From: a bacterium
GTDB taxonomy: Bacteria; CG2-30-53-67
Reading direction: 5' to 3'
DNA length: 36,250 nucleotides
NCBI GenBank assembly: GCA_024277725.1
Contig: JAJRUP010000079.1
Coordinates: 1-36,250, forward strand
Shown: in pieces, positions 1-36,250 of the stretch
Position numbering within the stretch: position 1 is the stretch's first letter
Layout: the number at the start of each line of letters is the position of its first letter
The notes under the pieces: generated by a model
Databases searched by the model: none
The model's input: the letters and a program-made list of their open reading frames with translations, nothing else
Told to the model about the DNA's origin: nothing
Program-made: the position numbers and the translations under genes

Positions 1-110
1 AGGATGTTCGGACGACCATGATCTACACCCATGTGATCAGCAAGGGGGGCAGGGGAGTGCGGAGTCCTCTCGACGGGATGGCCGCCCGTGAAAGTTCATC
101 CCCGGCGTGA
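1..110 (+). CDS. intI: Integron integrase (tyrosine recombinase), C-terminal end only
   Basis: The reading frame is open from base 3 to the TGA at 108-110 and encodes about 35 residues, so the rest of the gene lies left of the window. The tail contains TTMIYTH, with the nucleophilic tyrosine of tyrosine recombinases, followed by [10 protein letters not shown]. That second motif is the characteristic C-terminus of integron integrases (class 1 IntI ends in a very similar GVRSPLD motif) rather than of XerC/XerD. The ORF track misses it because the start is outside. In most integrons intI is divergent from its cassettes, which would place attI and any array left of this window. I saw no convincing attC site in the 420 bases to the right. 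The family call is from a short but diagnostic stretch. Confidence 0.8.
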
Positions 111-534
111 TCCTTTTCTTCGGTGTCCCACCGTAGCCATGTAGACGATGAATTCCTTCTTCCCATCCATAGGGCCCTTCTTGGGGTCGCGCCTACAGTG
201 CACATATTGAGAAAAACTGTCTGACCGCATCCGGATAAATGTGCAATGTGTCGGCCTGGAGTTGACCGGGGCCGGCAACAGCGCCGTCTGCTTACGCGAG
301 AGGAACCCGCAGGATGAGTTTCGAGGCTGTTGTGAAGAAGAGTACAATGTGGTCGGAAAAACAAGATGGTCTCGTAAAAAGTCATTTTCGCCGCAATCAT
401 ACAATAAACGGAACTTTTAAATCGCTGGATTTCAAAAAATCCCCGTGGTTGACTCTCCCCGTTGGATCGATTAGAATGACCGGGTCTTGTGGTCCTGCGC
501 TGTGTTTTCAGCAGGCCCGGAGAGGGGAGACCGG
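111..534. other. Intergenic region after intI, no supported gene
   Basis: This stretch of 424 bases holds only overlapping low-quality ORFs on both strands, none with a convincing ribosome binding site or recognisable protein. I looked for integron attC core sites (RYYYAAC paired with GTTRRRY) and found no credible pair. Around 366-385 is TGGTCTCGTAAAAAGTC, which looks like half of a short intergenic repeat, but no inverted partner is present. The last 20 bases carry the GAGAGGGGA ribosome binding site of the next gene. Confidence 0.5.
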
Positions 535-2319
535 ATGTTTTGTCCTCGTTGTTCCAACAAGGTGGACCCGGAAGCGATTCTCTGTTCCCGTTGCGGGATG
601 GAAGGCGTTTTCCCCTCTTCCACCGACAGGGTCTGTGACATCTTTCTCATGGGGTTTGCCGATCCCTCCGTTACGGACCGGGTCATTGATTTCCTGCAAA
701 GCCGTACCTTCTGGGAGTCTTCCGAAGAATTTCAGGCACGTCTTGGTGAACTTCCCTCCCTCTTGACGAAGGAGATGACCCTGGAGCGGGCCCACGCCCT
801 TCGGGCGGAACTGGAAGGACAGGGGGCGATCATTGAAATCCGTGAACGGCGGATGCGGGGCCGGGGAGTGGCGAAGAAGATCGGGGACCCGGAAGAGAGA
901 AGCGGCGAGGTCGCGCCTGCGGAGACGAAGGGACGGGGGGGACGTGGCTATCTCTTCCTCTTTTTTCTTTCCCTTGTGGCAGTGATCTATCTGGCTTTTT
1001 ATCATGACTTTGGGAAAGACCGGAAGAGCGTTGCGCGGGCGGTGCGAAAATTCACCTCCCATTTCCCCGAGACCCTTGCCCGCAGAGGGAAGAAGGTCTC
1101 CCCGGTTACCACCACCGAAAAGGTCGATACTTCGGAGCAGAAAGACCCGGAAGGGGTCCGGTGGAACAATGAAGGGGTGGGCTTCATGGAGGCGGGGCGT
1201 TATGATGAGGCGATCAAGAGTTTTCAGCGCGCCCTGGAACGCCTTCCGAATGAAAGTATTCTTCTTCAGAATCTTCAACGCGCCTGGCTTCAAAAAGGTT
1301 ACGACGCCATGGAAGAGAAGGATTACGAGGGAGCAATCCGCTTCTTTGAGGAAGCCGTGAAGGTTCTTGATCAGTCTCCCGAGGTCTACAAGTTCATGGG
1401 GAGGGCCGCCTTGAATCTCTTCGATGAGCAGAGTGCCGAGGGGTATTTCAAGGACTATCTTTCCCGGGTTTCCCAGGATCCTGAAGTGGAAAAGATGCTG
1501 GGTGAACTCCTCTATAAAGAGAACCGCCTGGAAGAAGGGATCCCCCATCTGAAGAATTATCTTGCCGCCAATCCGGATGATGCAAAGGTCCGTAAACTGC
1601 TCGGCAAGGCCGACCGGGAGGCCGAAGCCGAGGCCGGCTTTGATACCCGGGCCGGGGAGCACTTTGACGTTCGTTACGACGGTCGGGAGAACATCGAAGC
1701 GGGATTCCTTGTTGTCAGTCTTCTGGATGAAGCCTACCAGCGAATCGGGGCGGAATTTAATTTTTATCCCGACCGGCGTCTGACGACAATCCTCTACTCG
1801 GAGGATGATTTCCGCAGCGTCACTCAGTCTCCGGATTGGAGCCGGGGGATCTATGACGGAAAGATCCGCCTTCCCATCGGTGGTCTGAAAGAGCGGAGCC
1901 GCCTGTTGGAACGGATCGTCAATCATGAATATACCCATGCCCTGATTCATCAGATGGCCGGGGGGAATGTTCCTTCATGGCTCAATGAAGGGCTGGCCCA
2001 GTATTTTGAAGGTGAGCCCCTGGAGAGGCATGACCGCAACGTTGCCTATATCCTGCGCAGCCGGGAAATTCTCCCCCTGCAGGACCTGGAGGGATCCTTC
2101 CTCGACATGGATGGGGATACGGCCGCTCTTGCTTATACGGAGAGTTTCACCGTCGTTGATTATATCATCCAGAATCATGGTATCTATGCCGTCCAGAAGA
2201 TCCTGGCCGACCTGGCCGATGGTGAACCTCTGGAGACGTCCCTGGTGGCCGCTGTCGGGATGGACTATGCGGGGCTTCAGGAGGCATGGCTGCAATATCT
2301 GGCAAAGAAGTATCCCTGA
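535..2319 (+). CDS. Zinc-ribbon, TPR and gluzincin (peptidase MA-like) membrane protein
   Basis: The predicted 594-residue protein begins with a zinc ribbon (C3, C6, C17, C20 in CPRC...CSRC). A linker of about 100 residues leads to one transmembrane segment near residues 139-157. TPR-like repeats follow from about 205 to 365. The C-terminal domain has the zinc-protease motif HEYTH (H464, E465, H468) and the downstream glutamate in WLNEGLAQY (E485), the pattern of the peptidase MA/DUF1570-type gluzincins. The topology suggests a cytoplasmic zinc ribbon with the TPRs and protease outside the membrane. I chose ATG 535 over the longer ORF start at 487 because GAGAGGGGA precedes it at good spacing and the CPRC ribbon starts immediately. 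Substrate and pathway are unknown. All visible zinc ligands are intact, so an active protease is likely but unproven. Confidence 0.8.
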   Translation: MFCPRCSNKVDPEAILCSRCGMEGVFPSSTDRVCDIFLMGFADPSVTDRVIDFLQSRTFWESSEEFQARLGELPSLLTKEMTLERAHALRAELEGQGAIIEIRERRMRGRGVAKKIGDPEERSGEVAPAETKGRGGRGYLFLFFLSLVAVIYLAFYHDFGKDRKSVARAVRKFTSHFPETLARRGKKVSPVTTTEKVDTSEQKDPEGVRWNNEGVGFMEAGRYDEAIKSFQRALERLPNESILLQNLQRAWLQKGYDAMEEKDYEGAIRFFEEAVKVLDQSPEVYKFMGRAALNLFDEQSAEGYFKDYLSRVSQDPEVEKMLGELLYKENRLEEGIPHLKNYLAANPDDAKVRKLLGKADREAEAEAGFDTRAGEHFDVRYDGRENIEAGFLVVSLLDEAYQRIGAEFNFYPDRRLTTILYSEDDFRSVTQSPDWSRGIYDGKIRLPIGGLKERSRLLERIVNHEYTHALIHQMAGGNVPSWLNEGLAQYFEGEPLERHDRNVAYILRSREILPLQDLEGSFLDMDGDTAALAYTESFTVVDYIIQNHGIYAVQKILADLADGEPLETSLVAAVGMDYAGLQEAWLQYLAKKYP

Positions 2320-2436
2320 CCCCGTCCGCGGAGAGCCGCGCGTTTACATTTTGTATTTCAAGATGTCTTCCTGCCGGTTCCCTTTCCTCCACGGTCGAAA
2401 GGATTTTATACCGTTGCACTCGGAAAAGAACAAAGC

Positions 2437-4095
2437 ATGATACCGCGTAGCCTGAAAATCTTCTTCACGGCACTCCCTTTTCTGTTTTCCTTTCTCCGGG
2501 ATTCCCGTCGCTTTGTTTTTTTCGGCGCCGGCCGCAAGGTGACCGCCGATTTCCACGAGAAGCGGGCCCGTGATCTGACGGCGAAAATCGCCTCCCTGGG
2601 GCCGTCCTTTATTAAACTGACACAGGTTATCTCGACGCGGGCGGACATCATCCCTCCCCTCTATCTTCGGGAACTCTCCCGCCTCCATGACGAGGTCCCG
2701 CCGGTGACCTTTGCCGTCGTGAAGAAAGTCGTGGAAGAGGAATACCGGAGTCCTCTCGAAGAGGTTTTCGAAGACTTCGATCCGAAACCGCTGGCGGCCG
2801 CCTCCCTCGGCCAGGTTTACAAGGCGAAATACCGGGGAGAGGAGGTCGCCGTCAAGGTGCAGCGTCCGGGTATCCATAAGCTGGTCACGATCGACCTCAA
2901 AATTATTAACAGGATTCTGAATGTCTTGAACCACCTTTTTCAGTCTTACCAACTCCGTTCACTGCAGGTGGTGATCGATGAGTTTTCCCGGACCATCTAC
3001 GATGAAATGGATTTTGAACACGAGGCGTTGAACATCAAGCGGTTCCAGGAGCTGATGAAGGAGCAGCCTGCCCTTTGTGTGCCGGAATACTATCCGGAGT
3101 TGACGACCCCCCGGATCCTGGTCATGCGCTATTACCACGGGATCAAGATTACCGAATTCGACAAGCTGAAGGCGCACGGTATCGATGTAGACCGGGTTCT
3201 TTCAAAACTGATTGAAGTCTATACGCAACAGATCCTTTTAGACGGTGTCGTTCATGCCGACCCCCATCCCGGAAACATCCTGGTCACCGATGAGGAAAAG
3301 ATTGTGCTCCTCGATTACGGCCTGGTGGTGGAACTCGATGCCGAGACACGAAAGGAATTGATTCAGACGACTTTGGCCGGTGCCCGAAAGGACTTCGACC
3401 GGTTGATCGAAGGGTACTATAAACTCGGGATTGCCAACCGGGAAGTCAGTCCGGCGATCCTGCGGGAAGCCGCTGAAACGATGTTCAATATCCTTACGAC
3501 CGAGGGGATTACACAAAAACGGATTCAGGAGATCGCCATTCAGATTGTCGAGAGCTTTTACGCCTTCCCCTTTGAACTGCCGAGCAATCTGGTGTACCTT
3601 TTCAAAACCGCCGCTCTCGTGGAAGGGATCGGGACTCTCTACCGCAATGACTTCAATGCCGTCAAGGATATTGTGCCTCTCGCCCGTCAGGTGATCCGGG
3701 AGGAGAAGTCCGCGTCGATCTGTCGACAGGTGGAGACGGAACTTGAAACCCTCCAGCGGATGTATCGGGATGTTGCGGGATTACTCAAGACGTTGCGTCG
3801 GGAGGAGTTGCGGGTACGGATCCACCCCGTGAGTATCAGCCAGACGGAACGGTATGTGGCCAAGGTTTTCCGGAGAAGCGTTGTCGGGATGATGGCGATT
3901 ACCCTGGCCCTGACGACGACGATGCTCTATCTGGTCAATAAGAACGTTGTACTCTTGGCGGGCGGCCTCCTGATTTCCGGAATTCTTCTCCTCTGCTTGA
4001 TCCTGATCCAGATTCCCACGACCTACGGGTTCCACCTATGGATGGATCTCGGCAAGCGGAGAAGAAAACCGAACGGTCGTACCCCCCCGACGTAG
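2437..4095 (+). CDS. UbiB/ABC1/AarF-family atypical kinase
   Basis: The 552-residue protein is of normal length for the AarF/UbiB family, membrane-associated atypical kinases or ATPases that support quinone biosynthesis or lipid homeostasis. Visible family motifs are the N-terminal KxGQ-type motif, here KLTQ (residues 60-63) with Thr for the usual Gly; the Ala-rich loop AAASLGQVYKA (about 120-130); the lysine in VAVKVQRPG (K140); HADPHPGNIL; and DYG in place of DFG. Two hydrophobic helices lie at the C-terminus (about 480-535), as in UbiB. No ubiquinone or menaquinone genes are adjacent, so I give no gene symbol. The TAG stop overlaps the first base of a dispersed inverted-repeat element. If the TAG were read through, TAA would stop translation four codons later. 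Confidence 0.92.
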   Translation: MIPRSLKIFFTALPFLFSFLRDSRRFVFFGAGRKVTADFHEKRARDLTAKIASLGPSFIKLTQVISTRADIIPPLYLRELSRLHDEVPPVTFAVVKKVVEEEYRSPLEEVFEDFDPKPLAAASLGQVYKAKYRGEEVAVKVQRPGIHKLVTIDLKIINRILNVLNHLFQSYQLRSLQVVIDEFSRTIYDEMDFEHEALNIKRFQELMKEQPALCVPEYYPELTTPRILVMRYYHGIKITEFDKLKAHGIDVDRVLSKLIEVYTQQILLDGVVHADPHPGNILVTDEEKIVLLDYGLVVELDAETRKELIQTTLAGARKDFDRLIEGYYKLGIANREVSPAILREAAETMFNILTTEGITQKRIQEIAIQIVESFYAFPFELPSNLVYLFKTAALVEGIGTLYRNDFNAVKDIVPLARQVIREEKSASICRQVETELETLQRMYRDVAGLLKTLRREELRVRIHPVSISQTERYVAKVFRRSVVGMMAITLALTTTMLYLVNKNVVLLAGGLLISGILLLCLILIQIPTTYGFHLWMDLGKRRRKPNGRTPPT

Positions 4096-4253
4096 TGGTC
4101 CTGTCCGTAAATACGGTGGCGTTTGAGTACTGCAGGTCGGCCGGATCAAAGTCCACTTTCTGTGCCGACCACAAGGGGATGCCTTCGTCGCGTGCTTTGA
4201 TGAGGGCGCCTTCAACTCTCTCGGCGCGTTACTGTATTTACGAACAAGGGCAC
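4095..4253. repeat. Dispersed inverted-repeat element, copy A (159 bp, longest)
   Basis: The left end GTGGTCCTGTCCGTAAATAC matches the reverse complement of the right end at 16 of 20 positions. The left end starts on the last base of the upstream TAG stop. Next to the right end is CGGCGCGTTACT, the asymmetric inner motif shared with the other copies. The middle carries about 90 extra bases. Read on the minus strand these give a protein-like stretch (for example KARDEGIPLWSAQKVDFDP) bounded by a TAA, perhaps a captured coding fragment. Five more copies lie in the window. Confidence 0.85.
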
Positions 4254-4284
4254 ATACGTTTTGGTTTCTGTAGGAGTCCGGCAC

Positions 4285-5232
4285 GTGCGTCGCTTTTTTT
4301 ATTTTCTCGGCGTTGCCTTCAGCTTTTGCCTGGTCTTCATCTTCGCCGCCTGGTTGACCATGCGATGGGTGACCTCCGGCAAGACGGTCATTGTCCCGGA
4401 TCTGGAGGGAATGGACATCGTCCGGGCATTGAAAGAATCCGGACGGAGGGGGCTTGATCTTCGGGTTGTGGGAGAGGAATATCATGCGGTTCTTCCCCCC
4501 AAAGTGGTCCTGAAGCAGTCGCCTTCGCCGGGGACGCGCCTCAAGGTGGACCGGAACATCGAGGTTGTCTTGAGCCTCGGGTTACGTGATGTGACCATTC
4601 CCGAGGTGCGGGGGATGCCTCTGGGAGAGGCTGAAGCCGTTCTGAACGCGCAGGGGTTGACTGTCGGCAGGTTGACGCGGGCCTATTCCCCGGATGCGGA
4701 ACCGGAGACGGTCCTTTCCCAGAACCCCGGTCCTCAAATGACCCACCTGAAGGAAAACCGTGTCGACCTTCTGGTCAGCCGGGGTCCGCGTCCTCCTGTG
4801 TACCGGATGCCGGACCTGATCGGTGAGGATTTCCATACCACCCTTGCGAGACTTGAGGCTTTCGGCCTGGTTGTCGGCAATGTCCGTTATGAAGAATACG
4901 GAGGCGTATCCGAAAACCGGATCATCAACCAGATGCCGGCCTTCGGTTATCCCGTGGACCGGACGCATCCGGTGACACTCGTTGTGAGTCGGGAGGGACG
5001 AAAACGTTCGGCGGCACCGATCACCCGGATTCGCTTCCGCTACCGGATTCCCTTCGGTTTTCTTCCTGTGACGGCGGATGTCTTTGTCGAGGACCGCAAG
5101 GGACGACGGCGGGTTTTCTCGGGACGGAAATTTCCGGGGACGCTTTTGGAGCTTTCCCTCGAAGTGCAGGGGGACGCGGTGGCGGAGGTCTATCTGAACG
5201 GGCGGAAGGTCCGGACGATGGAATACCGTTAG
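4285..5232 (+). CDS. PASTA-domain membrane-anchored protein
   Basis: The 315-residue protein has an N-terminal transmembrane anchor (FYFLGVAFSFCLVFIFAAW) followed by three consecutive PASTA domains, each opening with a (V/M)PD/E-L/V-G motif (VPDLEGM, IPEVRGM, MPDLIGE). A basic C-terminal region of about 75 residues follows. PASTA repeats bind muropeptides or beta-lactams in Ser/Thr kinases and penicillin-binding proteins. No kinase or transpeptidase domain is attached here, so a cell-wall-sensing or scaffold role is inference. I chose GTG 4285 because TAGGAG lies eight bases upstream; the ORF-track TTG start at 4261 has no such site. The TAG stop overlaps the TAA stop of the convergent gene by two bases. 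Repeat copy A ends 31 bases before this start. Confidence 0.85.
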   Translation: MRRFFYFLGVAFSFCLVFIFAAWLTMRWVTSGKTVIVPDLEGMDIVRALKESGRRGLDLRVVGEEYHAVLPPKVVLKQSPSPGTRLKVDRNIEVVLSLGLRDVTIPEVRGMPLGEAEAVLNAQGLTVGRLTRAYSPDAEPETVLSQNPGPQMTHLKENRVDLLVSRGPRPPVYRMPDLIGEDFHTTLARLEAFGLVVGNVRYEEYGGVSENRIINQMPAFGYPVDRTHPVTLVVSREGRKRSAAPITRIRFRYRIPFGFLPVTADVFVEDRKGRRRVFSGRKFPGTLLELSLEVQGDAVAEVYLNGRKVRTMEYR

Positions 5233-7550
5233 ATTTGTGTACCAAGCCTTAAGCGGTGAGCCTCATGGAGGAGGGCTTCGATCGTTGTTCCATTGTCGGG
5301 AAAAACGGCATAACCGAATTTGAGCTGCAGATCCATGGACGCCAGCGGGGAGGAGTCCTTCTTTTTCTGCTGACGAATCGATCGTGTCAACCGCTTTGTA
5401 AGGTCGCGAATCTCTTCCAGGGACTCGGGGAAGAGGATCTCGAACTTTTGGGGTCCCGTCCGGGCCAGGGTATCATACTCGCGGATATTTTCCTTCAGGA
5501 TGGAGCTGATTTCAACGATCAGGCTGTTCCGCTTCTCCACATCAAGGGGTTTTCTCCCGCTTTTTTCATAACTCCAGCACAGGGTGAGCAGGATGAACCG
5601 GCGTTCGTATCGTCGGGAACGGTTGATCTCGTTTTCGATCTCTTGTTGCAGTGCCCTTTCGTTGGGAAGGCCCGTCAGGTTGTCACAGTTCCGGACGATC
5701 TGTGTCCGATTGCTCTGTTGCACGTTGACGACCGCCTTTTCGACATAGTGTACGAACTTTTTGAAGATTTCCAGGTCTTCCTTGCCGAAGGCGGTGGCGT
5801 GAAAGGAGCCTTTCGGAATCTTGTCGTAAATGGAGAGAATACCGCGGACCTCTCCCTTCTCCATCAAGGGCATGGCCACGACCGACTTGACGACCCGACC
5901 GAATGATTCATATCCTTCCGTCTCGCCGAGATCCTGGATATAAAGCGGTTTCCGGGCCAGTTCCACCTGGGTGGCGATCTCTGCATCGAGTTCAAAGACC
6001 CGGTCCCGGATCTCATCTTCCCACATGGAATAGGTGGATCGGATCTTCATTCCACCGTCGGCCTCTCTGAGGCGGAGAATGCAGCCGTCGGCATCCATGA
6101 TCATGGCCGCCGAGGGAGGGATCAGTTCCAGGAGTTTCGCAAGGTCCATAATCGAGAGGATATTGATCCCCGCTTCGTTGATTGCCTCGATCTTTGTAGC
6201 CCGCAGATAGGCGCTGTCTTCTTTCTGTGCGCTTTTGACGGCGTTGGAGAGGTGTCGGGCGATGTCCCGGAGGAGTATTTCCTCCTCTTCGGAGAGTCCT
6301 TCCGCCGAGATCAGCTGGATATTCATGACCCCGGTAATTTCCCCTTCGGAGCCGAGTGGGATCGACATGAAGGCCTTCTTGGCTTCCGGGTCGAGGCTCG
6401 GATATTCCTTGAGGATGACCACTTCCTGTTCCCGTGCCGCCCATCCGTCAATGCCTTCGTGCAGTTGGATTCTGCTTTGATCGGTAGGAGAAAAGTTTTT
6501 CAGGCTGCTTGCTTTGAGAGTGAGTTCCCGGGCGTTGGTGTCGAAGAGATAGATCGAACAGACACTCTCCCGAAAGTGTGCGGAGAGCGTCCGGCAAGTC
6601 TCCAGCAGCCGTTCTTCTATCGGGGCCGAGGTGTTGAGGATCCGGTTCAGTTCTTTCCAGATACGGAAGGTTTCGGCATTTTCCCGGAGGGAGGCATACT
6701 CCTGTGATTTGAGAAGGATTTCCGCATCGAAGGCGGCGAGCTTGGTAATGAAGGAAAGGTCTTCGTCGGTGAATCCATCGATATCCTCCAGGTTGTTCAG
6801 GTTCAGAACGCCGACGGTGGAACCGTTCACCGTCAGCGGAACACAAAGGGCGGATTTGATCTCTTCCCGTTCCCGAAGAATCCGAAAGGAACGGTCATCG
6901 GCCTTGCCGGAGAGGAGCAGGGGTTGTCCCTCCTGGGCGACTTTTCCGGCGATCCCCTCACCTAAGGGGCAGCGGATCGTAGGGATGATCTCCTCCGGGA
7001 TTCCTACGGCGACTTCGATCTTCAGAACCTGTTCCTCGGGGTCGACGATCATGAGAGAACCGTTGTCGGCACCGGTCGATTCGATGGCGACCTGCAGGAT
7101 CAGGGAGGAGACCTGCCGTTTGTCCTTGGTGAGGTTGACCGCTTCCACAATGTCGTTCAGGCTGGAGAGGAGTTTGGAATGTTTGTTGACATTCGTTCCG
7201 GTGTCTTCCTCCTTGTGGCCCCAGAGCAGTCGGGCGCTCAGTTCACTGATGATCTCCATTCCGGCGAATTCTTCCTTTTCAAGGAAGGCCCGGGTTTTGG
7301 GATCGGAGGAGGCGTCAATGATCAGGTTGAGATCTTTTTCCGCCAAAAGATCGGAGAGGTTGGAACTCAGGGAGATATTGTATTTCTGGGCCAGACGGAA
7401 GCCGAGTTCGTTGAGTTTGAAAACCAGGGCGTCGGGATTGTTGTCTGCGATCATCTTGACGCAGACGTCTTTTTCCTTGTCGAGGAGCGGAAGAAGACCC
7501 AATCCTTCTTTGTTGCCGCCGACGATGGCGATGTTTTTAATCGTTTCCAT
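5229..7550 (-). CDS. Multi-GAF signalling protein with degenerate GGDEF domain
   Basis: The 773-residue cytoplasmic protein starts with a Rossmann-like nucleotide-binding segment (NIAIVGGNKEG, residues 1-110). Three GAF-type sensor domains follow at about 135-285, 305-445 and 465-620, with strong GAF signatures such as CPLGEGIAGKVA and SALCVPL. The C-terminal domain is GGDEF-like (DNLTGLPNERAL), but the active-site loop reads RTGPQKFEIL where RxGGDEF is expected. Diguanylate cyclase activity is therefore unlikely; it may be a sensor or a binding domain. It lies downstream of the receiver-DUF4388 gene on the same strand, separated by a repeat and a terminator. The SD before ATG 7550 is weak. 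Its stop overlaps that of the convergent PASTA gene. Confidence 0.88.
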   Translation of the reverse strand: METIKNIAIVGGNKEGLGLLPLLDKEKDVCVKMIADNNPDALVFKLNELGFRLAQKYNISLSSNLSDLLAEKDLNLIIDASSDPKTRAFLEKEEFAGMEIISELSARLLWGHKEEDTGTNVNKHSKLLSSLNDIVEAVNLTKDKRQVSSLILQVAIESTGADNGSLMIVDPEEQVLKIEVAVGIPEEIIPTIRCPLGEGIAGKVAQEGQPLLLSGKADDRSFRILREREEIKSALCVPLTVNGSTVGVLNLNNLEDIDGFTDEDLSFITKLAAFDAEILLKSQEYASLRENAETFRIWKELNRILNTSAPIEERLLETCRTLSAHFRESVCSIYLFDTNARELTLKASSLKNFSPTDQSRIQLHEGIDGWAAREQEVVILKEYPSLDPEAKKAFMSIPLGSEGEITGVMNIQLISAEGLSEEEEILLRDIARHLSNAVKSAQKEDSAYLRATKIEAINEAGINILSIMDLAKLLELIPPSAAMIMDADGCILRLREADGGMKIRSTYSMWEDEIRDRVFELDAEIATQVELARKPLYIQDLGETEGYESFGRVVKSVVAMPLMEKGEVRGILSIYDKIPKGSFHATAFGKEDLEIFKKFVHYVEKAVVNVQQSNRTQIVRNCDNLTGLPNERALQQEIENEINRSRRYERRFILLTLCWSYEKSGRKPLDVEKRNSLIVEISSILKENIREYDTLARTGPQKFEILFPESLEEIRDLTKRLTRSIRQQKKKDSSPLASMDLQLKFGYAVFPDNGTTIEALLHEAHRLRLGTQI

Positions 7551-7565
7551 AAATCCGGATCGCAG

Positions 7566-7590
7566 GAAAAAAATAGGCGGTTTTGCCGCC
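7566..7590 (-). terminator. Intrinsic terminator after the receiver-DUF4388 gene
   Basis: On the minus strand GGCGG-CAAAA-CCGCC forms a five-pair GC stem (7576-7590), followed by TA and seven T residues (7567-7573). It lies 109 bases past the stop of the upstream minus-strand gene and only about 15 bases before the ATG of the GAF gene. It could act as a terminator, or as an attenuator for the GAF gene. Confidence 0.65.
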
Positions 7591-7608
7591 GGGAAAATTC
7601 GTCCCTTG

Positions 7609-7698
7609 GTAGTTCCGTTCTTAGATACTCTGATGCACCCGGAGGGCTTGCCTGTGCGGTTGCATCAGGCAGGCCGTGGTACTTACGAACAGGAGCAT
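7609..7698. repeat. Dispersed inverted-repeat element, copy B (90 bp)
   Basis: The ends are GTAGTTCCGTTCTTAGATAC (15 of 20 to consensus) and the inverse of ATGCTCCTGTTCGTAAGTAC. The asymmetric inner motif CTGATGCACCCGG is on the left, so this copy is in minus orientation. An internal hairpin pairs GGCTTGCCTG with CAGGCAGGCC. Its right end sits directly against the TAA stop of the minus-strand gene at 7699. Confidence 0.8.
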
Positions 7699-8535
7699 TT
7701 AGCGTTTCAGGAACTCTTCAATCACTCCTTTTTCAAAGAGTTCCCGGATCCCTTCGTTGTGCAGGGACGATCGTGTCAGTGGTGCAAGGTTTTCCGGGCC
7801 CTTCGGGAATGGGTGGATCCCCTGTTCATCAAGACGGTGCATGATCTCCATAATCAGGTTGGTCGAGGTTCCCTCGATGGTCCGGATCTTCGACGAGACA
7901 TTCAGGTGGACCACGAAGGTCCCTTCCTGGACGGCGAAAAGATCATAGAGTGCCCTTTTCCCGAAGAGTTTGTCTGAAACGGCATGAATGATCTCGCCTC
8001 TTTCAAAATAGATCCGGCCCTCCCGTTCTTTCCCGGAAATCTCAAGAGTGGCCGTTTTTCTCCCCATGTCAAAGAGTTGTACCAGATCGACCAGGTTGAT
8101 GTCCTTCAGATCCCCTTTTATGCCGTCATCCTCGGTCAACGTGGTTACCTGCCGTTTGTTGTAACGACGCAAGACCACCTTGATCCGGGCGAGAAGCTCC
8201 GTTTCATTAAAGGGCTTGCTGATGTAGTCTTCCGCGCCTGCATCGAGGGCGGAAACCTTGTCCGATAAAAGCGTACGGGAAGAGAGAAAAATAAAAGGGA
8301 TTTCGCTTGTTTCCGGTGCATGATGTACCGTTTTCATGAACTCCCGGCCGTCCATGTCTTGCAGTACGATCTCGGAGAGGATCAGGTCGGGCAGGTTCTT
8401 GATGGCGATCTGCATGGCCAGTGCACAATTCGGTGCAAAGTAGACAATGAATCCGTTCCGGATCAGGACATCTTTCAGAATCCGGAGGGTGCTGTTTTCG
8501 CTGTCGACAATCAGGATTGCCTTGTTCAGGACCAT
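7699..8535 (-). CDS. Pseudo-receiver plus DUF4388 (PATAN-type) regulator
   Basis: The 278-residue protein has an N-terminal receiver domain (about 4-122) and a DUF4388 domain (about 135-240), recognisable from GDLKDINLVDLVQLFDMGRK and GRIYFERGEIIHA. DUF4388 proteins are common in deltaproteobacteria and Myxococcota signalling. The receiver keeps K107 and S85. The phospho-acceptor aspartate is replaced by E55 (LILSEIVLQDMDG), and the acidic pocket reads VDSEN rather than VDDE. Ordinary phosphorylation is therefore unlikely, and Glu may mimic the phosphorylated state. I prefer ATG 8535 because VLNKAILIVDSEN starts the domain; the 8613 start adds a tail unlike a receiver. The next gene on the strand is the GAF/GGDEF-like protein, so the two may work in one pathway. 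Confidence 0.85.
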   Translation of the reverse strand: MVLNKAILIVDSENSTLRILKDVLIRNGFIVYFAPNCALAMQIAIKNLPDLILSEIVLQDMDGREFMKTVHHAPETSEIPFIFLSSRTLLSDKVSALDAGAEDYISKPFNETELLARIKVVLRRYNKRQVTTLTEDDGIKGDLKDINLVDLVQLFDMGRKTATLEISGKEREGRIYFERGEIIHAVSDKLFGKRALYDLFAVQEGTFVVHLNVSSKIRTIEGTSTNLIMEIMHRLDEQGIHPFPKGPENLAPLTRSSLHNEGIRELFEKGVIEEFLKR

Positions 8536-8637
8536 AAGAACACTCGGAGTGAACGGATCACAATGACTGATGCAATTTTTATCCTTTTGTCTATTGTATG
8601 TCTTCCACGGCAAAATGTCAATGTTTTAAGGGACTTA

Positions 8638-8740
8638 TGTGTCGGCAAAGGGGGGAAGTCCCCAGATGGGGAGGAAGCACCCATGGAGGGGAGATTTTCC
8701 ATTTGCCGGCACAGTGTGGTGTTTACTGTTTGCCACAGGA
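8638..8740. other. Strongly foldable divergent intergenic region (possible structured RNA)
   Basis: The arms TGTGTCGGCAAA (8638-8649) and TTTGCCGGCACA (8702-8713) pair at 11 of 12 positions. Between them GGGG-AAGT-CCCC and ATGGG...CCCAT form two further hairpins, giving a multi-branch junction. A third stem, TGTGG...CCACA, follows at about 8715-8737. The region lies between divergent genes. I do not recognise a known riboswitch class. On the plus strand it is upstream of the apparent promoter; on the minus strand it would be part of the leader of the receiver-DUF4388 gene. Confidence 0.4.
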
Positions 8741-8759
8741 AGCGAAATTATTATATAAT
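8730..8759 (+). promoter_or_regulatory. Sigma-70-like promoter for the 8807 gene
   Basis: TTGCCA (8730-8735) and TATAAT (8754-8759) are separated by 18 bases, about 48 bases before the ATG at 8807. The -10 is embedded in the perfect palindrome TTATTATATAATAA (8748-8761), so the minus strand also carries a TATAAT, though without a good -35. Confidence 0.6.
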
Positions 8760-8806
8760 AAATCGATTGGATAGGTATTCATTCTTCCTTTGAACTGGGG
8801 CCTTTC

Positions 8807-10201
8807 ATGCTTCCGACCCGATTCCTGATTCTGTTTCTTGTGACGATCTCCCTCCACCTTCTTACACCGCCTGCGGGATTTGCCGAAAGTCAGATCTTCC
8901 TGAAAGACGGTCGGGTCCTCAAGGTGAATAATTTCTGGCGTGAAGAGGGGATGGTAAAATACGAAAGTTTCGGTGGGATTGTCGGCATTCCGATGGCGGA
9001 GGTGGAGAAGATCGTCACGCCCGACATGGTGGCCTTTACGGAGGTGAAAAAGATGGACACCATTGCGGCTTACGAGAAGTTTCTCCACCGGTTTCCGAAG
9101 AGCGGGTTTGCCGCTTTCGCGGAACGCCGGATCAAGGCCCTGCAGTTTGAACAGGTCAAAAAAATCGATACGGCCCCGGTCTATCTTGATTATATCCGGC
9201 GTAATCCGAACAGTATTTTCCTGGAAAAGGCCAAGGAACGGGCGGAGGTCCTGATCTTTCAGGAGGCTGTGCGGACGAACAAGAAAGAGAATTATCAAGA
9301 ATATCTCGATATCTATCCGGAAGGCCGGTTTGCCGCCGCGGCGAAAAAAGGTCTGGAAATCATCAACTTCCGGCGCCTTTTGAAAAGCGGTTCGATCTCC
9401 GACCTTCGGACCTTTGCCGAAAAGGTCAGCGACCCTGCTTTGCAAGAATCGCTGCAGGAGCGGATTGCGGCCTTGCAGGATCAGGCGGAAAAACGGAGGC
9501 AACAGAAACTGCAGGAACAGGCCCGGGCTGAGCAGCGTGCCGAAGCGCAGTCCCGGGTGAAGCGCAAACGCTGGATGATGCTGCTCGGAGGATTGGGCCT
9601 GGCTGCGGCCGGGGGACTGGTGATCTTCCTGATCCTGCATCGAAGACGGAAAACCGTGAAAGTCAACATGGAGGACGACCTGGAAGCGACGGTCAGTGAG
9701 TTGGAAAAGCAGACTGAGACGAAGACTGTCGCGAGTGGGATTCGGTACGAAGATCTGGTGGGGGCGCCGAAACGGTCCGGTTCCATGGCCCTTCCCGCTC
9801 CGGACGAAGGCAGTGGTTCCGATCCGAAGAGACCGGCGGCCCTGCCCGAGCTGGAGCAGCCCGAAGAGGTCTTAAGCGATGAGGCGGAAGAGGAATCCTT
9901 CTTCCTTCAGGATTCGCAGGAAGGGGAAGCGGCCCCAATGTCTGAGTCGGCGGTGGACGTGATTCCCCTCGGTTATGATGGGCGGGATGGGGCCGCCCCC
10001 GAAAAGGAGGTCATCGATCTTTCGGATCATGAAACCGATTTCAAACTGGAACTGGAGGATGTATCCGAAGAGGAAGAGATGCCTCATCATGCCCCGTCGG
10101 CTTCCGTAAACGAATCGGAACTCGATTTTTCAGACGGGGATCTCCCCGATTTCATGGATGACAATGAACGAAAGAAGCGAAGAGGCGGCAGGGACACTTA
10201 G
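8807..10201 (+). CDS. Exported, membrane-anchored helical-repeat protein of unknown function
   Basis: The 464-residue protein begins with a signal peptide (hydrophobic 6-19, likely cleavage after GFA at 26). A short beta-rich segment with LKDGRVLKV and FGGIVGIPMAEVEKIV follows. Then come helical TPR-like repeats of about 35-40 residues (YEKFLHRFPKSGFAA, YLDYIRRNPNSIFLE, YQEYLDIYPEGRFAA). A glutamine/arginine-rich coiled coil (about 220-250) precedes a transmembrane helix at about 256-277 and a long acidic, low-complexity cytoplasmic tail. The layout suggests a periplasmic repeat domain joined through the membrane to a disordered tail. I do not recognise the family. It is preceded by a likely promoter and a structured intergenic region, and it ends in TAG at a plausible natural terminus. 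Confidence 0.75.
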   Translation: MLPTRFLILFLVTISLHLLTPPAGFAESQIFLKDGRVLKVNNFWREEGMVKYESFGGIVGIPMAEVEKIVTPDMVAFTEVKKMDTIAAYEKFLHRFPKSGFAAFAERRIKALQFEQVKKIDTAPVYLDYIRRNPNSIFLEKAKERAEVLIFQEAVRTNKKENYQEYLDIYPEGRFAAAAKKGLEIINFRRLLKSGSISDLRTFAEKVSDPALQESLQERIAALQDQAEKRRQQKLQEQARAEQRAEAQSRVKRKRWMMLLGGLGLAAAGGLVIFLILHRRRKTVKVNMEDDLEATVSELEKQTETKTVASGIRYEDLVGAPKRSGSMALPAPDEGSGSDPKRPAALPELEQPEEVLSDEAEEESFFLQDSQEGEAAPMSESAVDVIPLGYDGRDGAAPEKEVIDLSDHETDFKLELEDVSEEEEMPHHAPSASVNESELDFSDGDLPDFMDDNERKKRRGGRDT

Positions 10202-10327
10202 GCCGGGACGCCCGGGCATATGAGGTCCGTCGGCTTTCTCCCGTCGATCTCCCGGTGCCTCACCGAGTGCTTCTCTGGATGTATCGAGTAGGTCATTTTG
10301 CCGGGTGCCTTCTGTGGTTTTATCTTC

Positions 10328-10357
10328 TTGACAGTTTCCCCCCGAAATCAGTAAGAT
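10328..10357 (+). promoter_or_regulatory. Sigma-70-like promoter for asd
   Basis: TTGACA (10328-10333), an 18-base spacer and TAAGAT (10352-10357) lie about 85 bases before the asd start. The same TTGACA-N18-TAAGAT arrangement appears at 20551-20580. Confidence 0.6.
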
Positions 10358-10441
10358 CCATAAAATACAAAACCCATCAAAATCACAGCTTTTTTCCATC
10401 GGTTGATGGAGGGACGCTGCCGAGAACTTGTCGGAGGAATA

Positions 10442-11461
10442 ATGCAGAAAAAAGAGCGATATAACGTTGCGGTGGCCGGTGCCACCGGTGCCGTGGGGCG
10501 TGAGATGGTCTCCATTCTGGAGGAACGGAACTTTCCCATAGAGAAACTCCGTCTTTTGGCCTCGTCCCGTTCCGTGGGAAAGACCATCCCCTTCCGGGGT
10601 GAAGAGATTCCCGTCGCGGAACTGACGGAAAACTCCTTTGACGGGATCGATATCGCCCTCTTCTCCGCGGGGGGGGACCTAAGCCGGATCTTTTCGCCGG
10701 CGGCCGTGAAGAGTGGGGCCGTGGTGGTCGATAACAGCAGCGCCTACCGTATGGATCCGGAAGTTCCTCTGGTGGTTCCGGAGGTCAACGCTTCGGCTCT
10801 TGCCTGCCACAAGGGCATTATCGCTAACCCCAATTGTTCGACGATCCAGATGGTTGTTGCCTTGAAACCGATCCACGATGTGGCCCGGATCAAGCGGATC
10901 GTCGTTTCAACCTATCAGGCGGTCTCCGGTACGGGCAAAAAGGCGATGGATGAACTCCTCGACCAGACCCGGGCGCTCCTCGGTTTCCAGGAGGTCAGGA
11001 AGAAGGTCTATCCCCACCAGATCGCCTTCAATTGTCTCCCCCATATCGATGTCTTCTTTGAAAACGGATATTCCCGGGAAGAACTGAAGATGGTCAACGA
11101 AACGCGGAAGATCCTGGAGGATGACGGCATTGCCGTGACGGCTACAACGGTGCGGGTGCCGGTCTTCCGCTGTCATTCCGAGGCGGTCAATATCGAGACG
11201 GAGAAAAAGATTACCGCCGATTTCGCCCGGGAACTTCTGGCCTATGCCGAAGGGGTCTGTGTCCTCGACCATCCGGCGGAGAATGTGTATCCTTTGGCGG
11301 TCGATGCGACCGGGAAGGATGAGACCTTTGTCGGGCGAATCCGGGAAGATGAGTCGATTGAAAACGGATTGAACCTCTGGGTGGTTGCCGACAACCTCCG
11401 AAAAGGGGCGGCCTTGAACACGATCCAGATCGCGGAATGTCTGGTTCGAGATGCCTTGTAA
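10442..11461 (+). CDS. asd: Aspartate-semialdehyde dehydrogenase
   Basis: This enzyme reduces 4-aspartyl phosphate to aspartate semialdehyde with NADPH, the branch point to lysine/diaminopimelate, threonine and methionine. The 339-residue protein shows the N-terminal nucleotide-binding GATGAVGREM, the active-site cysteine C132 in NPNCSTIQM, the SxTYQAVSG-type segment (STYQAVSGTGKKAMDEL), and the substrate-binding Arg/His region VFRCHSEAVNIE. Length and order are normal for the bacterial Asd family. ATG 10442 is preferred over 10403 because CGGAGG sits just upstream and the fold begins with YNVAVAGATG. The gene has its own likely promoter and stands alone. Repeat copy C begins 13 bases after the stop. 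Confidence 0.96.
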   Translation: MQKKERYNVAVAGATGAVGREMVSILEERNFPIEKLRLLASSRSVGKTIPFRGEEIPVAELTENSFDGIDIALFSAGGDLSRIFSPAAVKSGAVVVDNSSAYRMDPEVPLVVPEVNASALACHKGIIANPNCSTIQMVVALKPIHDVARIKRIVVSTYQAVSGTGKKAMDELLDQTRALLGFQEVRKKVYPHQIAFNCLPHIDVFFENGYSREELKMVNETRKILEDDGIAVTATTVRVPVFRCHSEAVNIETEKKITADFARELLAYAEGVCVLDHPAENVYPLAVDATGKDETFVGRIREDESIENGLNLWVVADNLRKGAALNTIQIAECLVRDAL

Positions 11462-11474
11462 CCGTCGGAGTGAA

Positions 11475-11597
11475 GCAGTCCTGTTCGGGAACAGTGTGAC
11501 GTACCGAGAGAGCCTTACGGTGCGTCGCCTCTCTGTGTGCGTTATGCCCGTACGGGCGGACACGTAGACAGACTATCATATTTACGAACAGGGCCAC
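11475..11597. repeat. Dispersed inverted-repeat element, copy C (123 bp)
   Basis: The right end, read in reverse, GTGGCCCTGTTCGTAAATAT, matches the consensus at 18 of 20. The left end GCAGTCCTGTTCGGGAACAG matches at 14 of 20 and has become a self-complementary CTGTTC-GG-GAACAG hairpin. Inside are CGGTGCGTCGC, an inverted version CGGTACGTCACAC, and the perfect palindrome GCCCGTACGGGC. Immediately after the right end comes TAAGGAGC, which includes the ribosome binding site of tldD. Confidence 0.8.
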
Positions 11598-11615
11598 TAA
11601 GGAGCAGGGGGAGAG

Positions 11616-12998
11616 ATGTTGCCGAGAGAGGAAATCCCGGGGATCCTGAAGCAGGCCTTGCGCCATGGTGGAGAGTTTGCCGAACTCTACCTGGAGCAGG
11701 GAGAGCACTCCTCCATCATTCTGGAAGACAACAAGATTGAAAAGGTTATCACCGGAATTACCCGGGGAGCCGGTCTGCGTGTTCTCCACGATCAACGTAC
11801 GGTCTATGCCTACACCAATGATCTCTCCCTTTCCTCCCTGATACAACTGGCCGAGACGGTATGCCGGGCACTGAAGGAGGACGGTCCGGACCGGACGCTC
11901 GCCATGACCCCCCGAGAATCCGCCGCGTATCATCCGATTCGAATCGATCCGGCCGGAGTGGAGACAGGGATCAAGGTGGAACGGGTCAAGTCGGCCGATG
12001 CCGCCGCCCGCAGCGTCGATCCGCGGATCTGCCAGGCCACGACGGTTTATGGTGATTCTCGCAAGCAGGTGCTGATTGCCAATTCCGCCGGGGAACTGGC
12101 CGAGGACGATCGGGTCTCCCTCATTGGACGGGTCCAGGTGGTGGCACGGGAAGGGGACGTGATCCAGACCGGTCTCGAATCGGTAGGCGGGGCCGTTGGT
12201 TTTGAGCTCTTTGACGTCGAATCCCTGGATGCCGTCGCCCAACGGGCGGCCCGGCGTGCCCTGCTGATGCTGAATGCCGCACCCGCCTCCGGTGGGCGGA
12301 TGCCGGTGGTTCTCTCTTCCCAGGCGGGGGGCACCATGATCCATGAAGCGGTGGGACATGGATTGGAGGCCGACCTGGCCCGGCAGCGGCTCTCCGTTTA
12401 CAGTGGTCGCATCGGGGATACGATTGCTTCTCCGGCCGTAACCGTGGTGGATGACGCGACCCTGCCCAACAAGCGTGGTTCTTTCCGGTTCGACTATGAA
12501 GGGACTCCGGCGGCGCGAACGGTTCTGGTCGACCGGGGAGTCCTGAGGGGGTATCTGTACGACCGCTTGACGGCCATGATGGAGGGGGCCGTTCCGACGG
12601 GGAACGGGCGGCGTGAGTCTTACCGGCATCGTCCCATTCCCCGGATGACCAATACCCTGATCCTGCCCGGCGACGAGGACCCCGAAGCGATCCTGCGTTC
12701 CACACCGGATGGTCTTTTCGTTGTCCGCATGGGCGGTGGTCAGGTGAATACGATCAACGGCGATTTCGTCTTTGAGGTCAGTGAAGGATACCGGATCGAG
12801 AACGGCCGCGTCGGGGAACCGGTCCGGGGGGCGACGCTCACCGGCAACGGTCCGGAAGTTCTGCGGCGGATCGATCGTGTCGGGAATGATCTTGGGTATG
12901 CCATCGGAACCTGCGGGAAGGATGGACAGGGGGTCCCGGTCTCCGATGCCCAGCCGACCCTCCGGATTCCCGAAATTACCGTTGGGGGAGAGGTGTGA
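11616..12998 (+). CDS. tldD: TldD-family metalloprotease
   Basis: The 460-residue protein has the length and motifs of TldD, the catalytic partner of TldE/PmbA in a heterodimeric zinc protease that trims unfolded peptides and matures some modified peptides. The active site HEAVGHGLEAD (H243, E244, H248) is intact. The C-terminal signature GTCGKDGQGVPVSDAQP is also present, including the conserved cysteine. No tldE/pmbA partner lies next to it in this window. AAGGAG upstream of ATG 11616 lies directly against the end of repeat copy C. Three bases separate its stop from the next histidine kinase gene, so the two are probably co-transcribed. Confidence 0.93.
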   Translation: MLPREEIPGILKQALRHGGEFAELYLEQGEHSSIILEDNKIEKVITGITRGAGLRVLHDQRTVYAYTNDLSLSSLIQLAETVCRALKEDGPDRTLAMTPRESAAYHPIRIDPAGVETGIKVERVKSADAAARSVDPRICQATTVYGDSRKQVLIANSAGELAEDDRVSLIGRVQVVAREGDVIQTGLESVGGAVGFELFDVESLDAVAQRAARRALLMLNAAPASGGRMPVVLSSQAGGTMIHEAVGHGLEADLARQRLSVYSGRIGDTIASPAVTVVDDATLPNKRGSFRFDYEGTPAARTVLVDRGVLRGYLYDRLTAMMEGAVPTGNGRRESYRHRPIPRMTNTLILPGDEDPEAILRSTPDGLFVVRMGGGQVNTINGDFVFEVSEGYRIENGRVGEPVRGATLTGNGPEVLRRIDRVGNDLGYAIGTCGKDGQGVPVSDAQPTLRIPEITVGGEV

Positions 12999-13001
12999 GC
13001 G

Positions 13002-13916
13002 ATGGGGTCGAAGGAGAGGCCGGAAGAACTGCAGGAACTGAACCGGCGGCTTGAAGAGATGATACTTCTCCGGACACAGGAGTTGGAACAGAAGAGTTAT
13101 GAACTGGAGCAACAGAACCTCGCACTTGCCCGGGCGAACGAAAAGGTTCGTGAGGCGGATCGGCTTAAATCGGAATTCCTTGCCAATATTTCCCACGAAC
13201 TGCGCACCCCCATGAATTCGATTCTCGGCTATACCAACATGTTGATCAAGGGCAGCTATGGGTATCTGAACGAGAATCAACTGAAAAACCTGATGAAGGT
13301 CTATGAAAACGCCCGGCATCTGATGCACGTGATTGATGATCTGCTGAATCTTTCCCACCTGGAGTTGGGAAAGGCCGAACTCAAGATTGAGCCTTTGAGT
13401 GTGAAAAAGCTTGTCCTCTCTTCGCTGGTCAGTATCGAACCCCAACTGGTGGACCGCGTTCTCCACCTGGAACACAGAATCCCCGACGGGTTGCCCCCGG
13501 TGTTGGCCGGAGAGGTCCGTATCAAGGAAGTTCTCATCAATCTGATCGGCAATGCCGTCAAGTTTACACCCGATCACGGCAGCATCATCATTGAGGCAAG
13601 ACATCTTACGCCGTCGACGGGAAGTGCGGAAAGGGGCGTCGTGGAGATCCAGGTTCGTGATAACGGAATCGGGATCCGGGAAGAAGACCAGGAAGTGATC
13701 TTTGACCAGTTCTGCCAGTTAAAGAGACATTCCGATCCGGAACACCGCGGGGCCGGTCTCGGCCTTTATATCAGCAAGAAACTGGTTGAGGCCTATGGTG
13801 GGTCCATCCGTGTGTCCAGTGCCGAAGGGAAGGGGAGCGTCTTCTCCTTCACCCTTCCTGTTGCCGGTTCCGAGCCCGAAACCCCGCAGGACCGGTCGCT
13901 GGAATATGTCATCTAA
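13002..13916 (+). CDS. Soluble sensor histidine kinase (coiled coil, HisKA, HATPase)
   Basis: The 304-residue protein lacks a membrane segment and recognisable sensor domain. A coiled coil (about 5-55, rich in Glu, Leu and Gln) leads into a HisKA domain with H65 in FLANISHELRTPMNSI. The HATPase_c domain follows, with N box LIGNAVKFTPD, G1 DNGIGI, an F-box-like segment and G2 GAGLGLYISKKL. Input probably comes through the coiled coil or a partner. It starts three bases after tldD and is followed after 14 bases by a receiver-PAS-histidine kinase hybrid, which suggests one operon and a phosphorelay or kinase pair. Confidence 0.93.
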   Translation: MGSKERPEELQELNRRLEEMILLRTQELEQKSYELEQQNLALARANEKVREADRLKSEFLANISHELRTPMNSILGYTNMLIKGSYGYLNENQLKNLMKVYENARHLMHVIDDLLNLSHLELGKAELKIEPLSVKKLVLSSLVSIEPQLVDRVLHLEHRIPDGLPPVLAGEVRIKEVLINLIGNAVKFTPDHGSIIIEARHLTPSTGSAERGVVEIQVRDNGIGIREEDQEVIFDQFCQLKRHSDPEHRGAGLGLYISKKLVEAYGGSIRVSSAEGKGSVFSFTLPVAGSEPETPQDRSLEYVI

Positions 13917-13930
13917 AAAGGGAAGACCCC

Positions 13931-15316
13931 ATGGAAATTGTTTCCAATATCCTCGTTGTCGATGACAACCGGAACAATCTGGAACTACTCTCCGATATCC
14001 TGAAGATGGAAGGATATTATGTCCGGACGGCCCGGAACGGGGAGACGGCGTTAAAAGAGGTCTATCAGAGGATGCCGGACCTGATTCTTCTGGATATCAT
14101 GATGCCGGGGATCGACGGTTACCGTGTCTGTGAAACCCTCAAAAAAAAGCCGGAGACCCGAAACATCCCGATTATCCTGGTGAGCGCCAAGAGTTCCATC
14201 GAGGACACGATCGAGGGGTTAAACCACGGCGCCGATGACTATATCCACAAACCTTATAACGAGATGGAACTGCTGGCCCGGGTCAAGTCGGCGCTGCAGA
14301 TGAAGCACCTCCACGATGAAGTACGCCATACCAACCGGATGCTCTCCAATCAGAAGGAACAGATCGAGACGATCATCAATACCATGGGGGAAGGTCTCTT
14401 TTCCGTGAACCAGGAGATGGAGATTGTTTTCTTCAATGCCGCCGCCGAGGAGATCACCGGTTACAGTTTCCGGGAGGCGATCGGTCGGAGATGCACAGAA
14501 ATTTTCAACTGTCCCGATGATGCCGACTGCTGTAATGTTGCGGCTGCGGAGTCTTTCGGGCGGGACCGGAAGATCGTGAAAGAGTTCAATCTGGTTCGCA
14601 AGGACGGGAGTACCGTTCCCATTGTCAAAAGCACGCGGTTCATCTTCTCCGCCGAGGGAGAGGTGATCGGTCGGGTCGAGGTCTTCCGGGACATCGGCAA
14701 GGACAAGGAACTGGAGCAGAAGAAAGCGGACTTTGTCTCCATGGTAATCCATGATCTGAAAAATCCCCTGACGACGATCACCATCTGCGACAAGATCGTC
14801 CTGAACGAAACCCGGGGGGTTATCGATGAAGATCTGACGAAACTGTTACAGAATATTGAAACCAGTGCCAATCACCTCCTGAATCTGGTCAATGAATTGC
14901 TCGATCTTTCCAAGCTTGATTCGGGGACGGTGGAATACAACAAGCAGCGCATCGACATGAATGACGTGATGGAAATCTCCATCAACACCCAGCGGATGAT
15001 TTCCCGGAACAAGGAGATCGAGATCGAAAAGGACTTTGGCGCCGACCGGTTTCCGATTGTCGGTGACAAGGACTATCTCATGCGGGTCATGATCAATCTC
15101 ATCGGAAATGCCATCAAGTTCACACCGGAAGGCGGGAAGATCCGCGTGATCGCGAATATTCTTTCGGAACGTACCCCCGGGGATCCCTCCTCCCCTGAAC
15201 TGGATGCGGCGGAGAGGATCCTGCAGATTTCCATTGTCGACAACGGCCGCGGGATTTCCGAAGGTGATTTGCCGACGATTTTTGAAAAATACAGAAGGGT
15301 TCGGGGAACAACGTAG
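13931..15316 (+). CDS. Receiver-PAS-histidine kinase hybrid, interrupted by in-frame TAG
   Basis: The encoded 461 residues comprise an N-terminal receiver domain (phospho-acceptor D55 in LILLDIMMPGIDG, K in YIHKPY) and a linker coiled coil. A PAS domain follows at about 150-260, with clustered cysteines CTEIFNCPDDADCC that could bind a metal or cluster. The HisKA domain has H274 in VIHDLKNPLTTI, and the first half of HATPase_c has N box LIGNAIKFTPE and G1 DNGRGISEGD. Translation stops at TAG (15314-15316) just after KYRRVRGTT. The missing G2 box and C-terminus follow in the same frame to 15448. Without readthrough the kinase would lack GxGLGL and probably not bind ATP properly. It follows another histidine kinase gene in the likely tldD operon. 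Confidence 0.88.
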   Translation: MEIVSNILVVDDNRNNLELLSDILKMEGYYVRTARNGETALKEVYQRMPDLILLDIMMPGIDGYRVCETLKKKPETRNIPIILVSAKSSIEDTIEGLNHGADDYIHKPYNEMELLARVKSALQMKHLHDEVRHTNRMLSNQKEQIETIINTMGEGLFSVNQEMEIVFFNAAAEEITGYSFREAIGRRCTEIFNCPDDADCCNVAAAESFGRDRKIVKEFNLVRKDGSTVPIVKSTRFIFSAEGEVIGRVEVFRDIGKDKELEQKKADFVSMVIHDLKNPLTTITICDKIVLNETRGVIDEDLTKLLQNIETSANHLLNLVNELLDLSKLDSGTVEYNKQRIDMNDVMEISINTQRMISRNKEIEIEKDFGADRFPIVGDKDYLMRVMINLIGNAIKFTPEGGKIRVIANILSERTPGDPSSPELDAAERILQISIVDNGRGISEGDLPTIFEKYRRVRGTT

Positions 15317-15448
15317 ATCGAAGGGTCCGGTCTGGGGCTCTTTATTGCCAAAGTGATTATCGAGGCCCACGGTGGGCGGATCTGGGTTGACGGCAGTTCC
15401 GGGGAGGGGAGTACTTTCAAGATCCTCCTCCCGGCACTGCTGGAATAA
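15317..15448 (+). CDS. In-frame C-terminal remainder of the hybrid histidine kinase after TAG
   Basis: Directly after the TAG and in the same frame, 43 codons encode the end of the HATPase domain: [12 protein letters not shown] (G2 box), HGGRIWVDG and [12 protein letters not shown], closing with TAA. This is exactly the portion missing from the upstream ORF, with no base lost or gained. It has no start codon or ribosome binding site of its own, so it is expressed only if the amber codon is read through or suppressed; otherwise the gene is a recent pseudogene or the base is a sequencing error. Confidence 0.85.
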
Positions 15449-15786
15449 CGATTAGCCAGGGGCAAAGGGGCAGAGGACGCAAAGAAAAACAAAACATGAA
15501 AAAACAAGATCTAACAAAAACATGTAACCACGGAGCACACGGAGAACACAGAGCAAAAACAAGGCAAAAAGCATCAATCATTTTATTCCCTCTCCCCTCG
15601 GGGAGAGGGTAAGGGTGAGGGGGCGCTGTCCCTTGCTCTTCATCTTGATCATAATTTTAATCCATTCTTTCAAGATCATCTGATTAAGATTAAGAGTAAG
15701 GTTACGATTAAGAATGAACAGTATGTAAGGTGGCTTGTCTGAGCGGAACGATTTGAAGGGAATCAAGAAAAAGAGCGGGAGCTTAA
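15449..15786. repeat. Intergenic repeat cluster before purM
   Basis: The 338 bases hold no gene. From 15452 there are A-rich direct-repeat fragments of the widespread 'cggagcacacggagaacac' type, ending in GGCAAAAAGCATC. The same family recurs at 20416-20540 and, inverted, near 28660. At 15588-15609 CCCTCTCCCC-TC-GGGGAGAGGG is a perfect 10-bp inverted repeat, a common REP-like sequence, followed by AAGGGTGAGGG. Around 15680-15715 are repeated GATTAAG units. No clear promoter for purM was found. Confidence 0.7.
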
Positions 15787-16824
15787 ATGACCGAAAAAAA
15801 ACTGACCTATAAAGATGCGGGTGTTGATATCGATGCGGGAGAGGACTTTGTCCGGGCTATCGCTCCGATGGTGAAGACGACCTTCGGTCCCGAGGTGGTG
15901 ACGGACCTCGGGGGATTCGGTGGACTCTTTGCCCTGGAGCCGGGTCGATACAGTGAGCCCGTCCTCGTTTCGGGGACGGACGGAGTAGGGACGAAACTGA
16001 AGCTTGCCTTCCTGACCGGGCGCCACGATACGATCGGCATTGATCTTGTCGCCATGTGTGTAAACGATATCCTGGTCTCCGGGGCGCGCCCTCTTTTTTT
16101 TCTGGACTACCTGGCGACGGGAAAGCTGAAGGTAAAACGGAGTGCCGATGTGGTGCGGGGGATCGTGGAGGGGTGTCGCCGGTCGAGGTGTGCCCTGATC
16201 GGAGGAGAGACCGCGGAAATGCCCGACTTCTACGGTAATGAGGAGTATGATCTGGCCGGTTTTGCCGTAGGCGTGGTGGAACGGTCCCGGATTATCGACG
16301 GCTCCACCATTGTCCCGGGTGATCAGATCATCGGCATCGCCTCGACCGGCATTCACAGCAACGGCTATTCCTTAGTGCGCAAGATCGTTCTGGAACGAAT
16401 GCAGCTCGACCTGGAACGGAAAGCGGCTCCCTTCGACCGTTCTTATGGCGAGGTCCTGCTGGAGCCGACGGAAATCTACGTGGAGACGGTCCTGCCCCTT
16501 CTTGATCGGTATCCTCTCAAAGGGTTATCCCACATTACCGGAGGAGGACTTCCCGGCAACCTTCCCCGTATACTCCCACCGGGATGTGCCGTACAGCTTC
16601 ACAAGGGGAGTTGGGAGATCCCGCTGGTTTTTCCCTGGCTGGCGGAGGGCGGGAATGTCCCGGAAGAAGAGATGTACCGCACCTTTAACATGGGGATCGG
16701 TTTTGCCCTGATCGTCTCTCCAAGGGATGTTGAAGGCGTCCTGGCAGACCTGGCGAAGGCCCGTCGGCAGGCCTGGAAGATCGGAGAAGTCCATGAAGGC
16801 AACGGGGAGGTCCACTTCTCATGA
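15787..16824 (+). CDS. purM: Phosphoribosylformylglycinamidine cyclo-ligase (AIR synthetase)
   Basis: PurM closes the imidazole ring of aminoimidazole ribotide from FGAM with ATP in de novo purine synthesis. The 345-residue protein is of normal length and shows GTDGVGTKLKLAF, the DLVAMCVNDILVSGARPLFFLDY segment and GGETAEMPDFY, all typical of the AIRS family. AAGAGCGGGAG provides the ribosome binding site. Its last four bases overlap the start of purN (ATGA), so the two are translationally coupled, an order found in many bacteria. Confidence 0.97.
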   Translation: MTEKKLTYKDAGVDIDAGEDFVRAIAPMVKTTFGPEVVTDLGGFGGLFALEPGRYSEPVLVSGTDGVGTKLKLAFLTGRHDTIGIDLVAMCVNDILVSGARPLFFLDYLATGKLKVKRSADVVRGIVEGCRRSRCALIGGETAEMPDFYGNEEYDLAGFAVGVVERSRIIDGSTIVPGDQIIGIASTGIHSNGYSLVRKIVLERMQLDLERKAAPFDRSYGEVLLEPTEIYVETVLPLLDRYPLKGLSHITGGGLPGNLPRILPPGCAVQLHKGSWEIPLVFPWLAEGGNVPEEEMYRTFNMGIGFALIVSPRDVEGVLADLAKARRQAWKIGEVHEGNGEVHFS

Positions 16825-17516
16825 CGGTGAAACTCCGGATAGGTGCCCTCGCCTCGGGTGGCGGTTCCAATGTGCAGTCGATCATCGATCATATCGAGGC
16901 GGGAAAGCTTGCTGCAGAACTGGTCCTCCTTCTCACGGACAATCCTGATGCGGGTGTCCTGAAACGGGCGGCACGGCACGGGATCCCCTTTGCAATCATC
17001 GAACCGGAGAATTACGAGAATCGTGATGAACATGACCGGGCCATGATCGAGGCCTTAAAGGCGGAGCATGTCGAACTGGTTGTTCTGGCCGGTTATATGC
17101 GGATCATCTCGCCCGAGTTTGTGCGGGCTTTTCCCGGCCGGATCATGAATATCCACCCCGCCCTTCTCCCTGCGTTTCCCGGGATCCATGTCCAGGCAAA
17201 GGCCGCCGCATACGGGGTCCGTTTTTCGGGTTGCACCGTCCACTTTGTTGATGAAGGAATGGACACAGGGCCGATCATTCTCCAGGCCGTGGTTCCCGTC
17301 TTGCCGGAGGATGACGGCGACTCACTGGGCGCACGGATCCTGCGGCAGGAGCACCGGATTTATCCCGAGGCGATCCGCCTCTTTGCGGAGGGGCGTTTGC
17401 AGATCGAGGGACGCCATGTGCGGATTCTTGGCCACACGGTCGACGCCGATCGATATATGATCAATCCTCCTCTTGAAGAGGAAGCTCCTCTTTGGCCGGA
17501 GGAAGGGAAGGATTGA
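16821..17516 (+). CDS. purN: Phosphoribosylglycinamide formyltransferase
   Basis: PurN transfers a formyl group from 10-formyltetrahydrofolate to GAR in purine synthesis. The 231-residue protein carries the N-terminal phosphoribosyl-binding ASGGGSNVQSI. The catalytic asparagine and histidine lie in MNIHPALLPAF, and the active-site aspartate in the segment HFVDEGMDTGPII. It is about 20-30 residues longer than many PurN proteins because of a C-terminal tail rich in Glu and Pro after the YMINPP segment. It overlaps purM by four bases. The following Nudix-like gene starts within about 70 bases, so all may be one transcript. Confidence 0.95.
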   Translation: MTVKLRIGALASGGGSNVQSIIDHIEAGKLAAELVLLLTDNPDAGVLKRAARHGIPFAIIEPENYENRDEHDRAMIEALKAEHVELVVLAGYMRIISPEFVRAFPGRIMNIHPALLPAFPGIHVQAKAAAYGVRFSGCTVHFVDEGMDTGPIILQAVVPVLPEDDGDSLGARILRQEHRIYPEAIRLFAEGRLQIEGRHVRILGHTVDADRYMINPPLEEEAPLWPEEGKD

Positions 17517-17585
17517 AGAGGAACTTTCGGACCCTTCATGGAGGAGTGACCGATCTTTTCCATCAAGCAGAAAAACGGATCGCCG

Positions 17586-18401
17586 GTGCTGGCCACAGAT
17601 GTCTATGAGGTCCTGGCCGAGGGCCTCTTTTCACCGCTTCAATTGAAACTCCATATCCTTGGAGAAAGATGTACCTATTCGGAAGCCCTGGAACAGACCA
17701 TTGAAGGGGAGTGGACCCGGGCCGTCGGGGAGGCGGAAAAAACCGGTCGTCTCCTTTTCAACGGAAAACTCTTCCGTCTTCTCCGTTACGAAGCCCGTTC
17801 ATCGATGCTCAATCTTCTTTTAGGGGAAACGGACTACCGTGAACTGATCGGGACATCCCGTGCCTTGTGTGCGGGCCTGTGTACGGAAGAGGAGCTTGCA
17901 AAGGGGCTCGCCCTTTCCAGCACGATCTTGACGAAAGACGGGTTTCTTCTGCTGGGGCGAAGAAGCCAGAAGGTCTGGGCGGGACGGGGACGCCTCCATG
18001 TCTGTGCAGGCCATCCCGACCCGGAACGGCAGCTGAGTGTCGATGCAATCCTGTCGGGGAAGAATCCCTTCTTTGGGGCCATGGAGTGTGAAATCGCGGA
18101 GGAGACCGCTGTGACGCCGGATCGGATCGAGGCGATGGTCTGTCGCGGCCTGGTCCAAAGCCGGGGGGACGGCAAAGCGGAGTTGATTTTCGAGACCTCC
18201 CTGAAACTTTCCCGGGCACAGCTCCTCCGTCATGTGCAGAAGGCCCGGGACCGGAGCGAACATGCGGAGTTTTTCACCGTTCCTGCCGATGGTCCGTCAC
18301 TGTCGAAGTTCCTCCTGAAACACCACGAGGATTTTACCGCCCCCGGTCTGGCGGCGGTGGTTTTTTTCGGCCTGCGCCGTGGATACTGGACAAGCCTATG
18401 A
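17586..18401 (+). CDS. NUDT22-like Nudix hydrolase
   Basis: The sequence resembles NUDT22, the UDP-glucose/UDP-galactose pyrophosphatase, in layout: an N-terminal domain with FRLLRYEA...DYRELIGTSR, then a Nudix fold with FLLLGRRSQKVWAGRGRLHVCAGHPDPE. A shortened Nudix box, ECEIAEETAV, lacks the usual Arg and Gly of REuxEExGu, and a C-terminal AEFFTV segment follows. Activity on a nucleoside-diphosphate sugar is inferred. The start is uncertain. GTG 17586 is the first standard start, but a strong GGAGGAG lies at 17540-17546, and the same frame is open back to a TGA at 17547, so a few more N-terminal residues from a rare start are possible. Its stop overlaps the start of the PhzF gene by four bases. 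Confidence 0.7.
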   Translation: MLATDVYEVLAEGLFSPLQLKLHILGERCTYSEALEQTIEGEWTRAVGEAEKTGRLLFNGKLFRLLRYEARSSMLNLLLGETDYRELIGTSRALCAGLCTEEELAKGLALSSTILTKDGFLLLGRRSQKVWAGRGRLHVCAGHPDPERQLSVDAILSGKNPFFGAMECEIAEETAVTPDRIEAMVCRGLVQSRGDGKAELIFETSLKLSRAQLLRHVQKARDRSEHAEFFTVPADGPSLSKFLLKHHEDFTAPGLAAVVFFGLRRGYWTSL

Positions 18402-19192
18402 AGGGAATTCCTGTCTATCAGGTGGATGCCTTTACCGATCGCCCCTATGGGGGGAATCCGGCGGCGGTCTGCCTTTTGTCCCGGCCCCGGGAGGAGCGCT
18501 GGATGCAGGCGGTGGCGGCCGAGATGAACCTCTCCGAGACGGCCTTTCTCCTGCCGGAAGGGGAGAACTACCGGCTGCGCTGGTTTACACCGACGATGGA
18601 AGTCGATCTCTGCGGCCATGCTACCCTTGCCGCGGCTCACCTCCTCTGGGAGGAAGGGATGGTGCCGGAAGGCAGGGCCGTCTCTTTTCAAACGCGCAGC
18701 GGGATTCTCCGGGCTGTGCAAAGCCAGGGATGGATCGAACTCGATTTTCCCGCCGAACCACCGGAGGTTGTCGTCCCGCCGCCCGGTCTGGAAGGTGCCT
18801 TGGGGGTGGAGTTTTCCTATGTGGGGCGGAACCGGATGGATCTTTTTGTGGAAATTCCTTCGGCGAAACTCCTCCGTACCCTGGATCCCGACCTTCATTT
18901 TCTTGCCGCACTTCCCGTGCGCGGCATCATAGTTACTGCACCCTCCGATGTGGAAGGGGTTGATTTTCTCTCCCGCTTTTTCGCTCCGGGGGCGGGAATC
19001 CCTGAGGATCCCGTTACCGGTTCGGCCCACTGTGCTCTCGCCCCCTATTGGGGGAGGATTTTACAGAAGTCCTTCCTGGCCGCCCGGCAGGTTTCCCCGC
19101 GGGGCGGAGCGCTCCGGGTGCGGTGTGCGGGGGAGCGGGTCATTCTCGGTGGAAAGGCGGTGACGGTGTTGAAAGGAGAATTCCTGCGATGA
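18398..19192 (+). CDS. PhzF-family isomerase/epimerase
   Basis: The 264-residue protein is of normal PhzF length and contains the paired half-domain motifs of the family: YQVDAFTDRPYGGNPAAV at the N-terminus, the catalytic glutamate in MNLSETAFLL, the DLCGHATLAAAH segment, and DPVTGSAHCALAPYW in the second half. PhzF proteins are diaminopimelate-epimerase-fold isomerases; phenazine synthesis is only one role, and no other phenazine genes are present here. The substrate is therefore unknown. ATG 18398 overlaps the Nudix gene stop, and its own stop overlaps the symporter start, so translation of the three is coupled. Confidence 0.92.
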   Translation: MKGIPVYQVDAFTDRPYGGNPAAVCLLSRPREERWMQAVAAEMNLSETAFLLPEGENYRLRWFTPTMEVDLCGHATLAAAHLLWEEGMVPEGRAVSFQTRSGILRAVQSQGWIELDFPAEPPEVVVPPPGLEGALGVEFSYVGRNRMDLFVEIPSAKLLRTLDPDLHFLAALPVRGIIVTAPSDVEGVDFLSRFFAPGAGIPEDPVTGSAHCALAPYWGRILQKSFLAARQVSPRGGALRVRCAGERVILGGKAVTVLKGEFLR

Positions 19193-20415
19193 ACCTTTCC
19201 GTCAAGGGACCGGGACTCCTTCTCTGGATCGTTATCGGGGCCGTTTTGGCTGTTGGTTTCGGCTCTTTCTTCCCCGAAGCGGCTCTTCGTACAGAACTTT
19301 TGGGTGTGCTGTTCCTGAACGCCCTGAAAATGATGGTCCTTCCCCTTATCATTACCTCGATCATCGTCGGCGTGATGAGTCTGGGGGATGTGCGCCGGCT
19401 CGGGGCGTTGGGCGTCAAGACCTTTCTTTACTATATGGTGACGACGGGACTATCCGTTGCGGTCGGGATCGGGCTGGTCCTGATCCTGCAACCGGGTGTG
19501 GGATTTTCGGCCTTCGGCGGACCGCTCCCCGAGGCGGTCCGGGCAGAGGGCGTCTACTCCATCGTCGATGTCCTGACCGGCCTGATTCATCCGAATCTGG
19601 TGCAGGCGGCGGTGGAGTTGAAAATCCTGCCGATCATTTTTGCCTCGATTCTTTTCGGGACGGCTTTTACAATGTTGGGAGAGCAAAAGTCGATCGTGGA
19701 GCAGTTCTTTTCCGCCTGCAACGAGGCGGTGATGAAGATCGTTCATGGTATCATGTATTTTGCACCCCTGGGGATCTTCGGGTTGATCGCTTCCCGACTC
19801 GGGTCGACGGGGGGCGGCGGGGCCGTCTGGGATCTCGTGGTACAACTCGGAAAATATGCCGGTACTGTTGTGACCGGACTTACGATTCATGGACTACTGG
19901 TTCTGCCGCTGATCCTCTACCTTTTCTCCGGGAAAAATCCCGGCCGCTATTTTCTTCATCTCGCCAAGGCTCTGCTCACGGCTTTTGCTACGGCCTCATC
20001 TTCGTCGACCCTGCCCCTGACGTTGGAATGCGTCACGGAAGAGGCGCGGGTGTCGAACCGGACCGCAGGTTTCGTCCTTCCCCTGGGGGCAACGATCAAC
20101 ATGGACGGCACGGCCCTCTACGAGGCGGTGGCGGCGATTTTTATCGCCCAGAGTTACGGGATCTCTCTCGGTGGCGGTGAACTGGTGGTGATCTTCCTCA
20201 CGGCCACCCTGGCGGCCATCGGGGCGGCGGGGATTCCCGAGGCGGGTCTGGTGACGATGGTTCTGGTGTTGCAGTCTGTGGGACTTCCCGTAGAGGGCAT
20301 CGGAATGATCCTCGCCGTCGACTGGCTGCTGGACCGCTGCCGGACGACGGTCAACGTCTGGGGGGACGCCGTCGGTGCGGCGGTGGTGGATCATCTGGAG
20401 GGAACTGAGGGATAG
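19189..20415 (+). CDS. Dicarboxylate/amino acid:cation symporter (DAACS family)
   Basis: The 408-residue inner-membrane protein belongs to the glutamate/dicarboxylate-cation symporters (GltP, DctA). Family motifs are the serine-rich hairpin ASSSSTLPLTLE, GATINMDGTALYEA in TM7 with the NMDGT cation/substrate site, TATLAAIGAAGIPEAG in HP2, and DRCRTTVNVWGDA in TM8, whose arginine suggests an acidic amino acid or dicarboxylate substrate. I chose ATG 19189, which overlaps the PhzF stop, rather than the 47-codon-longer ORF start, whose extra residues are not a membrane segment. The TAG stop is followed by TAA seven codons later. Confidence 0.94.
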   Translation: MNLSVKGPGLLLWIVIGAVLAVGFGSFFPEAALRTELLGVLFLNALKMMVLPLIITSIIVGVMSLGDVRRLGALGVKTFLYYMVTTGLSVAVGIGLVLILQPGVGFSAFGGPLPEAVRAEGVYSIVDVLTGLIHPNLVQAAVELKILPIIFASILFGTAFTMLGEQKSIVEQFFSACNEAVMKIVHGIMYFAPLGIFGLIASRLGSTGGGGAVWDLVVQLGKYAGTVVTGLTIHGLLVLPLILYLFSGKNPGRYFLHLAKALLTAFATASSSSTLPLTLECVTEEARVSNRTAGFVLPLGATINMDGTALYEAVAAIFIAQSYGISLGGGELVVIFLTATLAAIGAAGIPEAGLVTMVLVLQSVGLPVEGIGMILAVDWLLDRCRTTVNVWGDAVGAAVVDHLEGTEG

Positions 20416-20540
20416 AGGCACAAAGGCACAAAGTAAAATCAAAGGCAAAAAGCATACACCCCATAAGCATTCACCGCAGGCGCAGAGTACACAGAGAAAA
20501 CAATAACAAGTCAAAAGCGAAAAGCATTTATCATGAAGGA
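20416..20540. repeat. Intergenic A-rich repeat, second copy
   Basis: The stretch after the symporter stop contains GAGGCACAAAGGCACAAAG, GGCAAAAAGCAT and AAGCATTCACCGCAGGCG, then AGAGTACACAGAG. It resembles 15452-15580 and, inverted, 28663-28700 (ctctgtggtgaatgctt). These are degenerate copies of a non-coding repeat common in deltaproteobacteria-like genomes. No coding potential was seen. Confidence 0.6.
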
Positions 20541-20550
20541 TACCCGCGAA

Positions 20551-20580
20551 TTGACAAGTCCTGCCGGAAAAGGATAAGAT
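20551..20580 (+). promoter_or_regulatory. Sigma-70-like promoter for the small-gene/nucleotidyltransferase pair
   Basis: TTGACA (20551-20556), an 18-base spacer and TAAGAT (20575-20580) lie 33 bases before ATG 20613. The arrangement is identical to the one before asd. Confidence 0.65.
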
Positions 20581-20612
20581 AATTTATGCTTTCTACTCAT
20601 GAGGAATGATCG

Positions 20613-20828
20613 ATGATCCGTTCCGGAAAGGTCCTGGAGACCTTCGAGAAAAAGATGCTGACCGATCCTCGCGTCGTTCCGTCACCGGCTGAGGCGATGC
20701 GGATTTTTGAATGGCTTTGGGAAGAGGCCTGCGCGCTGGGGACCTTTCCACCGGAGGATTACCTTGCTGATCTTGAGGCCGCTCTTTCGATTGCCTCTAC
20801 CTTGAAACTCCATGGGGAGCATTCTTAA
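20613..20828 (+). CDS. Small hypothetical protein paired with a nucleotidyltransferase
   Basis: The 71-residue protein has no recognised domain. It is mostly helical by composition, with two Trp residues in EWLWEEACALG. It has its own promoter and a GAGGA ribosome binding site eight bases before ATG 20613. Its TAA stop is directly followed by the ATG of the nucleotidyltransferase, so the two are certainly co-transcribed. The size and arrangement resemble toxin-antitoxin pairs in which a small protein precedes a nucleotidyltransferase, but no antitoxin motif is visible and that role is speculative. Confidence 0.7.
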   Translation: MIRSGKVLETFEKKMLTDPRVVPSPAEAMRIFEWLWEEACALGTFPPEDYLADLEAALSIASTLKLHGEHS

Positions 20829-21386
20829 ATGTTTGCCTCCCTCCTTTCGGAACTTGCACGGGTGTTGGACCGGTCCGGAATTCCTTACATGGTTATTGGC
20901 GGCCAGGCGGTTCTTCTTCATGGAAGACCCCGTTTGACGCAGGATATCGATCTGACCTTGGGGGTTGACGCTTCTGCTCTGAAAGAGGTGTGCCGCGTCT
21001 GCAGGGAAGTCCCGCTGCAACTTCTGCCGGAAGACCCGGAGGAATTTGTCCGGGAGACGAATGTACTCCCTGTTCTAAGTCCCGATCTGAAAATTCGGGT
21101 CGACCTGATCTTTTCCTTCACCCCTTATGAGAAAGAAGCAATCGGTCGGAGTATTTCCGTTTCCCTGGAGGGTTATCCCGTACGGTTTGCCACGGCGGAA
21201 GATCTGATCCTGCATAAACTCTTTGCCGGGAGAGTACGGGACTTGGAGGATGTGGAAAGTGTTGTGGCACGGAAAAGAGATGAACTTGACAGCGTTTACT
21301 TGAACCACTGGGCGGAAGAATTTTCCCGCCTTCCCGGCAAAGAGTCGATCCTGCCGACCCTTCAAAGGCTTCTCCGCTCCAACTAA
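20829..21386 (+). CDS. Nucleotidyltransferase of the AbiEii/MNT type
   Basis: The 185-residue protein has the nucleotidyltransferase core IGGQAVLLHGRPRLTQDIDL: a GG motif, then a DxD pair in the T-x-DiDl form, with a later Asp in IRVDLIFSF that would complete the metal site. The segment ATAEDLILHKLFAGRVRD is typical of AbiEii/AbiGii-like and DUF6036-like proteins. Such enzymes act as toxins in type IV or MNT/HEPN-type systems, or as tRNA- or protein-modifying nucleotidyltransferases. Directly adjoining a 71-residue gene with a shared promoter supports a two-gene module, but the toxin role is inference. The stop codon abuts repeat copy D. Confidence 0.8.
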   Translation: MFASLLSELARVLDRSGIPYMVIGGQAVLLHGRPRLTQDIDLTLGVDASALKEVCRVCREVPLQLLPEDPEEFVRETNVLPVLSPDLKIRVDLIFSFTPYEKEAIGRSISVSLEGYPVRFATAEDLILHKLFAGRVRDLEDVESVVARKRDELDSVYLNHWAEEFSRLPGKESILPTLQRLLRSN

Positions 21387-21449
21387 GTGGTCCTGTTCGT
21401 AAATACTTCAACCCTTTCGGTGCGTCGCAGTCTTTACGAGCAGGACCAC
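21387..21449. repeat. Dispersed inverted-repeat element, copy D (63 bp, shortest)
   Basis: The left end is the consensus GTGGTCCTGTTCGTAAATAC. The right end is its inverse at 18 of 20. Only CGGTGCGTCGCAG and a few bases lie between, so this looks like a minimal form lacking the internal hairpin. It fills the whole gap between two convergent genes: the TAA on the left is adjacent and the minus-strand TGA is six bases to the right. The long stem could also act as a bidirectional transcription barrier. Confidence 0.88.
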
Positions 21450-21454
21450 TGATT

Positions 21455-21985
21455 TCACGTCTCCGCGGGGACCTTCAGGATTTGTCCCGTTTTTAAATAG
21501 TTTGATGAGAGGCCGTTAATCCTTTTGATGATGTAGACGGAGGTCTTATGCCTCCGTGCAATCGACCAGAGGGTATCGCCGTGCTTCACGCGGTACTTCC
21601 GGAAGTCCCCGGAGAAGGTTTGGGCGACGGTGCTGAAATTGGTCTGGGGATGGCGGAGGGGGACCTTGATCCGCTGACCGATCCGGATGCGGGAGACGTT
21701 CCGGATCCGGTTGAGACGGGAGATGGTCCGGACCGATGTGTGGTAACGCCTTGCGATCTGGGAGAGGGTTTCCCCCCGACGGACACGGTGGATCGTGTAG
21801 GTACGGATGGTCAGTTTGCACTGGGGGATCCGGTCCAGTATTGCCGTCAGGACTTCTCCTCTCCCCGGTGGAACACGAAGGATGTAGGAGTAGCTCGGTG
21901 TGACCTTTTGCCGCAGGGCGGGATTCAATTCACTGAGTTGCGAGGTCTTGACCGACAGGCCTTTTGCTACATCGGAGAGCTTCAT
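21455..21985 (-). CDS. LysM-domain part of split MltD
   Basis: The 176-residue ORF contains a MltD-type linker (LSELNPALRQKVTP, ILRVPPG) and two LysM peptidoglycan-binding domains, YTIHRVRRGETLSQIARRYH and YRVKHGDTLWSIARRHKTS, each closing with an IKVP/LKVP strand. It has no signal peptide, so it could not be exported alone. Its first ATG directly follows a TAG that ends the lytic transglycosylase ORF in the same frame. Together the two ORFs give the normal single-chain MltD order, lipoprotein-transglycosylase-LysM, of about 515 residues. It is either the 3' half of a gene with an amber codon that is read through, or a recently split gene. Confidence 0.85.
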   Translation of the reverse strand: MKLSDVAKGLSVKTSQLSELNPALRQKVTPSYSYILRVPPGRGEVLTAILDRIPQCKLTIRTYTIHRVRRGETLSQIARRYHTSVRTISRLNRIRNVSRIRIGQRIKVPLRHPQTNFSTVAQTFSGDFRKYRVKHGDTLWSIARRHKTSVYIIKRINGLSSNYLKTGQILKVPAET

Positions 21986-23002
21986 CTATTTTGCGATACG
22001 GACCTCCTCAAAGGCCAGCGGATCATCCTCTTTCAATTCGGGGAAACCGTATTTGACGGGATCCTTGACGATCTGCAGGGTGGCCAGGAAACGGGGGACA
22101 TAACGTGATGTTTCCGGAGGAAGCATGGGATAGAGATCCCAGAAGTTGTCGAGGTAGTTGACTCGTTGTTCCCGGATTGCCCGGAGGACATTGCCTTCGC
22201 CGCAGTTGTAAGCGGCCAGGGCCGTCGTCCAGTCGCCGAAGAGATCGTGCAGGGCCGTGAGATATTCGATCGCGGCCCGGGTGGAGGCCTTGAAATCCAT
22301 CCGTTCGTCCACCCACTGATCCCGCTTGAGATTGAAACGGGTCCCCGTGGAGGCGATGAACTGCCAGAGTCCCAAAGCCCTCGCACGGGAGAAGGCCTTG
22401 TCCTTGTATCCGCTTTCGATCAGGGGCAGCCAGACCAATTCCTTGGGAAGGCCTGCTTTTTGAAGTTCCCCCTCGATATAGCTGCGGTATTTTCCGGAAC
22501 GCCGGTAGGATTCGAGGAAATAATTCCGCTCCTTCCCCTGGAAGCGTCTGATTTCCGCTTCAACATAATTATTCATCACCAGGGGGATGGCGCCGTCTCC
22601 GTTGACGAGGGTCGCCCCGGAGCGGGAGGCGTAGATCTCGAGGATCCGCTTGGAGATCAGAAGCCGAAGGTCCTCTTTCTGCTGAATGATGTCAGGGTCG
22701 TGATCGGCCGGGATGTCGAGGATCAGGTCATAACTCTGGTCGAGGAGGAAGATCGCCTCGTCGAGGAGCCCCCGGTCCCAGTATTCCTGGGATTCCTCGT
22801 AGGCCTCCAGTGCATTGTCGATCCGCTGCTGATCCGTCAATTCCGGTGGCGGGACGGGTACCGCTATTGTTTCGACAACCGGGGGATCGGATGTAACGGA
22901 ATCCGTTACGGGAGTTGCAGGCAGGTGCGAGCAGGCGGAAAGTCCGGAAAAAACCAGGAAGACAAAAGAACTGCGCAGAAAGCGCATGAACCGTGGTTTC
23001 AT
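21986..23002 (-). CDS. mltD: Membrane-bound lytic murein transglycosylase D, catalytic part, ends at in-frame TAG
   Basis: The 338-residue lipoprotein begins with a signal sequence and lipobox LSAC (lipidated C24). An N-terminal helical domain precedes an SLT transglycosylase domain with the catalytic glutamate E196 in LPLIESGYKDKA, then ARALGLWQFI and LAAYNCGEGNVLRAI. The enzyme cuts peptidoglycan glycan strands to 1,6-anhydro products at the outer membrane. ATG 23002 is preferred over the 23047 ORF start because AAGGGG precedes it and the longer start lies inside repeat copy E. The chain stops at TAG (21986-21988) right after PLAFEEVRIAK, a position where MltD homologues continue into LysM domains. 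Those follow in frame. Confidence 0.9.
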   Translation of the reverse strand: MKPRFMRFLRSSFVFLVFSGLSACSHLPATPVTDSVTSDPPVVETIAVPVPPPELTDQQRIDNALEAYEESQEYWDRGLLDEAIFLLDQSYDLILDIPADHDPDIIQQKEDLRLLISKRILEIYASRSGATLVNGDGAIPLVMNNYVEAEIRRFQGKERNYFLESYRRSGKYRSYIEGELQKAGLPKELVWLPLIESGYKDKAFSRARALGLWQFIASTGTRFNLKRDQWVDERMDFKASTRAAIEYLTALHDLFGDWTTALAAYNCGEGNVLRAIREQRVNYLDNFWDLYPMLPPETSRYVPRFLATLQIVKDPVKYGFPELKEDDPLAFEEVRIAK

Positions 23003-23015
23003 AAATTTCCCCTTG

Positions 23016-23107
23016 GCGGCCCTCTTCGTAAATACTTTGTGATGCATCGGGAATGCCTGCCTGTGTGTCGCACACAGACCGGCGACCCTATATGCTGACA
23101 GGGACGC
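23016..23107. repeat. Dispersed inverted-repeat element, copy E (92 bp)
   Basis: The left end GCGGCCCTCTTCGTAAATAC matches the consensus at 17 of 20. The right end is worn, at about 12 of 20 in reverse. The inner motif TTTGTGATGCATCGGG is on the left (minus orientation). An internal hairpin CTGTGTG-TCG-CACACAG is perfect. It lies 14 bases upstream of the mltD start on the minus strand. Confidence 0.75.
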
Positions 23108-23193
23108 TTTGTATGATACGAACCGGTAAAGTCGGAATTGTTGGAATCTTCTGCTTTTATTGTCTTACAGATTTTGGAAAATAGCAACACGAA

Positions 23194-24198
23194 TCAGGCA
23201 ACGATCTTCAATACCCCCGCTCCGTTGATTTTCCCCTCTTGCAATTGCTCTAATGCCCGGTTTGCCTCCCGGAGAGGAAAGGAGATTGTCTCCGTTCTGA
23301 TCGGGATCTCGGCGGCGATCTTCAGGAGTTCTTTACCGTCTTTCCGGGTACTGTTTGCCACGGACCGGACTGTCTTTTCAAAGTAGAGATGTTTTGTGTA
23401 GTCGAGTTCGGGAATTGCCGACATCGTGATCCCCGCCAGGGTCAGGGTCCCCCCTTTCCGGAGGATACGAAGGGCATCCGGTACGAGTCCCCCGGCGGGA
23501 GCGAAGATGATCGACGCGTCGGGCCGGGCCGGGGGCGTCTCATCGGCCTGTCCCGTCCAGCCGGCGCCGAGTTTCTCCGCAAGTTTTCGGTGTTCCTTTC
23601 CCCGACTGAAGACGTAGACCTCACACCCCCAGTAACGAGCCACCTGGATCGTCACATGGGCCGAGGCCCCGAATCCGTAAAGGCCGAGCCGCCCGCCCGG
23701 TTGGATTCCACTCAAACGCAAGGCCCGATAGCCGATGATCCCGGCGCAGAGGAGCGGGGCCGCCGCCTCGTCGGGGAACCCCTCGGGGAGTCGATAGGCG
23801 AAGGTCTCGGGGACGACGGTATATTCGGCATACCCCCCGTCGGTATGGTATCCGGTAAAGCGTCCCTCCTCACAGAGGTTTTCCTTCCCGGTCCTGCAGA
23901 AGGAGCAGGTACCGCAGGCGGAGTGCAGCCAGGCCATTCCTACCCGGTCGCCGGCGGCAAAGCGTGTCGCTCCCTTGCCAAGGGCATTGACCACGCCCAC
24001 CACCTGGTGTCCGGGGATGAGGGGGAGCTTCGGGAGGGGGAGGTCTCCCTCCACCGTGTGGAGATCGGTATGGCAGATCCCGCAGGCCGTGACCTGCACC
24101 CGGATTTCACCGGGGCCCGGTTCGGGAACGTCCACTTCCTGCAGTACCAAGGGGTTCCCGGAGACCGGCTTGGGGGCATTGAGGACCATCGCTTTCAT
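23194..24198 (-). CDS. Zinc-dependent alcohol dehydrogenase (MDR family)
   Basis: The 334-residue medium-chain dehydrogenase has the catalytic zinc ligands C and H in CGICHTDLH and PGH, and the four structural-zinc cysteines in the segment CGTCSFCRTGKENLC. It has a GlyGly-type nucleotide-binding motif, LYGFGASAHV, near the middle. The usual GHE after IPGH is GHQ here. It probably oxidises or reduces a short-chain alcohol or aldehyde with NAD(P). I chose the ATG at 24198 because AAGGA lies seven bases upstream; the ATG two codons earlier is too close, and the 24321 start adds unrelated residues. The gene is alone, with about 220 bases to the upstream transducer end. Confidence 0.9.
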   Translation of the reverse strand: MKAMVLNAPKPVSGNPLVLQEVDVPEPGPGEIRVQVTACGICHTDLHTVEGDLPLPKLPLIPGHQVVGVVNALGKGATRFAAGDRVGMAWLHSACGTCSFCRTGKENLCEEGRFTGYHTDGGYAEYTVVPETFAYRLPEGFPDEAAAPLLCAGIIGYRALRLSGIQPGGRLGLYGFGASAHVTIQVARYWGCEVYVFSRGKEHRKLAEKLGAGWTGQADETPPARPDASIIFAPAGGLVPDALRILRKGGTLTLAGITMSAIPELDYTKHLYFEKTVRSVANSTRKDGKELLKIAAEIPIRTETISFPLREANRALEQLQEGKINGAGVLKIVA

Positions 24199-24422
24199 TT
24201 TCATATCCTTACGGAAAACATGAATGAAAAGCGGGGCATGCTGCAGGCGCAACCCGCAGGCGGATTTTTTGCGCAGCCGTCGAATTTCATTCATCATAGA
24301 GGAGGAAGGGGGGGAAATCAATACGGAAAATCAATGACCGGAAAAGGAATGCTCGTGGGAACACTTCGGTAATCGGGTATTCAGGAAATTTGAATAGAAA
24401 CACTCCCGGGTTTTTGAGAAGC

Positions 24423-25898
24423 TCAGCCGGTCTTGAAATGGACAAGCATCTCTTTGAGGGAGGCATGTTCCTCCTGGAGTGAGTCGATCGAGGTTTCAAG
24501 TTCTGTGGCGATCGCGACCCGGTCCTTTGTCGATTTTCGGATATTGTAGACGGCATTGACGGTCCGGCCGTTTTCGGCGTTGTGGCGTTCCAGAATGTTT
24601 TCGATCGTCCGGATCTGGTTGATGATCTTCTCCAGAGCAGTGCTGACCTGTTGGGTTCCGATCGTTTGTTCTTCCATGGCCTTCTTGAGCTGATGTCCCA
24701 GTTCGTTGATCTGTTCTGAGGATTCCTGGATCCGGATACTCCCCTCCTTCTGGTTATTGATGGCCCGGTGGATCTGCTCGATCATGGTGTTGGTCTTGTC
24801 AACCGATTCCCGGACAAAGGAAACTCCCTTCGACTGTTCCACCGTGGTCTGTTCAATCCTCTGGGCCATTTCGGCGGCGGTCCGGGAGTTGTCGAGGATC
24901 TTCTTCAGGGCGTTACCGGCTTCCAGGGAGAGGTCTTTTCCCTTTTCCGCCTTTTCTTTCCCTTCTTCGATCGCCTGGACGGCGTCTCTTGCCTCATCCT
25001 GTACGGCCTTGACGATACGCTTGATCTCCTTGGTAGAATCACCTGTACGGTCGGCCAGGGCCTTGATTTCATTGGCGACAACGGCGAATCCCTTCCCGTT
25101 TTCTCCCGCCTGTGCGGCAAGGATCGAGGCGTTCAGGGAGAGAAGCTCCGTCTGTTCCGAGACCTCGTTGATCACCGTGAGAATTCGTCCGATGTCTTCC
25201 GATCGTTCAAAGAGACGGTTCACGATCGTTGCGGATTTTCCCACCGCCTCCTGGATTTCATCCATTCCGTTGATCGTGTCCACCACCGACATCATTCCCA
25301 TCTCCGAGGCGTTGATTGCCACCTGCTCGGCGACCCGGACGGACTCCTTGGCCAGTCCGGAGACCTCCCGGATACTCATGTCGATCTCGGCAATGGTTGA
25401 GACAAGTTCCTCCGAGGAGTTGGAGAGTGCCTCTACGCCTTGGGCGATTTCCTTCAGGGAAGAGGACATTTCGGAGATGGACGTGGAGGTGTCCTCCGCC
25501 GATTCGGAAAGAAGCCGGGTGCTTTCGTTGACCTGGTTGGTCGTGGCGCTGATCTCCAGGATTGCCGAGGAGGTCTCTTCCGTGGAGTCGAAAAGGTTCT
25601 CCACATTCTGGGAAATCTTCCGGCAGGAATCGTTCATGGTCTTCAGCGTGTCGTAAACCGATTCGATCGTTTCGGCTTCGTTCCGGGTTCCGCGGCCCAA
25701 CTTCCGGGAATTGGAGGAGATCGACTCGGCCAGCATCGACAAGGCCTGGGTCGTATTGATAATGTTTCGCAGGACATTTTGCAGATGCGTCGAGATATTC
25801 TGGACCGACCGGGAAAGATCCTTGATCTCGGCAAGTTCCGTCTGGGTCTCCCAGGTATTGAGGTTGCCCGCCTCTATTTTCTGTGCCGCCATCAGCAC
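24423..25898 (-). CDS. Methyl-accepting chemotaxis-type transducer, HAMP and signalling part
   Basis: The 491-residue ORF holds most of a HAMP domain and a long MA signalling coiled coil. The hairpin tip reads [33 protein letters not shown], the CheA/CheW-contact region, although with Ser and Leu where LALNAAIEAARAG is usual. Many Glu/Gln-rich heptads are candidate methylation sites. It lacks any membrane segment. In the same frame, seven codons upstream of its first ATG, there is a TAG, and before that an ORF encoding two transmembrane helices. The ATG 25898 has no clear ribosome binding site, so this is probably the body of one transducer gene interrupted by an amber codon. Confidence 0.88.
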
Positions 25899-25919
25899 GT
25901 CCCGGAGGGGATTGGAAAT

Positions 25920-26156
25920 CTATTTCCGGATGCGCCAATTTGCAACGGGAAGGGTCACGGCCAGGGAGAGGAAACCCCAGAGGAAGACCTGCTTCAGCGT
26001 TTCCAGGGTAATCGATACCGTCTTCGCCTGTGAGATCGAGAAGAAAAGTGGAAGAGATGCGGCGACCAGGGTGATGCAGTCAACGGTCAGCAACAGCCGG
26101 AAGATTCCGCCATTCAGACCTTTTGATAAGAAATGCTTCGAGACCGATTGCTCCAC
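25920..26156 (-). CDS. Transducer N-terminal membrane part, ends at in-frame TAG
   Basis: The ORF encodes two transmembrane helices (FRLLLTVDCITLVAASLPLFF and VFLWGFLSLAVTLPVA) with almost no loop between them, so the sensor has no large periplasmic domain. It then stops at TAG (25920-25922) after NWRIRK. The next codons in frame, ISNPLRDVL, begin the HAMP domain of the downstream ORF. I chose GTG 26156 because AAAGGAGG lies seven bases upstream; the ORF-track ATG 26219 lacks a site. Read as one gene (24423-26156) it would give a normal transducer of about 577 residues. Confidence 0.82.
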   Translation of the reverse strand: MEQSVSKHFLSKGLNGGIFRLLLTVDCITLVAASLPLFFSISQAKTVSITLETLKQVFLWGFLSLAVTLPVANWRIRK

Positions 26157-26328
26157 GCAAGTTCCTCCTTTGTCGTGAGTGAAGGGGAGCGGCTCCTGCT
26201 TCCCATTCGGCTCTTGCATATTTGTGAGAAGAGTTTATACAATATAATTACATCACAGCTTCCGGATTCTGTAAACAATAAATATTTTTTTCTTGAATCG
26301 AAGGGAAGAGTTGCATTATGGTCTCGTG
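26157..26328. other. Divergent intergenic region between transducer and permease genes
   Basis: This AT-rich stretch separates divergent genes and must hold at least the transducer promoter. On the minus strand TTTACA and several TATA-like boxes occur around 26235-26275, but no pair matches well enough to name. No flagellar sigma-28 motif was found. Confidence 0.4.
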
Positions 26329-26417
26329 TGGGGCGCATTTGTAAATACGGTGGCCTGTCTGCATGGACGCAGAGCCGGGTTCTTCCGGTGCGTTAGAGTA
26401 TTTTCGAACAGGACCAC
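26329..26417. repeat. Dispersed inverted-repeat element, copy F (89 bp)
   Basis: The right end, read in reverse, is GTGGTCCTGTTCGAAAATAC (19 of 20). The left end is worn (13 of 20) but keeps GTAAATACGGTGGC, shared with copy A. The inner motif CCGGTGCGTTAGAG is on the right (plus orientation). Hairpins TCTGC-N6-GCAGA and CCGG-N6-CCGG lie inside. The right end is followed by GAAGGAGC, a ribosome-binding sequence, as with copy C. Confidence 0.85.
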
Positions 26418-26459
26418 GAAGGAGCGAAAGATGCAAGAAGTCGAGGAGCGTGAACAATC

Positions 26460-27440
26460 ATGGCGACATTCCTGCTGAAACGCATCCTGCTGCTGGTACC
26501 GATGCTCTTCGGGATCACCGTAATCACCTTTGTTGTGATTCACCTGGCGCCGGGGAGTCCCACCGATTCCCTCACCGAACTCAACCCGAAAGCCTCGGCC
26601 CGGGCCCGGGAAAACCTGAAGAAGATCTATGGACTCGACAAACCTCTCCATATCCAGTATTTCCACTGGGTCCGCCGCTTGGCGGTGATGGACCTGGGGC
26701 GTTCCTTCACCGACGGTCGATCGGTCCTCGTCAAGATCCGGGAACGCCTGCCGATCACGATCCTGATCAATGTCTGCTCCATGCTCCTGATCCTGGCGGT
26801 CGCCGTCCCGATCGGGATCCTCTCCGCCACGAAACAGTATTCCTTCTTTGACAAGGCGACGACGGTACTGGTCTTTGTCGGTTTTGCCATGCCGACCTTC
26901 TGGCTTGCCCTGTTGCTGATGATTCTTTTCGGTGCCACTCTTGGGTGGCTGCCGATCTCGGGACTGCAGTCGATGCATGCCGACCAGCTCACCTTCTGGC
27001 CGCTCCTCTGCGACCGGGCGCGGCACCTTGTTCTGCCGATCTTTGTCAGCAGTTTCGGGGGACTGGCCGGCTACTCCCGTTACATGCGCTCCAGTATGCT
27101 CGAAGTGGTTCGCCAGGACTATATCCGCACGGCCCGGGCCAAAGGGTTGCCGGAACGGGCTGTTATCTATAAACATGCCTTCCGGAATGCCCTCATGTCG
27201 ACGATCACGATCCTGGGGCTCGCGATTCCCGGACTGATCGGGGGGAGCGCCATCTTCGAACAGATCTTTGCCATCCCCGGTATGGGAAAGCTCTTCCTCG
27301 ACGCCACCTGGGCCCGGGATTACCCGGTCGTGATGGGGATCCTCTTTATCGGGGCCTTGTTGACCCTCCTCGGGAACCTGGTCGCCGATATCGCCTACGC
27401 CGTGGCCGACCCGAGGGTGCGGGTGGAGGAGGCGCAATGA
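26460..27440 (+). CDS. dppB: ABC transporter permease, dipeptide/oligopeptide type (DppB-like)
   Basis: The 326-residue inner-membrane protein has the N-terminal helix and [22 protein letters not shown] start typical of DppB/OppB permeases. It also has the EAA-loop signature ([20 protein letters not shown]) and a C-terminal [14 protein letters not shown] segment. It should pair with the next gene to form the channel for peptides, nickel or similar ligands. Its ATG follows GAGGAG. A 15-codon ORF starting at 26431 overlaps its start in another frame. No substrate-binding protein or ATPase gene is present in this window on either side, which is unusual. Confidence 0.93.
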
Positions 27441-28294
27441 GGACGAATGAATCCTATTTCCAGATCGTGGCACGCCGGTTCCGGAAAAACCGGCTGGCCG
27501 TGGCCGGTTCGGTTATCATCTCGATTCTCTTCGTGCTGGCCCTCTTTGCTCCCCTCCTCTCTCGCTATGACCCTTCCCGGATCGATGTGGAAAACATCCT
27601 GAGCCCTCCTTCCGCTGCACACTGGATGGGGACCGACGAATCGGGGCGGGATGTCTTGAGCCGGATGATCTACGGTGCCCGGGTTTCCATGCTCGTCGGT
27701 TTTGTGGCTGTGGGGATTGCGACCCTGATCGGAATCTTCTTCGGTGCCGTTGCCGGCTATTACGGTGGAAAGGTCGATGCCGTGATTATGCGTTTTGTCG
27801 ACATCATGCTCTGTTTTCCCACCTTCTTTCTGATTCTTGCCGTGATTGCCGTGCTGGAGCCGAGCCTTCTGAACATCATGATCATCATCGGTGTCACCGG
27901 CTGGATGGGGGTGGCCCGTCTCGTCCGGGCCGAATTTCTCGCCCTCAAGGAGCAGGAGTTCGTCCAGGCGGCCCGGGCCTTCGGCGCTTCCGATTTCCGG
28001 ATCATTTTCCGCCATCTTCTTCCCAATGCCATGGCCCCGGTCCTTGTCTCGGCCACCTTCGGTATCGCCGGTGCCATCCTCACCGAATCGGCCCTGAGCT
28101 TCTTCGGTCTTGGCGTACAGCCCCCCACGCCCAGTTGGGGCAATATCTTAAGTTCCGGCTACAAGTATATCGATTTTGCCCACTGGCTCTCGATCTTCCC
28201 GGGGCTTGCCATTCTTGTCACCGCCCTCGGCTACAATCTCTTAGGTGAAGGGTTGCGGGATGCCCTCGATCCGAGGCTGATGACGGAAGAGTGA
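27437..28294 (+). CDS. dppC: ABC transporter permease, dipeptide/oligopeptide type (DppC-like)
   Basis: The 285-residue permease starts with the DppC/OppC-type cytoplasmic segment [17 protein letters not shown] and continues with [23 protein letters not shown], a hallmark of the family. The EAA loop [20 protein letters not shown] and the [17 protein letters not shown] segment follow. Its start overlaps the dppB stop by four bases (ATGA). After its TGA comes repeat-rich non-coding DNA, so the usual dppD/dppF ATPases do not follow. The ATPases and binding protein must be encoded elsewhere, or the pair is a remnant. Confidence 0.93.
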
Positions 28295-28761
28295 GGGCTC
28301 AACTTCAAGTATTGGGAATTGGAAAATAGGAATTGGAAAATCAATATCAGAAAGCTGAAAACCGTCTCACGCAAAACCGCAAAGTTCGTCAAGAAAACCA
28401 ATAACCAAGACCTTTCAGGCAGGATGAACAGGATCGACAGGATAAAAAGAATAATCTGAGAGATTTCTTTTGAATGTAGGGTGTGGGGTTTTACCCCACC
28501 GATTTATTTTAACGCCGGAGATGAACCCCGTCGTTACAAGTTGCAGCGTCAAAGGGGCGGCAATGAACCACCGAGGTGGCTCTTTCTTACAATAAGCATC
28601 GATCAGTTCCTGGTTCTTGATCTGCTTTTCCAAATTACCATTTCCCAATTTCTTTCTTCTTCTGCTCTGTGGTGAATGCTTTTTTTCTTGATTCTTCCAT
28701 CTACACATCTTGTCCGGTCAGCTCCCCCTTTATTACATAGAGACAACCCTTCAGCAAAACA
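28295..28761. repeat. Repeat-rich intergenic region after dppC
   Basis: About 467 bases without a supported gene. Seen in order are TTGGGAATTGGAAAATAGG-type short repeats, CGCAAAACCGCAAAG, an ACAGGATCGACAGGAT unit of a common dispersed repeat, and the hairpin GTGGGG-N5-CCCCAC (28483-28499). Then come the hairpin CCACC-GA-GGTGG followed by a T-rich run (28568-28588), which may stop transcription from dppC, and an inverted copy of the repeat seen at 20466 (ctctgtggtgaatgctt). The ORFs in the track here look spurious. Confidence 0.6.
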
Positions 28762-28791
28762 TTGACGAAATTCAGGTTTCAAGGTTATAAT
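28762..28791 (+). promoter_or_regulatory. Sigma-70-like promoter for the kinase-pilus operon
   Basis: TTGACG (28762-28767), 18 bases and TATAAT (28786-28791) form a near-consensus promoter. It is the only good one seen before the histidine kinase at 29091 and would give a leader of nearly 300 bases. Confidence 0.65.
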
Positions 28792-28851
28792 TTTTCTATG
28801 GGGTGTACTTTGGAATAGTCGAGCTTTCTCTGGTTTCAATCTTTATTTCTT

Positions 28852-28878
28852 GGAAAGGACGGACTTTCCGCATTTTTT
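28852..28878 (+). terminator. Terminator-like hairpin in the leader (possible attenuator)
   Basis: GGAAAG-GACGGA-CTTTCC is a six-pair stem (28852-28869) followed by GCA and six T residues. It lies about 80 bases after the expected transcription start and over 200 bases before the first gene, so it could end a short RNA or attenuate the operon. The stem is only moderately GC-rich. Confidence 0.45.
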
Positions 28879-29011
28879 CAAAACCTTTGTCTCAAAAATG
28901 CTGCGATTTCAAAAAAGAAGTTCTCATTTTCCTGTAGTTCAGAAAGAGTTCTCTGGGTTTTTCAGGACGGATCATTCCTTTTTATTCAAGTGAGCTGTGG
29001 GGGGTGCCGAT

Positions 29012-29071
29012 ATGAGGGAAGATGAAAAGAATCGTTTAAACAAGGCTATTTTGGTCTCTTTAATATTATAA
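29012..29071 (+). CDS. Possible 19-residue leader peptide
   Basis: An ATG with GGGGGGTG upstream opens a 19-codon frame, MREDEKNRLNKAILVSLIL, ending in TAA 19 bases before the histidine kinase. The charged start and hydrophobic end resemble a truncated membrane-protein N-terminus. It may be a leader peptide coupled to the kinase gene, but one small ORF in an AT-rich leader can arise by chance. Confidence 0.25.
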   Translation: MREDEKNRLNKAILVSLIL

Positions 29072-29090
29072 TTAAGGGGTAGGAATTTCT

Positions 29091-31019
29091 ATGCCTGAGA
29101 GGAAGAAGAGCGTCTCTTCCGGACGGGGCCGGAAAGGTGATGTTACACAGAGGATCGGTCTCATTGTCATCGGGGTTTCCCTGGTGGTGATTGCCCTGAT
29201 TGTTTCGCTCCTTGTTTTTGCCGGTCAGCGGAAGCGCCTGAAGGTGATGCTGGCTGACGGAAGGACGCTGACGGGGATGGTGGCGGCCTATGCCGAAAAT
29301 AAACTGAAAAATGATACGTTGGACCGGGAGCAGGAGATCGGCAAGTTCCTGGGGATTATCGATTTTCTGGGCGCCGGAAACGGCTGGGTCTACGGGATGG
29401 TAACCGATCCGGAGGGGAAGGTCCTGGCCCATTCCGACCATGCTCTGGTGGGGACTTTTCTCAGCGATTCTCTTTCGCAGCGGGCCCTGATGTCCAATAA
29501 TCCCCTGCAACAGGACTATGAAGATGAGATCACCGGCAACCGGATCTACGAGTTCACCCATCCCATCTTCCGGAAGGGGAAGAAAATCGGTGTTGTACGA
29601 CTCGGTTTTTCTCCGGCGGTGAATCCCCTCGTGTCGGAGGGTGACATCCAGGTCTTCTCCGTGGTGTCGATCCTGGTGTTCATCCTCGTGCCGATTTTCT
29701 ACTATCTCATGCGGAACTCCCTCCGCCCCATCGTCTCTCTCAATGATGAACTCAAATGTCTGCTGGAACACAACGAGTTCAAAAGAATTGATGTCGATGT
29801 CGAAGGGGGTGTTGGTGAACTGGTGGATCGTTTCAACCGTGTTATTGCCTCGATGCGGGAGCGCTATGAAGAACTGCGGCGCTCCCATGACGAAATGGAG
29901 GTTTCCAACCGGGTCCTCTCCTATGAAAAGAAACGGATTGAGGCGATGGTGGAAAATCTGGACGACGGGGTCCTCGTTGCCGGTTCTTCGGGGAATGTGA
30001 TCCTCGTGAACCGGGAGATGGAAAAGTTGATGGAGATCCGCCGGGAGGAGGTAATCGGCAAGCCGCTCCAGACCTGTTTCAAGGAGGAAGCGATCAGACA
30101 ACTGGTTACCCGGGAGCGATATCCCGGAGACTGTTTCGGCCGCCGGTCCCTGGAGATTCCCCTTCAGCGGACCTCGGGGGAGCTCCGGCTCCGTTTTTCC
30201 CTCGCCCCCGTTTTTGTCTTCGGCGACAGAACCCAGGGGGTGATGCTTATGGCCCGTGACGTGACGGCCCAGAAGATGGCGGAACAGAACCAGAGTGACT
30301 TTATCGCCCATGTTTCCCACGAACTCCGGACGCCCCTGACGACGATCAAGTCCTACGTGGAAATGCTGACGGACGATGAAGTGAACGATAAAGATACCCG
30401 AAGGGAATTCTACAACATCATCAATGAAGAGGCCGACCGGCTGGCCCGGTTGATCGAAAATCTGCTCAACATCTCCAAGATCGAGATGGGAAGCCTCATG
30501 TTGCAGAAAGACCGGTTGAAGCCGCTCGAATTTTTCGGGGATATCGTCCGGTCGATCGAGTCCCAGGCGGTGAGCAAGCATGTTCATCTTGAAACCGTCC
30601 TTCCCGATAAACTTTCACCCCTGATGGTGGACAAAGAGCTCTTCCGGGTGGCGATCCTGAACCTTTTGACCAATGCCGTGAAGTACACTCCTTCGGGGGG
30701 AACGGTAACCATCCGGGTTGAAGAAGAAGACCATCACCTCAAGATCGAAGTCAGTGATACGGGATACGGGATTTCAGAAGAAGAACTCCCCCGGATCTTC
30801 GACAAGTTTTTCCGTTCCTCCGATGCCCACATCAAGGAGCATACGGGCAACGGCCTCGGTCTGGCTTTGAGCCGGGAGATTGTGCATCTCCATAACGGGG
30901 AGATTGATGTGGAAAGCCGGATCGGAGAGGGGACCCGTTTTACGCTCCTTCTTCCCGTTGAGGAGAACGCACGGGTCAAGGGGTATGAAGGCGGACTGAG
31001 TGTACTGGCCGGCCGATGA
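29091..31019 (+). CDS. Membrane sensor histidine kinase (dCache-like sensor, HAMP, PAS, HisKA, HATPase)
   Basis: The 642-residue kinase has a transmembrane helix near 23-45, a periplasmic sensor of about 140 residues containing GWVYGMVTDPEGKVLAHSD (single-Cache type), and a second helix near 185-205. A HAMP-like linker, a PAS domain at about 280-395 (VENLDDGVLVAGSSGNVILVN), HisKA with H410 in FIAHVSHELRTPLTTI, and a complete HATPase_c (N box LLTNAVKYTPS, G1 DTGYGI, G2 GNGLGLAL) follow. All catalytic motifs are intact. Its stop overlaps the first ATG of the next ORF, and the cognate regulator is probably the response regulator just downstream. It heads the likely operon running to pilB-pilC. 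Confidence 0.92.
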   Translation: MPERKKSVSSGRGRKGDVTQRIGLIVIGVSLVVIALIVSLLVFAGQRKRLKVMLADGRTLTGMVAAYAENKLKNDTLDREQEIGKFLGIIDFLGAGNGWVYGMVTDPEGKVLAHSDHALVGTFLSDSLSQRALMSNNPLQQDYEDEITGNRIYEFTHPIFRKGKKIGVVRLGFSPAVNPLVSEGDIQVFSVVSILVFILVPIFYYLMRNSLRPIVSLNDELKCLLEHNEFKRIDVDVEGGVGELVDRFNRVIASMRERYEELRRSHDEMEVSNRVLSYEKKRIEAMVENLDDGVLVAGSSGNVILVNREMEKLMEIRREEVIGKPLQTCFKEEAIRQLVTRERYPGDCFGRRSLEIPLQRTSGELRLRFSLAPVFVFGDRTQGVMLMARDVTAQKMAEQNQSDFIAHVSHELRTPLTTIKSYVEMLTDDEVNDKDTRREFYNIINEEADRLARLIENLLNISKIEMGSLMLQKDRLKPLEFFGDIVRSIESQAVSKHVHLETVLPDKLSPLMVDKELFRVAILNLLTNAVKYTPSGGTVTIRVEEEDHHLKIEVSDTGYGISEEELPRIFDKFFRSSDAHIKEHTGNGLGLALSREIVHLHNGEIDVESRIGEGTRFTLLLPVEENARVKGYEGGLSVLAGR

Positions 31020-31057
31020 AGGTGCAGGACGGAGAACCTGAAGGAAGAGAGGATCCA

Positions 31058-31450
31058 ATGGAGATGAGCGCAAAAGGGACGGTACTGATTGTTGATGATG
31101 AACCCTATATCCTTCGCATTCTGAAGATGAAGTTGGAACATGCCGGTTATGGGGTGATTACGGCCATCAACGGAATGGATGCCTGGGAAAAAATCCAGGA
31201 CGTAAATCCTGTGGCTGTGGTCACCGATATCAATATGCCCCGGATGGATGGAAGGGACCTCTGCCGGATGATGAATCATCATCAGCAGAAGCACCCCTTC
31301 CTGACGATTGTCATGACCTCCGGGATCGACCGAACGAACCGGACCTGGGCGGAGGAGATGGAAAACACCGTTTTTGTGGAGAAACCCTTCAGCCCACGGA
31401 AAATCCTGAAGATGATCGACCAGTACCTCTTGGAAGGGCAGGCGGTATAA
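31058..31450 (+). CDS. Single-domain response regulator
   Basis: The protein is essentially one receiver domain (130 residues) with no DNA-binding or enzymatic output. The acidic pair is in LIVDDEP, the phospho-acceptor is D57 in AVVTDINMPRMDG, T/S is in IVMTSG, and the lysine is in VEKPFSP. I chose ATG 31058 because AGAGGA stands just before it. ATG 31016 overlaps the kinase stop and is a possible coupled start. A CheY-like messenger between the upstream kinase and the pilus machinery is plausible from position. Confidence 0.88.
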   Translation: MEMSAKGTVLIVDDEPYILRILKMKLEHAGYGVITAINGMDAWEKIQDVNPVAVVTDINMPRMDGRDLCRMMNHHQQKHPFLTIVMTSGIDRTNRTWAEEMENTVFVEKPFSPRKILKMIDQYLLEGQAV

Positions 31451-31483
31451 GGTACGGAAAACCTGCGAGAGGAAGTGCTCCCG

Positions 31484-33031
31484 ATGTTTCGTTCCGGCAC
31501 GATACCGATGGCGACAAACGACTTTTCCGCTTATGAACACTTTCTGTGCAGTCTTTCCAGCTTGCTGGAGATCTCCATCGAGATCAAGGGACTGACCGGC
31601 GATACCCTGGTCAGCACCCTTGGAATTTGCTGCAAACAGAAAGGAGTTGAACTGCACAAGTGCCGCGAAGTCCATTGGAATTTCTGCAAAGAGGTGATCC
31701 GTCTTCGCAAGACGCTGACCCGTAGTTGTCGGCATGGCCTGATGATGGTTGGTGTGCCGCTTCCGGGAGCGGTCGGCATGGCCGGGGTGATGCTGGCCTA
31801 CTTTCCGCTGGGTTCTCACCGTACAGCGGGTGAGATTGTCGGCTTTCTTGAGGAAATCGGTTCGCTCATAACCGGGCGGATTGTTTCGGAGATCGAAATC
31901 GACAGCCTGGCACAGGAATTATCGGTCCGCTATGAGGAACTGAACCTGATCTATGATACGGGGAAAAAACTCGGCGAGATCGGGAAGGCGGATCGGACCA
32001 TTCATTTTATCGTCGAAAAAACCTTGGAGACTTTCGATACCGAAATGGCCCTCGCCTCGATTCCCGGCAAGGAACTGCTTGATGTGATTGCCCTTGATCC
32101 CGAGACCACGCTCATTCATCCGCAGGATACCGATCGGATGGCATTGATCGACCGGGTTCTGCTGCAGCGGGTCACCTTTGCCGATGTCGATCCGCCCCAT
32201 GTTGTGATCGATGACGTCTCCCGGGATCCTGATTTCGGACGCAAATTTCCGGACCCTTTCAGTCTTCTGGTCGTACCGGTCAAGATTTCCGGGAATGTGG
32301 TCGGCTATCTCGGGATTGGTCATGCCGATCCGGAGTGCCTCTTCTCCACCGGCGATGTCCGGCTGCTCTCCTCTCTGGCTGAACAGATTTCCATCATTGC
32401 GACCAATGACGAACTCTACCAGAACCTCAAGGATTTTCTCCTGAATGTGATCCAGACCCTGGTTTCTTCCATCGAGGCCAAGGATTCCTATACGAAGGGG
32501 CATTCGGAACGGGTCCGCAACCTCTCGCTCATGATTGCCGAGGCCCTGGGGTTCTCTCCGGAAGAGAAAGAGATCCTGAGTTGGGCTGCGCTGCTTCATG
32601 ATATCGGGAAACTCGGTGTCCCCGAAGGGATCCTCACCAAGCCGGGAAAACTGACGGAGGAGGAGAAAATCATCGTCCGGGATCATCCGGAGCGAGGCTA
32701 CCGGATCCTCCTCCCCATCGAGCAGCTTCGAGAGTCCCTTGCGGGGATCCGGTTTCACCATGAACATCTCGATGGAAGTGGCTATCCCCTCGGCCTGAAA
32801 GGAGAGGAAATCCCCCTCCATGCACGGATCATCGGTGTGTCCGACACCTATGATGCCATGACGAGCCGGCGGTCCTACCGGGACAAGCTTGCCGATGACG
32901 TGACGCTGAAAGAACTGGTCCGTGTGAAGGGGACCCAACTCGATCCGGAACTTGTCGATCTTTTTGTCGGCATGATGAAAGATGCATCTCCGAAGGTCCC
33001 GGTTGCTTCGGGAGAGGTATTGCAGGATTGA
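31484..33031 (+). CDS. HD-GYP phosphodiesterase with PocR-like and GAF sensor domains
   Basis: The protein of about 515 residues begins with a cysteine-containing sensor segment (ICCKQKGVELHKC, then SCRHGLMMVGVPL) that resembles PocR-type ligand or redox domains. A GAF-like domain follows at about 160-310. A complete HD-GYP domain comes next, with HD in LLHDIGKLGVP (H372, D373) and HHEHLDGSGYP (425-435) containing the GYP signature. HD-GYP enzymes hydrolyse cyclic di-GMP, and this one looks active. It is followed by a STAS protein and PilB, so it may couple c-di-GMP turnover to pilus or secretion activity. Start codons at 31475 (GTG), 31484 and 31508 are all possible. Confidence 0.88.
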   Translation: MFRSGTIPMATNDFSAYEHFLCSLSSLLEISIEIKGLTGDTLVSTLGICCKQKGVELHKCREVHWNFCKEVIRLRKTLTRSCRHGLMMVGVPLPGAVGMAGVMLAYFPLGSHRTAGEIVGFLEEIGSLITGRIVSEIEIDSLAQELSVRYEELNLIYDTGKKLGEIGKADRTIHFIVEKTLETFDTEMALASIPGKELLDVIALDPETTLIHPQDTDRMALIDRVLLQRVTFADVDPPHVVIDDVSRDPDFGRKFPDPFSLLVVPVKISGNVVGYLGIGHADPECLFSTGDVRLLSSLAEQISIIATNDELYQNLKDFLLNVIQTLVSSIEAKDSYTKGHSERVRNLSLMIAEALGFSPEEKEILSWAALLHDIGKLGVPEGILTKPGKLTEEEKIIVRDHPERGYRILLPIEQLRESLAGIRFHHEHLDGSGYPLGLKGEEIPLHARIIGVSDTYDAMTSRRSYRDKLADDVTLKELVRVKGTQLDPELVDLFVGMMKDASPKVPVASGEVLQD

Positions 33032-33044
33032 TGGAGTCCGGCAG

Positions 33045-33380
33045 ATGAATGTGAAACGGAACAAAGTCGGTGTCATCACCTTCCTCACGCCCGAGGGGGC
33101 GATGATCGGCGAGGAGATGCTTCCCTTCGAGGCGGAGATTTCCGAGTGCCTGGAGCGGGATGAACTCCGGCTGGTCATTGATTTCGATCATGTACCCTAC
33201 ATCGACAGCGAAGGACTGGAACGACTACTCGACGCTTTCAACCGGGTCCGGGAGCGGAACGGAAATATCAAGATTTCCAATCCGAACCCGCTGTGCAACG
33301 AAATCCTGGAGATTACCCGGATGACCCGATATTTCGACATCTTCTTTGATTTGGAAAAGGCCGCGAGGAGTTTCTTATGA
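33045..33380 (+). CDS. STAS-domain anti-sigma factor antagonist-like protein
   Basis: The 111-residue protein is a single STAS domain with the phosphorylatable serine S55 in VPYIDSEGLERLL, the site used by SpoIIAA/RsbV-type antagonists. A kinase partner of the RsbW type is not in the window. ATG 33045 follows GGAG with good spacing; the longer ORF start is upstream in another gene. It overlaps pilB by four bases. In this context it may relay a signal to pilus assembly rather than to a sigma factor. Confidence 0.88.
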   Translation: MNVKRNKVGVITFLTPEGAMIGEEMLPFEAEISECLERDELRLVIDFDHVPYIDSEGLERLLDAFNRVRERNGNIKISNPNPLCNEILEITRMTRYFDIFFDLEKAARSFL

Positions 33381-35083
33381 AGGTTGCCGTACCGGGGCTC
33401 CGAAAAAAGTTAGGTGAGATCCTCGTCGCGGAAGGGGCCATCACCGCGGAACAGTGCCGTGAGGCCTTGGCCGTCCAGAAGAAGACGGGCAAGATGTTGG
33501 GACAGCTCTTCGTCGAGATGAACATGATCACCGAGGAGGACCTGGTCAACATCCTGAGTCGGCAGCTCGGGTATCCCCATGTCTGGCTGCGGAAGGGGCT
33601 GATCGACCCCAAGGTGGTCCGGATCATTCCCAAGGAGAAGGCAAAACTCTACAAGGTCATTCCCATGTTCAAGGTCTTCGACGAGTTGACCCTCGCCACG
33701 GCCGACCCCCAGGCGATCTTCGCCTTTGACGAACTTGCCCGGATGACGAACTGTACCCTTCATCCCGTTCTCTGCCGGGCGACGGATATCTTGAAGGCGA
33801 TTGACGATTACTACGACGAGGAGGTGCAGATTACCGACTTCCTCGATGAACTGGATGAAAACGAGATTCAGCTCGTCGAAAACAATCTCGACCGGAACAC
33901 CCAGGAGATCGGGGAACTGGCCGAGGGGAGCCCGATCATCAACCTGGTAAACCTGATCGTCTTGAAGGCGATCAAGTACCGGGCCTCGGACATCCACATC
34001 GAACCGGACCGGAGCAAATTCCGGGTCCGCTACCGGATCGACGGCGTCATGTACGAAGTGATGACTCCCAAACTTGATCTCCACCCGGCGGTCGTCTCGC
34101 GGTTGAAGATCATGGCACGCCTCGACATTGCCGAACGGCGTCTTCCCCAGGATGGAAGGATCCAGGTCTATATCGAAGGACGCTCCGTTGATCTCCGTTT
34201 CTCCTCTCTGCCGGGAATCTTCGGTGAAAAGGTTGTCCTCCGGGTTCTTGATAAGAAGGGGGCGATCCTCGATCTGAACAAGCTCGGGTTCGGCGAAGAG
34301 ACGTTGCACAAATTCAAGGGGCTCCTCAAGCGGCCCTTCGGCCTGATTCTCGTAACGGGCCCCACGGGATCGGGAAAGACGACGACCCTCTACTCGGCGA
34401 TCAATTACCTGAACACCATTGAAAAGAACATCGTCACCATTGAAGATCCGGTGGAGTATCAACTCGAGATCATCAACCAGAATCAGGTGGAGGAAGGGAT
34501 CGGGCTCACCTTGGCCAGAGTCCTCAAGCATACCCTGCGGCAGGACCCGGACATCATCATGGTCGGCGAGATCCGGGATCGTGAAACAGCGGAGATCGCC
34601 ATCCAGGCCTCTCTTACGGGGCATCTCGTGCTTTCGACGATCCATACCAACGACAGCGCCGGGACGATCAGCCGTCTCATCGATATGGGGATCGCCCCCT
34701 ATCTCCTCTCCTCCTCTCTGGCGGGCGTGATCGCCCAACGGCTGGTGCGGTCGGTCTGTCCCGACTGCAAGACCACCTACTATCCTACGGCCGACCTGTT
34801 GAAACAGATGGGCTGGGAGAACGAAAGGAGTCTCCGCCTCATAAAGGGGAAGGGATGTTCCACCTGCTACGATTCGGGCTACAAGGGCCGTCTCGGGATC
34901 TATGAACTGATGGAGGTGGACTCCGGTCTGAAATCGTTGATCCTGCGCAATCCTTCGGTAAAGGATATCCGGGAATTCCAGCGGGAAAAAGGGATTCCCA
35001 CACTGCTCCAGGAAGGGCTTCAGAAAGCGCGGGAACGACGGACCACGATCGAAGAGGTGATGCGGGCGGTATATGTGGAATAG
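33377..35083 (+). CDS. pilB: Type IV pilus / type II secretion assembly ATPase (PilB/GspE)
   Basis: The 568-residue ATPase has the N-terminal MshE-type domain (LGEILVAEGAITAEQC, residues 10-25) that in related proteins binds c-di-GMP. The secretion ATPase core has Walker A GPTGSGKTTT (K334), the Asp box region TIEDPVEYQLE, Walker B DIIMVGEIRDRETAE, and the His box HTNDSAG. The tetracysteine zinc site is CPDC...CSTC (C461, C464, C494, C497). It powers extension of pili or pseudopili. It overlaps the STAS gene and is followed after 60 bases by PilC. It ends in TAG at a natural terminus. The upstream HD-GYP protein makes c-di-GMP control an attractive inference. Confidence 0.95.
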   Translation: MKVAVPGLRKKLGEILVAEGAITAEQCREALAVQKKTGKMLGQLFVEMNMITEEDLVNILSRQLGYPHVWLRKGLIDPKVVRIIPKEKAKLYKVIPMFKVFDELTLATADPQAIFAFDELARMTNCTLHPVLCRATDILKAIDDYYDEEVQITDFLDELDENEIQLVENNLDRNTQEIGELAEGSPIINLVNLIVLKAIKYRASDIHIEPDRSKFRVRYRIDGVMYEVMTPKLDLHPAVVSRLKIMARLDIAERRLPQDGRIQVYIEGRSVDLRFSSLPGIFGEKVVLRVLDKKGAILDLNKLGFGEETLHKFKGLLKRPFGLILVTGPTGSGKTTTLYSAINYLNTIEKNIVTIEDPVEYQLEIINQNQVEEGIGLTLARVLKHTLRQDPDIIMVGEIRDRETAEIAIQASLTGHLVLSTIHTNDSAGTISRLIDMGIAPYLLSSSLAGVIAQRLVRSVCPDCKTTYYPTADLLKQMGWENERSLRLIKGKGCSTCYDSGYKGRLGIYELMEVDSGLKSLILRNPSVKDIREFQREKGIPTLLQEGLQKARERRTTIEEVMRAVYVE

Positions 35084-35143
35084 CAAGGCTGTCAGCGATC
35101 AGCAGTCAGCAATCAGTAAAAGCTGTTAAAGCGGGAAGCACCT
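35084..35143. repeat. Short intergenic repeat between pilB and pilC
   Basis: CAGCGATCAGCAGTCAGCAATCAG at 35093-35116 consists of imperfect repeats of (G)TCAGCAATCAG, a frequent dispersed repeat in many bacterial genomes. It lies in an otherwise tight operon and is followed by AAGCGGGAAGCACCT, with a weak ribosome binding site for pilC. Confidence 0.7.
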
Positions 35144-36250
35144 ATGGCCATTGCGACAACGACAGTCAAAAAAATGCCCCGGCAGAAGATGGGGAAAAGT
35201 TTTTCTCTAAAGGAGTTGAAAAAGTTCAATCCCGAGATCTCCTTTCGGAAGAAAATCTCCGGCCGGGAGCTGATCTTTTTTACAAGCCAGCTTTCCCTGA
35301 TGCTGGAGATCGGCGCACCCCTGAACACGAGTCTTGCCGCCATTTCCCGGCAGATTGCAAATCCGGAGTTTCAAAGGATTGTCGGGGAGATCACAGCCGC
35401 CGTGGAAGATGGAAAGATGTTCTCCGAAGTCCTGCGGAAATATCCCCGCCTCTTCTCGGCGGAATATGTGAGTCTCGTCAATGCCGGAGAAGACAGCGGG
35501 CATCTCCGGGAGATGCTCGATCGTGCCGTGGAACTCCAGGAGAAGCGGGAGGAGTTCCGCTCCGCCCTGCGCGGTGCCATGACTTATCCCCTGGTGCTCT
35601 GTATCGTTACGGTGGGTGTCATCATCTTCATGCTCTCCTTCGTCTTTCCCCGATTTACGGTTCTCTTCAGAGGAGTTGAGGAAATCCTGCCGCCGACGAC
35701 ACGCTTTCTCATGGCCGCGAGCGATTTTCTTCGTGCCTACTGGGTTCTTGTGGCGGCCTTCTTCGCCTTCTGCTGGATCGGAATGCACTTTTTTCTCCGG
35801 ACCGACCGGGGCAGACTCGCCATCGACCGGCTGAAGATTACCCTCCCCCTTCTGTCCGGGGTGACGATCAAGGTCTATCTCTCGCAACTGCTGCGGACCC
35901 TCGGTTTCCTCATCGGGAGCAATGTACCTTTGCTGGAGGCCCTGGACATTACCCGGCGCGGTACTGCCAACCGTCTTTTTTCCTCCTTTGTCGACCGGAT
36001 CTATGAGAATGTCGAGGCCGGGAAGGGGATCTCGCCGGCCTTTGAAGAGACTCCCTTCATCCCCGAGACGGTGACGCAGATGGTCCGGACCGGGGAGGAG
36101 GCCCAGAAGCTGTCTTCCGTCATGCTCCGACTCTCCGATTATTACGAGGGGGAGATCAAGGGGCAGGTGAAGAAGCTCACCACCGTCATCGAGCCGGTGC
36201 TGCTGATTCTCATGGGAATCGTGGTCGGTCTGATCGTTGTCTCTCTGATC
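35144..36250 (+). CDS. pilC: Pilus / type II secretion inner-membrane platform protein (PilC/GspF), 3' end missing
   Basis: The frame is open from ATG 35144 to the window end (369 codons), so the ORF track omits it. The protein has two GspF domains: the first around 60-170 (FTSQLSLMLEIGAPLNTSL, AGEDSGHLREMLDRA) and the second around 255-369 (LRTLGFLIGSNVPLLEALD, VRTGEEAQKLSSVMLRLSDYY). Membrane segments lie near 165-190 and 205-230, and the last helix begins at the window edge. About 25-35 residues are missing compared with the usual 400. It forms the inner-membrane base that PilB drives. Its order after pilB is typical. Confidence 0.94.
   Translation, partial: MAIATTTVKKMPRQKMGKSFSLKELKKFNPEISFRKKISGRELIFFTSQLSLMLEIGAPLNTSLAAISRQIANPEFQRIVGEITAAVEDGKMFSEVLRKYPRLFSAEYVSLVNAGEDSGHLREMLDRAVELQEKREEFRSALRGAMTYPLVLCIVTVGVIIFMLSFVFPRFTVLFRGVEEILPPTTRFLMAASDFLRAYWVLVAAFFAFCWIGMHFFLRTDRGRLAIDRLKITLPLLSGVTIKVYLSQLLRTLGFLIGSNVPLLEALDITRRGTANRLFSSFVDRIYENVEAGKGISPAFEETPFIPETVTQMVRTGEEAQKLSSVMLRLSDYYEGEIKGQVKKLTTVIEPVLLILMGIVVGLIVVSLI

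Follow-up and report, generated by a model that had tools for sequence, protein, structure and literature searches.

The left edge of the contig studied here raises a simple question: is the short reading frame found there the end of an integron integrase (IntI) and, if so, does it belong to a working integron or to a stranded gene? Integron integrases are tyrosine recombinases that join attI and attC sites, capturing and shuffling gene cassettes. The window, by which we mean the whole stretch of DNA that was analysed, is the entire contig (C31, 36,250 bases), and window base 1 is contig base 1. The source genome (G000) spans 2.92 Mb in 252 contigs and is 99.4% complete.

The contig starts inside an integron integrase gene

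Translation of the window gives an open frame on the forward strand (positions 3–110) that comprises the last 35 codons and the stop codon of a gene. The preliminary description had called attention to TMIYTH and GVRSPLD in this tail, and both motifs are indeed encoded in frame, at residues 5–10 and 18–24 of the 35-residue peptide. From the R-H-R-Y catalytic set, the contig carries only the tyrosine, within TMIYTH. Frames of intI that extend a few residues beyond SPLD, as this one does, are not abnormal.

We compared the peptide with the NCBIfam models (hmmscan). Only two families matched, TIGR02249 (E = 2.4e-8) and NF011946 (E = 9e-6), and both are integron integrase. The TIGR02249 alignment covers the last 26 columns of the model (290–315 of 315) and so extends past the catalytic-tyrosine motif into the region by which an IntI C-terminus is recognized. 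The sole match in the PDB was the C-terminus of the Vibrio integrase IntI4 (2a3v, E = 1e-3, phmmer), and the best plasmid matches were IntI1 (62% over 34 residues, tblastn). Relative to the 20 most similar IntI tails, the difference rates at the three codon positions were 0.21, 0.16 and 0.63; this concentration at third positions is the pattern of coding sequence, although the comparison tails were picked by protein similarity, a choice that favours a coding-like result.

The gene is cut short because the contig starts inside it, and the integron-insert region and the 5' part fall off the contig, to the left of base 1. A TIGR02249 search of the genome retrieved no intI body on the other contigs of the bin; the only intI pieces were the C31 tail and a second tail at C218:5540–5629. 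Judged from its sequence, the stretch from base 1 to base 110 is truly the end of an integron integrase gene, and its setting is chromosomal. For the off-contig portion, we infer that it carried the integron insert and that the gene was once active. The tail belongs to a known family, in which it is unremarkable, and owes its truncation to the assembly; the window contributes little more than a further truncated example.

Debris and conserved chromosome to the right of the tail

The first 520 bases hold fragments and repeats. A C-terminal fragment of a nitroreductase-like gene (~23 codons, positions 96–170, reverse strand) meets the intI frame tail to tail, and the two ends overlap. The fragment has 86% DNA identity to C117:4239–4315 (tblastn, 83% over 23 residues, E = 5e-7), and the full paralogue lies at C117:4242–4994 of the same genome. 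In the loci of relatives that we examined, a nitroreductase was found next to neither intI nor the first gene. Two short dispersed repeats follow on the forward strand. The first (positions 303–362, core ATGAGTTTCGAGGCTG) has near copies on C29 and C19 and occurs at six places in the genome with ≤ 2 mismatches, against none for the reversed control. Its copy on C19 is flanked by the arms ACAGCCTCGA and TCGAGGCTGT, which could form a hairpin. The second (GATGGTCTCGTAAAAAGTC, positions 366–384, core 368–383) has nine exact core copies in G000, 26 in the congener G001 and one in G002, with 0 for the reversed control, and several of the copies sit at contig ends. The genus has these dispersed repeats in common. 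No Rfam match was found in the window.

From base 521 to base 24,199 the gene order is that of the congener contig G001:C55, in collinear blastn blocks of 75–83% identity; this is a conserved chromosomal stretch outside the integron. Among the genes checked there are those for a TPR/peptidase protein, an ABC1-type kinase, PASTA and GAF-GGDEF proteins, a semialdehyde dehydrogenase, a PmbA/TldD protein and a dicarboxylate symporter, and the domains are housekeeping. The sole tandem array in the window measures 27 bases. In G001 the first gene is preceded by coaE, which in G000 is located on C154 beside an S4-domain gene. We had considered pairing C31 with a contig ending in coaE; this placement of coaE, with its changed gene order, yields no such pairing. 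At the end of C154 (L051, 16190–16313), reading by eye picked out an apparent transposase gene start (MKLYTAFDLHSSN..). Because homology to G001 begins only at base 521 and coaE is elsewhere in G000, the first 520 bases lie at a rearrangement point.

These results narrow a suggestion of the preliminary description, that repeats and broken genes to the right of the tail could reflect a mobile neighbourhood. Two dispersed repeats and debris do exist within the first 520 bases, but the idea of a mobile region beyond them fails against the collinear 521–24,199 segment, its housekeeping genes, the single 27-base array and the empty attC scan described below. The first 520 bases are breakpoint debris, and no mobile region reaches to the right.

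Intact, truncated and gutted intI copies in the phylum

We placed the tail in the context of CG2-30-53-67, which published work treats as a candidate phylum (PMC11406059) and which is represented by eight genomes in our collection, G000 included. G000 is assigned to it through its stated kinship, at the level of the family, with G005. Full-length IntI above the curated cut-off was detected in four of the seven other genomes, and a fifth has an N-terminally truncated frame. The full-length proteins carry the integron-specific insert around patch III, between motifs II and III, and for one of them an alignment with IntI4 runs over the full length. In G002 and G004, intI comes after a conserved thiC. 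Immediately behind intI, and in the same orientation, lies a gene for an HNH nuclease in G002:C30 (L041, 11052–11726) and one for an EcoRV-family restriction endonuclease in G004:C20 (L042, 236–2066).

The second intI of G000, on C218, is gutted. Read by eye, its sequence has the start MQPPRPQK, then MNAFLTHLAV and then the end; large parts of the interior are deleted, and the frame changes. The congener contig G001:C28 has an intI with an internal deletion. The two relics (G000:C218:5506–5821, L018; G001:C28:5196–5890, L044) are homologous and lie in different places. The gutted C218 copy indicates that integron integrases decayed in G000, and together with the deleted copy in G001 it indicates that decay of intI is usual here. 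Close relatives show intact, truncated and gutted copies side by side, and a small candidate phylum joins the hosts of integron integrases; a limited literature search found no earlier report.

Cassettes and attachment sites

We searched for cassettes with an attC pattern scan that includes the R and L boxes. The scan recovers array-like sites in other integrons and recovered one of the two sites in a class 1 control. It found no attC in the window and nothing above shuffled expectation in the related genomes, and classical attC scans of the relatives' flanks were empty. Within the phylum, a single canonical attC-like site was found (L155, 128–187). It lies at a contig edge, on G007:C18, and this genome, a member of the same class, gives no strong IntI match. 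A looser scan did no better than shuffles in the phylum; it did pick up sites with attC-type cores downstream of IntI in L057, L058, L063, L067 and L108. Nor was any attI-like site seen downstream of the tail in the window, where nitroreductase debris is found instead.

The relics on C218 and G001:C28 give a different picture. Downstream of intI they share TTATACAGACTGTATAATCATTGTT, homology stops at a GTT core, and the sequence after it differs. This arrangement is what would be expected of an attI site that held different cassettes in the two places. Treponema integrons have intI transcribed toward attI (PMC3607928). One relic pair and two neighbourhoods would be consistent with a Treponema-like layout in the phylum, with cassettes after the integrase, and we offer this as a suggestion only. 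The preliminary description had placed a possible cassette array just to the left of the window; this may name the wrong side, since some IntI of the phylum may have their cassettes downstream. An extended version of the idea is that CG2-30-53-67 has integrons of its own, Treponema-like, with attI after intI, and that repeated decay leaves intI tails at rearrangement points, so that the relics would mark former cassette platforms. We regard this as speculative and rather doubtful.

Interpretation of the intI tail

We take the tail for the 3' terminus of an intI gene on the chromosome, cut by the contig edge, and think it most likely, with a probability of about 0.65, that this copy is stranded or decaying and lacks cassettes. 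If complete, the gene would encode a tyrosine recombinase that joins attI and attC in cassette capture and shuffling. The copy at the edge of C31 would then have become stranded or begun to decay, its lack of cassettes being presumed. The stranded or decaying state is favoured because the tail is followed by debris, namely the last part of a nitroreductase gene and the dispersed repeats, at a point of changed gene order and neither attI-like nor attC sites were seen. Two observations temper this reading. The 35 visible residues are undisrupted, and the gene could be intact past the edge; and the attC scan missed one of the two class 1 control sites, which weakens the cassette-less part.

The strongest rival is an intact and active chromosomal integron in the classical divergent layout, with the full intI continuing leftward and attI and the array upstream, lost since repeats break assemblies. 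Cassette arrays often drop out of metagenome bins, and many other IntI loci have a contig end near the integrase. The undisrupted, coding-like tail and the full-length IntI of relatives also fit an active integron. Against it, the canonical attC pattern is absent from the whole 2.92 Mb bin, and in G002, G004 and G005 the attC scan upstream of IntI did not exceed shuffled expectation. We therefore judge an active integron unlikely, and a stranded copy more likely than a working integron.

Another tyrosine recombinase without the insert, whether XerC/D, phage-borne or solo, could in principle resemble IntI by chance at its end, since the contig does not reach the insert region and SPFD or SPLD is also the ending of some patch-less recombinases. 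In other genomes, the patch-less recombinases have the ending TTEIYTHVSK..I.SPFD/SPLD, unlike the tail peptide, and the insert-less L029 and L143 pair their SPFD or SPLD with TTEIYTHVSK and lack GG.GV. The Xer-like proteins of G000 match the integron model only to column ~308 or earlier and lack columns ~181–237, the insert region. With insert-less tails devoid of TMIYTH and GG.GV, and Xer matches stopping at column 308, the tail is IntI-like beyond its last few residues. XerC or XerD identity was rejected: the tail has a GG.GV.SPLD-type end, where the Xer-like paralogues of G000 have no match. Only seven phage records matched the tail. The best two are class 1 integrases, and the top phage hits as a group consist of class 1 integrases and of annotated integrases whose records bear integrons. 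A chance resemblance is accordingly very improbable, and the earlier assignment to a chromosomal integron integrase rather than XerC/D stands, the only matching models being those of integron integrases.

That the first few hundred bases were wrongly joined to the contig in assembly or binning, as their place at the contig edge, beside a gene fragment and before the start of G001 synteny at base 521, might hint, is equally hard to credit when the nitroreductase fragment has its paralogue on C117 of the same genome, the dispersed repeats are common within the genus and intI is present in most genomes of the phylum.

Comparison with known systems

With its intI and no canonical attC found in its own genome, the locus resembles a solo intI or In0. 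It differs in that most of the window's intI, along with the region upstream of it, lies beyond the contig, so we do not apply the label In0. The likeness to the Treponema-type integron (PMC3607928) lies in the variable side downstream of intI in G001:C28, G002, G004 and C218 and in the GTT break of the two relics, whereas the window tail is followed by nitroreductase debris with no attI-like site and no attC seen. Compared with IntI4 (PDB 2a3v) and the class 1 integrase IntI1, the window provides the last 35 residues only, and the insert and the catalytic core, save for the tyrosine of TMIYTH, are off the contig. What is visible shares the C-terminal motif of both proteins, with the similarity to IntI1 given above, and a full-length IntI from its phylum mates aligns with IntI4 end to end.

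Follow-up and report, generated by a model that had tools for sequence, protein, structure and literature searches.

The window, a stretch of 36,250 nucleotides from a draft genome of 2.9 Mb in 252 contigs, carries on its minus strand two adjoining open reading frames that together resemble a single mltD gene (Table 1). The first ORF (21986-23047) encodes the SLT domain and closes with the TAG at 21988-21986. The second opens at the ATG at 21985, the codon adjoining the TAG in the same frame, encodes the LysM part and runs to 21455. The frame around the stop reads ...EEVRIAK-TAG-ATG AAG CTC..., exactly as an earlier note on this DNA had described it. Counted from the lipoprotein ATG at 23002, 338 codons are open before the TAG and 176 after it. 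An ...LSAC lipobox can be read in the N-terminal sequence, ahead of the SLT domain, and no export signal was found where the LysM ORF begins, so that the statement of the earlier note on the lack of an export signal in the LysM part also holds. Both parts match the NCBIfam MltD model, NF008050, each over a different stretch of that one model. Similar to E. coli MltD, the locus thus has, in one frame, a lipoprotein signal followed by an SLT domain, with LysM repeats at the C-terminal end; the difference lies in the in-frame TAG between the parts, seen in this assembly only. The score of 143 bits stays below the E. coli-type equivalog cut-off of 508, which is what a distant phylum would lead one to expect.

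Table 1 Coordinates of the mltD locus and of other in-frame stops in this genome. Positions without a contig label are those of the window; the others are given as contig:position.
Feature	Position	Strand	Evidence
N-terminal part of the MltD-type lytic transglycosylase, with SLT domain and lipoprotein signal (MKPRFMRFLRSSFVFLVFSGLSAC)	21989..23002	-	PF01464, E 4e-23; NF008050, E 6e-42; lipobox and signal identified by reading the sequence
In-frame TAG where the same-genus relative has GAG and the rest of the family CAG	21986..21988	-	Codon compared in 109 relatives
C-terminal LysM part of mltD with its TGA terminator	21455..21985	-	PF01476, E 2.5e-33; no signal peptide of its own
Histidine kinase with the same type of lesion (TAG 15314-15316)	13931..15445	+	GAG in the same-genus orthologue; frame runs on to about 15445
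Further in-frame TAA/TAG stops	C198:12598, C108:8918, C48:3444, C50:65109, C73:14153, C232:3946, C219:11062		Mostly Glu codons in the sister genome

Two kinds of repeats were also observed in the window. A dispersed repeat around GTGGTCCTGTTCGTAAATA occurs in both orientations at 7679-7702, 11579-11610, 21374-21412 and 26392-26417, apparently between genes or at gene ends, and its copies resemble a small interspersed element. Intergenic stretches of the 'CACAGAGAACACAGAG' type, which are often seen in environmental genomes, lie at 15520-15560 and 20415-20520, and one of their frames reads TTEHTENTE.

The read-through product of 515 residues aligns end to end with one uninterrupted ORF in a relative of the same genus (G001, 79% identity) and with single ORFs in four further genomes of this family (G002-G005, 58-67%), which argues that the two ORFs are not adjacent by chance. 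The named family relatives are metagenome-assembled genomes of the 'Nitrospirae CG2-30-53-67' type. In every family relative the LysM repeats share the open frame with the SLT domain, whereas here they lie behind the TAG. The earlier view of one mltD broken by an in-frame stop is therefore upheld, and the comparison with relatives that was proposed to examine it is clear: among 109 related MltD-type genes whose alignment spans this site, not one carries a stop. The codon at this position is GAG (Glu) in G001 and CAG (Gln) in all of G002-G005, and more distant relatives mostly have Gln, Pro or Arg. A genuine two-gene arrangement, one of the findings that would have overturned this view, did not appear in any family relative, as single ORFs were found throughout. 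The LysM half shows no decay or relaxation when judged on family-invariant residues against the relatives: one of 62 such residues is changed here, compared with zero to nine in the other genomes (4 of 65 in G001). With no stop in the relatives and an unrelaxed LysM half, the stop is either very young or absent from the organism.

The position of the ATG directly after the TAG had suggested that ribosomes might terminate and reinitiate there, in which case mltD would be two separately translated genes. A GAGGAGG does lie upstream of this ATG on the coding strand. However, it encodes the EE of a motif common to the sister genome, and its spacing of about 16 bases from the ATG is long. The Met itself is common to relatives as part of Q/E-M-K-L or a similar motif, and the ATG is therefore an inherited internal codon rather than an evolved start. 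As the LysM product would also be made without a signal peptide, and as two separate genes are seen in none of the family relatives, we consider reinitiation the least probable of all the readings discussed here.

The mltD stop is not isolated. This genome has about ten other in-frame TAA or TAG stops within conserved genes, with no TGA seen among its internal in-frame stops. One of them is in the window, where the ORF of a response-regulator/PAS histidine kinase (13931-15316) ends in a TAG at a codon which begins with G in each of the five family relatives. Surveys of gene families across this genome identified stops within conserved domains of an ABC ATPase (TAA), a response regulator (TAG) and four HATPase proteins (three TAA, one TAG); the HATPase TAG is the window kinase stop at 15314. 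In the five relatives, no such stop was seen among the best 150 response-regulator matches. The stops were sampled through these gene families and through the contigs with homology to a single contig (123 kb) in the sister genome; positions 521 to 24199 of the window are collinear with contig 55 of that genome. Six internal stops, including those of mltD and the kinase, were counted in 60 genes (23,805 codons) of this genome, compared with none over the same genes in G001 (57 genes, 23,396 codons). In both genomes, in-frame stops near ORF starts were left out as upstream sequence (in this genome all but one were TGA), and stops in antisense shadow frames were left out as non-coding.

Readthrough had been put forward as the working explanation of the interruption. 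A suppressor or recoded tRNA that reads TAG, or both TAA and TAG, as Glu or Gln would yield one normal MltD chain, and this would fit with the frame being kept on either side of the TAG and with the interrupted positions being mostly Glu in the sister genome. However, release factor RF1 is present (552 bits) and TAG terminates 5 of 25 genes in the window (TAA another 6 of 25), which argues against a reassignment of TAG to sense. Two contig ends, C7:1-153 and C124:1-60, both carry the 3' end of prfA, the gene for RF1, which indicates that these contigs overlap and were left unjoined. The search for an amber suppressor or pyl genes suggested by the earlier note gave no support to its proposal: none of the 37 tRNA matches in the genome has a CUA anticodon according to ARAGORN, in a set that is incomplete, as shown by the missing Asn and Asp tRNAs, and that also has no Glu(UUC) tRNA, which leaves some room for a suppressor tRNA. 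The best PylS match scores 22.8 bits, far short of the cut-off (178), and PylS is thus scored as absent; 13 of 14 control genomes likewise give a match, only one of them above the cut-off. The resemblance to pyrrolysine or amber-suppressor decoding is therefore limited to the in-frame TAG. A local readthrough signal was rejected as well, as no stem-loop follows the TAG (z 0.5) and no Rfam family matches anywhere in the window. In addition, the stops are scattered over genes that are unrelated to one another, and the sister genome lacks them. Decoding of the TAG as Glu or Gln is thus highly unlikely. A variant in which the lineage tolerates many TAA and TAG codons for Glu through partial, tRNA-based readthrough of both, while still using both as terminators, seems more improbable still.

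The nature of the base changes points to another cause. Relative to G001, the stops arise from GAG>TAG in mltD and the kinase, from GAA>TAA in C198, C48, C50, C73 and at C232:3946, and from TCG>TAG in C108. All eight are G:C>T:A, a class expected to make up 35% of changes according to the family-polarised spectrum (p 2e-4; p 7e-4 when mltD is omitted, as the ancestral codon there could have been CAG, with a C>T change, rather than GAG, with G>T). This test took only the stops that are one base away from the G001 codon; four two-base stops (C141:3774, C232:2715, C219:11062 and C219:9429) were left out as ambiguous. Missense changes of the G>T/C>A type were considered as a second sign of error and gave a weak and mixed picture. 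Over all codons, G:C>T:A changes are slightly in excess in this genome (1486 vs 1349 in G001, p 0.01), but at codons with conserved flanks there is no excess (104 vs 107), where unselected errors at the rate derived from the nonsense changes would by our estimate add ~18. The stops thus support an unselected G:C>T:A load; the missense changes do so only weakly.

A mutator deficient in MutY is not indicated as the source of this load, since mutY is intact (338.8 bits, 79% identity to the sister's over 363 residues). For oxidative G>T artefacts, strand asymmetry in the reads is the diagnostic sign. The likeness to sequencing artefacts caused by 8-oxoguanine lies in the G:C>T:A change of all eight single-step stops, whereas here the change is seen in an assembled consensus. 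G>T changes are a known consequence of guanine oxidation, whether inside the cell or in vitro, and ex vivo oxidation produces G>T mismatches (PMC12390751). Our search of the literature on short-read errors in metagenome assemblies found nothing specific.

Taken as one of about a dozen stops, most of them with the same single-base change, the TAG points neither to a split gene nor to special stop decoding. Very probably, mltD is an ordinary single gene here in which one changed base has produced a nonsense codon, due either to a base-level or damage error in the draft or to a very recent nonsense mutation. The stop would then be one of the unselected, mostly G:C>T:A stops scattered genome-wide in the draft assembly, and would most likely have originated as a consensus error or DNA-damage artefact, or otherwise as a nonsense mutation that arose very recently in the lineage sampled. 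Between these two origins we lean, somewhat beyond an even chance, towards an error at the base, one of the outcomes that the earlier note had named as refuting its reading, since many stops of this kind occur in the genome and share a substitution signature. A real and fixed recent nonsense mutation, leaving a young pseudogene or a truncated but active MltD made as a LysM-less lipoprotein, is possible but clearly less probable. It agrees with a TAG that is one base from GAG or CAG and with an intact downstream LysM part, as in a young lesion. The genome also has four further SLT-domain loci elsewhere, and another lytic transglycosylase may cover the MltD role. However, similar stops in several unrelated conserved genes, and none in the sister over the same genes, point to a genome-wide cause.

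These results remove a candidate recoding event. For single in-frame stops in draft genomes, the genome-wide stop load and the substitution type should be checked before a mechanism is proposed, and other 'split genes' from this assembly deserve equal caution. If the stop were real, the lipoprotein transglycosylase made by the organism would be devoid of the LysM domains that bind peptidoglycan, and the LysM stretch would either not be translated or yield a product confined to the cytoplasm. In E. coli, a suppression test showed severely reduced activity for a MltD without LysM domains (PMC10931528).
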